From Halorubrum sp. PV6 (lineage in GTDB: Archaea; Halobacteriota; Halobacteria; Halobacteriales; Haloferacaceae), in NCBI RefSeq assembly GCF_003990725.2, contig NZ_CP030064.1, positions 1,674,001 to 1,738,000 of the forward strand: DNA of 64,000 nt, read 5' to 3'. Position 1 is the first letter of the stretch; each line of letters begins with the position of its first letter. Both the position numbers and the translations under genes were made by a program. The notes beneath the pieces are model-generated. The model had not been told where the DNA came from. It searched no databases and saw nothing but the letters and a program-made list of their open reading frames with translations. Below, piece after piece: positions 1-64,000 of the stretch.

Positions 1-510
1 GTGTTGTTTGAGCGGACTCTGAACGCCGAATCGCTGACGCACACTCCAGCCGTGTGTGAAGAATATGTGCTTATTTGTGACGGCTACTACGAACATGACC
101 TCCCGTCAGAATTCAGATACGGTGCAGGGGGAGAGGACGAACTTCGCTACTCGATTATCGAGTTCAACGGCAGCCAATACCTCCTTCGAACTGGCGTCTT
201 ATCATCCGGTGCTTGGGAGAACCTTCATATTGCGATTTTGGTGGTTTTATTCCGTGCTCTGATGCTTCTCCTCGGTGGAGCGATCATTACTACGACAGTT
301 ATTCGGCTCTCAGACCGTTGGACGGGTGTAAACGGGGGTAGATACTCTGCCCTTGTCGGTGCAGGAGCGACGTTTGCCGTCCTCGGCTTCCTTACGCCGT
401 ATCTCGAAATCTATGGTGGGATCGATTATACCTCGGTCCTATTGGCAAGCGGGGTCATAGCCGCAATCGGTTATATCTCCGTCCAGTATATTTTGCGGAC
501 TCGTCACTGA
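1..510 (+). CDS. Small membrane protein, possibly cut at the window edge
   Basis: I do not recognise this protein. The frame is open from base 1 (a GTG), so the true start may lie outside the window. The first 70 residues are polar and acidic. Three hydrophobic segments follow at about residues 73-100, 113-135 and 142-164, so it is probably an integral membrane protein. It lies just inside a transposon-like end (646-706) that is nearly identical to one end of the cassette at 38060-38833, so it may be the cargo of a similar element whose other end is outside the window. The bases are visibly A+T-richer than the core genes. Confidence 0.6.
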   Translation: MLFERTLNAESLTHTPAVCEEYVLICDGYYEHDLPSEFRYGAGGEDELRYSIIEFNGSQYLLRTGVLSSGAWENLHIAILVVLFRALMLLLGGAIITTTVIRLSDRWTGVNGGRYSALVGAGATFAVLGFLTPYLEIYGGIDYTSVLLASGVIAAIGYISVQYILRTRH

Positions 511-645
511 AATTGCCTATGGCGGCTGTCGCCACATAAATTTGTGAAATTTATATACGAAAATAACTCCGGTAAAGATGGGTCGGCGATGACGACAAAT
601 CCCTTGTAGAGAGCATCGTGGACCGACCTCGCCTTGTACCACATT
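511..645. other. A+T-rich intergenic stretch with a TATA-like site
   Basis: No supportable gene. It contains the palindrome AAATTTGTGAAATTT around 539-553, merging into a TATA-like TTTATATA. No open frame of useful length follows on the plus strand, so this may be the promoter of a lost gene. Confidence 0.3.
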
Positions 646-706
646 CGCGTCCTCTATTCAGCACGGCTCCAAGAACATATCACCGATTGAGGATTTCAAC
701 AGAGCC
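646..706 (+). repeat. Solo IS6-like terminal repeat (end type B)
   Basis: It ends in TTTCAACAGAGCC (694-706), the reverse complement of GGCTCTGTTGAAA. That core resembles the terminal inverted repeats of IS6-family elements. Bases 655-706 match 38782-38833 at about 48 of 52 positions by eye. No transposase lies nearby. Its partner end would lie left of base 1. Confidence 0.65.
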
Positions 707-751
707 GATCACCCCGACTTTGACGAACGCTCACGCTCCAATACGAAGGCC

Positions 752-1297
752 TCAGGCCTCTTGCTCCGTCAAAAACACCTTCGAGACACTTTCTTCGATC
801 TCAATTTCAAACGGAAGGTCCACCACACTACCGCGAATAAATCGGATCATAAACGACCGTATCGACTCGGAGGGAAAGACCACGTGAAAACTCCCTTCTT
901 CTGTCTGTCGGACGGTTAAGAATCCACAGAGAGAGAGCCAATCGAGGACTTCCTTCAGCGAGTCGAACCGCTCTGCATACTCTTGTGCGTGGTATTGGGC
1001 TACTTGGTCGACCATGTCGGTGAACTCTCCGTTACCGTTCTCGGCGTCGTCAACTTGGCTCAAGAGTGCGTACAGTAGATCGATATCTAAGAGAATGTGC
1101 TCGCCCGTCTAGAGCATCTCATAATACGTCTGAAGATGGTCGCTGTCGCTTGTGTTCGCCGATTCGAAGTTCGCCGCATAGAACGCGATCGCCTTACGGA
1201 TCAGTTCACTTCGGCTTTCGTTGGTCTGGTCGGTCAGTTCTTCTAACGCACTCTTGGTATCTTCATTTAGGGAGACTGTGACTCGATCACTCGCCAT
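752..1297 (-). pseudogene. Ribbon-helix-helix (CopG/MetJ-like) protein interrupted by an in-frame TAG
   Basis: The first 62 codons (1297-1112) encode a typical ribbon-helix-helix start: RVTVSLNED strand, then helices with SRSELIRKAIAFY. A TAG at 1111-1109 ends this part. The same frame then stays open for 118 more codons to a TGA at 752-754. That second part contains YHAQEYAERFDSL, LDWLSLCGFLTVRQ and FHVVFPSES. To my recollection these belong to the C-terminal half of a family of haloarchaeal RHH proteins of about 180 residues. The simplest reading is a nonsense mutation in an old gene. The alternatives are a functional 62-residue DNA-binding protein with a separately started downstream piece (TTG at 1063), or stop-codon readthrough. 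An A+T-rich TATA-like site lies about 30-37 bases before the start. Confidence 0.65.
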
Positions 1298-1371
1298 TAT
1301 CTCTGCTTCCCTCTCTACTGGATTGACTTAATTTGATCTGCTCCCACGATTTACGGAGAATCGAGCAGAAA

Positions 1372-1401
1372 GCCTCGCGCTTCAGCGCGGGGAGGATGTC
1401 A
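1372..1401 (+). repeat. IS200/IS605-type right-end hairpin, solo
   Basis: CCTCGCGC, a TTCA loop and GCGCGGGG form a hairpin, followed by AGGATGTCA. This is the usual layout of the right end of haloarchaeal IS200/IS605 (TnpB) elements. No tnpA or tnpB is present, so it is a leftover end. A similar end occurs at 17554-17582. Confidence 0.5.
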
Positions 1402-1460
1402 AAAGAGGTTCCACACGCGTCCGAATACTCGCGAGGCGGAACTAGGATATGTAAAATATA

Positions 1461-1484
1461 TGTCTTGTAACGGCCTACAAGACA
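1461..1484. promoter_or_regulatory. Perfect 9-bp inverted repeat, operator candidate for the GH81 gene
   Basis: TGTCTTGTA, six bases (ACGGCC), then TACAAGACA: perfect 9-base arms. It lies about 25 bases upstream of a TATA-like CATTTTTAAT (1506-1515) that would serve the glucanase gene at 1574. A second inverted repeat (GGCGGC/GCCGCC, 1541-1557) would fall in the transcript leader. A regulator bound here could control glucanase expression; that role is inferred. Confidence 0.45.
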
Positions 1485-1573
1485 GATGTTAATTAATTCT
1501 AACAACATTTTTAATGAAAGAAGGTGATGGCGAACTCGCGCGGCGGCGCTGAGCCGCCGACTCTCCACGGACA

Positions 1574-4087
1574 ATGACGGACGACACTCGCCCCTCGATC
1601 GACGTACCGAGTTCGGACATGACCAGACGGAGTTGGCTCAAAGGACTGATCGCGAGCGGCGTGCTCGCGGGCGGTGGAAGCGTCACCGCCGGCGCGGCCG
1701 CCACCGACATCGAGCAGGTCGGCGCGGGCAGCATCGCACGGGTACAGCCGTCGGCGGCGGGCGCGCCGCCGCGAACGATCTACGCCACGGACGATCTTTC
1801 GGCGCCGTACCCGTCGAACGACTGGTGGACGACCCTGCTGTGGCGTCCCCTCTCGGAGAACATCTGGATCCACCCCTTGGCCGCGCGCGTCACCGAGTCG
1901 GGGCTCGCCGTCACCTATCCGGACGAGTGGCAGGTCGGCGACGCGCCGTTCACCTGGGGCGACCGGACGGACGACTTCGCGGAACTCACGGCGTCACCCG
2001 ACGCCAGCACCGCCCCGATCGACTCGGACCTGACCGTCTCGCACCCCGACGTCGCCGGCGACGCGCCCGCCGAGGTCGCCGACTACGGCGACTGGTCCGT
2101 CACCTACCGACGGACGGGCGGCGAGGCGAGCCTCGAGGCGACGCTCGTTCAGGGCTCGCCGTTCGTCTACTTCGAGACGGCGGCCGGCGGGCTCGACGTG
2201 TCGTTCGACGGCGACGTCTCCGTCTGGCACGAGCGCGACCACGTGCTTGGCGTGACGGTCGGCGACAGCCACTACGGGCTGTTCGCCCCGCCCGGCGCCT
2301 CGTGGGACGGCGTCGAGAGCGACTCCGTCTCGTCGGCGCTCGACGGTGCAGGCTACGCCTCCGTCGCCCTCCTGCCGGAAGCGACGCCGAACACGTTAAA
2401 CGAGTTCCGCCGCCGCGCGTACGCCTTCGTCACCGACACGACGGTCGCGTGGGAGTACGACGCGGAGCGGTCGGCGGTCGTCACCGACTACGAGTTCGAC
2501 CTCGACGCGAAACGCGGTGGCGCCGACGAGACGCTGACGGCGCTGTATCCGCATCAGGCGAAGCGAACGGGAGCCGACCTGTGCGACTGGTCGTACGTCT
2601 CCCCGCGCGGCGAGATGCCGGTCCACGCCGGGTCGTCGTTCACGACCGAGCTACCCTACCGCGGCATCCTGCCGTTCCTCCCGGACGCGACGGACGTGCC
2701 GGACCTCTCGGAGCACGTCGACAGCGCCGCGTCGACCGACCCGCTGATCCGAGACGACCTCGGCGATGGCACCTACTGGACGGGCAAGAACTTCGAGCGG
2801 CTCCTCCAGTTGGCGCCGCTCGCCGAGCAGGTCGACGACGAGGCCGCCGCGGAGCGGTTTCAGAACGCGATCCGCGAGGAGCTGGAGACGTGGTTCACCG
2901 CGGACGCCGACGGCGAGGTGGCCGAGGAGTTCCTCTTCTGGTACGACGACGACTGGGGCACGCTGAACGGCGCTCCGATGGGGTTCGGCGCCGACGCGGA
3001 CCTGAACGACCACCACTTCCACTACGGCTACTGGGTGAAGGCGGCGGCGGAGATGGCGCGGAGCGACCCGGAGTGGGCGAGCGAGGACGCGTACGGCGGT
3101 GTCGTCGACCTCCTCGTCCGCGACTACGCGAGCCCCGACCGCGACGACCCCCGCTTCCCGTTCCTCCGGAACTTCAGCCCGTACGCCGGGCATTCGTGGG
3201 CGTCCGGCAGCGGCGAACTCCCGGCCGGCTGTAACCAGGAGTCGTCGTCGGAGGCGATCAACGCCTACGCGGCGATGGTGTTGTGGGGCGAACTGACCGG
3301 CGACGAGGCGATCCGCGACGCGGGCATCTACCTCTACACCCACGAGGTCCACGCCGCCTTGGAGTACTGGTTCGACGTCGGCGACGAGAACCTGCCCGAC
3401 GAGTGGCCGTACGACTACGCCGGGATAGTGTGGGGTCGCGGGTACAAGTACGCCACCTGGTTCAATCAGGATCCGGAGTCGATCCACGCGATCAACTACC
3501 TGCCGGTCGGCGGGCACTCGCTGTACCTCGGGTGGAACCGCGACGCCGCGGCGTCGAACTGGGCGACGCTCCGCGAGAACGACGGGGGCGGCGAGACGTT
3601 CGACCTCGGGTGGTACACGGACGTCCTCTGGGAGTTCCGGGCGCTCTCGGACCCGGCCGCGGCGCGGGCTTGGTACGAGAGCGACTACGCCCCCGGAGAC
3701 TTCGGGGAGTCGCGCGCCCACACGGCCCACTGGGTCCACACGCTCGACGCCGTCGGCGTCCCCGACGCGACCGTGACGGCCGACACGGCGTTCTACTCGG
3801 TGTTCAGAGACGGCACCACGCGGACGTACGTCGCCTACAACGCGGGCGACGAGCCCTCGACGGTGTCCTTTTCCGACGGCACGGAACTCGCCGTCGAACC
3901 GGGGACGACGGCGACGACGACCCGCGCCTTCGAGTCGCTGCCCGAGCTCGCCGGGTCCTTCCCGCGCGTTGAGGGCACCGGCGCCCGCGGAGAACCGGAC
4001 GAAAACGACGGGAAGCACGGTCGGGGAGGACCCGGCCGGGGGAACGGGGATCGGCGTAAATCCGGGTCGGGGCAGCACGGAAAGTAG
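1574..4087 (+). CDS. Secreted endo-1,3-beta-glucanase, glycoside hydrolase family 81
   Basis: It is predicted to cleave internal beta-1,3-glucan bonds (laminarin, curdlan or cell-wall glucan) outside the cell. The N-terminus has a twin-arginine signal (TRRSWLKG at about residue 17, then a hydrophobic stretch to about 45). A beta-sandwich region follows (NDWWTTLLW, IHPLAARV). The alpha-helical catalytic half runs from about 350 to 770 and has YWTGK, FHYGYW and NQESSSEAINAY. E556 and E560 match the glutamate pair of GH81 catalytic sites, and IHAINYLPVGGHSLYLG is also typical. The C-terminal 35 residues are Gly/Asp/Lys-rich low complexity. Residue 16 is an alternative start. It stands alone, behind the palindromic operator candidate at 1461. 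Confidence 0.88.
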   Translation: MTDDTRPSIDVPSSDMTRRSWLKGLIASGVLAGGGSVTAGAAATDIEQVGAGSIARVQPSAAGAPPRTIYATDDLSAPYPSNDWWTTLLWRPLSENIWIHPLAARVTESGLAVTYPDEWQVGDAPFTWGDRTDDFAELTASPDASTAPIDSDLTVSHPDVAGDAPAEVADYGDWSVTYRRTGGEASLEATLVQGSPFVYFETAAGGLDVSFDGDVSVWHERDHVLGVTVGDSHYGLFAPPGASWDGVESDSVSSALDGAGYASVALLPEATPNTLNEFRRRAYAFVTDTTVAWEYDAERSAVVTDYEFDLDAKRGGADETLTALYPHQAKRTGADLCDWSYVSPRGEMPVHAGSSFTTELPYRGILPFLPDATDVPDLSEHVDSAASTDPLIRDDLGDGTYWTGKNFERLLQLAPLAEQVDDEAAAERFQNAIREELETWFTADADGEVAEEFLFWYDDDWGTLNGAPMGFGADADLNDHHFHYGYWVKAAAEMARSDPEWASEDAYGGVVDLLVRDYASPDRDDPRFPFLRNFSPYAGHSWASGSGELPAGCNQESSSEAINAYAAMVLWGELTGDEAIRDAGIYLYTHEVHAALEYWFDVGDENLPDEWPYDYAGIVWGRGYKYATWFNQDPESIHAINYLPVGGHSLYLGWNRDAAASNWATLRENDGGGETFDLGWYTDVLWEFRALSDPAAARAWYESDYAPGDFGESRAHTAHWVHTLDAVGVPDATVTADTAFYSVFRDGTTRTYVAYNAGDEPSTVSFSDGTELAVEPGTTATTTRAFESLPELAGSFPRVEGTGARGEPDENDGKHGRGGPGRGNGDRRKSGSGQHGK

Positions 4088-4347
4088 TCTTTACCACGTC
4101 ACGGGACCGCTCCGAGTCTCGTTTGCCATACACGGCGGAATACCGGTCTGTGTTCCCGCCACCTCCGGTCGCTTCTGACCGATGCCGCTGACACGAAGGT
4201 GTCGCGAAAGCAACCTGATGGGGACCAGTTAAATATCCCCGACACTGACACATCTCCGAGCTGAACAGACTAGATGCGACGAAATTGTGTAAGCCTCGGA
4301 CCGAGGGAACATAACAACGGACAGGCCGACGTGACGGACGTGCGGTA
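4088..4347. other. Intergenic region upstream of the transglutaminase operon
   Basis: No gene is visible. A TATA-like TTAAATAT near 4229 could start the transcript of the 4348-11298 operon with a leader of about 90 bases. I see no clear operator. Confidence 0.4.
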
Positions 4348-7300
4348 ATGAGTTCTCGCGTCGTCTCCGTACTGGTTGCCGTCCTCTGTCTCACGTCTGT
4401 CGTGGTGGCTGCGCCGCTGTTACAGCCCGACATTGGCAGTCCAACTGAGTCGTCGGTCGCAGACGGGACTCGCTCCGACGGACTGTTCCAATCTGCACTT
4501 GATGCCGCCCGAGCGAGCGGCTCGGCAGTTGACGACACGAAACAGCAGGCCGAGGGTCCGAACCCATTCGCTGACACGGCGAAGTACGACAGCGAGGCCG
4601 TGGAGCGTTTGGCGTCCGACGAGAATCCGTTTACTCCCGGTGGCCGGAACGAGACGGTTCAAGGGAATTCGAATATTGAAGGTGAGAACGGCGCTAACGG
4701 GACATCTCCCGGTGACACCACGGGCACTTCGAGCACTGAAGGAGAAAATAGCACTGACGGAACGTCTCCTGGTGGCGGCGAAGGAACCGCCGCGGGAGAC
4801 GACACCGGTGTCCTTCGATACGGCGCCGTTAAAACACCGTATTGGCGCGCCAACGCGTACGACACGTACACCGGAACCGGCTGGGAGCGGTCGACGGAGC
4901 CAACGAGATACAACCCACCGTACGAGTACGCCGGGGACGCCACTCGGGAGCGGTACCGGGTCACCGCCGTCGAATCGATGAGTATCGTTCCGTCGTTTTA
5001 TCAGCCGGTCGCCGTCAGTGGGCTGGACTCGGTCGTCAGGCATGATGAGGGCTCTTTCGAGCGTACTTCGCGGATGGACGCAGGAACGCAGTTCACCGTG
5101 ACGAGCGACGTTCCCGAGTGGACGTATGCGGAGCTCAGCGGTGCAGGGGACGACTACGATGAAGATTTGGTTACTCGATACGGGACGGCTCGTGCGGAAA
5201 CGCCGGACCGGGTCCACGGGTTGACCGACGAGATAACCGCCGGCCAGTCGACCCCGTATGGCAAGGCTGTTGCCATCGAGCATTGGCTGAAGAACGAACG
5301 GGCGTACACGCTGACGCCACCGGAACCCGGAGAGAACGTCGTTGACGAGTTCCTCTTCAACTTGGAAGGTGGGTACTGTGAATACTTTGCGACGGCGATG
5401 ACAGAGATGCTCCGCACACAGGGTATTCCTGCGCGGTATGTGACGGGCTACGCTCGTGGACAGGTCGATGGCAACGTCGAGGAAGTGACTTTTGACCGGG
5501 CACACGCGTGGGTAGAGGTGTATATCGAGGGCGTCGGTTGGGTTACGTTCGACCCCACGCCTCCGGAACGCGAGGACGTCCGATCGAATAACACCGAGTA
5601 CACCGCGTCGGTCGAGGACGTCAAGCGGGCGGTACACCACGCCGAGAAGGACGACGATTGGAACCCCGTCGATGCGGAGGCAGAGTTGTTATCCGACCCG
5701 ACTCCAGGAACTGACGGGACGGTTCGTGTCACTCAGAGCGGTGCTCCGCTCGTTGACCATCGCGTCAGCTACAACGGCGACGTGGTGGGACTCACCGACC
5801 GAAACGGCGAGGTGACGGGAACGCTACCCTACACCGCGAATCTGGAAGTGACTGTCGAGGAGTACGTCGCACCCGGTGAGCCGGATGAAGAGAACGTTAC
5901 CGACGAGACAGAAGAGCAGGAGGATAGTGAGGGGTCCGAAGAGCAGGAGGATAGCGAGGGGTCCGAAGAGCAGGAGGATAGCGAGGGGTCCGAAGAGCAG
6001 GGGGACAGTGAGGGCTCCGAAGGGCAAGAGGGCAGTGAGGGCTCCGACAGAGAAGAGACGACTGACGACAGATCGGCTGGTGATGGCACGAGCTCCGGTG
6101 AATCTGGAGGGCTCGGATCCGGTGACGGCAGCGGCGGAGTTGTCGGCACCCTCGATGCGACTGGGACATCAACGATCGGTGGACCGATATCCAGGATCCC
6201 GACAGACACGGTTTTCACTGTCGAATTCAGCGACTCCGCCAGCGAGACGGCGTCTGTTGAGAGCCCCGCTCGCGTGCTCACTCCACGAGCGGCCGCCGGA
6301 TCCGGTGGCGTCGCCTACCAGGCCACGGAGGGGGCTATTCCACTGACCACCGACATCGACGTGACGTTTTCTGAGACGCCGCTCTATCCAGGTGCCGACA
6401 CGACAGTAACCGCGAGCATCGACGGCGTCCCGGTCAAAAACGCAACAGTGACCGCCGATGGGTTCGAGACGAGGACCAACGAAACCGGCGTTGCAAGTAT
6501 CACGGTCCCGTACAGCGAGGAAGTCACCGTCGTGGCTGAGCGGGGCGAGGCGAGCGGGAAATCGACTGCACCCATCGCGACGGATGTCACCTTGTCCGCG
6601 CCGGCGTCGCCGCCAGCAGGGGCGCGTGTCGCGGTCGAGGCCCACATCGATGACCGACCTATCGACGGGCTGGAACTGCTCGTCGATGACATCGCCCTCG
6701 CCGAGACCAACGAAACCGGCACCGCGCTCGTTCCGGTTGGTTACGACGACACGGTCGACATCGTCGCAGAGCGCGGAGCTGTTCGCGGCAGCCAAACGCT
6801 CGAAGTAAACACGACACTCGATGTAACCGCCACCGGCCTGCCCATCCCAGGGACGACGGTTCAGCTCATGGCGACGACCGCTGGAGGTCCTGTCGCGGAC
6901 GCGACGGTCAGGGCCGCCGGAACCAACACGACGACAGACGAGAACGGGACCGCTACCGTCGGTATTCCGCTCACCCCCACACGAGAAGTGGGATATCTCG
7001 TCCGACGCGGCGACACCACCGCGGCTGGCACCGTCGGGCTCATCAGGTCTTGGGCCACAATCATCGTGGCCGGTCTCCTCGGCGGTGTGGCAGTGACGCG
7101 GTTGACAAATCCGGTCGCCGCAGGGCGAAGAGGCGTCGCAGGTGGCCGGCGCTTGCTCGCACGGCTTGTCAACATTCCACGACTCGCCCTCTCAGCGATC
7201 ATCCGCGCAGCGGCGTGGTGCCGAACGCAAGCTGCTCGTGGGGGTCGCGGCGTGGTGTCGACACTCTACGCTGTCCTCACCGCCGTCGTAGCGGGCAGTC

Positions 7301-7776
7301 AGCGTGTGCTAACCGACCTGCCGAGAAAGACGGTGGCTTTCACCGTTACCATCGGAGAATGGAGTCAACGCGGCGTGACACGCGTCATCGAAACTGTGGT
7401 CTGGCTCGCTGTCGGTCCTCAGACGTGGCTGTATCGGCTTCGTGGTCGAGATGCCGAGGAAACGGCGCCTCCCTCACAAGCCGGTCTATCTGAGTCCGAC
7501 GCTGACGACGGCGAAGACGCCACCATCGATCCGCGAGTGGTCATCTTCCGGGCGTGGAACTGGTTGGTCGGTGTCGTTCGACCGCGACAGACGTTGACGC
7601 CCGCCGAGATTGCCGAACGCGCGATCGGCCTCGGGCTGCCGGAACACCACGTCCAACGCGTTCTGACCGGGTTCAGGTCGCTCCGATACGGCGGCCGAGA
7701 ACCGTCACAGGAGGATGCCGAGACGATCGCGGACGCTGAGCGATCGCTTCGCTCGGAACGAGGGGGTGAGGAATGA
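4348..7776 (+). CDS. Membrane-anchored transglutaminase-like protein with DUF4129-type C-terminus
   Basis: The N-terminal hydrophobic segment (residues 5-25) is followed by an acidic, Thr/Ser/Gly-rich extracellular linker. A transglutaminase-like core sits at about 290-410: GGYCEYFATAM supplies the nucleophile C344, AHAWVEV H386, and FDPTPPE D402, a complete papain-like triad. Next come an acidic repeat (residues 522-566), several Ig/carboxypeptidase-regulatory-like beta repeats (about 610-890) and a membrane segment near 897-915. The intracellular tail ends in a DUF4129-like helical region (TPAEIAERAIGLGLPEHHV). Bacterial TgpA-like relatives have several N-terminal membrane helices; here there is one. 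It is first of four genes overlapping at ATGA junctions. It is probably involved in envelope protein cross-linking or processing; the substrate is unknown. Confidence 0.82.
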   Translation: MSSRVVSVLVAVLCLTSVVVAAPLLQPDIGSPTESSVADGTRSDGLFQSALDAARASGSAVDDTKQQAEGPNPFADTAKYDSEAVERLASDENPFTPGGRNETVQGNSNIEGENGANGTSPGDTTGTSSTEGENSTDGTSPGGGEGTAAGDDTGVLRYGAVKTPYWRANAYDTYTGTGWERSTEPTRYNPPYEYAGDATRERYRVTAVESMSIVPSFYQPVAVSGLDSVVRHDEGSFERTSRMDAGTQFTVTSDVPEWTYAELSGAGDDYDEDLVTRYGTARAETPDRVHGLTDEITAGQSTPYGKAVAIEHWLKNERAYTLTPPEPGENVVDEFLFNLEGGYCEYFATAMTEMLRTQGIPARYVTGYARGQVDGNVEEVTFDRAHAWVEVYIEGVGWVTFDPTPPEREDVRSNNTEYTASVEDVKRAVHHAEKDDDWNPVDAEAELLSDPTPGTDGTVRVTQSGAPLVDHRVSYNGDVVGLTDRNGEVTGTLPYTANLEVTVEEYVAPGEPDEENVTDETEEQEDSEGSEEQEDSEGSEEQEDSEGSEEQGDSEGSEGQEGSEGSDREETTDDRSAGDGTSSGESGGLGSGDGSGGVVGTLDATGTSTIGGPISRIPTDTVFTVEFSDSASETASVESPARVLTPRAAAGSGGVAYQATEGAIPLTTDIDVTFSETPLYPGADTTVTASIDGVPVKNATVTADGFETRTNETGVASITVPYSEEVTVVAERGEASGKSTAPIATDVTLSAPASPPAGARVAVEAHIDDRPIDGLELLVDDIALAETNETGTALVPVGYDDTVDIVAERGAVRGSQTLEVNTTLDVTATGLPIPGTTVQLMATTAGGPVADATVRAAGTNTTTDENGTATVGIPLTPTREVGYLVRRGDTTAAGTVGLIRSWATIIVAGLLGGVAVTRLTNPVAAGRRGVAGGRRLLARLVNIPRLALSAIIRAAAWCRTQAARGGRGVVSTLYAVLTAVVAGSQRVLTDLPRKTVAFTVTIGEWSQRGVTRVIETVVWLAVGPQTWLYRLRGRDAEETAPPSQAGLSESDADDGEDATIDPRVVIFRAWNWLVGVVRPRQTLTPAEIAERAIGLGLPEHHVQRVLTGFRSLRYGGREPSQEDAETIADAERSLRSERGGEE
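5911..6045 (+). repeat. Five tandem 27-bp repeats encoding EEQEDSEGS
   Basis: Five 27-base units lie in frame within the transglutaminase gene; the first three encode identical EEQEDSEGS and the last two drift (EEQGDSEGS, EGQEGSEGS). They form a highly acidic spacer between the enzymatic core and the beta repeats. Copy number could vary by slippage. Confidence 0.9.
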
Positions 7777-8444
7777 TACGCACGGCTGCGGCGACGCTCG
7801 GCACGATAATCCTTGTCGCCGGCGCTGTGATCGTGTTTGCACCAGCACAGATCCCGACGGTCGCTGCCGATGCAATGGCGACTGTCAACACCCCTGAGTA
7901 CGTCGAGAAGAGCCTGTTAGGCGCCGCGGGGGTCGTCCTGTTTTTGAGTCTGATCGCTCGTGCCTCGGCGGGTCCGCTCCCGCGAGATCCGGTGAGGATC
8001 GACTCACAGACCGAAAGCGATCGATCCGTGAAGACGGTCGGGACCGACTTCGACGAAGCCGTTGAGAACCACGACCTCTACAGCGCAGGCAGCACGGTTC
8101 CGGAACCGAAGAACGGTCCCGGACTCACTGAGACGCTTATCGCCACGGTGGCGCGGGTTGAGGGCTGTTCCGCGCCCGCGGCTCGCGAACTCCTCGCGTC
8201 GGGGGAGTGGACCGACGACCGAAACGCCGAACTCCTCTTCGCGACCAACCCGGACCTAACGCTCACCGAGCAAGCCCGAGCCTGGCTGCGCCCAGAAGCC
8301 ACATTTAAACGTCGCGTCCGGGCGGCCACCAGCGAACTGGCAGCGCTTACCGAGACGCTCTCCACCGTCAGCCGCGGGAATCGTGACGGGTCGGACGTTG
8401 GCCCGACTGAATCGACCAACCAGCGGAGTGAGGGGTCACAATGA
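7773..8444 (+). CDS. DUF7269-like membrane protein
   Basis: Two hydrophobic segments (about residues 5-25 and 44-62) are followed by a soluble helical tail of about 160 residues (LTETLIATVARVEGCSAPAARELL). The start overlaps the stop of the transglutaminase gene (ATGA), and its own end overlaps the DUF58 gene. I recall haloarchaeal proteins of this kind and position being annotated as DUF7269; function is unknown. Co-translation with DUF58 and transglutaminase genes suggests a membrane complex. Confidence 0.75.
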   Translation: MIRTAAATLGTIILVAGAVIVFAPAQIPTVAADAMATVNTPEYVEKSLLGAAGVVLFLSLIARASAGPLPRDPVRIDSQTESDRSVKTVGTDFDEAVENHDLYSAGSTVPEPKNGPGLTETLIATVARVEGCSAPAARELLASGEWTDDRNAELLFATNPDLTLTEQARAWLRPEATFKRRVRAATSELAALTETLSTVSRGNRDGSDVGPTESTNQRSEGSQ

Positions 8445-9697
8445 ACGACGAGTGGACCGTCGAGACGGGTCGACGGACGGAGGGTGCAGCCATCGTCGGA
8501 CTGCTCGCGGTCGCGGCAGGCACCGCGACCGGGACCGGTGCGGCGCTGTTTCTTGTCGTGCCCATTGTCGGGTTTGTGCTGTACGACCGACTCACCTCGT
8601 TTACACCCCCAAACGTCGTCTGTGAACGCGAGTTAGAAACGGCACACCCGGTGCCTGGCCGAGAGGTCACTGTCACGCTCACGGTTCACAACGAAAGCGA
8701 GCAGAATCTCCCTGATCTCCGAATCGTCGACGGTGTCCCCGGATCGTTGACCGTGGTGAGCGGGTCGCCACGAGCAGGGCTCTCGATCGCGCCCGGCGAC
8801 TCCGCCTCGTTTGAGTACACGATCCGGTCGCGACGAGGATCGTTCTCCTTTGAGCCGACCACCGTCATCACGCGGAACGTAAGCGGCTCTCGACGCGCGC
8901 ATCGGACCCTTCAGGTTGAGAGTCCGCTCGATTGCCGCGTCCGCCCTGAATCGTACGCCCTGGACAATCACGCGAGTTTGGTCACCGGCATGCTGGACAC
9001 GGCACGCGGCGGCTCAGGTGTGGAGTTTCACTCGACACGCGAGTACCACGCGACCGACCCGGCGAGTCGCATCGACTGGCGGCGGCTCGCGAGAAGCGGC
9101 GAGTTGACGACCGTCACGTACCGCGAGTCGGATGCAGCCACCGTCCAGATCCTTGTCGATCGGCGCCCCGGAACAGACGTTTCGTACGCCCCAAGTGGGC
9201 TCACGCACGCCGAGTACGCGACGTATGCCGCCGAGATGGTGGCCGAGATGCTCTTCGAGGCCCACCATCGGGTCGGGGTGTCGACCCTCGGCGACGGTAG
9301 TGACGTCAGGCTGCCGTCGAGCGGCGAAGACCATCGACTCGCACTGCGGCGGCTGTTCGCTGCGATCGACGGGGCTGGAACGAAGCGCCCGGACCCGACG
9401 GCGGTGGCGGACGAACTCGTCGAAACCCTTCCGAACCACACTCAGTACACCCTCATCTCACCGATTCAGGACGACAGTATCGTCGACTTGGCGACACGGC
9501 TCAGCGCGTACGACCGCAGCGTGGTCGTCCTCTCGCCGCGGCAACCGCGAGCCGAGACAGACGGCCAGCGAATCTTACTCGCTGACCGGGCGCTCCGAAT
9601 TGACGACCTCAGACGAAGCGGAGTAACGGTCCTTGACTGGGATACGACGGAGCCACTCCGAATGGCGCTGGAACACCGCTTCGGGGGTGCCGTATGA
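8441..9697 (+). CDS. DUF58 domain protein
   Basis: Two closely spaced membrane segments near the N-terminus (about residues 14-48) precede a beta-sandwich region (TVTLTVHNESEQNLPDLRI). The DUF58 signature RIDWRRLARSGELTTVTYRE follows at about 207-230, leading into a vWA-like fold (IQILVDRRPG, where the MIDAS-type motif is not clear). DUF58 proteins typically occur with MoxR ATPases and transglutaminase-like proteins, as here. It overlaps both neighbours by four bases. The role in envelope assembly or processing is inferred. Confidence 0.87.
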   Translation: MNDEWTVETGRRTEGAAIVGLLAVAAGTATGTGAALFLVVPIVGFVLYDRLTSFTPPNVVCERELETAHPVPGREVTVTLTVHNESEQNLPDLRIVDGVPGSLTVVSGSPRAGLSIAPGDSASFEYTIRSRRGSFSFEPTTVITRNVSGSRRAHRTLQVESPLDCRVRPESYALDNHASLVTGMLDTARGGSGVEFHSTREYHATDPASRIDWRRLARSGELTTVTYRESDAATVQILVDRRPGTDVSYAPSGLTHAEYATYAAEMVAEMLFEAHHRVGVSTLGDGSDVRLPSSGEDHRLALRRLFAAIDGAGTKRPDPTAVADELVETLPNHTQYTLISPIQDDSIVDLATRLSAYDRSVVVLSPRQPRAETDGQRILLADRALRIDDLRRSGVTVLDWDTTEPLRMALEHRFGGAV

Positions 9698-11298
9698 GGC
9701 CCGAACGCCACCCCACCCGAGCGATGACAGCGCTCGGCGTTGGAGTCGGATCTGTCGCGATTCTGCTTCCCCTCGCCATCGTTGAGCCGACGATTGCGGC
9801 CGCGGTGGCGGTCGTCGCACTACTCGGCGTTGTGCTACTCGCCACCGAGAGCTTTTTGCGTCGGTTTGCCGCGCCCGCATCCGTAATCGTTGCGCCGCTA
9901 TTCGGCGTCAGTGTCGTGGCGACGGCAGTCGTCCACATCTCGCCTGCGACCGTCCTCGGTGGCCCGACGCTCATCCAAGTCGTATCGCTTGCGGCGGGCG
10001 GCGCGGCCGGGCTCTCCGGTGCGATCGGCCTCTGGTTGCTGTGGGGGAGTGCAACGCGCACCGCGAAAACTGCCAACGTCCGCGGTGCAGCCATGCGGTC
10101 GACACGCGTCGCCGTGCTCTTTGCGCTCGCCGGCGGCGCGGTGTTCGCCGTCTCTCGCGTCACCGCGGGCATCGGGTTCGAGTTCCCCGTCGACCGAGTT
10201 ATCTCCGGAATCGCTGCGGCCGATCAGGCCGTCCCGAGCCTGGTGGTGCTGCTCGTGTGGGCGGCGATTCCGGCGTTCGCTGCCAACCTGCTTGGAAGCG
10301 TTCAGACGCTCTTCTCGATACCGCTGCACTCGGTACTCAGCAGGGTTGCGGCGCCGGCAGACGCTACTGTCGAGACCGACGACGGGCCTGATGACTCATC
10401 ATCGGACGCGTCCGACGGAGGGTTGAGCCGCCGTCTTCTCTTTGCTGGCACGCTGGTCCTGGTCGCGTTTCTCCGTCAGTTTGCTTCTGCGATCCCCCTC
10501 GCCGAGCAGGAACCCCGAGTCGTCTCGGCAGTCCAAGCGAGCCAGCGACTTGGTGAGTTCGTCACGACTGAGTCAGCGCTGAGGCTGACGCTCCTCGTGA
10601 TCGTCTTGATACCTATCCTCAGAGCCGCAGTGGCTGCAGTCGGGTGGGTCCAACGCCGGTACGACCAGTCCGGACGGGTGATGAGCCCAACCCTCTCGCT
10701 GACGATACTCATTGCGACGATAACCGCCTCGCTCTACGCGACCGCGCCGGCGTACCGGCCGCAACTCCAGTCGTGGATCGTGACCGCTGGGGTCTCAACA
10801 CGGATCGTGCAGAATCTGAGCGATCTCTTGTTACCGCTTATGCTCGCCGGCGTTGGGATCTGTGCCGCTCTCACCACTGTTTTGCTCTTAAGCGTTCGCG
10901 TGTACAGCGGGTTCTACTCGGCGGGCGCGACGGATTGGCTCGTCTATCGAAATCTTGTCTTCGTTTCGAGCAGCGTTTCGATTATTGCTGCAACGGTGTA
11001 CGGCACGATACCGCTCGTAGCGTTCGTCGCAATAGTGGCCGCGCTCTTGGCGTGGGACTTCCTCGAGTACGGGTACACGCTGGCCGCCGAGTTGGAGACC
11101 GTAACGTTACAGCCCCCCGAGTTAACTCACGGCGCGGCCAGCGTCGGCGTCGGAATCGCATTCTGTGCGCTCACGCTCGGGCTTCACCACGCGGCCCGCA
11201 CGCTCACGCCACCGCCGACCTCGCTGTCGCTCCTCGCGATTCCGTTACTCGTACTCGCCGTGGCGCTTCTGCTTTTGTATTTCAACACGGGCGAATAG
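9694..11298 (+). CDS. DUF7519-like polytopic membrane protein
   Basis: This is a 534-residue, strongly hydrophobic protein with about a dozen predicted membrane helices and one acidic cytoplasmic or extracellular loop (ETDDGPDDSSSDASDG, about 225-245). It is last in the operon and overlaps the DUF58 gene by ATGA. The position and size match haloarchaeal proteins annotated DUF7519; no biochemical function is known to me. It is probably the membrane platform of the MoxR/DUF58/transglutaminase module. Confidence 0.78.
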   Translation: MRPERHPTRAMTALGVGVGSVAILLPLAIVEPTIAAAVAVVALLGVVLLATESFLRRFAAPASVIVAPLFGVSVVATAVVHISPATVLGGPTLIQVVSLAAGGAAGLSGAIGLWLLWGSATRTAKTANVRGAAMRSTRVAVLFALAGGAVFAVSRVTAGIGFEFPVDRVISGIAAADQAVPSLVVLLVWAAIPAFAANLLGSVQTLFSIPLHSVLSRVAAPADATVETDDGPDDSSSDASDGGLSRRLLFAGTLVLVAFLRQFASAIPLAEQEPRVVSAVQASQRLGEFVTTESALRLTLLVIVLIPILRAAVAAVGWVQRRYDQSGRVMSPTLSLTILIATITASLYATAPAYRPQLQSWIVTAGVSTRIVQNLSDLLLPLMLAGVGICAALTTVLLLSVRVYSGFYSAGATDWLVYRNLVFVSSSVSIIAATVYGTIPLVAFVAIVAALLAWDFLEYGYTLAAELETVTLQPPELTHGAASVGVGIAFCALTLGLHHAARTLTPPPTSLSLLAIPLLVLAVALLLLYFNTGE

Positions 11299-11313
11299 CG
11301 CAACCGACCGGCG

Positions 11314-12291
11314 CTACGCTTCCGGCGCGTCCGTATCGCGAGGGACGCTGACGGTGTTGAGGATCTCATCTACAATCTGTCTCTCCGAGGTGCGGTCCAT
11401 TCGCGCTTCTGTGGTCAACACCAGTCGGTGTGCGAGCGTGGGTGCGGCGACTCGCTTGATGTCGTCCGGCACGAGGTAATCGCGCCCATGGTAGGCGGCC
11501 GCGGCGCGCGACGCTTCGAGCAGTCGCTGCGTCCCACGGGGAGAGACGCCGGTCGCGACGCGCACGTCCTCCCGCGTCGCACGGCAGATGTCGACGACGT
11601 AGTCGACCAGATCTCTGTCAACAGTCACTAACTCCTGTGCGGTTCTGAGCGCCGCCGCCGTTCCTCGATCGATCGTCTGGGACACGCTCGGTTCGGGCGC
11701 GTCTCGGTCGAGCCGTCTGAAGAGCAACTCCTTCTCCCCATCGCGGTCCGGATAGCCGATAGCGGATTTGACGAGGAAGCGGTCAAGCTGTGCCTCCGGG
11801 AGTTCGAATGTTCCCTCCTGTTCGATCGGATTCTGCGTGGCGATCACGAAGAACGGAACCGGGAGGTCGTACGTAGTTCCGTCGACGGTTACCTGCCGCT
11901 CTTGCATCGCTTCGAGCAGGGCCGATTGGGTCTTTGGGGGTGCTCGGTTGATCTCGTCGGCGAGTAACACGTTGGCAAACACCGGGCCTTCTCGGAATTC
12001 GAAGCTCCCGTCGTGGTCATTGTAGACGTTGCTGCCGGTGATATCGGCGGGGAGCAGATCGGGCGTGAACTGGATCCGACTGAAGCTCAACCCCATCGTC
12101 TTGGCAATGCTCTCGGCCGTGATTGTCTTTCCAGTGCCCGGAACGTCCTCCAGCAGGACGTGGCCATCTGCCAGAATTGCGATCAAGATCGTTTCTAAGA
12201 ACTGTTCATCTAACACGATCGCCGATTCAATCTCCGTTGCCAGCGCGGAGACGTGATCGGCGACGCGGTCGGGAGAAATTTGCTGTGTCAT
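11314..12291 (-). CDS. MoxR-family AAA+ ATPase
   Basis: This is a 325-residue AAA+ protein: Walker A PGTGKT at 51-56, Walker B LLADEINRAPPKTQSALLEAM with DE at 112-113, sensor 1 IATQNPIEQEGTF, and a C-terminal lid. MoxR ATPases act as chaperones that assemble or activate partners containing vWA or DUF58 domains. It is convergent with the DUF7519 gene (15-base gap), so it is transcribed separately but almost certainly works with the 4348-11298 operon. Confidence 0.92.
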   Translation of the reverse strand: MTQQISPDRVADHVSALATEIESAIVLDEQFLETILIAILADGHVLLEDVPGTGKTITAESIAKTMGLSFSRIQFTPDLLPADITGSNVYNDHDGSFEFREGPVFANVLLADEINRAPPKTQSALLEAMQERQVTVDGTTYDLPVPFFVIATQNPIEQEGTFELPEAQLDRFLVKSAIGYPDRDGEKELLFRRLDRDAPEPSVSQTIDRGTAAALRTAQELVTVDRDLVDYVVDICRATREDVRVATGVSPRGTQRLLEASRAAAAYHGRDYLVPDDIKRVAAPTLAHRLVLTTEARMDRTSERQIVDEILNTVSVPRDTDAPEA

Positions 12292-12432
12292 GTTACGTCC
12301 TCGTTGACACGAGTTTCCATCTCTACACGGGTAATTAGTAGCTGTAATGATGTATCTTCCGGCGGCCTACTCGGCGGCGTTCAGAGACGGAGTGAACGGC
12401 GAGGCGGTGCGGTTTCAAACTGCTCTCTGCCC
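12292..12432. other. Upstream region of moxR
   Basis: No gene is visible. A TATA-like CTAATTAC on the minus strand near 12330-12337 could drive the MoxR gene with a leader of about 15-20 bases. Confidence 0.3.
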
Positions 12433-12498
12433 GACTCCGTTGAAACCCTATCTTTCAGACATAATATCATGCGAAACAGCCGGTTGATGAGAGCTGCG
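12433..12498 (+). repeat. IS6-like terminal repeat (end type A)
   Basis: A CTCCGTTGAAACCC core is followed by TCTTTCAGACATAAT and then GAAACAGCCGGTTGATGAGA and GCTGCG. The same order of motifs occurs at 13230-13291 and 19838-19902, and reversed at 13217-13148. A small membrane-protein gene starts about 70 bases further in (12571), as in the other copies. Confidence 0.6.
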
Positions 12499-12570
12499 TA
12501 TTGAGCGGCGGATTGAAAACTAAAACCCGGAGAACGGCTGTTTATACCTTGACATCGTGTGAAGTCAAAT

Positions 12571-12780
12571 ATGAATAGCCACCATTTGTCTTCTCGCCAG
12601 AATGCTCTCTTTGGATTCTTTCTTGGAGCTTTAGCCTCACTCTTCGTTCAAGCATTATTCTTTTCTGGCCCGGTTGAATTTCATCGCGCGATTGGTAGTG
12701 GCATCGGACTGGGGTTCGCGTTCGTCATCATCTCACCCATCAAACAATCGCTCGGCTCTGTTGAAACCCTCAGGAACTGA
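12571..12780 (+). CDS. Small membrane protein (69 aa), cassette cargo
   Basis: I do not recognise it. It has two hydrophobic segments (about residues 12-30 and 40-56). I chose ATG 12571 over the GTG at 12559 because a good TATA box (TTTATAC, 12541-12547) lies about 27 bases before it, which implies a leaderless transcript. The last codons, GSVETLRN, are encoded by the next terminal repeat (GGCTCTGTTGAAACCC at 12754). The original C-terminus has therefore probably been replaced by the neighbouring element. Confidence 0.6.
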   Translation: MNSHHLSSRQNALFGFFLGALASLFVQALFFSGPVEFHRAIGSGIGLGFAFVIISPIKQSLGSVETLRN

Positions 12781-13217
12781 TACACTCTGACTGTCAGTGG
12801 TCAATACGAGCCACTCAGAACCCACCCATCGCAGAGAGTACGGTTCCGAGAAAGCACAGACAGGCGGAACCAGCCAACGCGAGAAGGCTGATTGCAGGAG
12901 CAGTAAACGCCTCTGGGTCGGTTCGCAGCCATTCGTAGCCGGCAGTGGCAAGCATTCCAGCTCCGCCGATCGCCATGAGCAGTATCGGGATGCGACGATC
13001 GCCAGCGATGAGCGAACCCACCGCTGGCCCTCCTACTGACGCTCCAATTACGACGAATGAGCCGGTGTAGATGTATAGATCCTTCATAGGTGGTAAGATG
13101 ACACGTGACTAATTGTAGTTTGGATACGATGTCCATCTTATTTCTTTCGCAGCTCTCACCGACCGCCTGTTTCATCTGTGTGTATGTCTGATGAAGAGGG
13201 GAAATTTCAACAGAGCC
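12754..13217 (-). mobile_element. Transposase-free cassette i with IS6-like ends (464 bp)
   Basis: The left boundary is GGCTCTGTTGAAA (12754-12766, end type C). The right boundary is its inverted copy TTTCAACAGAGCC (13205-13217, end type A, extending inward to 13148). The only content is a minus-strand small membrane-protein gene (12815-13087), whose start faces end A. I see no transposase and no matching 8-bp duplication (AATCGCTC left, GGGCATTA right). It is either an old insertion or an assembly of two separate ends. Confidence 0.5.
12815..13087 (-). CDS. Small membrane protein (90 aa), cassette cargo
   Basis: The family is not recognised. Three hydrophobic stretches (about residues 8-28, 33-50 and 62-88) rich in Gly and Ala suggest a small polytopic membrane protein. 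It fills cassette i, reading from end type A toward end type C, the same arrangement as the 66-residue protein at 19964-20164. The two sequences are not obviously related. Confidence 0.6.
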   Translation of the reverse strand: MKDLYIYTGSFVVIGASVGGPAVGSLIAGDRRIPILLMAIGGAGMLATAGYEWLRTDPEAFTAPAISLLALAGSACLCFLGTVLSAMGGF

Positions 13218-13229
13218 GGGCATTAGCAG

Positions 13230-13291
13230 CTGTTGAAATCCCCCTCTTCAGACACATTAACTCCTGAAACAGCTGGTCGCTGAACGGTGCG
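13230..13291 (+). repeat. Solo IS6-like terminal repeat (end type A), head to head with the previous one
   Basis: CTGTTGAAATCCCCC starts at 13230 and TGAAACAGCTGGTCGCTG lies at 13265-13282. The 18-base motif is identical at 19876-19893. Only 12 bases separate it from the end at 13217, so 13190-13255 forms a long inverted repeat. No cargo gene follows in the expected direction, so this cassette appears truncated. Confidence 0.6.
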
Positions 13292-13310
13292 AATCGGGTG
13301 GCCTAGCGGT

Positions 13311-13901
13311 TCAGTCGCTGCCTTCAGTCTCGGCGTTGAACTCGAATTCCAGTTGTCCCTCAAGGACGTGTGTTCGGTCAAGCAGCCCCGGTTGAGCGAG
13401 TTCGACGGTGCTTTTGACGACGAGCCGTGGGGCTGACTCCGGCCATTGAATAACCGGAAAGTCGATAAACACGGTCTCGTTGGCGAGTTCACCGAACCGA
13501 TGGACTTCGACGACCGCAGCCCTCCCGTCACGGAATAGTGACACGGACGGGTGGGGTTTGGAGTCACCCATAAACGGGCCTTGGAGCGAGAGCTGTGGCG
13601 GAGTGCCGTCACCGCCTAGTGCCACGAACCGCTGTGTGAGCGATTGCAGTTCGGTGTCCTCGGTGTGCGAAATCCACGTGTGGAAATGTGCTGGTAAGGG
13701 GGCAAACCTCGGATCAACGCCCACAGTGGCGAACTCAGTGTTGTCCTGCTGGAATTCGAGATACCTCTCGTCATCTCGGGGGTTGTCACTGGTATGTACA
13801 ACCGGATTCGTGTGTTTTGTGCGCGATGCAACGGCACTACAGCCCGCAGTGACAGCGGAGGCGGCGGTCAGGGCGGACGCGAGGAGGGCGCGGCGACGCA
13901 T
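13311..13901 (-). CDS. Secreted lipoprotein, unknown function
   Basis: I set the start at ATG 13901 because it gives a clean signal sequence: MRRRALLASALTAASAV, then lipobox TAGC with Cys near residue 20. Upstream codons in the same frame are Arg/Ser/Thr/Pro-rich noise. The mature part (about 175 residues) looks like a soluble beta-rich domain (LVVKSTVELAQPGLL, LEGQLEFEFN). It is probably anchored on the outer face of the membrane. I do not recognise the family. Confidence 0.7.
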   Translation of the reverse strand: MRRRALLASALTAASAVTAGCSAVASRTKHTNPVVHTSDNPRDDERYLEFQQDNTEFATVGVDPRFAPLPAHFHTWISHTEDTELQSLTQRFVALGGDGTPPQLSLQGPFMGDSKPHPSVSLFRDGRAAVVEVHRFGELANETVFIDFPVIQWPESAPRLVVKSTVELAQPGLLDRTHVLEGQLEFEFNAETEGSD

Positions 13902-13956
13902 ACATGGTGTGATTCCCAACCATAGTAATAATGTTTTGAAACGGGGGTGTTGACGA

Positions 13957-14751
13957 TCATCGGCTCCCCTCCTCGGTCCGGAACGCGTCGAGCGCGAGCG
14001 ACCAGTCGTACTCGCGGTAGCGGATCCGCGAGATCGAGTCAGGGTCGATCGCGTCGTACTTGCGGAGGAGCGCATAGATACCCGACCGTCCGCCGAAGTC
14101 GCCGCGGTACCACAGGAGGAGGCGAGGGATCCGGGCGGTCCCGTCTTCGACGGCGGTCCCGCTCTGCAGGTAGGAGGCGGCGGACCGGTCGAGCTGGTCG
14201 TCCACGTCGGCGGCGTCGTAGGCCGCGACCGCGGGACAGGAGGCGGCACCGCAGTTGAGCGCGAAGTGAACGCGCGGGTCGGGATCGGCGACGCGGTGGC
14301 GCCGGACGAACGCCGAGGGGAAGGGATTCGGGACGTAGCCGAGCCCGTACTTCCACTGTGAACCCCGGAGAATCCCGTGTTCTATCTGATCGAGACTCAG
14401 GTCAGTCCCGGCGACGGTGACGATCGACTCGCCGAAGAATCGACGACGGTCCTCGAAACGCTCAGGATCCGCGAGCAGCGTGGCCCCCGTCGCGGCGTTG
14501 TAGACGTTGAGCCAGAACGCGAGTTGCTCGTCGGGACCGAGCGCGGCCAGTTCGTCGGGCGAGGCGTCGGCGAGCCGTCTTCGGACGGTATCGAGTGTGA
14601 GCCCGTGATCGTCGGGGGCTCGAACCGCGCGGAGGAACCGCTGCGAGTCCGCGACGAGAGTGGGGGCGGAGGCGGCGACGGACGCAGAGCCGGAGTCGTC
14701 GAGTGACGCCCGGTCGGAGTCCGGTTCGGGCGTCGGCTCTGGAGCGATCAT
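13957..14751 (-). CDS. DUF547 domain protein
   Basis: Family motifs are clear: FWLNVYNA, LDQIEHGILRG, DPRVHFALNCGAASCP and YDWSLAL. I chose ATG 14751; residues before it in the frame are not protein-like and would run across the divergent promoter. The first 40 residues are an acidic, Ser-rich haloarchaeal extension without a signal peptide. The conserved NCGAxSCP suggests a functional cysteine, but the family has no established reaction. It is divergent from the redoxin gene at 14851. Confidence 0.85.
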   Translation of the reverse strand: MIAPEPTPEPDSDRASLDDSGSASVAASAPTLVADSQRFLRAVRAPDDHGLTLDTVRRRLADASPDELAALGPDEQLAFWLNVYNAATGATLLADPERFEDRRRFFGESIVTVAGTDLSLDQIEHGILRGSQWKYGLGYVPNPFPSAFVRRHRVADPDPRVHFALNCGAASCPAVAAYDAADVDDQLDRSAASYLQSGTAVEDGTARIPRLLLWYRGDFGGRSGIYALLRKYDAIDPDSISRIRYREYDWSLALDAFRTEEGSR

Positions 14752-14850
14752 GAGTGTACATCGATCGCCGCGTGCCAATAGATACCGCGGTCTGGCATCT
14801 CTCGCGCCAGACCGACCTGGCATTATGCCGTGGCCCCGCCTACCTCACCC

Positions 14851-15375
14851 ATGAGCGACACGACCGCGTCCTCAACGCCGGACGCTGTACCGGATTTTAA
14901 ACTGTCGAACGCCGGAGCCGGTCCCGACCCGTTCTCACTCTCCGCAGTCGCCGCCGACTCCGACACGGACGCCGTGGTGCTGCTGTTCCAACGGGACTAC
15001 CACTGCGGGAACTGCCGGAAGCAGGTCCAAGCGATCGGTGACCGGTACGACGAGTTCGAGGCACTGAACGCCGCCGTCGTCTCGATCCTCCCGGAACCCG
15101 TCGAGCGAGCCAGCGAGTGGCAAGAGTCGTACGACCTCCCGTTCGCGCTGCTCGCCGACCCGAACGCCGACGTGAGCGATGCGTACGACCAGCCGGTGCG
15201 GTTCGGCGTCCTCGGCTCCCTCCACGACTTGGTGGGCCGGATGCCGGTCGCGATGGTCCTCGACACCCGATCCGGCGAGCCCGCCGTCGCGTACACCTAC
15301 GAGGGACGGATGCCCGCTGATCGCCCGGAAATCGATGACCTGCTTGACGAGATCCGGACGCTGCGTGGCGAGTGA
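14851..15375 (+). CDS. Peroxiredoxin-like (AhpC/TSA, redoxin) protein
   Basis: Thioredoxin-fold protein of 174 residues. VVLLFQRDYHCGNCRKQV carries C52 and C55 (CGNC) at the active-site position, followed by EFEALNAAVVSILPEP and LPFALLADPNADVSDAY. It likely reduces peroxides or acts as a thiol oxidoreductase. I preferred ATG 14851 to an in-frame GTG at 14830 because the extra codons are not conserved-looking. The UbiA gene starts at or within its stop region, so the two are probably co-transcribed. Confidence 0.82.
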   Translation: MSDTTASSTPDAVPDFKLSNAGAGPDPFSLSAVAADSDTDAVVLLFQRDYHCGNCRKQVQAIGDRYDEFEALNAAVVSILPEPVERASEWQESYDLPFALLADPNADVSDAYDQPVRFGVLGSLHDLVGRMPVAMVLDTRSGEPAVAYTYEGRMPADRPEIDDLLDEIRTLRGE

Positions 15376-15376
15376 G

Positions 15377-16339
15377 GTGAGTGAAACCGGACCGCGCGGC
15401 GGGCGCACGGCCGGCGAGCTGGATCGCCGCGTCGCCCTCGTCGCGCTCTGGCGGATGTCCCGCCCGGCGCAGCTCGCGCTGATTACACTCGTGTACGCGC
15501 TCGGCGTCGCGATGGCGTTCGGTCGAGGCGCGGAGGCGGAGGTGGGAGTAGTCGCGGTCGGGCTGGCGGCGCTGCTGCCGACCGCCGCGAGCGTTCACTA
15601 CGCAAACGAGTACGCTGACGCCGAGACGGACGCGCTCACCGACCGAACGCCGTTCTCGGGCGGCAGCGGCGCGCTGGTCGAGAGCGGGCTTCCCCGGCCC
15701 CTCGCGCTGCGCGCCGCGGTCGCGTCGGGCGCCGTCGGCGTCGCGCTGCTGGTCGCCGGCGCGGCACCGGTCGGCGGGCAGATGCTGGGAACGGTCCCGG
15801 CGGCGCTCCTCGTCGCGATACTGCTCGTCGGCTGGCAGTACTCAGTACGGCCGCTCCGGCTTGCGTGGAAGGGATTCGGTGAAGTAACGAACGCAGTCCT
15901 CGGCGGGGTCGCGCTGCCATTGTACGGGTTTGCGGTCGTCACCGGCGGCGTCACCGTCGCCGCCGCGCTCGCGACCGTCCCGTTCGCGCTCGTCGTGTTC
16001 GTGAACCTCTTGGAGACGCAGTGGCCCGACCGCCGCGCGGACGCAGCCGTCGGGAAGCGAACGCTCGCGACGCGGTGGTCGGCCGGTCGACTCCGGCTGG
16101 CCTACGGCCTCGGAACTGTCGCCGCCGCGGGGTTCGCCGTCGCGCTCGCGTTTCTCGGTGCCGTGTTCCCGCGAGTCGTCACGCTCGGGACCGTACTGCC
16201 AATGGTTGGACTCATCCCTGGCTACTACCGATTCACGAGACACGAAGAGCCCTTCCCGGCCGTGGTGACGATGGTGCTCGTCGCCGCGGGATCGACCATC
16301 GGGTGGGGTCTCGCCGCCACGGGAGCAGTCACCGGATAG
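15377..16339 (+). CDS. UbiA-family prenyltransferase
   Basis: Integral membrane prenyltransferase of about 320 residues with eight or nine hydrophobic helices. The first Asp-rich motif is NEYADAETDALTDR, followed by GGSGAL, and the second is NLLETQWPDRRADAAVGKRT. It would transfer a prenyl chain onto an aromatic or lipid acceptor, in archaea menaquinone or lipid biosynthesis; the acceptor cannot be told from sequence. GTG 15377 directly follows the redoxin stop; GTG 15365 is a possible overlapping start, and ATG near 15455 is less likely. Confidence 0.83.
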   Translation: MSETGPRGGRTAGELDRRVALVALWRMSRPAQLALITLVYALGVAMAFGRGAEAEVGVVAVGLAALLPTAASVHYANEYADAETDALTDRTPFSGGSGALVESGLPRPLALRAAVASGAVGVALLVAGAAPVGGQMLGTVPAALLVAILLVGWQYSVRPLRLAWKGFGEVTNAVLGGVALPLYGFAVVTGGVTVAAALATVPFALVVFVNLLETQWPDRRADAAVGKRTLATRWSAGRLRLAYGLGTVAAAGFAVALAFLGAVFPRVVTLGTVLPMVGLIPGYYRFTRHEEPFPAVVTMVLVAAGSTIGWGLAATGAVTG

Positions 16340-16393
16340 CGCTCGCGGCGACGGAGACGGAGTGACTCGCTCGACTGTCCATGCTCAGATCGG

Positions 16394-16630
16394 TCATCCA
16401 GACTCGGTCGGTCGTCCCGGATCGATCTTCGTTGCGACGTACGCGAGGCTGGCGAGGAGCAGCGCAACCCCGATCGGTAATAGCCAGACGAACGCCGGTG
16501 TCGACCGTGGCGACCGCGCCGAACGACGCTGGGGCGGTCCGGGCACCGGCAACAGCTTGTCTTCAGAAGCCACTTGTACCAATTCGTCGTTGGACAGAAC
16601 GATGAGTGAGTCACCTATCACGGCGGACAT
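16394..16630 (-). CDS. Possible small single-span membrane protein
   Basis: The 78 codons have a polar N-terminal half and one clear membrane segment near the end (VWLLPIGVALLLASLAYVAT). The first codons overlap the start of the divergent methyltransferase gene at 16602, so the real start may be internal (for example a codon near 16590). It could be a minor gene or a chance frame. Confidence 0.35.
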   Translation of the reverse strand: MSAVIGDSLIVLSNDELVQVASEDKLLPVPGPPQRRSARSPRSTPAFVWLLPIGVALLLASLAYVATKIDPGRPTESG

Positions 16631-17333
16631 TACTTATAATCTCTGTGATATGACTGAGTGGGACGACGTGAATGCGGATATCGCGATCACGGATCCGCCC
16701 TTCGGGCTTGAGTTTGATGGGAAGGCCAGTAACTACAACCGAGATACGTCACGCGTCGTCGACGGGTACGTTGAGTGGGAATCGGACGCATACGGTGAAA
16801 AAATACGTTCTCTCCTGGACGTTCTGGCGCGGAATACGCATTCGGAAGGGCAAGGAATCGTGTTTTCGGGAAAGGATAACAGCCATCTCGTTCATCAGGC
16901 AGTCCTTGACCATCCAGAGTGGAGATTAGAAGGGAAACTCTACTGGGCGTACAATTTTGCTCCGTATTGTAAACTTCGCCCAGCACACAACGTCTATGAG
17001 TTATATTGGATAGTCAAGGGAGATGATTGGTATTACTCAAACGAGTGTTCGTATGACCACTGCCAAGACGGTGAAGCCAATCTCTCGACACTCCAAATCA
17101 AGCGGAATTATCTCAAAGGAATGCCGAAGTACCCCACTCGATTACCACCCAAGCTCGTGAAGGTTCTACTCGAACACTTCACGAGAGAGGGTGACACGGT
17201 GTTTGATCCCTTAGCGGGCTCGGGCGCCGTTGGGGTCGTCTCTGCACAGCAGAACCGAGAGGCAGTGGTGGGCGATTTAAATGCAGAAGCAAAACGGGTG
17301 TTTACTGAAACACTCGAATCGCTGGCTGAGTGA
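16602..17333 (+). CDS. DNA methyltransferase, beta-type motif order
   Basis: A site-specific amino-methyltransferase of 243 residues. Catalytic motif IV ITDPPFG (D31-F34) comes first and the AdoMet motif DPLAGSGAVG (D202-G208) near the C-terminus, the order of beta-class N6-adenine or N4-cytosine enzymes. The region between (YWAYNFAPYC, YWIVKG, MPKYPTRLPPKLV) is typical. I chose ATG 16602 because residues upstream in the frame are not protein-like. It begins a visibly A+T-richer stretch with a second methyltransferase and a candidate endonuclease, so it probably protects host DNA in a restriction-modification system. Confidence 0.85.
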   Translation: MSESPITADITYNLCDMTEWDDVNADIAITDPPFGLEFDGKASNYNRDTSRVVDGYVEWESDAYGEKIRSLLDVLARNTHSEGQGIVFSGKDNSHLVHQAVLDHPEWRLEGKLYWAYNFAPYCKLRPAHNVYELYWIVKGDDWYYSNECSYDHCQDGEANLSTLQIKRNYLKGMPKYPTRLPPKLVKVLLEHFTREGDTVFDPLAGSGAVGVVSAQQNREAVVGDLNAEAKRVFTETLESLAE

Positions 17334-17582
17334 AGTACCGCGGGGTCAAGCCGCGAGGCACTCGGTCTGCTCTATCTACGTAGACGAACGCGACACGAGC
17401 AGGGTGGCTCCGAGTCCACCCCGGTTTGGATGAAGAAGGAGTCCCGGCCGGTTGGCACGGCCCGCAGTCCACCTGTATCGCCTCTCCTGCGGAGTCCAAG
17501 CGCAACAAGAGGTGGTGAGACGTGAACCTCATATCCCAACTGCGGTCGGGAGTCCTCCGCGTTCAGGCAGGGGAGGATGTCA
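17334..17582 (+). mobile_element. Degenerate IS200/IS605-type right-end remnant
   Basis: Directly after the first methyltransferase. Read in one frame it gives fragments such as GVKPRGTRS, LDEEGVPAGW and GPQST that I recall from TnpB-associated ends of haloarchaeal IS200/IS605 elements. It closes with CCTCCGCGTTCAGGCAGGGG and AGGATGTCA (17554-17582), resembling the end at 1372-1401. There is no intact open frame. It separates the two methyltransferase genes. Confidence 0.5.
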
Positions 17583-17611
17583 CTCATCGTCGGATTCATT
17601 AGGGCTCTACT

Positions 17612-17617
17612 GGAGGT
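17612..17617 (+). promoter_or_regulatory. Shine-Dalgarno site deciding the start of the second methyltransferase
   Basis: GGAGGT lies seven bases before ATG 17625. Strong sites of this kind are uncommon among the leaderless genes of this window. It favours 17625 over an earlier in-frame ATG at 17577. Confidence 0.6.
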
Positions 17618-17624
17618 AGAAGCA

Positions 17625-18881
17625 ATGGGCGACCTCGATGATATTCGACCCGCATGGCGCTCGCTGAAGCGCAAGTGGGAACACAGTTTCCATCCAATGT
17701 GTTCGTATATGGGGATGTTTCCCCCATCGCTTCCACACTACTTTATTCACAAATTAACTACTGAGGGCGATGTGGTTCTCGACCCGTTCGCTGGGCGGGG
17801 GACGACACCACTACAGGCCTGTGTAGACGGGCGCATCGGGATTGGGAATGACCTGAACCCGATGGCCTACGTCCTTAACAGAGCAAAAGTGACACCGCCC
17901 CCAGCGGCTACGGTGAGAGAGCGCATCGAGGAGCTACGATTACAGTACACTCCCCCGACGATTGATCACGTCCCGCAGCGAATTCAGATGCTGTACCACG
18001 AGAACACGTTGAGCCAGCTGGTTTATCTGAAACAGAATTTTGGGTTGGACGACGCTGATTTTCCCGAGACGATTTTGAGTCTGTCGCCAGCAGATACGTT
18101 CATAACTGGGTTAATTTTAGGCATTATGCACGGCCAGAGCGGGCAGTATCTCTCCGTTTCGATGCCAAACACATTTTCCATGTCTGAGGGGTACGTAGCG
18201 GAGTACATCGAAAAAGAGGGCCTTGAGCCACCGGACCGCGACGTGTTTCAGAAACTGCTCGATCGGCTCCGCACGATATACAGCGATGGCCCGCCAGCAC
18301 GCCGGGGACATGCGTTCTTCGGAGATGCGAGAGACCTGCCGTCTGCGTTGGCCGACGCTGAGGAGACACCTGATCGAGCGGACCTTGTCTTTACGTCGCC
18401 TCCGTATCTGAAGGTGCTGAAATACGGGTTATATAACTGGATCCGGCTGTGGTTCCTCAATCAAGAGCCTGATACGGTAGACCAGCGCCTGGATGACGAA
18501 CTCGATCTTGAGGCGTATCTCGAGTTCATGACGGACACATTTGAGGTCATGGATGAGGTGGTCGACCCCGACACGGGGGTTGCGGCCTTTGTTATTGGAG
18601 ACGTCGATCAGAACGGGGAAACGATCAACTTGGCTCGTGAAGTGGCTGAGGAGGTTGTCGCCCCGATGGCGAATTTTGAGGTTGGACGGATCGTCGAGGA
18701 CCGCGTACCAGACAACGAGAAGGTGTCGCGGATCTGGGGAGACACGAAAGGTGAAGCCACCGAGATCGACCGAATACTGATTGCCCATCGTGGTGAGATT
18801 ACGGTGCGAGACAACCCGGCTGGACTGAAAACGAAGTCGCTGCCCGGCCAGCAGGAAACGCTCGGGTCGTTCAGTAGTTAG
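17625..18881 (+). CDS. DNA methyltransferase with SPPY motif
   Basis: 418 residues. The AdoMet-binding motif DPFAGRGTTPLQA (D53) is near the N-terminus, and the catalytic motif TSPPYLKVLKYG (S258-Y261) lies about 200 residues later. This is alpha-like order, and SPPY is the form usual for N4-cytosine methylation. The intervening region (MHGQSGQYLSVSMPNTFSM) would hold target recognition. The C-terminal third contains VIGDVDQNGETIN and VPDNEKVSRIWG. It is convergent with the candidate endonuclease at 19073. Two methyltransferases of different motif order beside one nuclease fit a type IIS system with an asymmetric site; that is an inference. Confidence 0.85.
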   Translation: MGDLDDIRPAWRSLKRKWEHSFHPMCSYMGMFPPSLPHYFIHKLTTEGDVVLDPFAGRGTTPLQACVDGRIGIGNDLNPMAYVLNRAKVTPPPAATVRERIEELRLQYTPPTIDHVPQRIQMLYHENTLSQLVYLKQNFGLDDADFPETILSLSPADTFITGLILGIMHGQSGQYLSVSMPNTFSMSEGYVAEYIEKEGLEPPDRDVFQKLLDRLRTIYSDGPPARRGHAFFGDARDLPSALADAEETPDRADLVFTSPPYLKVLKYGLYNWIRLWFLNQEPDTVDQRLDDELDLEAYLEFMTDTFEVMDEVVDPDTGVAAFVIGDVDQNGETINLAREVAEEVVAPMANFEVGRIVEDRVPDNEKVSRIWGDTKGEATEIDRILIAHRGEITVRDNPAGLKTKSLPGQQETLGSFSS

Positions 18882-19072
18882 GGCCGGCACGTCCTATTCT
18901 CTGTTGTCGGATTGCGTATCTTGAACCTGAAGTCTGCGAGTCTGTGTTGGGAAATTGTACTCCTCCAGCAACGGGGGGTAGCTTCTCCGCCCGAAGTTGC
19001 TGTTTTTGATGGTTCCGAGGGCTATCCGTGGATAATTAAACAGTACGACGACCCCGCACAGGGAATGTCTAC
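18882..19072. other. Convergent intergenic region
   Basis: About 190 bases between the ends of the methyltransferase and endonuclease genes. I see no gene, no repeat and no strong terminator hairpin. Confidence 0.4.
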
Positions 19073-19702
19073 CTAATCGAGCCTCTGCTGTCCAGCGCCG
19101 GAGGCAGATATCGATTCAATAAGCTCCATTTGCATCTCCATTTTCCGTTTTTTGTAGTCAACGTCGACCGTCCGTACCTCCCCGAGATCACTCGGGTGGA
19201 ACACGATCACGATGTCTTCAAAGTAGAAATCGCCCATCACTACGTCGGCATCAAACTTGAGTTTTGACGGTCGGCTATCATCGAAGATTGTCCGTTTTGA
19301 GATGACGCCCATTGCATTCTGCTGGCCCACCACGAAGAAATCGGCTAACTCTTCGGGGTCGATGTGGTTTCTCTCACCGAGATTATTGATCAGCCGAAGA
19401 TTTGGGTCTCGTGGATCTTGACGGACGTTAGTAAACAAAGCGTCCTGCTCGTACTTGAATTCAATATCCAACCCCCGTTCTGTGTCAACAAAGTCCCGCC
19501 CCTTGTCGTCTACCCATTCAAGCCGCCCGTCAGTGTACACCTCTAGACACCGCTCGATAACATCGGACTTATCGAAACGGTCCTTGCGGCCATTTAACTG
19601 ATCACCAACAGACTGCACTAACGTCGCGTAACGCTGCCTGTCAAGCGATTCAGCTAATTCACGGGCATACTCTTCTGCGCTTGGAACGTCTGAAGTCATC
19701 AC
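19073..19702 (-). CDS. Candidate type II restriction endonuclease (PD-(D/E)XK-like)
   Basis: 209 acidic residues, no membrane segment. The stretch GRDFVDTERGLDIEFKYEQD has D79, E81 and K83 in an (D)IEFK pattern, compatible with the catalytic strand of PD-(D/E)XK nucleases. ADFFVVGQQNAMGVIS and ADVVMGDFYF resemble core strands. It has no paralogue that I recognise, as is usual for restriction enzymes. Its position beside two DNA methyltransferases is the main argument. It could begin at either of two adjacent ATG codons. The alternative is an accessory protein of the modification genes. Confidence 0.5.
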   Translation of the reverse strand: MMTSDVPSAEEYARELAESLDRQRYATLVQSVGDQLNGRKDRFDKSDVIERCLEVYTDGRLEWVDDKGRDFVDTERGLDIEFKYEQDALFTNVRQDPRDPNLRLINNLGERNHIDPEELADFFVVGQQNAMGVISKRTIFDDSRPSKLKFDADVVMGDFYFEDIVIVFHPSDLGEVRTVDVDYKKRKMEMQMELIESISASGAGQQRLD

Positions 19703-19837
19703 GAAATTGTAACGCGGGGGTTATATTGACAGTTATGTATTGAGTAATCAACATATTCGTCTCAAACGCTCTGAGGAAATTGACAGAGAGCGGTATATGA
19801 TAGAAGAGCGGAACTACCCGATCATCGTATTGGATCC

Positions 19838-20233
19838 GGTTCTGTTGATATGCTCTTTTCCGACGTGTTATTGTATGAAACAGCTGGTCGCTGGAGAGTG
19901 CGAGTTGCACGGCGAAGAGAATATACACGAGAGAACGGAATTCACTCAACAGATGGACAGGATATGAATGAAACTGTATTTGTTCGTGTAGTCGGCGGTG
20001 TTGGGACGATAGCGATTCTCCTCGTCGCGGTTACAGTAGGCGCTTTGTTAGGGGGTGATTCTGATGAACTGTTTGCTTGGTCAATGATTAGTACAGTCGC
20101 CCTCTCAACAGGCGCGGTTATACTCATCTACCGTTTCAAAGACGAAATCGATGCAATATCGTGAGCAATCGAGAGAGTGTATCGACCACAGCCGGAGGAG
20201 AATGTGTCACTTGTTGAGCGTTTCAACAGAGCC
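19838..20233 (+). mobile_element. Transposase-free cassette ii with IS6-like ends (396 bp)
   Basis: The left boundary is GGTTCTGTTGATA (19838-19850, end type A through 19902). The right boundary is TTTCAACAGAGCC (20221-20233, end type C; its inner side shares GTGGTCRATAC with the end at 12754). The only gene is 19964-20164. No transposase is present, and the 8-bp flanks (TTGGATCC, GAATCACT) do not match. Confidence 0.5.
19964..20164 (+). CDS. Small membrane protein (66 aa), cassette cargo
   Basis: Two hydrophobic helices (about residues 9-29 and 38-56) flank a short acidic loop GGDSDELF, and the C-terminus is charged. I set the start at ATG 19964: the frame upstream runs through the terminal repeat and is not protein-like. 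A TATA-like AATATAC lies at about 19919-19925. It reads from end type A to end type C of cassette ii. Function unknown. Confidence 0.6.
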   Translation: MNETVFVRVVGGVGTIAILLVAVTVGALLGGDSDELFAWSMISTVALSTGAVILIYRFKDEIDAIS

Positions 20234-20483
20234 GAATCACTCCAAGAGTAGCTCTCTACCCGATGTCGTTCGTCGGACAACGACTGTAGAACACAATCTG
20301 TCCCGCATCCAAACAAGGCCCACAGGTACCGTTCCCGCTAACGAGCAGTGACCGCTCGTGCTATACTGAGTGATCGAGGGCGAGGAACTATCAATTTCTG
20401 AGTAGTTCAACAAAGCCGAGCGACTGACTATTGTCTCTCAATGTTGCCGAAGTTTTATACTCAAAGTTGTGGGATATACTGGC
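20234..20483. other. Intergenic stretch with a solo end type C and the promoter of the winged-helix gene
   Basis: GTTCAACAAAGCC at 20405-20417 is another terminal core. On its inner side CTCAGAAATTGATA matches the CTCAGGAACTGATA inside the end at 12754. No gene lies between 20234 and 20404, so this looks like a cassette that has lost its left end and cargo. GTTTTATACT (20452-20461) is a good TATA box for ATG 20484. Confidence 0.5.
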
Positions 20484-20756
20484 ATGAGCCAAAATAAAGT
20501 GTACCAGGGTTTAAAAGAGATCGGTGGGGAGGGGACGACGGCTGAACTGAGAAGCCATCTCTCAGAGAAGTTCCCCGATTCAACGTTGGCTGACTACGCA
20601 GTGAATCGATTGCGTCAATTGGAAGACAAGGGAGTGGTGGAGGTCGATGACACGTCGAGACCGTACCGTGTTGAAATTATCGACGACAACTGGGACGGAA
20701 TCAAAGAGGCACTTGCCGAACGGGACTTTCCACCAAAGTCGGACGACGAAGAATGA
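20484..20756 (+). CDS. Small winged helix-turn-helix protein
   Basis: 90 residues. QNKVYQGLKEIG, TTAELRSHLSEKFP, LADYAVNRLRQLEDKGVVEVD and a closing strand RPYRVEIID form a canonical winged helix. The C-terminal 20 residues are acidic. ATG 20484 is chosen because the TATA box GTTTTATACT lies about 28 bases upstream, giving a leaderless transcript. Probably a DNA-binding regulator; the target is unknown. It closes the A+T-richer island that holds the modification genes. Confidence 0.75.
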   Translation: MSQNKVYQGLKEIGGEGTTAELRSHLSEKFPDSTLADYAVNRLRQLEDKGVVEVDDTSRPYRVEIIDDNWDGIKEALAERDFPPKSDDEE

Positions 20757-20824
20757 GCCAGCGGATCCTTTTGTAGTGTTCACCTAACCTGATTCATGTG
20801 CAGGCAAACGCTCTCAGCCACTCG

Positions 20825-21082
20825 TCAGCGGTTTCCGTTCGGCGTTGCTGGATCAGTTCGGGAAACTGGTAGTTCGACATCTTCTCTCAGGAAAGGCGCG
20901 TTCGACGCCGTGCTGACCGTCACGGCGTTCGTATCTACCATTGAGGCTGTGGCTGCGACGAGCATTTGAGACCGCACCGCCTCGCCGTTCAATCCGTATC
21001 TGAACGCCCCCGACCCGACGGCCGGAAAGTGTATCACTATCGTCCCCGATTCGACACTATCCAGAGTGGCCGGTCGACCCAT
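20825..21082 (-). CDS. Doubtful hypothetical protein, possibly a gene remnant
   Basis: 85 codons with a protein-like middle (SGTIVIHFPAVGSGAFRYGL, LVAATASMVDTNAVTVSTAS). I recognise no family, no signal and no membrane helix, and its start overlaps the opposite remnant at 21066. Low confidence. Confidence 0.25.
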   Translation of the reverse strand: MGRPATLDSVESGTIVIHFPAVGSGAFRYGLNGEAVRSQMLVAATASMVDTNAVTVSTASNAPFLREDVELPVSRTDPATPNGNR

Positions 21083-21490
21083 CGGTCCGTTTCTCGTCCA
21101 AGCGACCGCTCCGGTCTATCTCGTCGGGGACGGGCCGCGGACCGAGCCGAATCTCTCACAGCGGCTTCGGCAAAACGGGCTGACGAACCCCGTCGAGCGC
21201 GTGTCGCCCGAGTTCCTGTCGACCGTGGCGGCATCCGCACCGGGCGGCGTCGCCTGTCTGTGCTCGCCGCCCGCCGACAGACCGCGAACGATCGGACCGA
21301 GCGCGACGGGGTGCGAGACGGCAAGATCGACGCGAGAGAGGTGATCGAACGGGTCGCGGCGACCGGGGTCGACTGCCCGGTCCTCCCGGTCGGGGAGGGC
21401 CTCGACATCGACGCGCACGACGAGGAGTTGACGGTACAGGTGTCGGGGCGGGAGGGTGTAAGCGAGGACGAGCAGTCGGTCGAAGAGTGA
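21066..21490 (+). pseudogene. Frame-disrupted receiver-like remnant
   Basis: Two plus-strand frames look protein-like in sequence. The first (21066 to about 21260) gives VYLVGDGPRTEPNLSQRL and VERVSPEFLSTVAASA. The second, in another frame (about 21300-21490), gives ERVAATGVDCPVLPVGEGLD. Joined near 21260-21310 they would make a short receiver-like domain of the kind found in haloarchaeal signalling proteins. One frameshift separates them. Either a decayed gene or chance. Confidence 0.3.
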
Positions 21491-21714
21491 CCCCGCGACC
21501 GTCGGCTTCGGCGTAACACCCCCGACAGAGCTCGGGAGCGACACCATCTCAGCGCTCCGACCGCGGGTTCCGAATAGCGCCGCACTGGGCCGGTGCCGGC
21601 GGGGTTTCCGATCGTCGCCGCACAGATTCCGCGAGAGCGACAGCTGCGGAGTCATTTATAAACGGGAGGGACGAAGCCGGCGAAAGAATAGCTGCCGCGG
21701 TCGCTCCCGCCCGT
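21491..21714. other. Intergenic region
   Basis: No gene supported. CATTTATAAACG (21653-21664) reads as a TATA-like box on both strands, but no convincing start codon follows it on either. Confidence 0.3.
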
Positions 21715-21825
21715 TCACGGCGTTCGCGTGCTGGTCACGAACGGGTCGGTGGCGTCGCGCTTCGGCGGGACGCGCGTCTGTACGTCGATCGGTTCCGAGT
21801 CGTCGTCGGTCGCTGGTTCGGTCAT
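21715..21825 (-). CDS. Small acidic protein (36 aa), leaderless
   Basis: The reading is MTEPATDDDSEPIDVQTRVP followed by PKRDATDPFVTSTRTP. No domain is recognised. Its reality rests on the promoter: a minus-strand TTTATA (21851-21856) lies about 28 bases before the ATG, the spacing expected for a leaderless haloarchaeal gene, and the acidic composition fits. It is divergent from cofE. Confidence 0.5.
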   Translation of the reverse strand: MTEPATDDDSEPIDVQTRVPPKRDATDPFVTSTRTP

Positions 21826-22068
21826 CGCAACGAATCATCTCCGCTCACAGTATAAAGTCATTTGGCTAAAACAAGGTAATTTCACTTAGTACCTAATACA
21901 CGTAAACTGATCTGTGCTTTCAATCTCTGAAACGCACAATATTGAGTTTAAATATTGCTATATTGCACATTCGAACCCACTCGACGGCTCGGTCGGCGCG
22001 ACGCCGAAGAACCGTCAAACCGGCCCGGTACCGGCGGGGTTTTTCCTCGTCGCCGCCGACCGTGTGGT
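21826..22068. other. A+T-rich intergenic region before cofE
   Basis: Holds the minus-strand TATA box at 21851 and a long A+T-rich stretch to about 21965. No gene is seen. A weak T-rich box (GTTTTTCC near 22039) about 30 bases before ATG 22069 could serve cofE. Confidence 0.4.
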
Positions 22069-22824
22069 ATGGAACTGTTCGCCGTCCCGGACCTGCCAGA
22101 GATCCGGGCGGGAGACGATCTGGCGGCCATGATCGACGAGCGCGTCGACCTCCGAGAGGACGACGTGGTCGTCGTCGCCAGCACGGTCGTCTCGAAGGCC
22201 GAGGGCCGCGTCTTCGACCTCGACGACTTCCCGGCGAGTCCGCGGGCGAACGAGATCGCCGACCGCCTCGCCGACATCGCCGGCGAAGAGAAGGACCCCC
22301 GGTTCGCGCAGGCCGTCTTAGAGGAGTCGACGGAGCTCATCATGGAGGCGCCGTTCCTCCTCACGGCGACCCGCTTCGGTCACATCGGCGTCAACGCGGG
22401 GATCGACCGGTCGAACGTCCCCGACGGCGACCTGTTGTTACTCCCGAAGCGCCCCTCGGCGAGCGCGGAGGCGATCCGAGAGGGAATCGCCGCCGACCGC
22501 GTCGTCGTCAGCGACACCTGCGGGCGCCCCTTCAGACACGGCCAGCGGGGGGTCGCGATCGGCTGGGCCGGGCTCCCCGCGAGCCGCGACTGGCGCGGCG
22601 AGCGAGACCGTGACGGCCGCGAGATGGGCGTCACCGTCCAGAACGTGATCGACGAACTCGCCGCGGCGGCGAACCTCGTGGCCGGCGAGGGCGACGGCGG
22701 CACCCCGGTCGTCGTCGCCCGCGACTGGGCGTTCGGCGACCACGAGGGGTCGGACAACCACTTCCGCGCGGTCGACGGCGACTTCGTGCGGCAGGCCCTC
22801 CGGCAGTGGACGTTTCAGGAGTAA
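22069..22824 (+). CDS. cofE: Coenzyme F420-0:L-glutamate ligase
   Basis: It adds L-glutamate residues to F420-0 with GTP hydrolysis, the last step of coenzyme F420 synthesis. The 251-residue protein is full length for archaeal CofE. Family features: DDVVVVASTVVSKAEGRV, DPRFAQAVLEES, IGVNAGIDRSNV and DTCGRPFRHGQRGVAIGWAG. ATG 22069 begins the conserved MELFAVPDLPEI. Mer starts three bases after its stop, so the two form an operon linking F420 synthesis to an F420-using enzyme. Confidence 0.93.
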   Translation: MELFAVPDLPEIRAGDDLAAMIDERVDLREDDVVVVASTVVSKAEGRVFDLDDFPASPRANEIADRLADIAGEEKDPRFAQAVLEESTELIMEAPFLLTATRFGHIGVNAGIDRSNVPDGDLLLLPKRPSASAEAIREGIAADRVVVSDTCGRPFRHGQRGVAIGWAGLPASRDWRGERDRDGREMGVTVQNVIDELAAAANLVAGEGDGGTPVVVARDWAFGDHEGSDNHFRAVDGDFVRQALRQWTFQE

Positions 22825-22826
22825 CC

Positions 22827-23810
22827 ATGCTCGGTATCGAACTCACCCCCGAACACGACTTGCACCGCCTCGTCGACCTCGGCGTCCGCGCCGAAAGCGC
22901 CGGCTACGACGCCGTCTACTCGACGTGTCACTACAACAACCGCGACCCGTGGGCGTTCCTCTCACAGCTCGCGACCGCGACCGACTCGGTCCGGCTCGGC
23001 CCCGGCGTCGCCAACCCCTACGAGACCCACCCGGTGACGCTCGCCTCGAAGGTCGCCACCGTCGACGAGCTCTCCGAGGGGCGGGCCGTGTTCGGGCTCG
23101 GTCCCGGCGACCCCTCGACGCTCCGGAACCTCGGACTCGAAGACGAGCGCGGGCTCCGCTCCGTCTTGGAGTCGTTCAAGACGGCTCAGCGGCTGTGGGC
23201 CGGCGAGCGCGTCGACCACGACGGCACCTTCGACGCCAGCGAGGCGGGGCTCAACTACGAGCCGCCACAGGGCGCGGACATCCCCGTCCACGTCGGCGGC
23301 GAGGGACCCCACATGTGCCGGATGGCCGCGAAACACGCTGACGGCCTGCTGTACAACGGCTCGCATCCGAAGGACCTCGCGTGGGCCCGCGAGCAGGTTG
23401 ACGACGGGCTCGACGACCGCCCCGACGCCCGCGGCGACTTCGATCTGATCGCCTACGCCGCGGTCTCGATAGACGAGGACGCCGCGGCCGCGCGCGAAGC
23501 CGCCCGCCCCCCGGTCGCGTTCATCGTCGGCGGGGCGGCCCCGCCGGTGCTGGACCGGCACGGGATCGACCCGGACGCGGCCGGCGAAATCGGCGATCGC
23601 ATCTCGGCCGGAGAGTTCTCCGCGGCGTTCGAGCGCGTGACGCCGGCGATGATCGACGCGTTCTGTATGGCCGGCGACCCGGCGACCGTCCGCGAGCGCG
23701 CCGCCGCCGTCGCCGACCACGCCGACGGACTCGTGGTCGGCTCCCCGCTCGGCCCGGACCTAGAAGCCGCCGTCGACCTCGCGGCCGAGGCGGTCGACGG
23801 GCTCTTTTAA
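22827..23810 (+). CDS. mer: Mer-like F420-dependent methylenetetrahydromethanopterin reductase
   Basis: Luciferase-like TIM barrel of 327 residues. Motifs: ELTPEHDLHRLVDLGVRAE, STCHYNNRDPWAFLSQLA, LGPGVANPYETHPVTLASK, FGLGPGDPSTLRNLGL and VGGEGPHMCRMAAKHADG. In methanogens Mer reduces methylene-H4MPT with F420H2. Haloarchaeal homologues probably act on the folate or pterin C1 pool, so substrate identity is by family only. ATG 22827 follows the cofE stop directly. Confidence 0.85.
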   Translation: MLGIELTPEHDLHRLVDLGVRAESAGYDAVYSTCHYNNRDPWAFLSQLATATDSVRLGPGVANPYETHPVTLASKVATVDELSEGRAVFGLGPGDPSTLRNLGLEDERGLRSVLESFKTAQRLWAGERVDHDGTFDASEAGLNYEPPQGADIPVHVGGEGPHMCRMAAKHADGLLYNGSHPKDLAWAREQVDDGLDDRPDARGDFDLIAYAAVSIDEDAAAAREAARPPVAFIVGGAAPPVLDRHGIDPDAAGEIGDRISAGEFSAAFERVTPAMIDAFCMAGDPATVRERAAAVADHADGLVVGSPLGPDLEAAVDLAAEAVDGLF

Positions 23811-23901
23811 ATCGGCGTCGCGTTCCCGGCGTTCGGGAACCGAGAATCGCGCGTGATAACTCTGGCCGGAACTTCTTAACCCGGTCCCGCGAGTTTCCGA
23901 T

Positions 23902-25635
23902 ATGTCGACGACACAGCAGTCGCGGTCGGGCCTCCGGCAGCGGTACGAGTCCCTCCTGTGGGGGACGATGGACCGCCTCGGAGTCACCGAGTCGATAGAG
24001 CGGAAGGTCGTTACGGCCGTCGGGATCCAGTTTCTCGTCACCGTCGGTATCTTCCTGACGCAGTTTCTCGTGTCCGGAACGCTGGCGTACGTCCTCTCCG
24101 CCGCCCTCTTCGTCGGCGCCGTCGTCGCGATATACAACACCCTGCTCATCGTCCGGAGCGACTTCGTGGCCCCGCTCCGGCGACTCGAAGCGGGCGCCGA
24201 CGCGATCGCGGCGGGCGATATCACCGCGATCGACTCGGCCGAGGACGCCGAGTCGGGGCTCGTCGGCAGCGACCAGCCGGACGAGATCGGGAGCCTCGTG
24301 AACGCCTTCACCGAGGTCGAGGGGTACCTCAACACGGTCGCGGCGCAGTCCGAGGCGCTCGCCGCCCAGGAGTTCGACGACCCCGTCCTCGACGAGACGG
24401 TGCCGGGCGCGTTCGGCGACTCGCTCGACGAGATGGCCGACAACCTGGAGGCGCACACGACGGAACTCGAATCCCTCGTCGACGCCTTCGGCGCGGCGGC
24501 GGAGCGCGCCCAAGAGGGCGACCTGACCGCCCGGATCGACGAGAGCGAGGTCGCGACCGACGAGCAGCGGTACGCCGAACTGGTGGCCAACTACAACCGG
24601 CTCGTGACCTCGCTCGGGGGGACCGTCGGGGAGGTCGCGGCGTTCACCGGCGACGTGGCCGACGCGAGCGACGACGTGCGCGCGAGCATGGACGAGGTCG
24701 ACGCCGCGAGCGAGGAGGTCGCGCGCTCGGTCCAGGAGATAAGCGACGGCGCCGCGGAACAGACCGACGAGCTGGCGGCGGTATCGAGCGAGATGAGCAC
24801 GCTCTCCGCGACCGTCGAGGAGATCGCGGCCTCGGCCGACAAGGCGGCGTCGACCGCGGAGACCGCCGCGGAGCGAGGCCGGGCGGGCCGCGAGGAGGCG
24901 GTCGAGGCGATAGCGGAGTTGGAGGCGCTCGAAGCCCGGATCGCGGAGACCGCGACCGCCGTGGAGGACCTGGTCGACCGGATCGGCGAGATCGACGAGA
25001 TCGCTTCCGTGATCGATGGAATCGCCGAAGAGACGAACCTGCTCGCCCTGAACGCGTCCATCGAGGCGGCCCGCGCCGACGGCTCCGGAGACGGGTTCGC
25101 GGTCGTCGCCGACGAGGTGAAGGCGCTCGCCGAGGAGACCCGCGAGGAGGCCGCCGCCATCTCCGGCCGCATCGACGAGGTGCAACGAGCGTCCGCGGAG
25201 ACCGCCGCCGACGTCGACGAGATGGAGTCGCAGGCGTCCGACGGCGTCGAGACGATCGAGTCCACGCTCCGGGAGTTCGAGGAGGTCGTCGAGGACGTGA
25301 CGACCGTCAACGAGACGGTCCAGGAGATCAGCCACGCGACCGACGACCAGGCGCGGACGACACAGGAGGTCGTCGACATGGTCGACGGCATCTCCTCGGT
25401 CAGCCAGCAGACGGCGACGGAGGCGGAGACCGTCGCGGCCGCGGCCGAGGAGCAGACGGCGACCGTCTCCGAGGTCACTCGGCGGGTCCACGCGCTGTCG
25501 GACCAGTCCGACGCGCTGCTCGCGACGCTCGACGAGTTCGACGTGCCCGACGACGCGGCGGCAACCGCGATCGGAGCGGACGCACCGGAGACGGGCGCCC
25601 CGGTCGAAGCGAGCGCGGCCGCTGACGACGACTAG
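23902..25635 (+). CDS. Methyl-accepting chemotaxis transducer without an extracellular sensor
   Basis: 577 residues. Two membrane segments (about 37-57 and 62-84) are separated by only a few residues, so there is no ligand-binding domain outside. HAMP-like regions follow at about 85-140 and 165-200, then the long coiled-coil signalling domain. Its hairpin tip [20 protein letters not shown] (about 372-391) binds CheA/CheW. An acidic tail ends the protein. It may sense through its membrane or HAMP part, or through a partner. No che genes are adjacent. A TATA-like CTTCTTAAC lies about 30 bases upstream. Confidence 0.9.
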
Positions 25636-25684
25636 CCGAACGGGTTCTTTTAAAAAAGGTAAACGAGCGCGTCGCGTCGCCGCG

Positions 25685-25924
25685 TTACTCGGCTGGTCCG
25701 CGACCGCCGAGCGAGGGGAGCGTTACGCCGATTTCACCGAGGAGGGCGCCGAGCGCCGCGTAGCCGAGGACGGCCACGGACGAGATGAGGAGCACCTGTC
25801 CGACGAGGACGAGCAGCGCGGACACCGGGTCGCCGGCGCCGAGGATCAGGTCGTTCAGGAAGATGTCGAGGAACCGGCCGACATCGCCAACGAGTCGGGA
25901 GACGAAGCCGATGAGCGCCATCAT
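25685..25924 (-). CDS. Small conserved-looking membrane protein
   Basis: 79 residues. An amphipathic N-terminal part (FVSRLVGDVGRFLDIFLNDL) is followed by two membrane helices (about 37-56 and 58-72). Family not known to me. The protein-like pattern and acidic N-terminal region favour a real gene. It stands between the transducer and the site-2 protease, convergent with the former. Confidence 0.6.
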   Translation of the reverse strand: MMALIGFVSRLVGDVGRFLDIFLNDLILGAGDPVSALLVLVGQVLLISSVAVLGYAALGALLGEIGVTLPSLGGRGPAE

Positions 25925-26109
25925 GGCCCGCAGTTGGGCCGGGGGGTACTTGGGTGTTGAGTTCGCGGCGGGCTCTCGGCGGGACGCGTCGCCCGGCGCG
26001 TCGGTTCGTTTCGTCTCCTCGGTCCCGCGCGCGCCGGCGGAGACGACTCGGCGCGCTCCGGTCTTGACAACCGAACGGCTTACACCCGACGGACACGGAC
26101 CTATTCGTC

Positions 26110-27981
26110 ATGAACGCCCTGACGGACCTGTTCGCTGGGAACACGCTACTGCTGGTCCTCACAGGGGTCCTCGCCTACTCCGCGGCCGCGATGTGGCTTC
26201 GGGATCGCGGGGTCCTCCCCGAGGCGGTCCGCGTCTCCGGACCGGTGTTGACCCTTCGCACGCTCCGCGGCCGAGCGTTTCTCAACCGCATCGCCGCGCC
26301 CCGTCGCTTCTGGCGGGCCGTCGCGAACCTCGGACTCGGCGGCGCGCTCGTCGCGATGGTGGCGTCGTTCGTCCTGATCCTCTCGTCGGCGCTCTCCGCG
26401 ATCCGCACCGTCCAGCCGTCGGCGATCCAACAGCCGCAGAACTTCCTCATCATCCCCGGCGTGAACGACTTCCTCCCGCTCTCTGTCGCGCCGGAGATCA
26501 TCGCCGGCCTCGGCATCGCGATGGTCATCCACGAGGGGGCACACGGCCTGTTGTGCCGCGTCGAGGGGATAGACATCGAGTCGATGGGGCTGGTCTTCTT
26601 CGCGCTGCTCCCGGTCGGCGCCTTCGTCGAGCCGGACGAGGAGGCGACGCAGGAGGCCTCTCGCGGCGCTCGCGCCCGGATGTTCGCCGCCGGCGTCACC
26701 GCGAACACGCTCCTCACCGTCGTCGTCTTCGCCCTCCTCTTCGGGCCGGTCGTCGGCGCCATCGCCCCGGCGCCCGGCTTCGCGGTCGGCGAAGTGACCC
26801 CCGAGTCGCCCGCCGCCGCGGCGAACATCACGCACGGCGACCGGCTGGTCGCGGTCGGCGACACGCCGGTCGACACCCCCGACGAGTTCGAGACCGCGCT
26901 CGCGGCGGCCGGCGAGACCGTGCAGATCACGGCCGAGGACGGCGACGGAACGCGGACCGTGACGGTGACCCGCGAGTTACACGTGATCGGCTCCGCCGGC
27001 GGGAACCCCCTCGGCGTGACGATCGAGTCGGACCCCGTCGGGATCACCGCCGTCAACGGCGCGCCCGTCTCGACCGAGCGCGAGTTCCTCGACGCCGTCG
27101 GCGACGCGGAGCGCGCGACGGTGACCGTCGACGCCGACGGCGCGGCCAACGCCACGGTCGCGTCCGAGACGGCCGAGATCCCGATCGGCGCGTACGCCCT
27201 CGGCGTGCAGGAGGGTGGACCGCTCAACGCCGAGGGCGCGCCCCTCGGTGAGCCCCTCACCATCGTGTCGATCGACGGCGACCGCGTCCGGACCAACGAC
27301 GAGCTCTCGACCGTGCTGGCGGACCGCGAGCCGGGCACGACCGTCGAGGTCGTCGGGTACGACACCGCCGACGAGCGCGTCACCTACGACGTGGAGCTCG
27401 ACCCCCACCCGAACCGCGAGGGCGGGTTCATCGGCGTGACGGTGTTCCCCGGCAGCAGCGGGCTCGCGCTCGACGACTTCGGCGCCTCGCAGTACCCCGC
27501 GGGGACGTACCTCGAACTCCTCGGCGGCGACGGCGGCGAGGGCGGAACCGGCGGGGTCGCGCTCAGTAACCTCACCGGCTCGCCGCTCGGGCTCGTGTTC
27601 GCCTCGCTCATCCTCCCGCTCGGCAGCCTGTTCGGGCTCCCGTTCAACTTCGCGGGGTTCACCGGGGTGTTGACGAACTTCTACGTGGTCGAGGGGCCCC
27701 TCGCCGTCCTCGGCGGCGGGACGTTCCTGCTCGCGAACCTCCTCTTTTGGACCGGGTGGATCAACATCCAACTCGCGCTGTTCAACTGCCTCCCGGCGTT
27801 CCCGCTCGACGGCGGGCGCATCCTCCGGATGGTCGCGGAGGCGGTCATCAGCCGCGTGCCGGTCTCCGACCGCCACGCCGCGGTCCGGACGATCACGGTG
27901 TCGTCCGGTCTCGTCATGCTCGCCGGCCTAATCATGATGATCTTCGGCAACCAGATCCTCTCCGCGCTCGGGCTGATCTGA
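26110..27981 (+). CDS. Site-2 protease (M50 family) with PDZ domains
   Basis: Intramembrane metalloprotease of 623 residues. The zinc site is HEGAH (H141, E142, H145) in a membrane helix; the third ligand is D567 in NCLPAFPLDGGRI. Two PDZ-like regions (about 225-290 and 370-440, GEVTPESPAAAANITHGDRL and EPLTIVSIDGDRV) sit between, exposed outside the membrane. Such proteases release membrane-tethered regulators or clear signal peptides. The substrate is not identifiable here. It is longer than minimal archaeal S2P because of the double PDZ region. Confidence 0.9.
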   Translation: MNALTDLFAGNTLLLVLTGVLAYSAAAMWLRDRGVLPEAVRVSGPVLTLRTLRGRAFLNRIAAPRRFWRAVANLGLGGALVAMVASFVLILSSALSAIRTVQPSAIQQPQNFLIIPGVNDFLPLSVAPEIIAGLGIAMVIHEGAHGLLCRVEGIDIESMGLVFFALLPVGAFVEPDEEATQEASRGARARMFAAGVTANTLLTVVVFALLFGPVVGAIAPAPGFAVGEVTPESPAAAANITHGDRLVAVGDTPVDTPDEFETALAAAGETVQITAEDGDGTRTVTVTRELHVIGSAGGNPLGVTIESDPVGITAVNGAPVSTEREFLDAVGDAERATVTVDADGAANATVASETAEIPIGAYALGVQEGGPLNAEGAPLGEPLTIVSIDGDRVRTNDELSTVLADREPGTTVEVVGYDTADERVTYDVELDPHPNREGGFIGVTVFPGSSGLALDDFGASQYPAGTYLELLGGDGGEGGTGGVALSNLTGSPLGLVFASLILPLGSLFGLPFNFAGFTGVLTNFYVVEGPLAVLGGGTFLLANLLFWTGWINIQLALFNCLPAFPLDGGRILRMVAEAVISRVPVSDRHAAVRTITVSSGLVMLAGLIMMIFGNQILSALGLI

Positions 27982-28053
27982 GCCGGCGGCGAGGTACCCG
28001 GTGACGTTCGCCGTAGGGGAAACGGGTTTCTCCGCGCGCCGAAACCGTACCCC

Positions 28054-29352
28054 ATGAGCTACTCACGCACCGTCGAGATCGAGGGGCACGTCATCGACAG
28101 CGGGACGATGCAGCGCTGTTTCGGCGCGGTGATGGATCTCGGCGGCTCCTTCGACGTCGACCAGTTCGACGTGGGGACCAACGAGGAGGCCGAGTCGTAC
28201 TGCCGCATGGCCGTGTCGGCCGACGACGAGGAGACCCTCCAAGCGATCCTTCACGAACTCCACCAGAACGGCGCGGTGTTAGAGGACCCGAGCGACGTCG
28301 AACTCATCGCGGCGCCCGCGGACAAGGTCGTCCCGCCGGACTTCTACTCCACCACGAACCACCCGACCGAAGTGCTGTACGACGGCGAGTGGATCGACGT
28401 CGAGCGGATCGAGATGGACTGCGCGCTGATCGTCGACCCCGAGGGCGGGCCGGACGGCGAGCCGCGGGCCTACACGAAGGTCCTCAACGCGGTCGAGGAG
28501 GGGGATTTAGTCGCGACCGACGAGTCGGGCGTGCGCGTGAACCCGCCCGAGCGCCCGCGCACCGGCGGGGCGTTCGGCTTCATGCAGGGCGGCGTCTCCT
28601 CCGAACGCCCCTCCGAGTCGACGATCCGGGAGGTCGCTGGCGAGCTTCGCCGGGTGAGCGATGAGGGCGGCAACGTCATGGTCGTCGCCGGTCCGGCCGT
28701 GATCCACTCGGGCGCGGGCGAGGCGCTGGCGAAGTTGGTCGAGGCCGGTTACGTCGACTCGCTTTCGGCCGGCAACGGGTTCGCCACGCACGATCTGGAG
28801 CGCTCGCTGTACGGCACGTCGCTCGGGATGGACGTGGAGACGCTCGAACACCCGCGGAAGGGGCACAAACACCACATCTGGACCATCTCGGAGATCATCC
28901 GGGCCGGCGGCATCGAGGCGGCCGTCGACGACGGCATCATCACGGAGGGCGTGATGTACGAGTGCGTGCGAAACGACGTCGACACCGTGTTGGCGGGGTC
29001 GATCCGAGACGACGGACCCCTGCCCGACACGATCACCGACGCGGTCGAGGCGCAGAACGCCATCCGGGACCAGGCCCACGACGCCGACATCGTGTTGATG
29101 CTCGCGACGCTGCTCCACTCGGTCGCGGCCGGGAACTGCCTCCCGTCGACGACCAAGACCGTCTGCGTCGACATCAACCCCGCCACGGTCACCCAGCTGC
29201 TCGACCGCGGGTCGGCACAGGCGATCGGCATGGTCACCGACATCGGGACGTTCGTCCCCACGCTCACGGAGTTCGTGCTGGAGGGCGGAGCCGAAGCCGA
29301 AGCCGAAGACGCCGCGACACCCGACGACCACTCGCCCGGCGGCGACCGATGA
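28054..29352 (+). CDS. TIGR00300 family protein, putative archaeal ornithine cyclodeaminase
   Basis: 432 residues. The N-terminal LOR/SDH-type domain begins MSYSRTVEIEGHVIDSGTMQ. A Rossmann-like C-terminal half contains VVAGPAVIHSGAGEALAKLV, AGNGFATHDLERSLYGTSLG, KGHKHHIWTISEI and LHSVAAGNCLPS. A methanogen member of this family has been reported as ornithine cyclodeaminase (ornithine to proline and ammonia); that activity is inferred here. The GNAT gene follows with an ATGA overlap. Confidence 0.83.
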   Translation: MSYSRTVEIEGHVIDSGTMQRCFGAVMDLGGSFDVDQFDVGTNEEAESYCRMAVSADDEETLQAILHELHQNGAVLEDPSDVELIAAPADKVVPPDFYSTTNHPTEVLYDGEWIDVERIEMDCALIVDPEGGPDGEPRAYTKVLNAVEEGDLVATDESGVRVNPPERPRTGGAFGFMQGGVSSERPSESTIREVAGELRRVSDEGGNVMVVAGPAVIHSGAGEALAKLVEAGYVDSLSAGNGFATHDLERSLYGTSLGMDVETLEHPRKGHKHHIWTISEIIRAGGIEAAVDDGIITEGVMYECVRNDVDTVLAGSIRDDGPLPDTITDAVEAQNAIRDQAHDADIVLMLATLLHSVAAGNCLPSTTKTVCVDINPATVTQLLDRGSAQAIGMVTDIGTFVPTLTEFVLEGGAEAEAEDAATPDDHSPGGDR

Positions 29353-29867
29353 CCGTCGACCTCCGCCCGTACGACGCCGCGGCCGACGCCGACGCGCTGT
29401 ACGAGCGCAAAGTCGCCTTCGAGCGCGGGCTCGGCGACTCGACGGGCGGCGACGGGAAGGCCGCCACCTACGAGGGAAAACTCACCGACGCCTACCGCGA
29501 GTCGTGGCTCGCGTGGGTCGACCGCTGCGTCGACGACGACCCCCGATGCGTGACCGTCGCGGTCGACGAGGACGAGGAGACACAGGACCGCGCGGTCGTC
29601 GGCTACGTGTTCGTCCTCCCCGAGCGCCTCGCGTTCGTGTGGGACGCCGCCGTCATCAACGAGCTCTACGTCGTCCCCGAACACCGGGGGACCGGCGTCG
29701 CCGACGACCTGATGGACGCCGCCGTCGCGCTCGCCGGCGATCAGACGCTCCCGCTCGACCGCGTGGTCCTCGACGTTGACGCCGCCAACGAGCGCGCGAG
29801 GGCGTTCTACGACCGCCACGGCTTCGAGTCGTGGGGCGAGATGGTGGCGCGCCCCATCGACGACTGA
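29349..29867 (+). CDS. GNAT-family N-acetyltransferase
   Basis: 172 residues. The acetyl-CoA loop is INELYVVPEHRGTGVADDLM, followed by LDVDAANERARAFYDRHGFE, both standard for the fold. ATG 29349 overlaps the TIGR00300 stop by four bases, so the genes are translationally coupled. The acceptor could be an amino acid or protein N-terminus; it is not determinable. Confidence 0.88.
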   Translation: MTVDLRPYDAAADADALYERKVAFERGLGDSTGGDGKAATYEGKLTDAYRESWLAWVDRCVDDDPRCVTVAVDEDEETQDRAVVGYVFVLPERLAFVWDAAVINELYVVPEHRGTGVADDLMDAAVALAGDQTLPLDRVVLDVDAANERARAFYDRHGFESWGEMVARPIDD

Positions 29868-29888
29868 TCCGACCCGGAAGAGTCGCGT

Positions 29889-31346
29889 CTACTCCGGCTC
29901 CACGTACGCCTGCCGCCACAGGAACCGCGTCGGCCAGACGAGGAAGGGGAGCAGGAAGCCGACCTGTACGGTCGTCCCCGGATCGCCCCACGGCCCGGCG
30001 ATCAACGCGACCGCGCCCCCGGTGACGGCGACCCCGACCGCGACGGCGAACGCGGCGATCCGACGGTCCATCGCCGGCAGGGAGGTCGAACGGACGGGGA
30101 GGTCGAACGCCGAGACGAGACGCTCGCCGTCGGCGACCGGCCCGACGACGCGCTCCGTCTCGTCGTCGCCGACCCCGGCGGTCAACTCGACGGTCCGCGC
30201 GTCGAAGGCGCGGTCCGGAAACCGGGTGTGAACCACGCTCGCTCCGCGGAGCCGGTCGACCGAGGCGGCCCACTGCGGCTCGTCGAGCCACGCGTCGTAC
30301 GCGATCAGCCGGTCCCCGTACCGGCGGTACTCGATCGGCGCGTGGGCGAGCGCGAACCCGGCGACGTTCACGGCGAGCGCGGCGAGGTACAGCGAGGCGA
30401 CGACGACCGCGGACCAGACGACGACGGTTCCGGAGGCGTCGCCGACGAACAGGCCGAACGCCGCGATCCACACGATGAAGAAGCCGGTCGCGTAGGCCGG
30501 GGCGACCCCGGTGAGCGTTCGCAGCACGGCGGTCGCGACCGCGGCCCGTCGGTGGACCGGTATCTCGGCGTCCGGCTCGGCGTCGGGGACCTCGATCGGA
30601 TCCGGGTCGGCGGCCGCCTCGGAGGGGCCCGAGAGCCAGCCGGTGAGCCGCCCGCCGGCGGAGCCGTCGTCGCCGTGCGTCGCGCGGAACGCCGACCACT
30701 CGACGACGAGTTTGACGGCGACGACCCCGGCGAGGACGGCGACCCCGCCCGCGGCGGCGTGGAGCGACGGGAGCGCGAACAGGGCGAACACGAGGAAGAA
30801 CCCCCGTCTCGCCGGCGTCTCGACGACCGCGTACGGCGAGGTCTCCGCGTACCGCTCCCGGCCGAAGTAGTCCCCCGCGGTGTCGACCGCCTGCCCGGCC
30901 ACGAGCGCGAGCGCCGACGCCAGCACCTCCGGGCTGGCGAGCAGGGCCGGCACGTCGAACACCTGCGAGAACGCGACACCGACGAACAGCCCGAGCCACG
31001 CGGTCGCGCCGCAGACGGCCGCCGCGAAGGGGACGTTTCTGGGGTAGACGGGCGGGAGCCACGCGACCGGGCGGACCGCGCCGCGTTTGCTCGCCAGCGG
31101 CGACTCGCCGACGCTGATGACGCCCGAATCGCGGTCCTCCGGGGGCGCTCGGGCCGCGAACAGCGCCGTCGCCCCCGCCAGCGGGACCGACACCACCGCC
31201 TCGACCGCGTACACCGCGGCGAGCGTCGCGGGGTCCCAGCCGAGGCGGACCACCCCGCCGAGCGGGACCAAGTTGGCGAACAGGACGGGGAGGAAGCCGG
31301 CGGCTCCGAGCGATTCCAGCCGGTCGCGGCGAGCGATGGAGGGCAT
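29889..31346 (-). CDS. DUF6498-like polytopic membrane protein
   Basis: 485 residues with about ten hydrophobic segments and a long charged loop (about 215-265, SGPSEAAADPDPIEVPDAEP). A soluble region near 370-430 (DEPQWAASVDRLRGASVVHT) precedes two last helices. I recall similar haloarchaeal proteins annotated DUF6498. ATG 31346 is preferred to a GTG 18 bases upstream. Function unknown; monocistronic and convergent with the GNAT gene. Confidence 0.72.
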   Translation of the reverse strand: MPSIARRDRLESLGAAGFLPVLFANLVPLGGVVRLGWDPATLAAVYAVEAVVSVPLAGATALFAARAPPEDRDSGVISVGESPLASKRGAVRPVAWLPPVYPRNVPFAAAVCGATAWLGLFVGVAFSQVFDVPALLASPEVLASALALVAGQAVDTAGDYFGRERYAETSPYAVVETPARRGFFLVFALFALPSLHAAAGGVAVLAGVVAVKLVVEWSAFRATHGDDGSAGGRLTGWLSGPSEAAADPDPIEVPDAEPDAEIPVHRRAAVATAVLRTLTGVAPAYATGFFIVWIAAFGLFVGDASGTVVVWSAVVVASLYLAALAVNVAGFALAHAPIEYRRYGDRLIAYDAWLDEPQWAASVDRLRGASVVHTRFPDRAFDARTVELTAGVGDDETERVVGPVADGERLVSAFDLPVRSTSLPAMDRRIAAFAVAVGVAVTGGAVALIAGPWGDPGTTVQVGFLLPFLVWPTRFLWRQAYVEPE

Positions 31347-31556
31347 CGGTCGTTGGTTCCTCACGGGCGCTCACGATAATAACTCCACTGCACGCGGGGA
31401 GCCGCTCGCCCGTTCGACCCGACGGCGTCGGCGGCGACGCGGTTGGACCGGGGTCCGAACCGGTAGCCGGAGCCCGGTGACGACGCCTCGGTCCGCGCCT
31501 TCAGGACGCGAGAACGTCGGACAGAAGTTATGTGCGTTCCCGCGCCATCTCCACGT

Positions 31557-31982
31557 ATGAGCTACCTTGTTGCAACCGACGGATCGACGCAAAGCGACGA
31601 CGCGGTCCGGTACGCCGCCCGACAGGCGGTCGCATTCTACGAGACGCTGGAGATCGCTCACGTGCTGACGCCGGACTCGGAACTGGTCGACGGGACGATC
31701 ATCCTCCCCGGCGAGACGGCGGCGGTCGAGGCCGGAGAAGGGGTCTTAGAGAACGCCCGCCTCGTCGCCGAGGAGGCGGTCGGCGACGAACCGATCGACA
31801 TCGAGACGCAGCTGCTCACCGGGCGCCCGGCCGACGCGCTCACGAACTACGCCGCCGAGGAGGCCATCGACGCCATCTACGTCGGCCACCGCGGGCTCTC
31901 GGAGGAGCGCGAGCAGGTCGTCGGGAGCGTCGCGAAAAGCGTCGTCGACAAAGCCGACGTGCCTGTGACGGTGATTCGGTAG
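31557..31982 (+). CDS. Universal stress protein (UspA domain)
   Basis: 141 residues in a single Usp domain: YLVATDGSTQSDDAVRYAAR at the start, then IDAIYVGHRGLSEEREQVVG and SVAKSVVDKADVPVTVIR, giving the ATP-binding G-x2-G-x9-G(S) pattern. ATG 31557 has a TATA-like AGTTATG about 30 bases upstream. Likely a stress-related nucleotide-binding protein. Confidence 0.9.
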   Translation: MSYLVATDGSTQSDDAVRYAARQAVAFYETLEIAHVLTPDSELVDGTIILPGETAAVEAGEGVLENARLVAEEAVGDEPIDIETQLLTGRPADALTNYAAEEAIDAIYVGHRGLSEEREQVVGSVAKSVVDKADVPVTVIR

Positions 31983-32120
31983 GGGACGAACGGTTTATCG
32001 GCTGTACAGGTCCTAAGAAACGCGATTTTGACTTTTGAGCCGCCGTCGAAGGCGTCAGAGGCGCCGGAAAGAACCGCCATCGTCGCACCTTCAAAGGGGG
32101 CTTGGCCCCTACGACCGGTG

Positions 32121-32993
32121 ATGGCTTCAGACGTACTCGTCACGGCGGATTGGGTCGAATCGAACCTCGACGCGTTTCAGGACGACGACTCGGACTTCCG
32201 ACTCGTCGAGATAAACAACCCGACAGTCACCGACGAATCGGACTACACCCCTTACGACGCGGGGCACATCCCCGGCGCGCTGAACTTCGAGTGGGACGCC
32301 GTGTTCACCGACGAGACGGAACGCGACATCGTCTCGAAGGAGAACTTCGCGAAGCGAAACGGCGAGGGCGGTGTCGACGCCGACACGACGGTCGTGGTGT
32401 ACGGCGGCGGTCGCGTCCCGAACTGGTTCGCGCTGTTCGGCTACTGGATCTACAAGTACTACGGCCACGACGACGTGCGCGTCATCGACGGGGGGAAGGG
32501 GTACTGGGTCGACAACGACTACCCGCTCTCGACCGACGCCCCCGAGTTCACGCCGCGCGAGTACGAGGCCCGCGGCCCCTTCGAGAGCGTTCGCGCGTAC
32601 AAAGACGACATCGACAAGGCCATCGAAGAGGGGATCCCGATGGTCGACGTGCGCTCGCCCGAGGAGTTCTCCGGCGAGGTCATCGCCCCCGAAGGGCTCA
32701 ACGAGACGGCCCAGCGCGGCGGTCACATCCCCGGCGCGAGTAACGTGCCGATCGGCACCACGCTGAACGAGGATGGCACGTTTAAAAGTGCGGAGGAACT
32801 GCGCGAGCTCTACGCCGACGCCGGCGTCGACGGCGACGAGTCCACGATCACCTACTGCCGCGTCGGCGAGCGCTCGTCGATCGAGTGGTTCCTCCTCCAC
32901 GAACTGCTCGGCTACGACGACGTGCGGAACTACGACGGCTCGTGGACCGAGTGGGGGAACCTCATCGGCGCACCGATCGAGACGGGCGAGTAA
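32121..32993 (+). CDS. Thiosulfate sulfurtransferase (two-domain rhodanese)
   Basis: 290 residues with two rhodanese domains. The N-terminal one (VVVYGGGRVPNWFALFGYW) lacks the catalytic cysteine; the C-terminal one has CRVGERSS with C246 as the sulfur-carrying residue. It moves sulfane sulfur from thiosulfate or similar donors to cyanide or a thiol acceptor in the cytoplasm. ATG 32121 follows a purine-rich leader. The epimerase gene is convergent. Confidence 0.92.
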   Translation: MASDVLVTADWVESNLDAFQDDDSDFRLVEINNPTVTDESDYTPYDAGHIPGALNFEWDAVFTDETERDIVSKENFAKRNGEGGVDADTTVVVYGGGRVPNWFALFGYWIYKYYGHDDVRVIDGGKGYWVDNDYPLSTDAPEFTPREYEARGPFESVRAYKDDIDKAIEEGIPMVDVRSPEEFSGEVIAPEGLNETAQRGGHIPGASNVPIGTTLNEDGTFKSAEELRELYADAGVDGDESTITYCRVGERSSIEWFLLHELLGYDDVRNYDGSWTEWGNLIGAPIETGE

Positions 32994-33008
32994 GCGCCGA
33001 CTCCCCCG

Positions 33009-33947
33009 CTACTCGTCGACCAACTCGGCGGCGAGTTCGCGCGTCGCGCGGCGAACCGCCTCGTGGCTGGAGCGGTCAGGCTCCCAGCCGAGCGCCGACA
33101 GTTTCTCGATGGAGAGCCGCATCTTCGGTACGTCGCCGGTCCAGCCGCGGTCGCCGCCCGTGTACGTGTAGGTCGGGTCGACGTCGAGTTCCTCGCTCAC
33201 GATGTCGGCGATGGCGGTGACCGAGGTCGTCGTGCGCGTGCCGAGGTTGTACGTGTTGAACTCGTCGTCCGCGTTCTCGACGACGTGTTGCATGGCCTCG
33301 ACGCACTCGGTGACGTGGAGGTAGGACTTCTCCTGGCGGCCGTCGCCGAGGATTTCGAGCTCCGACGGGTCGGCGAGGAGCTTCTCGATGAAGTCCGGAA
33401 TGACGTTGCCGCGCTGGTGGGGGCCGACGATGTTGGCGAACCGGAACACCCAGGCGGTAAATCCGTAGGAGTGCGCGTACGTCGAGAGCAGCGCCTCGTC
33501 AGCCAACTTCGACGAGCCGTAGATGGAGATGGGTTCGAGCGGCGCGTAATCCTCCGGCGTCGGTCGCGGGGCCTCGCCGTAGACGGTCGACGAGGAGGTA
33601 AACGCCACCTTCGAGACATCGACTTCTTGCATGCGTTCGAGGAGATTGTACGTCATCTCGGTGTTCTCCTCGAACAGCGTTCGGTCGTCGTCGTAGTTCG
33701 TGTCCGTGTACGCGGCGAGGTGGAACACGACATCGACGTCCGGGGTCAGCGCTCGCGCCACGTCGTCCGGCTCGGTGAGGTCCGCCCGCACGAACGTCGC
33801 GTCGGACGGAACCCGGTCGCGGTCTCCCTTCGAGAGGTCGTCGGCGACGGTGACGGTCGCGCCGCGGGCGAGCAGGTCGCGCGCGAGGTGGCTCCCGATG
33901 AGCCCCGCACCGCCCGTGATCAGTGCATGTGACTGCGAGAGATCCAT
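33009..33947 (-). CDS. NAD-dependent epimerase/dehydratase, UDP-glucose 4-epimerase-like
   Basis: 312 residues of the extended SDR fold. It has NAD site ITGGAGLIGSHLARDLL, FHLAAYTD, the catalytic region FTSSSTVYGEAP and the YxxxK motif in SIYGSSKLADEAL. It likely epimerises or modifies a nucleotide sugar for glycan synthesis. I chose ATG 33947 because the NAD motif follows within ten residues; the longer open frame upstream is not protein-like. Confidence 0.9.
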   Translation of the reverse strand: MDLSQSHALITGGAGLIGSHLARDLLARGATVTVADDLSKGDRDRVPSDATFVRADLTEPDDVARALTPDVDVVFHLAAYTDTNYDDDRTLFEENTEMTYNLLERMQEVDVSKVAFTSSSTVYGEAPRPTPEDYAPLEPISIYGSSKLADEALLSTYAHSYGFTAWVFRFANIVGPHQRGNVIPDFIEKLLADPSELEILGDGRQEKSYLHVTECVEAMQHVVENADDEFNTYNLGTRTTTSVTAIADIVSEELDVDPTYTYTGGDRGWTGDVPKMRLSIEKLSALGWEPDRSSHEAVRRATRELAAELVDE

Positions 33948-34023
33948 ACACGCCAGTTCGTACACGGAGCAAAGTACCTTCGGAGAAAGAGAGAGCCGGG
34001 GCGACCGGGCCGGCCGTGCAAAC

Positions 34024-34030
34024 GTATTTA
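34024..34030 (+). promoter_or_regulatory. TATA box of the DUF2892 gene
   Basis: GTATTTA, centred about 28 bases before ATG 34055, implies a leaderless transcript. Confidence 0.6.
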
Positions 34031-34054
34031 TCGTCGTGTACCGTATTGTGACAC

Positions 34055-34294
34055 ATGCAACAGAACGTCGGTTCAACGGACAAGCGCGTTCGAACGGCAC
34101 TCGGCGCGGTGCTCGGAACTCTTTCGCTCCTGACGCTGGCCGGCGGCGCGGGGCTTCCTCTCCCCCCGATTGCGGCGCCGGTGCTCGGTATCGGCGCACT
34201 ACTGATGCTCGGCACGGCGGCCACCGGGACCTGCGGGCTGTACTCGCTGCTCGGCGTCGACACCTGCCCGGCACCCGTCGACGACTCGCGGTAG
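34055..34294 (+). CDS. DUF2892 (YgaP-like) small membrane protein
   Basis: 79 residues: MQQNVGSTDKRVRTALGAVL with the family's N-terminal NVGxxDRxxR pattern, two membrane helices (about 18-36 and 41-58), and GTCGLYSLLGVDTCPAP with two cysteines. Relatives are often fused to or beside rhodaneses, and a rhodanese gene lies about 1 kb away. A role in sulfur transfer at the membrane is inferred. Confidence 0.85.
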   Translation: MQQNVGSTDKRVRTALGAVLGTLSLLTLAGGAGLPLPPIAAPVLGIGALLMLGTAATGTCGLYSLLGVDTCPAPVDDSR

Positions 34295-34489
34295 ACCGGA
34301 GGGCGCCGACACGACACCGCCGTCCCCGCGAGAGGGGGCGTGACGGCCGATTTTTGCGGGTTGTCACCGCCGCCGACAGCAGCCTGAAGTGTGTGTAGCC
34401 CCACCATACGGTATGGGGATTTCGCACCAACTCACCAGCCGCGACTGTGATCGCAGCGACCGCGTTGCGCGGGGGCGAGGTGACCGCCC

Positions 34490-35719
34490 GTGACCGACGA
34501 TCCGACGGTCCTCGTGATCGGTGGCGGCGCGACGGGAGCCGGAATCGCCCGTGACCTCGCGCTCCGCGGCGTGGACGTGACCCTCGTCGACCGGGGCGGG
34601 CTCGCCGGTGGCACCTCGGGTCGCTCTCACGGGCTGCTCCACAGCGGCGCGCGCTACGCCGAGGCCGACGCGCCGGGCGCAGCGGAGTGTCTGACCGAGA
34701 GTCGAACGCTCAAGGCCATCGCCGGCGAGTGCGTTCGCGAGACCGGCGGCCTCTTCGTCCGGCTCGCGGACGACGACGCCGACTACTTCGAGGAGAAGCG
34801 ATGCGCCTGCGAGGCGATCGGGATCGAGACCGAGCGGCTCGACGGGGACGCGGCTCGGGAGGTCGTCCCCGGCCTCTCCGAGGACGTCGTCGAGGCGTTT
34901 CGCGTCCCCGACGGGGTGATCTACCCGTCCCGGTTGGTCGCGGCCAACGCGGCCGACGCCGAGCGACACGGCGCGACCGTCCACCCGCACGCCCCGGTCG
35001 AGGACATCGAGGTCGACGAGGCCGGCGTCTCGGCGGTCCGGGTTGGCGGGTCGGTCGACGCCACGCTGAAGCCGGAGCACGTCGTCAACGCCACGGGCGC
35101 GTGGGCCGACCAGATCGCCGACATGGCCGGGGTCGAGGTCGGGATGGCGCCGAGCCGCGGCGTCATGATCTCCGTCGAATACGACGGGCTCGGGCCGGTG
35201 TTGAACCGCTGTCGGGACCCCGACGACGGCGACATCGTCGTGCCGCACGACGGCGAAGTCGTCTTGGGGACGACAAGCGTCCCCGTCTCGGACCCGGACG
35301 AGTACGAGCAGGCGGCGTGGGAGGTCGACCGGTCGATCGAGGAGTGCGCGGCGATGCTCCCGGCGGTCGCCGACGCGCCGGAACTCCGGACCTGGTGGGG
35401 AGTTCGTCCCCTCTACGCGCCCGAGGAGGCGGGCGCAAATCGTCGGGGGATCTCTCGCGGCTTCACGCTGCTCGACCACGGCGGCGAAGGCGTCCCGAAC
35501 CTCTACAGCGTGGTCGGCGGAAAGCTCACCACCTATCGCGAGATGGCCGAGGTGACGGCCGACCGCGTCTGCGAACGGTTGGGCGTCGACGAGCCGTGCG
35601 AGACCGCCGACCGGCGGCTGCCGGGTGCTGACGACCCGGCCGAACTCGACGCGTTCGTCGAACGGTACGGCGGGGCGAATCCGACGGACAGCGACGTCGT
35701 GGGCGTCGCTGACGACTGA
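34490..35719 (+). CDS. GlpA-like FAD-dependent oxidoreductase, short form
   Basis: 409 residues. FAD site VLVIGGGATGAGIARDLALR is followed by GTSGRSHGLLHSGARYAE, VVNATGAWADQIA, TWWGVRPLYAP and YSVVGGKLTTYREMAE, all typical of glycerol-3-phosphate dehydrogenases (GlpA/GlpD). Full GlpA is about 150 residues longer with a C-terminal iron-sulfur region, absent here, and no glpB, glpC or glpK is adjacent. The substrate could be glycerol-3-phosphate or another alpha-hydroxy acid. The start is GTG 34490, which overlaps the stop of a 26-codon open frame beginning at ATG 34412; whether that leader is translated is unknown. Confidence 0.8.
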   Translation: MTDDPTVLVIGGGATGAGIARDLALRGVDVTLVDRGGLAGGTSGRSHGLLHSGARYAEADAPGAAECLTESRTLKAIAGECVRETGGLFVRLADDDADYFEEKRCACEAIGIETERLDGDAAREVVPGLSEDVVEAFRVPDGVIYPSRLVAANAADAERHGATVHPHAPVEDIEVDEAGVSAVRVGGSVDATLKPEHVVNATGAWADQIADMAGVEVGMAPSRGVMISVEYDGLGPVLNRCRDPDDGDIVVPHDGEVVLGTTSVPVSDPDEYEQAAWEVDRSIEECAAMLPAVADAPELRTWWGVRPLYAPEEAGANRRGISRGFTLLDHGGEGVPNLYSVVGGKLTTYREMAEVTADRVCERLGVDEPCETADRRLPGADDPAELDAFVERYGGANPTDSDVVGVADD

Positions 35720-35802
35720 GCGGTCCAGCCGCCTTCCAGCGCTGAAGCGCGAGGGTTACTTTGTAGGTCCAGAAAAACGACCCCCGTGACCGTGAGCGGG
35801 CG

Positions 35803-36387
35803 TTACTCGTCGTCGATCAGGCCGCCGAACACCGAGGTCGCGGTGTCGGGCACGTCGAAGTCGTGGTAGTGCTCGCCCTTCTCGTTCGAGAGGATATTGA
35901 GGGCCGCGGCAGCGCCGTCGCCGGCCGAGATGACCGCCTGCCACTCCTCCGCGCGGACCATCGCGCCGGTCGCGTAGGCGCCCTCGACACTCGTCTCCAT
36001 CGAAACGCCGACGTCGACGAGGTCGCCGTCGAACTCGCAGCCGAGCGACTCGGCGAGATCTCGGCTCGCGCCCGTCGCCAGCACGACGTAGTCGGCCTCG
36101 TACTCGTCGGCCTCGGTCGTCACGAGGAAGCCGTCGCCGTGCTCTTCGACTCCGGTGACCTCCTCGCCCTGATTCCTGGTGACCCCGAAGTCGTCGACCT
36201 GCTGGCGGGCGGTTGCGAGGAACTCGCTGCCGCCGACCGAGCCGATTCCGGGATAGTTGAACAGGTGAGCCTTGTGCATCCACGTGCCGTCGGTGTCGAA
36301 CAGGACGGTGTCGAGCCCGTTCTTGCCCGTGAACAGTCCCGCGCTGAGTCCGGCCGGTCCGCCGCCGACGATTGCTACGTCTGCCAT
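35803..36387 (-). CDS. Thioredoxin-reductase-like flavoprotein, short, without CxxC
   Basis: 194 residues. It has FAD motif VAIVGGGPAGLSAGLFTGKN, FNYPGIGSVGGSEFLATARQ, ATGASRDLAESLG and the second FAD site YATGAMVRAEEWQAVISAGDGAA. It has the FAD domain only: the NAD(P)H domain and redox-active CxxC of thioredoxin reductase (about 310-350 residues) are missing. I know of other short haloarchaeal homologues, so this is probably a real family rather than a truncation. ATG 36387 starts the FAD motif. Confidence 0.8.
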   Translation of the reverse strand: MADVAIVGGGPAGLSAGLFTGKNGLDTVLFDTDGTWMHKAHLFNYPGIGSVGGSEFLATARQQVDDFGVTRNQGEEVTGVEEHGDGFLVTTEADEYEADYVVLATGASRDLAESLGCEFDGDLVDVGVSMETSVEGAYATGAMVRAEEWQAVISAGDGAAAALNILSNEKGEHYHDFDVPDTATSVFGGLIDDE

Positions 36388-36467
36388 ACACAACGAAACG
36401 GGCTCGCAGTGATAAGGACTGGCGAAAGCGGTCATCGAGACGGCGATGCCCGACGAGCGGCCGGCGG

Positions 36468-37391
36468 CTACTCCGAGAAGTCCGTGAGTGAACCGGTGCG
36501 ATCGGAATCGGTCTGGTCGTCGGCGTCGGCGTCGTCGTCGGCGTCGTCGTCGGCGTCGTCGGCGTCGTCGTCGGCGTCGGCGGCGTCGTCGTCGGCGTCG
36601 TCAGGGGAGCCACGTTCGGTACCGGTCGAGGGCTCGCCCCACGGATTATCGGGATCGACCGGTTCGACCGCACGGTCGAGGTCGGCGGGCGAGTAGTCGG
36701 TCTCGTCGTCGAGGCGCATCGCGAGGCGCTGCCAGCGAGCGCTCTGCTCGTCTTCGCCCTCCGGCCCGACCCGCCCGCCGTGGGTTTTGAAGAAGTGCGT
36801 GCCGCGGTCGCGGCGCGCGCCCTCGCCGGTGTGCCCGTCGAAGACCGCATCGTAGGGGCCCTCCGGTTCGAGGTCGCCGACGGGGAAGTCGTGGGCTGGC
36901 TCCTCGCCGCGCTCGCGGGCCTCGGCGCGCACCTCGGCGACGGCGGAGAAGTAGGCGTCGGCGTTCGACGCCTCGCGGGTCGAGCGAGCGCGGGCCGCCG
37001 CCAGCGCGGCGTGGATCGCACAGAGCCGCCCCTTCCACTCGGCAGGGTCCCAGCGCTCGGTGGCGAGTTCCTCGTAGCGCTCGATCGTCAGCGCGACCTC
37101 GCTGCCGGCCCGGAGGTCCTCGACGACGTAGAGGTTCAGACGGTCCCAGAGGTTCCACGCGTAGCCGGAGCGGGCCAGTTCCCAGGCGGCCCACGCCGCG
37201 ATCTCCTCGTCGGAGCGGCGGACCGCCTTCTGGAGGAGACTGGAGACGACGTACCGGCTGTACCCGCCGTCCGTCTCGTTCGGCTCCTTTGACTCTCCGA
37301 AGTCGTTCTCGCCGGTCGCGTCCGGCGTCGTGTCGGTCTCTAAGCTGCCGTCGGACCCGAACGTCGCCTGTCTGTCGTCGCCGTCGGCCAT
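36468..37391 (-). CDS. RarA/MgsA C-terminal-like protein with acidic tail
   Basis: 307 residues. SRYVVSSLLQKAVRRSDEEI then AAWAAWELARSGYAWNLWDR and LNLYVVEDL resemble the helical C-terminal oligomerisation region of RarA/MgsA clamp-associated ATPases, but there is no AAA+ domain. The last 40 residues are almost only Asp and Ala, encoded by a GTC-rich repeat tract (36516-36600). ATG 37391 is chosen; upstream codons are not protein-like. A link to replication-fork maintenance is a guess from this resemblance. Confidence 0.6.
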   Translation of the reverse strand: MADGDDRQATFGSDGSLETDTTPDATGENDFGESKEPNETDGGYSRYVVSSLLQKAVRRSDEEIAAWAAWELARSGYAWNLWDRLNLYVVEDLRAGSEVALTIERYEELATERWDPAEWKGRLCAIHAALAAARARSTREASNADAYFSAVAEVRAEARERGEEPAHDFPVGDLEPEGPYDAVFDGHTGEGARRDRGTHFFKTHGGRVGPEGEDEQSARWQRLAMRLDDETDYSPADLDRAVEPVDPDNPWGEPSTGTERGSPDDADDDAADADDDADDADDDADDDADADDQTDSDRTGSLTDFSE

Positions 37392-37556
37392 GCCCCTCGC
37401 TCCCGCCGCGAGCGACTTAACAACCACGTGTGGGGTCTCGCTGCCCGCGGAGCCCGCGTCCCGGCCGGGTCGTGGGATCTGGACCCCCGAGAACCCGACG
37501 CACACTCGCGTTGAAAGGGAACCCTTAAGTCCGATCCGGCGGCTAGAATTCGGTAA

Positions 37557-37630
37557 CCGCCCTTAGCTCAGCCTGGTAGAGCAGTCGACTGTAGATCGAC
37601 TTGTCCCCCGTTCAATTCGGGGAGGGCGGA
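37557..37630 (+). tRNA. tRNA-Tyr (GUA)
   Basis: The acceptor stem CCGCCCT pairs with AGGGCGG, discriminator A. D arm is GCTC/GAGC, anticodon stem GTCGA/TCGAC with loop CTGTAGA (anticodon GTA), and T arm CCCCG/CGGGG with loop TTCAATT. There is no intron and no encoded CCA. A run of seven T residues follows at 37634-37640 and could terminate transcription. Confidence 0.95.
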
Positions 37631-37900
37631 CTGTTTTTTTAGTTGATTGGTAGTCGACTGTAGATCGAGTTGTCCCCCGTCCTCGTGAGCGAAGCGAACG
37701 AGGGCTCGGAAGGCGCGCGCAGCGAAGCGAGCACGTCTTCCGGCGTTCAATTCGGGGAGGGCGGACTGTTTTTTTAGTTGATTGGTAGTCGACTGTAGAT
37801 CGAGTTGTCCCCCGTCCTCGTGAGCGAAGCGAACGAGGGCTCGGAAGGCGCGCGCAGCGAAGCGAGCACGTCTTCCGGCGTTCAATTCGGGGAGGGCGGA
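37631..37900 (+). repeat. Two identical 135-bp tandem repeats carrying the 3' half of tRNA-Tyr
   Basis: Copies 37631-37765 and 37766-37900 are identical by eye. Each begins with the T-run, repeats the tRNA anticodon arm (GTCGACTGTAGATCGA), and ends in the tRNA T loop and acceptor strand (TTCAATTCGGGGAGGGCGGA). The 5' half of the tRNA is missing. About 65 bases are inserted in the T stem, able to form two hairpins (CCTCGT/ACGAGG and GGAAG/CTTCC). Sites like this usually record integration at a tRNA gene, here repeated twice; an RNA role is also possible. Confidence 0.85.
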
Positions 37901-38059
37901 CTTCTGTTGTGAACACCGTGAGCAGTCAGGAGTCCCACTAGTGGCTTGACTTCTCTCCTGTTCCCGTGACTGGAGTAGATGGGAGACAACGAGCCCACCG
38001 CGCACGGATATCACCGTCAACTCTGCTTGGTCCCCACGACGCATGTTTTATAACCAACT
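37901..38059. other. Intergenic region between tRNA repeats and cassette iii
   Basis: No gene is seen. TTTTATAAC (38046-38054) is TATA-like, and the last eight bases (38052-38059) are the left copy of the presumed target duplication of cassette iii. Confidence 0.4.
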
Positions 38060-38833
38060 GCCTCTGTTGAAATCCTCGACGGCTGATGCAAACGGCCTGC
38101 TGAGTAGAGGACGCACATCTCGTACACTTATGCCCAGGTCTTCGGAGCGTCATTCATCAGGGTCGTCAGGGGCAGTATAGATTGGTTCAATTGAATTTTC
38201 AACCATTAATCCTCCAACGATATAAATCGCTGCGAGACCGAGAATAACAAAGATAGCGCCAATATATCCCAGTTCAAGTCCGACAATAATTGAAACCGTG
38301 CCAGCAGACGCAGCAACCAGAAGAGAGACTATCTGAACTACATTGATGCTTACATATCTAAATTGCTGATCTCGAAATTGACTGAGAGCATTCTCTCCTT
38401 GCGAAGTGATGTGAACCATGTCATCGCTATCTCTATCTGTCTTCTCAATTTCTACATACCCGATGCTCTCCAATTTGTCTGGTCCAAGTTGTTCATTATC
38501 AGCAAAATCTTTCATGTTATTTTTACATTGACTACCATGATAGTAGATTGTTCTAATTGGCTCATACCAACTAGGTTTCTCAATATTACCACGCACCCCG
38601 ATGGAGCGAAGAAATTCCATAATTATGGTAATATTTTCATACATATCAAAGTATCTAATTGATTGTCAAATTAGCGATTTCTGTTACTCTATTTTATACA
38701 CTGGCTTGGTTAATAATCTAGCAGACGATTTACTCAATGAGCGCTTCTCTAGCAGCCATCGTCTGCTGACTACACCCTCTGTATTCAGCACGGCCCCAAG
38801 AACATATCACTAAATGAGGATTTCAACAGAGCC
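38060..38833 (-). mobile_element. Transposase-free cassette iii with IS6-like ends and an 8-bp duplication (774 bp)
   Basis: Left end GCCTCTGTTGAAATCCTC (38060-38077) and right end TTTCAACAGAGCC (38821-38833) with inward GAGGA are inverted copies matching at 17 of 18 bases; both are end type B. The flanking eight bases are AACCAACT (38052-38059) and AAACAACT (38834-38841), 7 of 8 identical, the duplication length of IS6-family transposition. The only gene inside is the membrane protein at 38150-38644. The segment is clearly A+T-richer than its surroundings. Confidence 0.65.
38150..38644 (-). CDS. Membrane protein with a winged-helix-like N-terminus, cassette cargo
   Basis: 164 residues. The first 90 resemble a winged helix (YENITIIMEFLRSIG, LGPDKLESIGYVEIEK, DDMVHITSQGENALSQF). 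Two membrane helices follow (about 100-120 and 126-146), then an acidic tail. A membrane-anchored helix-turn-helix protein is plausible. Its base composition is far more A+T-rich than flanking core genes, pointing to transfer. Family not recognised. Confidence 0.7.
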   Translation of the reverse strand: MYENITIIMEFLRSIGVRGNIEKPSWYEPIRTIYYHGSQCKNNMKDFADNEQLGPDKLESIGYVEIEKTDRDSDDMVHITSQGENALSQFRDQQFRYVSINVVQIVSLLVAASAGTVSIIVGLELGYIGAIFVILGLAAIYIVGGLMVENSIEPIYTAPDDPDE

Positions 38834-38867
38834 AAACAACTGAACCCGGAGCGGCGCGGATTTCCGA

Positions 38868-39461
38868 CTACTGCCAGTCGCGCTCGACCTGGAACGGCTC
38901 CAGTTCGGCGTAGTACGACCCGGTCAGCCGGCCGACCGCGTCGACCTTTCGGATATCTATCTTCCCGTCGGTCAGGAGCGCGTCGTCGACGTGGATCCGT
39001 TCGATCCGCCCGAAGACGACGGTGTGATCACCGATGGAGATGGTGTCGTGAAGCGTACACTCCATGGTCGCCTTGGCGGCGGCGACGAGGGGTACGTCGA
39101 CGGTGTCGGCCTCGCGTCGCTCTAACCCGACGAGGTCGAACTCGTCGGTGTCGCCGTCGACGCCTTGGCTGGTCCGGTCCATCTGGTCGACTAAATCCGT
39201 GGTGACCAAGTTGAGACCGAACGCCTCCGTTTCGAGGACGTTCTGCGTCGAGTCCTTCTGAATCCCTTCGGCTCGGTCCTCGGCCGAGAACATCAGGACC
39301 GGCGGCTCCGCTTCGATGATACCCATGTAGAAACTGTATGGCGCGAGGTTGTCGACGCCGGCGGCGCTCCGCGTCGAGACCCACCCGATGGGGCGGGGAA
39401 CGATGATGCTCGTCAACAGCCGGTACATGTCGTCGACGGCCTCGTCCGGGTCGATGTCCAT
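38868..39461 (-). CDS. Flavin reductase-like FMN-binding split-barrel protein
   Basis: 197 residues. SIIVPRPIGWVSTRSAAGVD and NLAPYSFYMGI mark the FMN-binding split barrel of flavin-reductase-like proteins, with DSTQNVLETEAFGLNLVTTD and TMECTLHDTISIGDHTVVFG. It likely reduces flavin with NAD(P)H or binds FMN for an unknown oxidoreductase. It is complete, monocistronic, and just outside cassette iii. Confidence 0.88.
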   Translation of the reverse strand: MDIDPDEAVDDMYRLLTSIIVPRPIGWVSTRSAAGVDNLAPYSFYMGIIEAEPPVLMFSAEDRAEGIQKDSTQNVLETEAFGLNLVTTDLVDQMDRTSQGVDGDTDEFDLVGLERREADTVDVPLVAAAKATMECTLHDTISIGDHTVVFGRIERIHVDDALLTDGKIDIRKVDAVGRLTGSYYAELEPFQVERDWQ

Positions 39462-39663
39462 TGGTACGTATCCACAAATGGGTTATATAAGCGTTCTCGC
39501 GGCCGCCCGACACGACCCGCCGTCCGCCGCGATCCGAGGGATATCGGCGAGACGGACCCCGAAACGGCGGCTTCGAAACCGGCCATCTGGCCTGCGTCAG
39601 TCGATTAGCGTCCGCGAGGTCGATTAAAAACCGGCAAGAACGTCTCCAATTTATTACATACGT

Positions 39664-39671
39664 GTTTAATA
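39664..39671 (+). promoter_or_regulatory. TATA box of the 39695-42842 operon
   Basis: TTTAATAT, 24-31 bases before ATG 39695, in an A+T-rich patch (39640-39694). It implies one leaderless transcript for all five genes, whose junctions overlap. Confidence 0.6.
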
Positions 39672-39694
39672 TCTACTATGATAAATGATTAAGA

Positions 39695-40216
39695 ATGTCC
39701 GTAGGACAAGAACTACTTGACGTACCGTTCCCTGAGATGGTGGCCAGCATGGGCCAGGGGATCGCGGACGCACAGAACCAGTTAGACATGAACTCGGTCG
39801 AAGTGGCGAAGACGCTCGCGGAGACAGAGATCGAGGTCGTTCCCGCGATCACACGAACGATCGACTCAAGCGGCGAGGTTACGTACTCCTCGGCGGACGC
39901 GATCGACGTCTCGTTGCTGCAAGCGGGTCTGTTCCCGACGTTCTATCAGTTCTCGGAAGCCATCATCGAGGTTGAGATGGACATCAAAACGACCACCGAG
40001 CGAGAGACGAACATCGATGTCAGCGCCAAGGCGCACGCCGGGTTCGGCCTGTGGGGCGGCAGCATCCAGACCGACGTGAGCCACAACCGCAAGTTCGGGA
40101 AGGAGGTCCACGGGACGAGCAAGTTGAAGACGACGATGGTTCCGGTTCCGGCCCCGCCGTACCTCTTCCCTGAAGTCGAAACCGTCGACAACCGCACCAC
40201 TGCGACCGAAGAGTGA
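39695..40216 (+). CDS. Operon protein 1 of an undescribed five-gene set
   Basis: 173 residues, no signal or membrane helix. N-terminal helix PFPEMVASMGQGIADAQ is followed by a long helix, EVVPAITRTID, a strand-rich part with FYQFSEAIIEVEMDI, a Gly-rich segment FGLWGGSIQTDVSHNRKFG, and a Pro-rich end VPVPAPPYLFPEV. The same order of motifs occurs in operon proteins 2 and 3. It weakly recalls DUF2589-type proteins, but I cannot place it. It is probably a beta-rich cytoplasmic structural subunit. Confidence 0.75.
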   Translation: MSVGQELLDVPFPEMVASMGQGIADAQNQLDMNSVEVAKTLAETEIEVVPAITRTIDSSGEVTYSSADAIDVSLLQAGLFPTFYQFSEAIIEVEMDIKTTTERETNIDVSAKAHAGFGLWGGSIQTDVSHNRKFGKEVHGTSKLKTTMVPVPAPPYLFPEVETVDNRTTATEE

Positions 40217-40827
40217 GCGATCCGGCCGCACCGACCGGCGACGAGGGCCGCGACCGCGCTCTCGACGCCCGTACCACCCCACCGACACAGCCAATGCCAC
40301 TACGAGCACATCACCGCACGCCGCCAAGTACCGCCCTCCGACGACCGACGCAGACGGTCGCGGACGTTCCGTTCGACGACCTCGTGTTTCTGTTGGCGGC
40401 GGGCGTCGCCGACGCGCAGACCGCACTCGACGCACACACCGCTGAGACGGTCCGGTCTCTCGCAGCGACCGACGTCGAGGTCGTCCCGTCCGTGACGAAG
40501 ACGATAGACGCCGACGGCACCGTCAGTACGGACGCCGCGCCCGCAGAGCGCCGTTCGCTGCTCGAACTCGGCTTCTCGCCGGCTCACTATCGGTTCAGCG
40601 ACGCGACGGTCGAAGTCGAGGTCGACGTGAGCGTGACCGAGGGGCCGGGCGACGAGACCGCGGAGTTCAGCGCGGACACGAAGTCGGTGATCGACCGCCG
40701 TCGGTTCGACCGGCGCGCCGACGCGAACGCGCGAGTGGTCGCGCGGCTCGAACCCACGCCGCTCCCCGTTCGGGCGGACGCGTCGCAAGCGGCGGGCGAC
40801 GCCAGCGGAGGCGACCGTGCCGACTGA
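40213..40827 (+). CDS. Operon protein 2, paralogue of protein 1
   Basis: 204 residues from GTG 40213, which overlaps the previous stop (GTGA); ATG 40294 is an alternative start. PFDDLVFLLAAGVADAQ, EVVPSVTKTID and HYRFSDATVEVEVDV align with protein 1 (PFPEMVASMGQGIADAQ, EVVPAITRTID, FYQFSEAIIEVEMDI). The N-terminal 45 residues are a disordered Thr/Arg/Pro extension and the C-terminus an Asp/Ala-rich tail. It lacks the Gly-rich segment of protein 1. Confidence 0.72.
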   Translation: MSDPAAPTGDEGRDRALDARTTPPTQPMPLRAHHRTPPSTALRRPTQTVADVPFDDLVFLLAAGVADAQTALDAHTAETVRSLAATDVEVVPSVTKTIDADGTVSTDAAPAERRSLLELGFSPAHYRFSDATVEVEVDVSVTEGPGDETAEFSADTKSVIDRRRFDRRADANARVVARLEPTPLPVRADASQAAGDASGGDRAD

Positions 40828-41209
40828 CGAGTGGCTCGCGCGACCGCTGTCGGAGTTCGTCCGCTCGGTCGCGTTCGCGGTCGCCGAGGGACAGGAAGAG
40901 CTGGACCGTCGCTCGATGGCCACACAGCGAGCGCTCGAACGCGACGCCGAGAACGGCGACCTCCCGTATGACCTTGACGCGTCCTGGCTCCGTTTCGCCG
41001 ACGTCGAGGCCGACTTGGAGCTGACGCTGTCCATCGAGGGCGAGGAGATCCGGGATCCGGAGACGAACGCGGTACGGGGGTACAAACCCGTCGTGAGCGC
41101 GCTTCCGCTCAATCGCCGGGCCGTCGACGAGTACGACATCGACGCCGAAATCGCGAGCGAGGTGCGGCTCAAGATCGCACCCGTACCGCCGGCGACCCGT
41201 CGCCCATGA
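40817..41209 (+). CDS. Operon protein 3, shorter paralogue
   Basis: 130 residues from GTG 40817, overlapping gene 2 by 11 bases. PLSEFVRSVAFAVAEGQ and WLRFADVEADLELTL correspond to the shared helix and strand of proteins 1 and 2; the EVVP segment is replaced. It ends LKIAPVPPATRRP, with the same Pro-rich closing strand as protein 1 (VPVPAPP). Soluble, no known domain. Confidence 0.72.
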   Translation: MPTDEWLARPLSEFVRSVAFAVAEGQEELDRRSMATQRALERDAENGDLPYDLDASWLRFADVEADLELTLSIEGEEIRDPETNAVRGYKPVVSALPLNRRAVDEYDIDAEIASEVRLKIAPVPPATRRP

Positions 41210-42504
41210 GCGACCGATTCGTCGCCGGAGGCGACTTCTCTCGGATCGCGGAGACGTTCCAACTGACGGAGCTGCCGCAGGTCGACGTCGAGAAGTTCGA
41301 CACGGTAGAGCGCGCCGCGGTCGAGCGCGTGATCACCGAACAGCAGGAGTCGCTCGCCCGGCTCCAGAGCAACGTGCTCGACGTTCGCGCCGAGCGCGAC
41401 GCGCTCGATCACCGCCTCTCGACGCTGATCGACGACCGCGACCGGCTGCAGGACCGCGTGCGAGAGCTGGAGGCCGAACGGCCCGCGCTGGAGCCGAAGG
41501 CGGTCTTCGCGAACCTCGGCGCGGCGCTGGAGGCGGCCGACGACGACCTCTCGACCGAGCGCTACCGCGTCGACGACGTCGACTTCACGCTGAAGGCGAA
41601 CCTGACCCAGACCGAGGACGGGGTTCGGATGCACCTCCCCTCGTTGGACGAGTCGTCGGTCGCCGCGAACCTCAGCGAGGTCTCCTTCCGGATGCGGGCG
41701 CCGCGCGAGCGCGAGGAGCGCCCCGAGGCGGAGTACGTGGACGTGCCGGACGTGCGCGGGCAGTCCCGCGAGGTCGCGGCGCGCCGGCTCGCCGGTGCCG
41801 GCCTCAGCGTCGGGACGGTCGAGCAGGTGGCCGACCCGACGGCTGCGCCCGGTTCCGTCGTGGAGCAGTTCCCGGACGCGTACGCGGTCGCCGAGCCGGA
41901 CGCGCCGGTCGACCTCCTCGTCGCCGAGGCGGGTGAGGCGCCGGCTGACGAAGAGACGCCGGCAGGCAAGGAGGCGCCGGCTGACGAAGAGACGACCGAC
42001 GCGCCGGCTGACGACGAGACGCCGGCAGACGACGAGACGCCGGCCGAGTCGACAGACGCCCCGGCTGCCGACGGCGAAGCCGAGACCCGGACCGATCGCG
42101 GCGAAGACGAGACGGCGCGCATGGAGGCGTTCCGCCGGGCGATCGTCGCCGTCGCCCCGGAGGTCGGGCCAGCCGTCGCGGACAGGCTCCAGCGGGCCGG
42201 CGTCACGGACCTCGAATCGCTGTTGCGGTTCGACGCCGACGAACTCGCCGAGCGGCTGTCGATCCCGGCCGAACAGATCGTCGCGTTACAGCGGCGGCTC
42301 GAATCGGTCGCCGAGGAGCGATCGCTCGAATCGATCTCCGGAATCGGTCCGACGTACGCGGAGCGGCTCCGAGACGAGGGGGTCGAGACCGTCGCCGACC
42401 TCGCGACGCTCGACCCGGAGACCGTCTCGGCGATCACGCGGGCCTCGACGAGCCGGACCGAAGGCTGGATCAAGCAGGCGCGGCAGGTGACGGCGGAGCG
42501 ATGA
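41206..42504 (+). CDS. Operon protein 4: coiled coil, shared strand motif, PASTA-like and helix-hairpin-helix domains
   Basis: 432 residues, ATGA overlap with gene 3. In order: a coiled coil (about 45-95); YRVDDVDFTLKANL (about 121-134), which resembles the strand motif of proteins 1-3; a PASTA-like repeat (about 185-245, VPDVRGQSREVAARRLAGAG); an acidic linker with repeats of PADEETPA (about 247-300); and two helix-hairpin-helix regions (about 305-370 and 378-428, ISGIGPTYAERLRDEGV). PASTA is normally an extracellular peptidoglycan-binding repeat, but this protein has no signal or membrane helix. The hairpins suggest DNA or protein binding. It looks like the scaffold of the set. Confidence 0.82.
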   Translation: MSDRFVAGGDFSRIAETFQLTELPQVDVEKFDTVERAAVERVITEQQESLARLQSNVLDVRAERDALDHRLSTLIDDRDRLQDRVRELEAERPALEPKAVFANLGAALEAADDDLSTERYRVDDVDFTLKANLTQTEDGVRMHLPSLDESSVAANLSEVSFRMRAPREREERPEAEYVDVPDVRGQSREVAARRLAGAGLSVGTVEQVADPTAAPGSVVEQFPDAYAVAEPDAPVDLLVAEAGEAPADEETPAGKEAPADEETTDAPADDETPADDETPAESTDAPAADGEAETRTDRGEDETARMEAFRRAIVAVAPEVGPAVADRLQRAGVTDLESLLRFDADELAERLSIPAEQIVALQRRLESVAEERSLESISGIGPTYAERLRDEGVETVADLATLDPETVSAITRASTSRTEGWIKQARQVTAER

Positions 42505-42842
42505 GCGACGACGGGAGGGCGGGGGCCAACGCGGATCCGAAGAGCATCGTGGAGCGGTTCGGCGCGTCGGTCGACATCACCGGGCCGGACCCCGACGCGG
42601 ACGGGTTCTTCTTCGTGAAGCGTCCGGCGGCCGTCGACCACGACGCGTTCGTCACCGGCCTTCTGGGGGTGATCGGCGCCACCGACCGACTCGTCGTTCA
42701 CCACCGGTCCGGGTTCGCCATCGTCCGGGTCTCACACGGGCTCGCGGGGCGGCTCCGGGCGTTCTCGTGGATCGACACCGTCGGCGCCGTGCAGTTCGAT
42801 CCGACGCAGTTCGCGGCTGTGACCGGTGCTCCGGTCGAGTGA
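42501..42842 (+). CDS. Operon protein 5, small soluble protein
   Basis: 113 residues, ATGA overlap with gene 4. An acidic N-terminus is followed by an alpha/beta fold with KSIVERFGASVDITG, GFFFVKRPAAVDHDAFVTGL and LVVHHRSGFAIVRVSHGLAG. No family is recognised. It ends the operon; the next gene has its own TATA box. Confidence 0.75.
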   Translation: MSDDGRAGANADPKSIVERFGASVDITGPDPDADGFFFVKRPAAVDHDAFVTGLLGVIGATDRLVVHHRSGFAIVRVSHGLAGRLRAFSWIDTVGAVQFDPTQFAAVTGAPVE

Positions 42843-42879
42843 CGCCCGAAACCGGGGCAAAAGCGGGCGCACCGACAGC

Positions 42880-42887
42880 GTATTTAT
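42880..42887 (+). promoter_or_regulatory. TATA box of the second universal stress protein gene
   Basis: GTATTTAT about 28 bases before ATG 42911. It indicates a separate leaderless transcript after the five-gene operon. Confidence 0.6.
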
Positions 42888-42910
42888 CCCCCGCATGCAA
42901 CCGTGTAGAC

Positions 42911-43390
42911 ATGAGTCTCGTCGTGGTTCCGGTCCGGTTTCCCCCGTCGTCACACTCCGAGGCGACGCTCAGAGAGGCAGTCAGCGTCGCCGAGGCGCGT
43001 GACGCCGACCTGACTATCCTCCACGTAGACCTGTACCAGAACTCCGGCGGCGTCTCCCGGAGAGACCTCAAACGCGCCGTCGAGAAACGGCTCGGTCGGT
43101 TGGACCGCGCTCGATACGTCATCCGGCGCGGGTTCTTGGTTGAGGAGACCATCCTCGAAGAGATCATCGCCGAGGGCGCCGACGTGGTGGTCATCGGCTC
43201 GAAACAGGCCGGGCGCTGGCGGCGCATGGTTCAGAAACTCCTCTCCGACCCCGACATCGACGCGTACCTCCGCGGCGAGCTCGACTGCACCGTGATCACG
43301 GTCAGCGGCAGCGGAGACACGACGACGAACGAGGCCGGCGAAAGCGTCGACGACGCGCCGCCCCTGCCGGACGACGGCACGGACGACTGA
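42911..43390 (+). CDS. Universal stress protein-like nucleotide-binding protein
   Basis: 159 residues. LVVVPVRFPPSSHSEATLRE, ADLTILHVDLYQNSGG and ADVVVIGSKQAGRWRRMVQK with CTVITVSG follow the Usp fold. The glycine-rich ATP loop is altered (GSKQAGRWRRMVQKLLSDPD), so nucleotide binding is uncertain. An acidic tail ends it. ATG 42911 is fixed by the TATA box. Confidence 0.82.
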   Translation: MSLVVVPVRFPPSSHSEATLREAVSVAEARDADLTILHVDLYQNSGGVSRRDLKRAVEKRLGRLDRARYVIRRGFLVEETILEEIIAEGADVVVIGSKQAGRWRRMVQKLLSDPDIDAYLRGELDCTVITVSGSGDTTTNEAGESVDDAPPLPDDGTDD

Positions 43391-43423
43391 GTCGGGGTGT
43401 CGGTTTCGGCGCGAGCGCCCCTT

Positions 43424-44041
43424 TTACCTCTCGTCCGCGACCGAAGCGCGCCGCTCGTACTCGATGACGGTCGCGACGCGGTCTGCGACCGCCGCGCCGA
43501 ACGCGTCTTCGACGAGGTGAAGCGCCAGATCGATCCCCGACGTCACCCCGCCGGCGGTGAGCACGTCGCCGTCGTCGACGACGCGCGCGTCGACCACGTC
43601 CGCGCCCGACTCACGGAGTTCCTCGACCGCCGAGGCGTGCGTGATCGCGCGCCGACCGTCGGTGACGCCGCCCGCAGCGAGCAGCATCGCCCCGGTACAG
43701 ACCGCCGCGATTCGGGTGCCCGCAGCGTGGTGAGCGCTGAGCGCGCGCGGGACCTCGCCCCGCTGTGCCTCCGCCCACGCGCTGGCGGTTTCGTCGCGGT
43801 CGGTCCACCCGCCGCCGGGGACGACGAGCAGGTCCGGCGCGTCCTCGGGGTCCGGGAGCGTCCCGTCGACGCCGACGCGCGTCCCGTGGCTCGCGGTCAC
43901 CGAGTCGCGCTCGTCGGGGGTGACGTACCGGACGCGGCCCGGCCGGTCGCCGGCGTAGCCGAGCGCGTAGTCGAACACCTCGTACGGACCGATCGCGTCC
44001 AGTTCGTCGAACCCGTCGTACAGCAGAATATCGACGTTCAC
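43424..44041 (-). CDS. DJ-1/PfpI family protein
   Basis: 205 residues. VDILLYDGFDELDAIGPYEV, LLVVPGGGW and IAAVCTGAMLLAAGG with nucleophile-elbow C115 are typical of the glutamine-amidotransferase-like DJ-1/PfpI fold, followed by GVTSGIDLALHLVE. It may be a deglycase, isonitrile hydratase-like or chaperone protein. I prefer GTG 44041 because it begins the first strand; GTG 44101 in the same frame would overlap the Sco1 stop. Confidence 0.82.
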   Translation of the reverse strand: MNVDILLYDGFDELDAIGPYEVFDYALGYAGDRPGRVRYVTPDERDSVTASHGTRVGVDGTLPDPEDAPDLLVVPGGGWTDRDETASAWAEAQRGEVPRALSAHHAAGTRIAAVCTGAMLLAAGGVTDGRRAITHASAVEELRESGADVVDARVVDDGDVLTAGGVTSGIDLALHLVEDAFGAAVADRVATVIEYERRASVADER

Positions 44042-44097
44042 TACCGGGGCCGTACGCGGTCGGGCGTCATGGCTGTTCCCCCGGAACGCGTGCCTGC

Positions 44098-44784
44098 TCA
44101 CTCGTCGGCGAACGCTTCGACGACCGCCTCGATGTCGCCGGCGACGCGGTCGGGGTCGACCCGTTCACCGCGGTACGCGCGCTCGACGACCCCGTCCGGG
44201 TTGACGAGCAGCGTGACGACGATGTGGGTGAAGTCGTACCCCTGCAGCCGAGCGCTTTCGGTCGTGCGCTCGAAGCCGATCCCGAGTCGCTCCTGTACCA
44301 CCGTCTTCGCCCGCTCCGGCGTCTCGGGGCGGAGGTAGTGCCAGTTCCCCGATTCGAGGTTCACGCCGAGCGACGCGGCGTTGTCGCGAAGCGCCGCCTC
44401 GTCGTCGCGTTCGGGGTCGAACGTGATCGGGAGAAACAGCGTCTCGTCGGTGATTCCCGCCTCGGCGACGCGGCGTTGGACCCCGACGAGCTGTCGGAGG
44501 AGGATGCCGCACTCCGCGGGACAGTAGGTGAAGATGCCGGTCACGACCGCGGTCCGGTCTATCGCCTCGCTGTCGATGGTGACCCCGGCGATCGGGTCTC
44601 GTAGTTCGAAGGGCGGGAGCCGCTGGCCGTAGGCGGGGTACGCGAGGTCCTCGCTGTCCGCGATCTGGTCTTCCTGCGGATCGAGGACGACGCCGTCCGG
44701 CTGGTCGCCGAGGACGGAGCTACACCCGGCGGTCGCGCCGGTCGTCGCCGCGGCGATCCCGCCGAGCAGCGCGCGTCGTCGCAT
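44098..44784 (-). CDS. Sco1/SenC-like copper-binding lipoprotein
   Basis: 228 residues. It has a signal with lipobox TAGC (C21). The thioredoxin fold carries the copper motif TYCPAECG (C88, C92), and DFTHIVVTLLVNPDG supplies the usual histidine. Sco proteins deliver copper to cytochrome oxidase or other copper enzymes outside the membrane. It sits with nosD, nosF, nosY and nosL homologues, suggesting copper-centre assembly. ATG 44784 gives the clean signal peptide. Confidence 0.9.
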   Translation of the reverse strand: MRRRALLGGIAAATTGATAGCSSVLGDQPDGVVLDPQEDQIADSEDLAYPAYGQRLPPFELRDPIAGVTIDSEAIDRTAVVTGIFTYCPAECGILLRQLVGVQRRVAEAGITDETLFLPITFDPERDDEAALRDNAASLGVNLESGNWHYLRPETPERAKTVVQERLGIGFERTTESARLQGYDFTHIVVTLLVNPDGVVERAYRGERVDPDRVAGDIEAVVEAFADE

Positions 44785-44857
44785 ACGAAAATTGACGGCC
44801 TGCGCGCCCATAACCAATCTGGTGCGGGCGTCGAACGGGGCGTTCGAGCGCCGACGT

Positions 44858-45729
44858 TTATAACGGAGCGTAGTACGGGATCGGCGGGTGCGGCAGCGAG
44901 ACGCCGAGCGTCGCGAGCCCGTGTTGGAGCGGGATGTACCCGAGCGCGACGAAGGCGACGCCGAGGACCCGATGGAGTCGCATCCGCGTCTCGACGCTCA
45001 CGGCGCCGAACACGGTCCCGAAGAGGAACATCGCCGGGACGGTCCCGAGTCCGAGCGCGGCGAGCGCGACCGCGCCGCCGAGCGCGCTCCCCTGGACGAA
45101 CGCGTACAGAAACGCCGGGTACAGGAGCGGACACGGCAAGAGCCCGTGTGCAGCCCCGAGGCCGACGATCCGCCAGTCACCGACCCACGCGTCGACGCGG
45201 GGAACGATCCGGTGCGTGACGGCGGCGGACGCCGCCTCGATTCCCGGCACCGGAATCCGCTGGATCTCCAGTTTGAGCGCGTACCGGACGCCGATGGCCA
45301 TCACGGCCGCGCCGACGACCAGCCCCGTGAGCGCGTGTACGTCGTCGGCGACCGTCGTCACCGTTCGCCCGGTGACGAACGCGAGGCTCCCCGCGAGCCC
45401 GAAGAGGCCGCCGATGGTGGCGTAGCTCGCGGTCCGGCCGAGGTTGAACAGCGCGTGCTGTCGCACCTGGCGCACGGTGAGGTCGTCGCCGCCGCCGGCC
45501 CGCGAGGGCCGCCCGTCCCGTCCGCGCCGTCTGCGCGCATCCGGTCCGCGTACGTCGAGACCAGCGGGCCGCACATGCCGAGGCAGTGAGCGCCCCCGAG
45601 GAGGCCGACGAGGAGGAAGACGCCGAGGCTCAGCGGCTCGGCGGCGTAGATGCTCCCGCTCGGCTCACAGGTCGTCGTCGCGAGGACGAGACGGCTCCCC
45701 AGCGACTCGACGACCCCGAGATTCTCCAT
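44858..45729 (-). pseudogene. SafE/TauE-like membrane protein split by a frameshift
   Basis: The N-terminal frame (from ATG 45729) reads PLSLGVFLLVGLLGGAHCLG, then MCGPLVSTYADRMRADGADG, and then degenerates. The frame one base over continues in the same direction with RQHALFNLGRTASYATIGGL, AAHGLLPCPLLYPAFLYAFV and further helices to 44858. The join lies in a G+C-rich run at about 45480-45500 (GGCGGCGGCGACGAC), where one base appears missing. Together they make a complete protein with about six helices and the GGAHCxGMCGP and HGLLPC motifs of cytochrome-biogenesis or heavy-metal SafE-type transporters. It is a real mutation, a sequencing error, or programmed slippage. Confidence 0.75.
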
Positions 45730-45822
45730 GGCCGATCGAACGCGTGGGGCGACCCTAACGGATCTGGTGTGAACGACGAACGACGGGGGCGCGATGTCGA
45801 GGGGGTATAAAAGGCGCGTCGC

Positions 45823-46326
45823 TCACTCGAAGAGGCTGTCGACGGTCCGGACGAACCGGTCGACGATCCGGTCCGGCAGCGACGCCGACACCTCGTCGAG
45901 CAGCGCCGCGGTCTGTTCGGGGCGAGCGAGCGAGAGGCGCATGGGACGGTCGTCGGACTTCTCGACGATGCCGCTCTCTGCGAGGTTCGAGACGTGCCAC
46001 GAGACCGTGCTGCGCGCCAAGTCGAGTTCCTCGACGAGCGTCGTCGTCCGCGTCGGCCCGTCGGCGTGGAGCCTGACGAGTATCGCACGCGCCGTCTCCC
46101 GACGCAGGAAGGCGAGCGCGCGCCGCTCCCACGGGTCGAAGTCGGGGTCGAAGTAGTGAGCCCGGCCGGCGATACGCTCGACCGCGACCTCGTCGGCGCG
46201 GACGAGCCGGCGGAGGTGGTACTGCGCCTGTCCGGTGGCGATGTCGAGGTCGCGGCTCACCCGGTTGAAGTGGACACCCGGCGTGTCGCGGACGTGACGG
46301 CGGACTCGGGCTCTGGTGTCCGGCAT
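45823..46326 (-). CDS. Double winged-helix transcriptional regulator
   Basis: 167 residues with two winged helices: VHFNRVSRDLDIATGQAQYH then LRRLVRADEVAVER, and TTTLVEELDLARSTVSWHVS then NLAESGIVEKSDDRP. Haloarchaeal regulators of this design often control neighbouring metal or respiratory genes, so it may govern the Sco1/SafE and Nos genes on either side. The target is inferred from position only. Confidence 0.85.
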   Translation of the reverse strand: MPDTRARVRRHVRDTPGVHFNRVSRDLDIATGQAQYHLRRLVRADEVAVERIAGRAHYFDPDFDPWERRALAFLRRETARAILVRLHADGPTRTTTLVEELDLARSTVSWHVSNLAESGIVEKSDDRPMRLSLARPEQTAALLDEVSASLPDRIVDRFVRTVDSLFE

Positions 46327-46440
46327 GGCTGGTCGCTACACGCTACCGGATCGGCGTATAAAGCGGTCGCGGGCGTTCCCCTCGCGCGAGAACGGCCGAG
46401 GGGTGTATTCTTGACGCGTGCGCTCGTACAGCTCAGAAGC

Positions 46441-46788
46441 GTGAACCCGATTCCCGTCACCGCGGCCGCCGGCGCGTGGGGCGTAGAGGGATCGCTGCCG
46501 CTGCTCGCCGTCGTGTTCGTCGCCGGTCTCGGGACGGGGCTCCTCTTTCTCGTGAGCCTTGTCGCGTACCGTCGCCGGCGAAGCGCGCAGTACGCCCTGA
46601 TAAGCGTCGCCGTCGGCGCGCTCCTCGCACGTTCGGTCGTGGGCGCGGGCACCGTCCTCGGCGTCGTGCCGATGCCGGTCCACCACTTCCTCGAACACAG
46701 CCTCGACTTCCTCATCGCCGCGGTCGTCCTCTACGCGGTGTACGCGTACGCGCCGGGCTCCGTCGGCGGCGACGCGCCCCCGGAGTGA
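46441..46788 (+). CDS. Small polytopic membrane protein in the Nos cluster
   Basis: 115 residues from GTG 46441. Three hydrophobic helices (about 18-40, 48-70 and 80-100) with PVHHFLEHSLDFL in a loop that could bind metal. It resembles haloarchaeal proteins annotated DUF7471, though I am unsure. A TTG at 46411 is an alternative start. It is convergent with nosY and divergent from the regulator gene. Confidence 0.65.
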   Translation: MNPIPVTAAAGAWGVEGSLPLLAVVFVAGLGTGLLFLVSLVAYRRRRSAQYALISVAVGALLARSVVGAGTVLGVVPMPVHHFLEHSLDFLIAAVVLYAVYAYAPGSVGGDAPPE

Positions 46789-46795
46789 CGCGCGG

Positions 46796-47656
46796 TCAGT
46801 CCCGGACCCCGCGCCGGACCCGCTCGACGGCCGCGTCGACGCGCCGGCCGTACGCCAGCGTGACCCCGGAGGCGACGGCGCCGACGAGCGTCCACCCGAC
46901 CAGCGCGCCGACCGCGCGGGTCGTCGAGACGAACCCGCCGGCCGGCGCGAAGGCGACGCCGACCACGTGTTCGAAGACGAGCCCGCGGAACGCCCCGTTC
47001 GGCGTCACGGCGAGCGACCCCGGTATCGTCGACGCGGGCGCGCCGGCACCGAGCGACCGGAGCAACAGGAGGTCGCCGCCGAGGACCCCGGCGAGGAGCG
47101 CGAGGACGCCGAGCGCGATGGCGCTGCGCCGACTCGACGCCAGCGCCGAGACGGCCGCCGCGAGCGAGACGTACGCCGCCCCGAAGAGGAGGACGAAGGC
47201 GAGGAACCGCAGGTACAGCACCGGCGAGTCGATTCCGGAGTGGGTCGCGAAGATGCCCGTGTCCGGCGCGGCGGTCAGCCAGACCACGACGCCGACGACC
47301 GCGTACGGGACGCCCACGACCCCCACGAGCGCGACGACCCGCGCCAGCAGCACGCCGGCGACGTACTCGCCGACCCGGACCGGGTACGTCCGGATCACCG
47401 CGAGCTCGCCGCTCGCGCCGTCGGTGAGCAGCGCACGATACCCCAACACGACGGCGGCGAGCGGGACGAGCGCCTCGGTCGGGAGGAGCAGGTCGACGAC
47501 CGCCGGCACGAACCCGGTCGCGCCCCCGCCGCCCGCCGCGACGAGGCCGCCGACGGCAACGAGCAGACCGACCGCCAACACGCCGTAGCCCGGCGTTCGG
47601 GCGACCGTGGCGAGTTCGCGCCGGAACACGGTCGCGACGCCGGTCGCAGCGCTCAT
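46796..47656 (-). CDS. nosY: NosY-like ABC transporter permease
   Basis: 286 residues with six membrane helices: RRELATVARTPGYGVLAVGL at the start, VLGYRALLTDGASGELAVIR, and RYLRF-type helices. This is the membrane part of the NosDFY transporter, which in denitrifiers supports assembly of the CuZ centre of nitrous oxide reductase. It overlaps nosF by four bases. Confidence 0.83.
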   Translation of the reverse strand: MSAATGVATVFRRELATVARTPGYGVLAVGLLVAVGGLVAAGGGGATGFVPAVVDLLLPTEALVPLAAVVLGYRALLTDGASGELAVIRTYPVRVGEYVAGVLLARVVALVGVVGVPYAVVGVVVWLTAAPDTGIFATHSGIDSPVLYLRFLAFVLLFGAAYVSLAAAVSALASSRRSAIALGVLALLAGVLGGDLLLLRSLGAGAPASTIPGSLAVTPNGAFRGLVFEHVVGVAFAPAGGFVSTTRAVGALVGWTLVGAVASGVTLAYGRRVDAAVERVRRGVRD

Positions 47657-48480
47657 CGGTCCGACACCCCCGTGACGTGGACCGCCGCGTCGGACTCCTC
47701 GCCGGCGCTTTCCTCGGCGTTGGCGCCGTCTCGGTCAGTTCCGTCGCCGCCCTCGCCCTCGTCAGCGGCGCCGGCTCCCCGTCTCGCGTCGCCGGCGACG
47801 ACCCGATACAGCGCTCCCACGTCGGCGACGCCGTACTCGTCGAGTACCGCATCGCGCGGCCCCGCGGCGGCGACGCGTCCCCGGTGCATCACCACGACGT
47901 GGTCGGCGTGAGCGTCGACGAGGTCGAGCGCGTGCGAGGAGAGGACGACCGCCGTGTCGCCGTCGGCCCGGTCTGCCGCCGCGCCGAACGCGCGCTCTCG
48001 CATCCCCGGATCGAGGCCGCTCGCCGGTTCGTCGAGGACGACGAGCGACGGGTCGCCGAGGACGGCCTGCGCGATGCCGAGCAGCCGGCGCATCCCGCCC
48101 GAGAGCGCCTCGACGGGCTTTTCTGCGGCGTCGGCGAGTCCGACGCGGTCCAGCGCCGCGTCGGGGTCGTCGTCGACGAGTCGCGCGTAGAACGCCAGCG
48201 TCTCGCGGGCCGTGAACCCGTCTCGGAAGGGGACCCGCTGCGGGAGGTAGCCGACCGGCTTCGCGCCCGCCGCCTCGGGCACGCGAACCGTCCCCGCGGT
48301 TGGCTCCGTCGCGCCGGCCAACACTCGAAGCAGCGTCGACTTCCCGGAGCCGTTCGGGCCGACGACGGCGGTGAGGCCGGGGTCGACCGCGAGCGACACC
48401 GAGGACAAGACGGGCACGCCGCCGTAGGTACGAGTGACCTCTGTGAGGGTCGCGAGGGAGGATTCAGACACTCGTCTCAC
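47653..48480 (-). CDS. nosF: NosF-like ABC transporter ATP-binding protein
   Basis: 275 residues. Walker A GPNGSGKST (41-49), signature LSGGMRRLLGIAQAVL, Walker B LVVLDEPASGLDPG and the switch His in VVLSSHALDLV. A long acidic tail (about 225-275) ends with VTGVSDR. It overlaps nosY by ATGA and nosD by 17 bases, so the three are co-translated. Confidence 0.9.
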   Translation of the reverse strand: MRRVSESSLATLTEVTRTYGGVPVLSSVSLAVDPGLTAVVGPNGSGKSTLLRVLAGATEPTAGTVRVPEAAGAKPVGYLPQRVPFRDGFTARETLAFYARLVDDDPDAALDRVGLADAAEKPVEALSGGMRRLLGIAQAVLGDPSLVVLDEPASGLDPGMRERAFGAAADRADGDTAVVLSSHALDLVDAHADHVVVMHRGRVAAAGPRDAVLDEYGVADVGALYRVVAGDARRGAGAADEGEGGDGTDRDGANAEESAGEESDAAVHVTGVSDR

Positions 48481-50596
48481 CCCGAGCCGGCGTGGTCGCC
48501 GGGTCCGCTCGCGGTGGTCGGGAGTCGCTGCCGGTCGCCGTCGCGTCGGTCTCGCGTGCGTTCATGACATCGGTGTCGGTGTCTCCGTCGCCCATCTCGT
48601 CACCGTCCGTCTCGTCGCCGCCATCCGCACTCGTGTCGGCCTCGGCGAGCGCCTCGCGCCAGTCGCCGTGAACCGGCCCCGCGTCGGGGGCGAGCGCGGC
48701 GTCGACCCGGTCCGGGGAGTACGGGCTCACCGCCGGCGAGGGGTCGATGATGCTCCCCGAGCGCGCCCCCGGAACGGTGCCGCGGAGCCGGTCGAGGAGC
48801 GCGACGGCGGGAGACTCACGAACCGCGACCGCGGCGACCTCGCGGTGGAGCGCGGCGTCGACCGGGGCCGTCGGTCGGTACGCCCGCTCGCCGGGCGCGT
48901 GGGTCCCGACGTTCGCGCCCGTCCAGTAGTTCCCGCGGTCGCCGTCGGCCCAGACGCGGAGGGCGCCCGCACCGGCGGCCGCGTGTCGCTCGTTGTCGAC
49001 GAAGTCGTTTTCCACGATCCGGCTGGACGGGACGACCGTGGTGGCGCGCGCGCCGAGTTCGTTGTTCGCGGCCACGTTGCGCTCGTACAGCGAGCCGCGA
49101 GCGCTGGTCGAGAAGCCGAGCTCGTTGCCGACGAGGGTGTTGTACCCGAGATACGTCCGGGTGCCGGAGACCTGCAGGCCGGCGCTGGAGTTCCGCACGT
49201 CGTTGCCGACGATTGCGTTACCGGAAGGACGCGTCATCACGGTGATTCCGCCGAAAATCTCGTTTCTGAAGGTGTTGTCGGCGATCAACGCGTCGCCCGT
49301 GTACATGAGATGCGTCCCGTACCGGTTGTCGGTGAACGTGGAGTTCCTGACGACCGAGCCGTCGGCGCGGTGGAGGTAGATACCGTCGCGGCCGCCTTCG
49401 AACGTGCTGTCGGTCACCGTCACCCGCGACTGCATCCCCGCGATTCCCATGAAGCCGTCCTGCCACGCATCCGTCCCGTTGACGCGGAGATTCCGGACCA
49501 CGGCGTCGGAGCCCTCCCGGAGGAGCAGCCCGCTCGCGTTCGCGTCGATCCGCACGTCGTCGACGAAGAGTCCGGGCGCGCCGATCGCGCGAATCCCCGC
49601 GTCGCCGTGGCCGTAGCCGAGCTGAATGTTCGTGTCCCACGCCTCGCCGTCGGCGTCGCGCTCCTGGCGGGCCGCCTCCGGGTCGCGCGTCTGCCCCCCG
49701 CTCCCGTCGACCGACACCCCCGTGATCGCCACGTCGGGCGCCCGGACCGTGATCACCGACCCGGTGCCGTTCCCGCTGATCCGCGCGCCCTCGCCGGCGA
49801 CCGTTATCGACTTCGTGATCGTCACGGTCTCGGTGTAGGTGCCCGGCGGGACGGCGACCGTCGTGTTCGGCGGGGCCGCCGCGACCGCCGCCGCGACCGT
49901 CGGCGCGTCCGTCCCGACGACGACCGAGACCGGCCGGTCGGCGCGCCGGTCGGCGGCCGCGATCCGCTCGTCCGCCGCGGCCCAGCGTTCCGGCGCCATC
50001 GCCCGGACCGTCGCCGCGGAGTCGGTGCCGAACGACCCGCGCCGGACCGCCGCCCAGTCGACGACGCGGCCGCCGTGGTCGGCGACGAACGCCTCGGCCG
50101 CCGAGCGCTCGCGGAAGGGCACGACCGTCTCGCCCGCCGGGCTTCGGGCGTCGCTGCCGACGACGTAGACCGCCTCAGAGGCCGGCGTCCACTCGCCGGC
50201 GAACTCGGCCGCGAACAGCCCCGCGTCGGTCGTTCCCGGCCGGGCCTCGTCGAACGTCTCGACGTAGGCGGCGACGGGGTAACCGAACTGGCGGTCGGTC
50301 CGATCGCCTTCGAGAGTGGCCGCGAACGACTCGACGCCGTTGTAGCCGACCACGTACTGCAGCTGTGAGTAGAAGACCTGCGTCCGGGGAACGCGCGCCG
50401 ATCCGGCCATCAGCGCGTCCGCCTCCGAGGAGAGCCCGAGTTCGACCACGTCGTCGTAGGCCACCGGCGAGGGTGCGGCCGACTCGGGGTCGGCGGCGAA
50501 CGCGCCCGCCGTCGCGACGACCGCGACGAGGAGGGCGGCGACGAGCGCGAGCCGGAGCGCGCGCGGGAGTTCGCCGTACGGGTCGAAACGCGTCAC
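48464..50596 (-). CDS. nosD: NosD-like periplasmic-type copper-insertion protein
   Basis: 710 residues. A signal or anchor (about 15-35) is followed by a NosD/carbohydrate-binding parallel beta-helix (about 230-560) with repeated short strands such as VTDSTFEGGRDGIYLHRADG, SVVRNSTFTDNRYGTHLMYT and GNDVRNSSAGLQVSG. NosD works outside the membrane with NosF and NosY. The protein is longer than bacterial NosD (about 430) because of a 200-residue N-terminal domain and an acidic, Asp/Glu/Thr-rich C-terminal tail. Confidence 0.87.
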   Translation of the reverse strand: MTRFDPYGELPRALRLALVAALLVAVVATAGAFAADPESAAPSPVAYDDVVELGLSSEADALMAGSARVPRTQVFYSQLQYVVGYNGVESFAATLEGDRTDRQFGYPVAAYVETFDEARPGTTDAGLFAAEFAGEWTPASEAVYVVGSDARSPAGETVVPFRERSAAEAFVADHGGRVVDWAAVRRGSFGTDSAATVRAMAPERWAAADERIAAADRRADRPVSVVVGTDAPTVAAAVAAAPPNTTVAVPPGTYTETVTITKSITVAGEGARISGNGTGSVITVRAPDVAITGVSVDGSGGQTRDPEAARQERDADGEAWDTNIQLGYGHGDAGIRAIGAPGLFVDDVRIDANASGLLLREGSDAVVRNLRVNGTDAWQDGFMGIAGMQSRVTVTDSTFEGGRDGIYLHRADGSVVRNSTFTDNRYGTHLMYTGDALIADNTFRNEIFGGITVMTRPSGNAIVGNDVRNSSAGLQVSGTRTYLGYNTLVGNELGFSTSARGSLYERNVAANNELGARATTVVPSSRIVENDFVDNERHAAAGAGALRVWADGDRGNYWTGANVGTHAPGERAYRPTAPVDAALHREVAAVAVRESPAVALLDRLRGTVPGARSGSIIDPSPAVSPYSPDRVDAALAPDAGPVHGDWREALAEADTSADGGDETDGDEMGDGDTDTDVMNARETDATATGSDSRPPRADPATTPARGETSV

Positions 50597-50701
50597 GGTA
50601 GGGCTTGGGTCGCCGGGGGTTTAGCCGGTTTGGTTCGTTCCTCGAACGGACCGCTGAATCGGTCCCGAGGGCCTAAGACGGACGAATTCCTACAGAGAAG
50701 T

Positions 50702-51271
50702 ATGACAGAACTACCGAACCGATCCGTCTCTCGTCGACGACTGCTGGCCGGGGCCGCCGCGGGACTCTCGGTCGGCGTCGCCGGCTGTTCCGGCGGCGAG
50801 AACGCGTCGATCACGCCGGTCTCGCTCGACGGGGAGCGGGCCTGCGACCAGTGCGGGATGATAATCGAGGACCACCCCGGTCCGGTCGGGCAGATCCACT
50901 TCGCGGACGACGAGCCGGAGGGCGGGCGACCGGGGCAGTTCTGTAGCAGCACCTGTACGTACCGGTATCGCTTCGACGCCGAGGCCGAGGGGCGGACGGT
51001 CGAGGCGGCGTTTCTCACCGACTACTCGTCGGTCGAGTACGAGGTGTTCACCGAGGGCGGCGACACCCAGTTCTCCTCGCACGTCGAAAGCGAGGCGTTC
51101 GAACGCATGCCCGCCCTCACCGTCGTCGCGCGCAGCGAGGTTGTCGGGGCAATGGGTCCCGAGTTGATCCCGTTCAGCGAGGAGGGGGACGTGACCGCGT
51201 TCACCGACGAGTACGGCGGCGAGCCGATGCCGGCGACCGATGTCGAGCGCTCGACGCTCGAAGCCTTATAA
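50702..51271 (+). CDS. nosL: NosL copper chaperone lipoprotein
   Basis: 189 residues. A twin-arginine-like SRRRLLAG start and lipobox VAGC (C29) give a membrane-anchored protein. CDQCGMII (C48, C51, M53) is the NosL Cu(I) site; QFCSSTCTYRY (C81, C85) is an added cysteine pair. NosL hands copper to the NosDFY/NosZ maturation machinery. It is divergent from nosD, sharing an intergenic region of about 105 bases. Confidence 0.9.
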   Translation: MTELPNRSVSRRRLLAGAAAGLSVGVAGCSGGENASITPVSLDGERACDQCGMIIEDHPGPVGQIHFADDEPEGGRPGQFCSSTCTYRYRFDAEAEGRTVEAAFLTDYSSVEYEVFTEGGDTQFSSHVESEAFERMPALTVVARSEVVGAMGPELIPFSEEGDVTAFTDEYGGEPMPATDVERSTLEAL

Positions 51272-51275
51272 ATCG

Positions 51276-52151
51276 TCAGTCGTCCGCCATCGCGCCCTGA
51301 CCGACCTGGTTGACGTCGAGCGAGCCGACGAGTTCGGTGTGGGGGTACGGGAACCCGATGTCGGCCTCGTCGAAGCGGTGCATGACGTTCTCCGTGAGCG
51401 CGTGTTTGACGCCGCCGGCGCCGGTCTCGGCGGGGTCGATCCACACCCGGAGGTTGAACACGATGGCGGAGTCGCCGAGCGTGGTCAGCGGCGCGGCTGG
51501 CTCCGGGTCGGCGAGGACGCCGTCGATCTTCGCCGCCTCGTCGAGGAGAATGTCGCGGGCGCGGTCCACGTCGGTGCCGTAGTCGACCCCGAAGTCGACG
51601 GTGACCCGCCGGGTGTCGTTGGCCTGCACGTTCTTGACGACCGCGTTGGCGAGGTCGCCGTTCGGCACGGTGAGCTGTTCGTTGTCCCACGTGTCGAGTT
51701 TCGAGACGCGGAGGTCGATCTCGCGGACAATCCCCCCGTTACCGTCCCACTCGATGTAATCGCCGATCTCGAAGGGTTTGTCCTTCAGGATGAACACGCC
51801 GGCGACGAAGTTCTGGACGATGTCGCTCGCCGCGAACGCGAACCCCAAGGCGAGCGCGCCGAAGATGGTGGCGAAGGCCCCGAGGATCATCGGGAACCCG
51901 GCCACGGTCGCCGCGATGGCGACGGCCGCGAACAGCGCGATCGCCCCCGAGATGCTGGACGAGAGGCTGACGATGGCCGGCGAGTAGTCGCGTTGGTTCA
52001 GCGCCTCTTTGGTCGTCCTGACGAGGATCGACTTCCCAACGAGGTAGAGCACGAGAAACGAGACGACGAACGTCACGATGGTCACGACGACCGATACCAC
52101 GGAACCGACCGGGTCGGCGAGCAAGCCTCCCTGGAGTAGTTGTGTAGTCAC
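51276..52151 (-). CDS. mscS: MscS-family mechanosensitive channel
   Basis: 291 residues from GTG 52151. Three membrane helices (about 20-42, 58-78 and 83-105) are followed by the pore-lining and beta domain: FGALALGFAFAASDIVQNFV, GVFILKDKPFEIGDYIEWDG and LTVPNGDLANAVVKN. It opens under membrane tension to release solutes in osmotic down-shock. GTG 52151 is preferred to ATG 52172 because the nearest TATA box (TATTTAA on the minus strand, 52184-52178) would start transcription downstream of that ATG. Confidence 0.9.
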   Translation of the reverse strand: MTTQLLQGGLLADPVGSVVSVVVTIVTFVVSFLVLYLVGKSILVRTTKEALNQRDYSPAIVSLSSSISGAIALFAAVAIAATVAGFPMILGAFATIFGALALGFAFAASDIVQNFVAGVFILKDKPFEIGDYIEWDGNGGIVREIDLRVSKLDTWDNEQLTVPNGDLANAVVKNVQANDTRRVTVDFGVDYGTDVDRARDILLDEAAKIDGVLADPEPAAPLTTLGDSAIVFNLRVWIDPAETGAGGVKHALTENVMHRFDEADIGFPYPHTELVGSLDVNQVGQGAMADD

Positions 52152-52177
52152 ACTGTAACGACTCGCCGGCATCTGGC

Positions 52178-52197
52178 TTAAATACACCCTATAAATC
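52178..52197 (-). promoter_or_regulatory. Two overlapping TATA boxes of mscS
   Basis: On the minus strand TTTATAG (52197-52191) and TATTTAA (52184-52178). Expected transcript starts are near 52168 and 52155, both downstream of ATG 52172, which decides for GTG 52151. Confidence 0.5.
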
Positions 52198-52256
52198 GAG
52201 GGGTGGCGCCCTCACGAGTCAAAAAGAGCGAGCGTTCGACCGAGTCGCGACGGCGA

Positions 52257-55200
52257 CTACTCCGCGGCGCCCCAGTTCTCGACGCGCTTCGGCCGGTCGG
52301 AGACCGCCATCACGTCGAGGTCGTCGCCGGCGTGGTCGAGCGCTTCAAGCGCCGCCGTCGCGGAGGCCTCGGTCGAGAAGTACGTGATCTCCTCTTCGAC
52401 GGCGACTTCGAGCAGTTCGCGCTGCCGGGAGATGATAAGATCGATCTCGCCGCGCTTCGCGGCCTCGATGAGGTCCGTCGCCTCGCTCAACTCGAAGTGT
52501 TCGGCGTACCCCTCGACCAGCGCCTCGCCGGCGTCGGTGCCGGGATCGGGGAACTCCTCCGCGGAGAGGTCGACGACGGCGGTGCCGGACTCGGGGATCG
52601 GCTTGCCCGTGGAGTCTTGCGCCTTGTCGTAGGCCTTGCCGAACGAGGTCGCCGTGCCCATCACTTCGCCGGTCGATTTCATCTCCGGGCCGAGCCGCGG
52701 GTCCGAGCCCGGCAGCCGGTCGAACGGGAGGACGACCTCCTTCACGCTGCGGTGTTCGGGGATCTGCTCGTCGACGTCGAGGTCGGCGAGCGACAGGTCG
52801 GCGGTCATCACCTTCGCGGCCAGTTTCGCGATGGGGACGCCCGTCGCCTTCGAGACGAACGGGACCGTCCGCGAGGAGCGCGGGTTCGCCTCCAACACGT
52901 ACACCTCGCTGTCGGCGTCGTCGCCGACGCCGGTCACCGCCAACTGGACGTTGAGTAGGCCGACCGTGTCGAGCGCGTGGGCGATGTCCTCGGTGACCTC
53001 GCGGACCCGCGCCATGGTCTCGTCGTCCAACGAGCGCGGCGGGATCATGCAGGCGGAGTCGCCGGAGTGGACCCCCGCGCTCTCGACGTGTTCCATCACG
53101 CCGCCGAGCAGCACGTCCTCGCCGTCGGCAACGGCGTCGACGTCCAGTTCGACCGCGTCGTCGAGGAACTGGTCGACCAAGATTGGTTTATCGGGCGAGA
53201 CCCGAACCGCCTCCTCGATGTACTCCTCTAATTCGGCGTCGCTCTCGACGACCCGCATCGCGCGCCCGCCGAGGACGTAGGAGGGGCGCACTAAGACGGG
53301 GTAGCCGATGTCGTGGGCGAGTTCGAGTGCTTCCGCCTCGCTCGTCGCGGTGCCGCCCTTCGGCTGCGCGATGCCCATCTCGTCCATCAGGACGTTGAAC
53401 CGGTCGCGGTCCTCGGCTAAGTCCATCGCCTCGACGCTCGTCCCCAACACCGAGCAGTCGAGCCCGCGGCGGTCGAGTTCGGCTTCGAGCGGTTCCCCGA
53501 TGTTCACCGAGGTCTGCCCGCCGAACTGGACCATCACGCCGTCCGCGCCGGTCGCCTCGGCCACGTCCGCGACCTCCTCGGCGGTGATCGGGTCGAAGAA
53601 GAGGCCGTCCGAGGTGTCGTAGTCGGTCGAGACGGTCTCGGGGTTGTTGTTGACCACGTGCGCCTCGATGCCGAGCTCGCGCAGCGCCTGGATCGCGTGG
53701 ACCGAGCAGTAGTCGAACTCGACGCCCTGCCCGATACGGATCGGGCCGCCGCCGACGACGACCACGCTGTCGACGCTCTTGTCGACGACGAGCTCGCCGG
53801 CCGCCGCGTCGCCTTTCAACGGACCGCGATTGAACTCGGACTGGCGGGCCGAGTAGTAGTACGGCGTCTCCGCGGCGAACTCGCCGGCGCACGTGTCGAC
53901 CTGTTTGTACGTCCGGCCGGGGACGTCCTCCTCGACGGTTCCGACGTCGACGCCGCCGCCGGCGAGGGCGGCGATTTCGGCGTTCGTGTGGCCCGTGGTC
54001 GCCGCCTTCGCGAACTCGCCGTTCTGGGCGGCCTGCGCGGTGTCGCTGACGCGTTTGAACCGTTCGAGGTACCAGGGTTTGATGCCGGTCAACGCCTCGA
54101 TTTCGTCGACGGAGTACCCCCGGTCGAACGCCTCGAAGATCGCGTACGGGCGGTCGGGCGAGGGGCGTTCGACGTACTCGGTCTCCAGCGTGTCGTCGTC
54201 GAGCGTCTCCCAGTCGACCGCCGGATCGTACTCGGACGACCGGAGCGACTTCAGGAGGCTCTCCTCGAAGTTCCGCCCGATGGACATCGCCTCGCCGGTC
54301 GATTTCATCGCCGTGCCGAGTTCGAAGTCCACGTCGTCGAACTTGTCGATGGGCCACCGCGGCACCTTCGTCACCACGTAGTCGATGGCGGGCTCGAAGG
54401 CGGCCGTCGTCTCGCCGGTGATCTCGTTGTCGATCTCGTGGAGCCGCTTGCCCAGCGCGACCTTCGCGGTGACGCGGGCGATGGGGTAGCCGGTCGCCTT
54501 GGAGGCGAGCGCGGAGGAGCGCGACACGCGCGGGTTCACTTCCACCACGCGGTACTCGCCGCCCGGCGTCCCGTCGTCGTGCCACGCGAACTGGATGTTA
54601 CAGCCGCCCTGGATGCCCAGGTCGCGGATCACTTCGAGCGCGGCGTCGCGCATCTCCTGGTGGCCGTCGTCCGGAATGACCTGTGAGGGGGTGACGACCG
54701 TCGACTCGCCGGTGTGGATCCCCATCGGGTCGATGTTCTCCATGTTGCAGATGATGATACAGGAGTCGTCGGCGTCCCGCATCACCTCGTACTCCAGTTC
54801 GACCCAGCCGGCGATGGACTCGGTGATCAGCACCTCGCTGTTCCGCGAGAGGCGGAGCCCCTTGCGGACGCGCTCGACCAGCTCCTCGAACTCGTCGACG
54901 ACCCCGGAGCCGGAGCCGCCGAGGGTGTACGTCGTCCGGGCGATGACTGGCAGGCCGCCGACGTCGTCGACCGCGTCCTGTACGCGGCCGCGGAAGGCGT
55001 CCTCGTCGAAGTCGGTGACCGACTCGCCCTCGTCGAGCGAGATGGTGGTCGATTTCGGTACGGGCTGGCCGAGCCCCTCCATCCGCTGGCGGAACAGGTC
55101 GCGGTCCTCCGTCGCGTAAATCGTGTCGAGCGGCGTTCCCATCACCTCGACGTCGTACTCGTCTAAGATTCCCTCCTCGGCGAGTTCGGCGGTGACGTTG

Positions 55201-55478
55201 AGTCCGGTCTGGCCGCCGAGGCCAGCGATGACGCCGTCCGGCTCCTCAATGCGGATGACCTCCGAAATCGCCTCGGGCGTGATCGGCTCGATGTACACGC
55301 GGTCGGCGGTCTCCGGGTCGGTCATGATCGTCGCGGGGTTCGAGTTCACCAAGACGACGCGAGCGCCCTCTTCCTGAAGGGCGCGACACGCCTGTGCGCC
55401 GGAGTAGTCGAACTCGGCCGCCTGTCCGATCTGGATCGGTCCGCTGCCGATGAGTAGTATCGTCCGGTCCTCGCTCAT
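52257..55478 (-). CDS. carB: Carbamoyl-phosphate synthase large subunit
   Basis: 1073 residues, full length. It makes carbamoyl phosphate from ammonia (from CarA), bicarbonate and two ATP for arginine and pyrimidine synthesis. ILLIGSGPIQIGQAAEFDYS opens the first half and VVVVGGGPIRIGQGVEFDYC the second. ATP-grasp motifs GGQTGLNVTAELAEEGIL and FGGQTSVNIGEPLEAELDRR mark the repeated synthase units, and a C-terminal regulatory domain follows (about 930-1073). carA is not adjacent: the upstream neighbour is a divergent S66 peptidase. Confidence 0.96.
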   Translation of the reverse strand: MSEDRTILLIGSGPIQIGQAAEFDYSGAQACRALQEEGARVVLVNSNPATIMTDPETADRVYIEPITPEAISEVIRIEEPDGVIAGLGGQTGLNVTAELAEEGILDEYDVEVMGTPLDTIYATEDRDLFRQRMEGLGQPVPKSTTISLDEGESVTDFDEDAFRGRVQDAVDDVGGLPVIARTTYTLGGSGSGVVDEFEELVERVRKGLRLSRNSEVLITESIAGWVELEYEVMRDADDSCIIICNMENIDPMGIHTGESTVVTPSQVIPDDGHQEMRDAALEVIRDLGIQGGCNIQFAWHDDGTPGGEYRVVEVNPRVSRSSALASKATGYPIARVTAKVALGKRLHEIDNEITGETTAAFEPAIDYVVTKVPRWPIDKFDDVDFELGTAMKSTGEAMSIGRNFEESLLKSLRSSEYDPAVDWETLDDDTLETEYVERPSPDRPYAIFEAFDRGYSVDEIEALTGIKPWYLERFKRVSDTAQAAQNGEFAKAATTGHTNAEIAALAGGGVDVGTVEEDVPGRTYKQVDTCAGEFAAETPYYYSARQSEFNRGPLKGDAAAGELVVDKSVDSVVVVGGGPIRIGQGVEFDYCSVHAIQALRELGIEAHVVNNNPETVSTDYDTSDGLFFDPITAEEVADVAEATGADGVMVQFGGQTSVNIGEPLEAELDRRGLDCSVLGTSVEAMDLAEDRDRFNVLMDEMGIAQPKGGTATSEAEALELAHDIGYPVLVRPSYVLGGRAMRVVESDAELEEYIEEAVRVSPDKPILVDQFLDDAVELDVDAVADGEDVLLGGVMEHVESAGVHSGDSACMIPPRSLDDETMARVREVTEDIAHALDTVGLLNVQLAVTGVGDDADSEVYVLEANPRSSRTVPFVSKATGVPIAKLAAKVMTADLSLADLDVDEQIPEHRSVKEVVLPFDRLPGSDPRLGPEMKSTGEVMGTATSFGKAYDKAQDSTGKPIPESGTAVVDLSAEEFPDPGTDAGEALVEGYAEHFELSEATDLIEAAKRGEIDLIISRQRELLEVAVEEEITYFSTEASATAALEALDHAGDDLDVMAVSDRPKRVENWGAAE

Positions 55479-55502
55479 TACGCGGACGGAATACGCTCAT
55501 CG

Positions 55503-55508
55503 TAATAA
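55503..55508 (-). promoter_or_regulatory. TATA box of carB
   Basis: TTATTA on the minus strand, centred about 27 bases before ATG 55478; it implies a leaderless carB transcript. Confidence 0.55.
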
Positions 55509-55530
55509 GGTCGGCGATAGAATACGAATC

Positions 55531-55556
55531 TCGCAACGAGTTTGCGATTTTCGCAA
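55531..55556. promoter_or_regulatory. Three alternating TCGCAA/TTGCGA half-sites, operator candidate
   Basis: TCGCAA (55531-55536), TTGCGA (55542-55547) and TCGCAA (55551-55556) form two overlapping inverted repeats with spacers of 5 and 3 bases. They lie between divergent carB and the S66 peptidase gene, about 25-50 bases upstream of the carB TATA box. They could be a regulator binding site for either gene. Confidence 0.45.
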
Positions 55557-55636
55557 GGTATGTCGTCTCATGGCGTGTGCAGTGAGTTACCATTCGTTCG
55601 GGTTATTTATCCGACGAGGGGCTCCACCCACTCGAT

Positions 55637-56674
55637 ATGTCGTTCACGACGCCACCGCCGCTCGGAGACGAGCAGGTGGTCGCGATTGTCGCGCCCTCGC
55701 GGCCCACCGACGAGACAAAGCTACAGATCGGTCGCGACCGGCTCGCGGCGCTCGGCGCTGAGACGCGGGTGTTCCCAACCGCAACTCCGGACAGCGACGA
55801 ACCGGCATCGCCCGCGGCGCGCGCGGCCGACATTGAGGACGCCTTCGCAGACTCGGCGGTCGGCGCTGTGATGGCGTACACTGGCGGCGACGACCAGCTC
55901 CGTGTCCTCCGGCACCTTGACGGCGATATACTTGCAGCGAACCCTACCCGGTTCTTCGGCTACAGTGACAACGACAACCTCCGGCTGCTCCTGTGGAACC
56001 ACGGAATCGTCAGCTTCGGGGCCTGCATCCACCCGGACGTGATTTGTGACGGCGAACTGCACTCCTACACGGCTCGGTATCTCCAGCGTGCGTTGTTCGA
56101 GGAGTCGCTCGGCCCCGTTGAGCCTGCCCCGGAGTGGACCGACGACTGGTTCGATTTCGAGACACGCGACCCCCGCGAGTGGCGTGATACTCCCGCACCT
56201 GAGACGTGGGTTGGACCCGAGGCGGGGGGCGATGAACCGGTCAGCGGCCGGGTCTGGGGCGGCACCTTCGCAATCATAAAATGGCACCTCCAAACGGATC
56301 GGTACCTTCCAAATCCCGAGCGTCTTGACGGGAGCATCCTCGCGCTGGAGACGTCCGAGGACGTACCGCCGCCGCGCGAAGTTGGCTATACGCTCCGTGC
56401 CATGGGCGAACGCGGGCTGTTGGAGCGGTTCGATGGTGTGATACTCGGTCGACCGCGGACCAACGCGCCGACACTCGAGTGGGACCCGAACCCTGAGACG
56501 TACCCCGACGAACTGAACAGCGTCGTCACTCGGGAACTCGAACGGTACGCGCCCGACGCAGTTGCCGGCTTCGGCTACGATTTCGGCCACACCGAACCGT
56601 CCTTTCCGCTGCCGCTTGGCGCGGTCGCGACGCTCGACCCGGCAGATGGGGCGCTTCGGTTCGGACGGGATTGA
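55637..56674 (+). CDS. S66 family peptidase (LD-carboxypeptidase/MccF-like)
   Basis: 345 residues. VAIVAPSRP start, nucleophile S110 in FFGYSDNDNL, then E238 (LALETSED) and H318 (FGHTEP), the Ser-Glu-His triad of family S66. Haloarchaea lack murein, so an LD-carboxypeptidase role is unlikely. MccF-like cleavage of peptide-nucleotide conjugates, or another amide, is more plausible. A TATA box GGTTATTTAT (55601-55610) lies 27-36 bases before ATG. Confidence 0.88.
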   Translation: MSFTTPPPLGDEQVVAIVAPSRPTDETKLQIGRDRLAALGAETRVFPTATPDSDEPASPAARAADIEDAFADSAVGAVMAYTGGDDQLRVLRHLDGDILAANPTRFFGYSDNDNLRLLLWNHGIVSFGACIHPDVICDGELHSYTARYLQRALFEESLGPVEPAPEWTDDWFDFETRDPREWRDTPAPETWVGPEAGGDEPVSGRVWGGTFAIIKWHLQTDRYLPNPERLDGSILALETSEDVPPPREVGYTLRAMGERGLLERFDGVILGRPRTNAPTLEWDPNPETYPDELNSVVTRELERYAPDAVAGFGYDFGHTEPSFPLPLGAVATLDPADGALRFGRD

Positions 56675-56704
56675 CTGCCCGTCTCACTGCCGGCGGCGTG
56701 ACGG

Positions 56705-56920
56705 TCACGCCTCCAGTCGGTACCGGTACGGGTGGTCGGCGATGACCTCGACCTCGCCGCGCTCGGCCCACCGACCCAACACGGTGGCGACGCGGTGCGG
56801 GTTGTCTATCTCCTCGCATTCGCCGGCGAGCGCGAGTATCTCGCGCGCCGTCAGCGGCTCGTCGGCGTCGGCGAGCACGGCGTAGAGTCGGTCGTACCGG
56901 TCGTAATCACCGGCTCTCAT
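56705..56920 (-). CDS. Small winged helix-turn-helix protein
   Basis: 71 residues: YDRLYAVLADADEPLTAREI, LALAGECEEIDNPHRVATVL, GRWAERGEVEVIADHPYRYR. It is a complete winged helix with almost nothing else and is convergent with the S66 gene. It is probably a regulator or a component of a nucleic-acid complex. Confidence 0.78.
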   Translation of the reverse strand: MRAGDYDRYDRLYAVLADADEPLTAREILALAGECEEIDNPHRVATVLGRWAERGEVEVIADHPYRYRLEA

Positions 56921-57028
56921 ACGTCTTACGTAGGTGACCCGAACATATAGCGTTCAGTGAGACAAGAGTCGGACAACTGTCAGACAGCGGGCGCTACGAG
57001 CCGTCTCGGCCGGGACCGCGGTCTGCGA

Positions 57029-57562
57029 TCAGGCGTACGGGTCCTCGGCCTCGAGATCGCGTTCCGCGCGGTACTGGTCGACGAACGCCGCCACGTCGAA
57101 CTCGACCATCTCCTCTTCGAACGACGAGAGCGCCTCGTCGTCGTCGGCGTGGCTGACGGCGTGTTCCATCAGTTCGACGACGAGTTCGACGACGACCTCG
57201 TGGAGCCGGCGGGAGTCGAACTCGGTGATCCACACCATCGCGTACCCCACGTCCGCGTTCTCGCTGGCGTCGTGGGCCGTCACCGCCTCGGGGAACTCCT
57301 CTAACACGACGCCGAGCAGGTGCGGGGTGTCGAACTCCGGCATCTCCTCGCTCGTCGTCTCGATGGCCTCACGGAGGACCTCGACGAGGAACTCGGGGAG
57401 GAACCGCTCGGGCGGGTGGACGTCCATCACGACTCCGTGCGTCTCGCCGCAGTCACACTCGTACTCGCGCATTCCCAAATCCAGCGTGCCGGCCGCTATC
57501 GTCTGACCGCAGGGCAACTCGATAGTGTGCTCGTCACCGCCCGGAACGCGCGGCTGGGACAT
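57029..57562 (-). CDS. DUF5815 family protein
   Basis: 177 acidic residues. The N-terminal third carries a possible zinc site: PCGQTIAAGTLD, then YECDCGETHGV with CxCGxxH. The rest is helical (FLVEVLREAIETTSEEMPEF, HEVVVELVVELMEHAVSHAD). I recall it as a conserved haloarchaeal family, DUF5815, of unknown function. Confidence 0.82.
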   Translation of the reverse strand: MSQPRVPGGDEHTIELPCGQTIAAGTLDLGMREYECDCGETHGVVMDVHPPERFLPEFLVEVLREAIETTSEEMPEFDTPHLLGVVLEEFPEAVTAHDASENADVGYAMVWITEFDSRRLHEVVVELVVELMEHAVSHADDDEALSSFEEEMVEFDVAAFVDQYRAERDLEAEDPYA

Positions 57563-57677
57563 AGTCCGTGTTGGTCGCTTGCGGGGTTAAAAGAAGCGGA
57601 ACGAGACAACAGGCGGCGGGGCGAAAGACAACTGCAGACCGAGCGACCGACCCGACGACCGGGCGACGAGGCCGGCT

Positions 57678-59900
57678 CTACTGGAACCCGATCCGGCCGC
57701 CGGTGTCGCGTAAGGCGTTGCCGTTGCCGCCCTTGAACTGCTCTTCGACCTCCTCGTAGTACGCGAGGATGTCGTCGGTGATCGTCGGGCGCACCGACTC
57801 CAGCGCGCGCCGGAAGTGCTTCATCTCCACGTCCTCGGCGTCGTCGTCGTCGCGCAGCGCCTCGATGGCGGCCTCGCGGGCGATACCCTCCAGGTCGGAG
57901 CCGACGTACCCGTCTGTGATCTCGGCGATCTCCCGGAGGCTCACGTCGGGCGCGAGCGGCGTGTCCTGCGTGTGGATGTCGAGGATCTGCTCGCGACCGC
58001 CCTGGTCCGGCTGGCCGATCATCACGAGGCGGTCGAACCGGCCCGAGCGGAGCAGCGCGGGGTCGATCATGTCGGGCCGGTTGGTGGCGCCGATGACCAT
58101 CACGTCGCCCATCTCCTCTAACCCGTCGAGCTCGGTCAACAGCTGGTTGACGACGCGCTCGGAGACGTTATTCCCCATCTCCTGACCGCGCGACGGCGCG
58201 AGGCTGTCGAGCTCGTCGAAGAAGATGATCGTGGGGCTCACCTGCCGCGCCTTGCGGAAGGTCTGCCGGATCGCCTTCTCGGACTCGCCGACCCACTTCG
58301 AGAGCAGCTGCGGCCCTCTGACCGAGATGAAGTTGGCGTTCGTCTCGTTGGCGACCGCCTTCGCCATCAGCGTCTTGCCGGTCCCCGGCGGGCCGTACAA
58401 CAGCACGCCCTTCGGGGCGTCGACGCCCATCCGGTCGAACTTCTCGGGAGTCGTGAGCGGCCACTCGACCGACTCCTGGACCTGCTGTTGGGCCTCGCTG
58501 AGACCGCCCACGTCCTCCCAGGATATCTTCGGGAGTTCGACGAGGACCTCCCGCATCGCGGAGGGCTCGACCTCCGTGAGCGCGCCCGAGAAGTCGTCGC
58601 GTTTGACGATCATCCGGTCGATCAGGCTCGGCGGCACCTCCTCGTCGTCTAAGTCGATCTCGGGGAGGTACCGCCGCAGCGCCTTCATCGCGGCCTCCTT
58701 GGTCAGGCTCTCGATGTCGGCGCCGACGAACCCGTGCGTCTCGTCGGCGAGGTGGTCCAAGCTCACGTCGTCCGAGAGCGGCATCCCGCGGGTGTGGATC
58801 TGGAGAACCTCTTTGCGGCCCACCTCGTCGGGGACGCCGATCTCGATCTCGCGGTCGAACCGACCGGGACGGCGAAGGGCGGGATCGACGCTGTCGACCC
58901 GGTTCGTCGCGCCGATGACGACCACCTGGCCGCGGGTTTCGAGCCCGTCCATCATCGTCAGCAACTGGGCGACGACGCGGCGCTCGACCTCGCCGGTCAC
59001 GTCCTCACGTTTGGGGGCGATCGAGTCGAGTTCGTCGATGAAGATGATGCTCGGGCTCTCCTCTTTGGCGTCCTCGAAGATCTCTCGGAGCTGCTGTTCG
59101 GACTCGCCGTAGTACTTCGAGATGATCTCCGGGCCGGCGATCGAGAAGAACGACGCCGACGTCTCGTTGGCGACCGCCTTCGCGAGCAGGGTCTTCCCGG
59201 TGCCCGGCGGACCGTGTAAGAGGACGCCCTGCGGCGGCTCAATGCCGAGTTTCGAGAAGATCTGCGGGTGTTTCATCGGCAGCTCGACCATCTCGCGGAC
59301 GCGCTGGATCTCCGACTGGAGCCCGCCGATGTCCTCGTAGGTGATGCCGCCGCCGGTCTTCTCGAAGCCCGAGATCGGCTCCTCGCGGAGCTCGACTTCG
59401 GTGTCTTCGGTTATCATGCAGATGCCGTCTGGCTCGGTCTCGACCGCGATCAGCGGGATCGCCTGTCCGGGCGACCGCATGAACGGGTGGTTCGTCGAGG
59501 ACATCACCGGGACGATGTCGCGTTCGACGACCGGACGCTTCAGGATCTGGCGTTTGACCATGCCGGCCGCGTCGGAGCCGAACTGCACCGACGCCTCCTC
59601 GGGCGGGGCCAGCACGAGCGTCTCGGCCTTCTCGGCTTCCGCCTTCCGGATGGTGACGCGCTCGCCGATGCCGACATCGGCGTTCTGTCGCGTGAACCCG
59701 TCGATCCGGACGGTGTCCGTGTTCCAGTCTTGCCGATCCGCACGCCAGACCTTCGCGGCGGTGGTCTCGGCGCCCTCGATCTCGATGATGTCGCCGGGCG
59801 AGAGCTTGAGATGCAACAGCGTGTCGGGGTCGAGTCGGGCGATTCCGCGCCCCGAGTCGTTCGGGTACGCCTTCGCCACTTCGAGTTGGACTTCGTTCAT
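57678..59900 (-). CDS. CDC48/VCP-type AAA+ ATPase
   Basis: 740 residues. The N-terminal double-psi barrel domain begins [21 protein letters not shown]1 has Walker A GPPGTGKT at about 230 and D2 has GPPGTGKT at about 503. Walker B sequences are [16 protein letters not shown] and [15 protein letters not shown]. It unfolds or extracts proteins, in archaea feeding the proteasome. I set ATG 59900; a TATA-like TTATAT on the minus strand near 60020 implies a leader of about 90 bases, and the open frame above 59900 is low-complexity. Confidence 0.95.
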
Positions 59901-60131
59901 GGTTCCTCGCGGGGGTTGTCCGTAACTCCTCTCGGTTCGGGAATAAGCCTGTTGCCCCTGCCGACTCCGGCGGTCGCTGCGGGCGGCCCGGCCGGAGCGG
60001 CCGTCTGTGTCATCATATAACATGGTTAGGTGGCCGAATTTAAAACGCCGTCGCATGGGCGGGTTTTCGCCGTGTTGCTGCCCTCCCCCGATTACCCGCT
60101 GCTTTTTATCCGTGCAGCGGGACCGGCAGCC

Positions 60132-60314
60132 GTGTACGACTCGCTTTCCGAACCGATGCGGATGCTCGTCTCGCGGCTCGCCGTGCTCGTCGCCGGAGCG
60201 CTCGTCGGGGTCGCGATATACGGGCTCGGAGGCGGCGTCCTCGCCGTCCCGCTCGCGGCGGTCGGCGCGATAGTGATCGGTGAAGTCGTCTTCCTCGCCG
60301 CCGGCGGCGACTAG
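60132..60314 (+). CDS. Small two-helix membrane protein (60 aa)
   Basis: It starts at GTG 60132 and reads through [20 protein letters not shown] and [20 protein letters not shown], two membrane helices. CTTTTTAT (60102-60109) lies about 26 bases upstream as a TATA box, which decides this start and implies a leaderless GTG. Function unknown; divergent from the CDC48 gene. Confidence 0.65.
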
Positions 60315-60460
60315 TCGGTATTACGGGTCAGTAAGGTCTTCAGAACCACGGGTCGGTCCGGTCTTCAGAGCCACGGTCGGCCCGCGGGCGTCGTAGCGCG
60401 GTCGCACACGTATCAGACACGGCGCGCCCGCCGGTGTTTTTAAGTGATCTTCATCACCTT
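60315..60460. other. Intergenic region with small direct repeats
   Basis: GGTCTTCAGARCCACGG occurs twice (about 60327-60345 and 60359-60376). TTTTAAGYGATCTTCATCA occurs twice at about 60437-60457 and 60458-60478, the second copy forming the end of the NAD-kinase-like gene. No further gene. Confidence 0.4.
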
Positions 60461-61561
60461 TTAAGCGATCTTCATCATCCGCGTCTCGAACTTCCCGACC
60501 CGAACGCGGACCCAGCCGGCGAGTTCGGCGTCGAGTTCCGGGTCGTCGGTGTCGACGCGGAGCGCGCGCACGTCGTCCAGTTTCGTCCGCGAGGCGACGA
60601 TCCGCACGTCACATTGCCGGATCACCGCGGGCGACAGCTGGGGGTTCCCGCGACCGAAGACGAACCCCTGCCCGCCGATGGGCGAGACGACGATCACGTT
60701 CTCTGCGCCGAGCGCGTCGAGGATCGCCGACTCGGTGCCGTCGCGAACGACCACCTCGCCGTCGCGCCACACGTCGACGCCGATGGGCGACGGCTCGAAG
60801 CCGAGCGCGGCCTTGATCGCGCCGACCGTCGATCCCGGCCCCAGGACGAACGTGACGCCCTCGCCGTCGCGGGCCCGGATGTCGGCGGCGACGCCCTCGG
60901 CGAGCGACTCGACCGTCCCGCTCGCGGTCTGTTTCGACGACTGCAGGTCGTCCGCGATCGGGACGTGGGCGATGGCTCGCAGTTCCGGGTGGACCGACCC
61001 CTCGCGGTAGGCGTCCTCGTCGATGTCCATCACCTCGCGTCGCTCGGTCCGCGAGAAGGAGGCGGCGACCGTCGCGGCGTCCTCCGGCGAGACGGCGAAC
61101 ACGGACGAGTACACCTTCACCCCGGCCGGGACGCCGAGCATCGGCACCGCGGAGTCGACCGACTCCAGCGTCGCCGCCACGTCCGCCGCCGTCCCGTCGC
61201 CGCCGACGAACACGACGAGGTCCACGGGGTCGTCGCCGGCGACGAACGCCTCGACGACGCGTTCGGTGTGGGCGGCGGTCGTCTCGGTGGGGTCGGGGCG
61301 CTCGCCGTCGAACGGGTCGACGACGCGGACGGGGTCGAAGCCGGCGTCGCGGACCGGTCGCTCGCCCATGGGGTCGGCGGCAGTCGAAAGGCGCGTCTCA
61401 GGCGCGATCGCGGCGAGCCGCGAGACGGCTCGTTGAGCCCGGTCCGGTGCGCGCGGCTCGGCGCCGCGAGCGACCGCCTCCGAGACCTTCCCGTCGGTGC
61501 CTTTTAACCCGACGCGGCCGCCCATCCCGGCGACCGGGTTCACCACGAATCCGACGTGCAT
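60461..61561 (-). CDS. ATP-NAD kinase-like protein (COG3199)
   Basis: 366 residues. VGFVVNPVAGMGGRVGLKGT at the start and the nucleotide-binding VVFVGGDGTAADVAA (GGDGT 120-124) are the NAD-kinase hallmarks; GPGSTVGAIKAALG and SPIGGQGFVFGRGN follow. It belongs to the long archaeal ATP-NAD kinase-like group, whose exact substrate is not settled. Its last codons and stop are tandemly duplicated downstream. Confidence 0.88.
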   Translation of the reverse strand: MHVGFVVNPVAGMGGRVGLKGTDGKVSEAVARGAEPRAPDRAQRAVSRLAAIAPETRLSTAADPMGERPVRDAGFDPVRVVDPFDGERPDPTETTAAHTERVVEAFVAGDDPVDLVVFVGGDGTAADVAATLESVDSAVPMLGVPAGVKVYSSVFAVSPEDAATVAASFSRTERREVMDIDEDAYREGSVHPELRAIAHVPIADDLQSSKQTASGTVESLAEGVAADIRARDGEGVTFVLGPGSTVGAIKAALGFEPSPIGVDVWRDGEVVVRDGTESAILDALGAENVIVVSPIGGQGFVFGRGNPQLSPAVIRQCDVRIVASRTKLDDVRALRVDTDDPELDAELAGWVRVRVGKFETRMMKIA

Positions 61562-61651
61562 ACCCGACCCTACGCCGGCGAGCCCTAAAGCAGGCCGCGT
61601 CTCGACGCGGGAAGATCAATACTTAAGATGCCCCCAGAACAACCGCGACGT

Positions 61652-61765
61652 ATGCTCCTCGAAGTCGTCACGGCCGAGCCGCTTCCGATCGACGCGACCG
61701 CGACCGCCGTGCTCGTCGCGAGCCTCGCCGTCACCGCGGTGTGGCTCGCGTACCTGTACCGCTAG
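61652..61765 (+). CDS. Small single-span membrane protein (37 aa)
   Basis: The reading is MLLEVVTAEPLPIDATATAV then LVASLAVTAVWLAYLYR, one membrane helix at the C-terminus. ATACTTAAG (61619-61627) lies about 28 bases upstream, the spacing of a leaderless haloarchaeal promoter. It lies between divergent and convergent neighbours. Function unknown. Confidence 0.6.
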   Translation: MLLEVVTAEPLPIDATATAVLVASLAVTAVWLAYLYR

Positions 61766-61780
61766 TCGCGCGCATCGTCG

Positions 61781-62476
61781 CTACGTTTCTGGATCGACCA
61801 GCGTCGACCGCTCGCGGACCCATTCTGCGGCGCGCTCGGCTTCGTCGACGCTCGACGCCGTGATTTTCACCCGAACGCTCTCGCCGGGATACGACCCGAC
61901 GGCCACGTCGAACGCCTCCCGGAGCGCCGCGAACCGATCGATCAGTTCGCTCTCCGGTTCGTCGACGTCGACGGTGACGGTGTGCGTTCGCGCCCCCTCG
62001 AACTCCTCGACGACCGATTCGAACATCGCTTTCATCTCGGTCGGCACGCCGGGGAGGACGTACACGGCCTCGACGACGGCGCCGGGGGCGACGCCGGCCT
62101 CGTTGGGGAGGGGACGGCAGTCGGCCGGGAGGTGCGTGGTCTCGGCGACGAGATCGTCCGCGCTGTACCCCTGACTTGCGAGCCACGCCGCGGCCTCGTC
62201 GTTGGCGACGAGGTCGCGCCCGAACGCGGCCGCGACCGCGTCCATCGTCACGTCGTCGTGAGTGGGTCCGAGCCCGCCGGTGACGATCACGGCGTCGTAC
62301 TCGGCGTGGTACTCGTTGACGACGCGCGCTATCTCGCCGACCTCGTCCGGGACGACGGTCACCCGCCGGACCGACACGCCGCGGGCGTCGAGCCGATCGC
62401 AGAGCCACGTCGCGTTCGTGTTCTCGGTGTCGCCGACGAGGAGTTCGTCCCCGACGGTGACGATTGCGGCGTCCAT
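61781..62476 (-). CDS. CinA N-terminal/MoaB-like molybdopterin-binding domain protein
   Basis: 231 residues. AAIVTVGDELLVGDTENTNA, AVIVTGGLGPTHDDVTMDAV and VYVLPGVPTEMKAMFESVVE are the conserved segments of the competence/damage-inducible CinA N-terminal domain. The C-terminal amidohydrolase domain of bacterial CinA is absent, as usual in archaea. It is possibly an ADP-ribose or molybdopterin-type phosphohydrolase. Confidence 0.9.
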   Translation of the reverse strand: MDAAIVTVGDELLVGDTENTNATWLCDRLDARGVSVRRVTVVPDEVGEIARVVNEYHAEYDAVIVTGGLGPTHDDVTMDAVAAAFGRDLVANDEAAAWLASQGYSADDLVAETTHLPADCRPLPNEAGVAPGAVVEAVYVLPGVPTEMKAMFESVVEEFEGARTHTVTVDVDEPESELIDRFAALREAFDVAVGSYPGESVRVKITASSVDEAERAAEWVRERSTLVDPET

Positions 62477-62536
62477 GCTCGCTCATGGCGGCGCACAGTA
62501 AAAAGGGCGTCAGTCGGTCGAGGGGCCCGGCGTCGG

Positions 62537-63301
62537 CTACTCTTCGTCGTCGGAGTCGCGGAGGCCCATCTCCAGGCGTCGCTCGCGCAGCTCCGCCAGC
62601 TGCCGTCGGAAATACACCGTCCCGACGACGGCGGCGACGGCGGCGATGACGAGGATGACCCCGAAGACGACCAGATCGGTCTCGCGGTACGACTGGACCA
62701 CGACCGACCCGCTCGTGACGGAGTCCCAGGTGATCCGGTCGCGACCGTCGACCGTCTCGATTTCGTGATCGCGCGGTGAGATGTGGCCGACGATGGGCAC
62801 CTCGGTGCTGAAGCCGGGCGGGAGCGTCACGGCGTACGACCCTTCGACGTAGGTGAGCGTCGTGAACCGGCGGGGCGAGCCGGCGGCGGAGAGCGCCATA
62901 CGGCCGCCCTCCATCTCGGGGGCGAACCGGACCCACGTCTCGTCGGGCGTCCGGTCGACCTCGCCGCCGCGGGCGCGGAACTCGGTCCCGTTTATCACCT
63001 CGCCGTCGGGGTACTGGTACCGGAACGCCTCGAACTCGAAGGGCAGATCGCCCTGATACGGCGTCTGTCTGTAGAACCGGATCTCGTCGACGCCGGAGAC
63101 GTTGTACACGACGGTGTACTGGGTGCCCGACGAGAGGTTGATCGCCGCGTCGCGGTCGGTCGCGAAGTCGTACGCCTGCGGCGGCTCGGCGTCCAGCGTC
63201 TCGTTGGCGACGTCGCCGCCGTCGTTGACGTAGGTGAGACAGCCGGCGCTGACGGCCAGCAGCGCGACGACGGCGACCGCGAGGGCGAAGCGTCGGTTCA
63301 C
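62537..63301 (-). CDS. DUF5803-like lipoprotein with C-terminal membrane anchor
   Basis: 254 residues. Signal and lipobox SAGC (Cys near 21), an extracellular beta-rich domain (YTVVYNVSGVDEIRFYRQTP, YAVTLPPGFSTEVPIVG), then a membrane helix (about 208-230, LVVFGVILVIAAVAAVVGTV) and a basic/acidic cytoplasmic tail. It is thus anchored at both ends. It matches my memory of haloarchaeal DUF5803. It follows the DUF2110 gene by three bases, probably one operon. Confidence 0.82.
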   Translation of the reverse strand: MNRRFALAVAVVALLAVSAGCLTYVNDGGDVANETLDAEPPQAYDFATDRDAAINLSSGTQYTVVYNVSGVDEIRFYRQTPYQGDLPFEFEAFRYQYPDGEVINGTEFRARGGEVDRTPDETWVRFAPEMEGGRMALSAAGSPRRFTTLTYVEGSYAVTLPPGFSTEVPIVGHISPRDHEIETVDGRDRITWDSVTSGSVVVQSYRETDLVVFGVILVIAAVAAVVGTVYFRRQLAELRERRLEMGLRDSDDEE

Positions 63302-63304
63302 GGC

Positions 63305-64000
63305 TCAGACGACACAGCGCATCTCCGCCGGGAGATACGAGCCGATGGCGGCCAACAGCCCCGGCGGGTCGGTGTCTTCGGTACAGACGACGCTCTGCTC
63401 TAAGAGGCCGAGTCGGTCGACGGTGATGATGTCCTGGGCGTGTCCGGCGCGGTTCACGGTCGCGCGGACCTCGCCGCGGGTCGCCGAGTTGACGTTGAGG
63501 CGGCCGTCACCGCGCTGCCAGTCGTACAGTCGGTCGCGCTCGGCGTCCGACAGCCGGCTCGGGTCGGCGTCGGGGTCGCCGACGTCGCCGCCGTACACGA
63601 ACCTGACCGGGAGGTGTTGGACCAGCCCGAAGCGCTCGACGACCTGCTGGGGCGACCCCCTACCGAGGCCGATATCGTCGGCCGGAATCCGCACGTCGAC
63701 GCCGGCGTCGACGACGAAGCCGTCGTCGTCCCACGATTCGAGCGTCCCGACGTACTCTTCGCCGGCCGTCAACCCCTCGTCGTGGGCGACGATTTCGCCC
63801 CACGTCTCCGCGAGGACGTTGCGGGCGACTTCGGCGTCCTCGCCGCTCACGTCGACCTGCACGAAGTCGTCGTCGCGGACGCCGACGTTCCACTCTACGT
63901 CGAGCTCGCCGATGTCGTTGGCGACCAGCGATCCCATGCCGTCGAGTGCGCGGTCGCGGGCGTCGCCCTCGACGTAGCACTTGGTTGCGAGGACGACCAT
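63305..64000 (-). CDS. DUF2110 family protein
   Basis: 231 residues; the ATG is the last codon of the window (64000-63998), so it appears complete. MVVLATKCYVEGDARDRALD, VEWNVGVRDDDFVQVDVSGE, a small S1/OB-like part (GEEYVGTLESWDDDGFVVDA) and GRLNVNSATRGEVRATVNRA. DUF2110 genes often lie beside the archaeal transcription factor TFE gene, which would be just outside. An RNA- or transcription-related role is inferred. Confidence 0.87.
   Translation of the reverse strand: MVVLATKCYVEGDARDRALDGMGSLVANDIGELDVEWNVGVRDDDFVQVDVSGEDAEVARNVLAETWGEIVAHDEGLTAGEEYVGTLESWDDDGFVVDAGVDVRIPADDIGLGRGSPQQVVERFGLVQHLPVRFVYGGDVGDPDADPSRLSDAERDRLYDWQRGDGRLNVNSATRGEVRATVNRAGHAQDIITVDRLGLLEQSVVCTEDTDPPGLLAAIGSYLPAEMRCVV

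Follow-up and report, generated by a model that had tools for sequence, protein, structure and literature searches.

The window, i.e., the whole stretch of 64,000 nucleotides of Halorubrum sp. PV6 DNA that was analysed, contains a group of five genes that all lie on the same strand, as the original prediction had it. Their products are referred to here as P1 to P5, and the features of the group are as follows.

39665..39672, + strand: TATA-like element TTTAATAT, read from the sequence, 23–30 bases 5' of the first ATG
39695-42842, + strand: five-gene set encoding P1–P5, all genes on the same strand
39695..40216, + strand: gene 1, P1, 173 aa, DUF2589-related module and most conserved subunit
39728..39823, + strand: P1 residues 12–43, predicted long N-terminal helix (AlphaFold2, pLDDT about 79–88)
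39941..40147, + strand: P1 residues 83–151, predicted long beta-hairpin (AlphaFold2) with alternating hydrophobic and polar residues and a Gly/Trp tip
40294..40827, + strand: gene 2, P2, 177 aa from ATG 40294, second copy of the module
40817..41209, + strand: gene 3, P3, 130 aa, third copy of the module
41206..42504, + strand: gene 4, P4, 432 aa, with coiled coil, beta-module, PASTA domain and helix-hairpin-helix (HHH) pair
41302..41478, + strand: P4 residues 33–91, coiled coil, a single long predicted helix (pLDDT about 78–93)
41494..41697, + strand: P4 residues 97–164, helix and four strands, conserved core by hhalign against bacterial P4 and P3
41737..41925, + strand: P4 residues 178–240, PASTA domain (Pfam PF03793, 41.1 bits; cut-off 23.2)
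42160..42492, + strand: P4 residues 319–429, two HHH units (DUF4332/HHH_5, by Pfam and model)
42501..42842, + strand: gene 5, P5, 113 aa, small separate protein

A TATA box had been predicted ahead of the group, and TTTAATAT was located there; it is a candidate promoter from which the transcript would be nearly leaderless. The predicted overlaps between neighbouring genes were recovered in part. Genes 2 and 3 share 11 bases, and ATGA forms the junction of both 3/4 and 4/5. The GTGA overlap proposed between genes 1 and 2 is doubtful because P2 homologues begin with MPLRAHH or MPIRPSDL at the equivalent of ATG 40294, whereas the GTG at 40213 is not conserved as a start. ATG 40294 is the probable start of gene 2, leaving a 77-base gap after gene 1, and the GTGA overlap is probably spurious.

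In every comparison with relatives, dS exceeded dN for each of the five genes, indicating that all five are real coding genes; these rates show them to be under purifying selection. The excess was strongest in gene 1 (dN 0.06–0.14 at dS 0.5–1.1), and P1 is the slowest evolving of the proteins, compared with a dN of 0.28–0.57 for P4 at similar dS.

The module of P1, P2 and P3 and its relation to DUF2589

P1, P2 and P3 had been predicted to repeat a helix and a strand. Profile-profile comparison using hhalign bore this out far above chance, with E values of 1.5e-44 for P1–P2, 1.4e-14 for P2–P3 and 1.8e-11 for P1–P3, against 0.17, 0.06 and 0.001, respectively, in the reversed-profile controls. 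At the level of profiles, the three proteins are shown to be paralogues of one module. The shared domain comprises a long N-terminal helix and a beta-sheet (beta-meander) with a long hairpin. The same strand had also been claimed for P4. Direct comparison of the P1 module with P4 was not significant (E about 0.05–0.07); however, a transitive chain leads from the P4 core to bacterial P3 (E 6.5e-6), from bacterial P3 to methanogen P3 (E 7.5e-8) and from methanogen P3 to P1 (E 7.6e-17). By way of this chain, rather than a direct test, four of the five proteins appear to carry one module.

The AlphaFold2 model of P1 had a mean pLDDT of 69 overall and consisted of helix 12–43, a beta-meander and two strands at residues 83–110 and 125–151. 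The least confident part was residues 101–135, which include the hairpin tip (pLDDT < 50). Hydrophobic alternation was significant on strand 1 (p about 0.0006–0.01) and was not significant for residues 132–151. The model matched no solved fold; the best Foldseek E value was 0.54, and the VIA Z was at most 3.4, where values below 4 are at noise level by the tool's own note. Sequence searches of the solved structures, with the P1/P2 and DUF2589 profiles and with P4 by phmmer, likewise gave no match. A viral structure library yielded a single match of moderate quality, to a protein without a name (E 1e-4, TM about 0.43).

P1 gave nothing above the cut-off in Pfam, NCBIfam and PHROG. When P1 was compared with DUF2589 proteins from archaea and bacteria, hhalign returned a probability of 96.6% and an E value of 6.4e-10 (reversed control 0.009), and the similarity was full-length and colinear over P1 columns 1–135. 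No window protein reached the Pfam gathering score of DUF2589 (PF11655), P1 and P2 matching 0 families, and the best of 45 relatives, a P2 of Pseudanabaena, scored 21.8 bits against a cut-off of 23. Judged by these profiles, P1 is a remote relative of DUF2589 and not a member of PF11655. The DUF2589-related genes AF0414–AF0417 of Archaeoglobus fulgidus rise on lactate (PMC3949148). This statement was the sole mention of DUF2589, and the sole lead on expression, in the open-access papers searched.

Domains of P4 and properties of P5

The coiled coil, PASTA-like repeat and two HHH regions predicted for P4 were all recovered. The model of the PASTA domain superposed on 3py9 with a VIA Z of 12.8 (rmsd 1.5 over 66 residues). 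HHH_5 scored 57.5 bits against a Pfam gathering score of 27, and residues 372–432 superposed on RadA (1pzn_A) with a VIA Z of 11.3 (rmsd 1.8 over 60 residues). The core at residues 97–164, which links P4 to bacterial P3, also matched bacterial P4 (E 2.6e-6).

Among the P4s scanned, PASTA is lacking in bacteria, occurs once in the window and 1–4 times in methanogens, and reaches 12 copies in a methanogen paralogue of 1324 aa. HHH was absent from the bacterial P4s and most of the methanogen P4s scanned and was present in the P4 of one methanogen; in Pontiellaceae, both PASTA and HHH were carried by P3. Because the PASTA count ranges from 0 to 12 and HHH is confined to some lineages, this comparison of sequences shows that both are accessories.

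As predicted for the signal peptide, hydropathy revealed no signal-peptide-like stretch in any of P1–P5, and no transmembrane-like stretch was seen either. No enzyme was found among the window proteins in Pfam, NCBIfam and PHROG. P5 was present in nearly every cassette with sufficient flanking DNA, and P5 of methanogens is related to that of haloarchaea and bacteria (hhalign E 3.3e-7).

Distribution, gene order and transfer

P1 was present in 10 of 194 Halobacteria genomes (about 5%), and a broader profile found 36 of the 393 genomes of the phylum. Loss of the cluster in nearly all relatives had been named as telling against the original prediction; within Halobacteria the cluster is indeed this rare, but the set recurs in distant lineages. 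A scan of the genome collection yielded 30 loci in haloarchaea, Methanohalarchaeum and bacteria. Cassette loci are patchy in Chlorobi (Chlorobium), Cyanobacteria (Pseudanabaena, Coleofasciculus), Chloroflexi, Clostridia, Proteobacteria, Pontiellaceae and others; many bacterial loci were taken from metagenome bins, and individual assignments may thus be in error, although this does not apply to the plasmid and isolate records. In the phylum to which one Chloroflexi bin belongs, that genome alone of 251 has the cassette. On a Sphaerotilus plasmid, the five genes are consecutive and every product is labelled 'hypothetical protein'. P1 of the aligned bacterial and methanogen loci is 54–69% identical to the window P1. 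The largest group outside Halobacteria has a four-gene form, P1-P3-P4-P5, which in several genomes adjoins the ribosomal-protein genes L3, L4, L23 and L2 (identified by eye); this group is probably Methanosarcinales/Methanosarcinaceae.

Surveyed across archaea and bacteria, the genes stay together as a set. Where the flanks suffice, the four or five genes lie side by side in haloarchaea, methanogens and bacteria, a few cases apart, in keeping with the predicted combination of several diverged module copies and a multi-domain partner. The order is 1-2-3-4-5 or 3-4-5-1-2 in haloarchaea and 5-1-2-3-4 in bacteria; methanogens, most of which lack P2, have 1-3-4-5 and once 5-1-3-4. Every five-gene order seen is a rotation of 1-2-3-4-5, and the four-gene orders of methanogens fit the same cycle. 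This pattern is unlikely to arise by chance because rotations make up only 5 of the 120 possible five-gene orders. It may be explained by a circular intermediate or by tandem duplication followed by loss.

In Halorubrum, the cassette occupies a variable slot: of 30 genomes inspected, 8 have it beside a conserved universal-stress-type gene, and the rest have other genes in that position. The bacterial flanks read contained no constant functional neighbour. Phage origin was considered and rejected, P1 having no match among the phage records and viral contigs.

When P1 and P2 were placed in one tree, the P1s formed a single clade (100/100), indicating that the P1/P2 split is older than the spread of the cassette. 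The archaeal rows require at least three changes, and the bacterial phyla are mixed. Because it is rare in Halobacteria and yet recurs as a set in distant lineages, the cassette is a transferred accessory unit rather than a chance grouping of genes.

Possible roles of the cassette

We consider the chances roughly even that the cassette builds, in the cytoplasm, a hetero-oligomer in which P4 and P5 organise the paralogous subunits. We counted in its favour the homology among P1–P3 and between P1 and DUF2589, the co-inheritance of the genes, the early split of P1 and P2, the slow evolution of P1, the lack of enzyme, transmembrane segment and signal peptide, and the variable arm of P4. The moderate confidence of the P1 model, its lack of a solved counterpart and the purely transitive link to the P4 core were counted against it. 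In such an assembly, P1 would repeat, through its helix and long hairpin, to form the body of a ring, tube or sheet, and P2 and P3 would take specialised positions within this body. P4 would multimerise by its coiled coil and dock by its core, while its variable arm (0–12 PASTA domains, sometimes HHH) would project and bind a ligand or partner, and P5 may serve as a cap or assembly factor. A shared operon and module are also compatible with proteins that act sequentially and never form one particle.

It is unlikely that the cassette is a conflict (defence) system, in which the modules would be Trypco2-like adaptors joining a sensor to an effector and the cassette would be mobile like defence genes. 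In MoxR/vWA conflict systems, Trypco2 partners trypsin-like peptidases (Kaur et al. 2020, PMC7159879). One bacterial P4 core was the only genome-wide Trypco2 match (E 8e-4, below cut-off), and four members of one set of relatives matched Trypco2 weakly. However, the best score was 21.0 bits, for one bacterial P4, against a gathering score of 24.2 for Trypco2 (PF19631), the window genome gave no match, and the profile comparison was not significant (E 0.05–0.6). The patchy distribution, the cross-phylum mixing in the tree and the plasmid copy would suit a defence system, as would two vWA-like genes after the cassette on the Pseudanabaena contig (by eye, with no vWA Pfam match) and a P1-like gene of one methanogen that has an AAA ATPase and an ADP-ribosylglycohydrolase in its vicinity. 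In contrast, the cassette itself lacks an effector, peptidase or NTPase, and the flanks read contained neither consistent defence neighbours nor recurring trypsin, MoxR or vWA genes. The methanogen form beside ribosomal-protein genes also has a housekeeping look. A known anti-phage system was rejected, as PADLOC-DB gave only PASTA-driven PD-T4-6 hits and a chance-level coiled-coil hit (E 0.38).

An assembly at the membrane, where amphipathic hairpins of P1 or DUF2589 would pair into a transmembrane or membrane-bound beta-barrel, is improbable. The long hairpin of P1 with its strongly alternating strand 1 points in this direction, but the alternation does not extend significantly to residues 132–151 and confidence in the model is lowest at the tip. 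Pore hairpins of known channel-formers, e.g., aerolysin, are among the weak structural resemblances, at a VIA Z of 2.4–3.2, which is within the noise, and there is no signal peptide. Bacterial DUF2589 and one methanogen P1 share the tip pattern KAKxGWGPxS, and an N-acetylmuramidase lies near two bacterial DUF2589 loci. However, no muramidase was seen beside the P1–P5 cassette, and haloarchaea are not known to have peptidoglycan, which we also counted against an assembly at the membrane.

Equally improbable is a DNA-associated complex, in which HHH of P4 would bind DNA and the modules would form a scaffold on the chromosome. This association, suggested in the original prediction, draws on the resemblance of the HHH_5 pair to HHH of the RadA/NusA type and on the occurrence of HHH in the third gene of some DUF2589 cassettes as well as in the one methanogen P4. 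It is weakened by the scattered distribution of HHH, missing from bacterial and most methanogen P4s scanned and located on P3 in Pontiellaceae, indicating that DNA binding is not a core property; moreover, HHH also mediates protein contacts. An operon of separately acting small regulators or chaperones without a shared particle is very improbable, as paralogous subunits are kept together across domains of life in a rotated yet cyclically conserved order.

Returning to the hetero-oligomer, we put at somewhat less than an even chance the fuller proposal that this is an undescribed cytoplasmic machine of archaea and bacteria, in which a coiled-coil organiser with a PASTA arm of adjustable length and a small fifth protein join three to four subunits of the DUF2589 type, and that gene transfer has spread it while the gene order rotated but kept its cycle. 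The cassette was not described in the open-access literature searched on DUF2589, Trypco2 and PASTA in haloarchaea and Methanosarcina. The analysis gives an evolutionary context, through the tie to DUF2589, to proteins that have no Pfam or NCBIfam model of their own, and shows PASTA domains in conserved use inside archaeal cells. Its function may be tested by deletion in laboratory archaea, as copies are present in probable Methanosarcina relatives and in Halorubrum.

Among known systems, Trypco2 resembles the cassette in its pattern of a short helix followed by a beta-hairpin and in the sub-threshold match to one bacterial P4 core, whereas the cassette has no trypsin, MoxR or complete vWA system. 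P4 shares with the PASTA proteins, i.e., PknB/PrkC kinases and penicillin-binding proteins (PBPs), a true PASTA fold by both Pfam and the model. Unlike them, P4 has no transmembrane or kinase part, is predicted to be cytoplasmic, is archaeal and varies in its number of PASTA copies (0–12); an extracytoplasmic placement behind a transmembrane segment was not seen in P4, in which the maximum 19-residue hydropathy was 0.81. DUF2589 differs in that PASTA was not found in its third genes scanned and that its small fourth protein was unrelated to P5 in profile comparison. Nevertheless, a second haloarchaeal cassette consists of two true DUF2589 genes followed by a larger gene, which in some encodes HHH, and then by a small fourth one, and thus DUF2589 shares with P1, P2 and, where present, P3 the tandem copies, and with P4 and P5 the larger and small genes that follow.

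DNA upstream of the cassette

Upstream of the five-gene cassette (P1–P5), the window contained a neighbouring gene and a DNA repeat, as follows:

36468-37505, minus strand: neighbouring gene, the C-terminal region of which is of low complexity and very Asp/Ala-rich
37563-38044: DNA repeat, translating into repeated peptide units in several frames

Relatives of the gene at 36468-37505 were also observed near the cassette at other Halorubrum loci.

P1 and P4 in other archaea

P1 of Halobaculum litoreum was apparently divided between frames (locus L078:7001-7547); the sole P1 ORF found there comprised 126 aa and matched the second half of P1. Adjoining a normal cassette in a methanogen was a P4 paralogue of 1324 aa carrying 12 PASTA repeats (locus L156:8053-12024, minus strand), in which no match to a kinase or PBP domain was found.

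Neighbours of the cassette and of related genes

The cassette of Pseudanabaena was directly followed by two genes reading as vWA-like, one of which contained an OmpA domain (locus L062:3831-7126). An N-acetylmuramidase was located close to bacterial pairs of DUF2589, the Pfam family remotely related to P1, in two unrelated records (L136:144-4015 and L081:7089-11371). In one methanogen, an AAA ATPase, a DUF4332/HHH protein and an ADP-ribosylglycohydrolase were present in the vicinity of a P1-like gene (locus L164:2741-9861); this gene and its neighbours possibly constitute a variant system.
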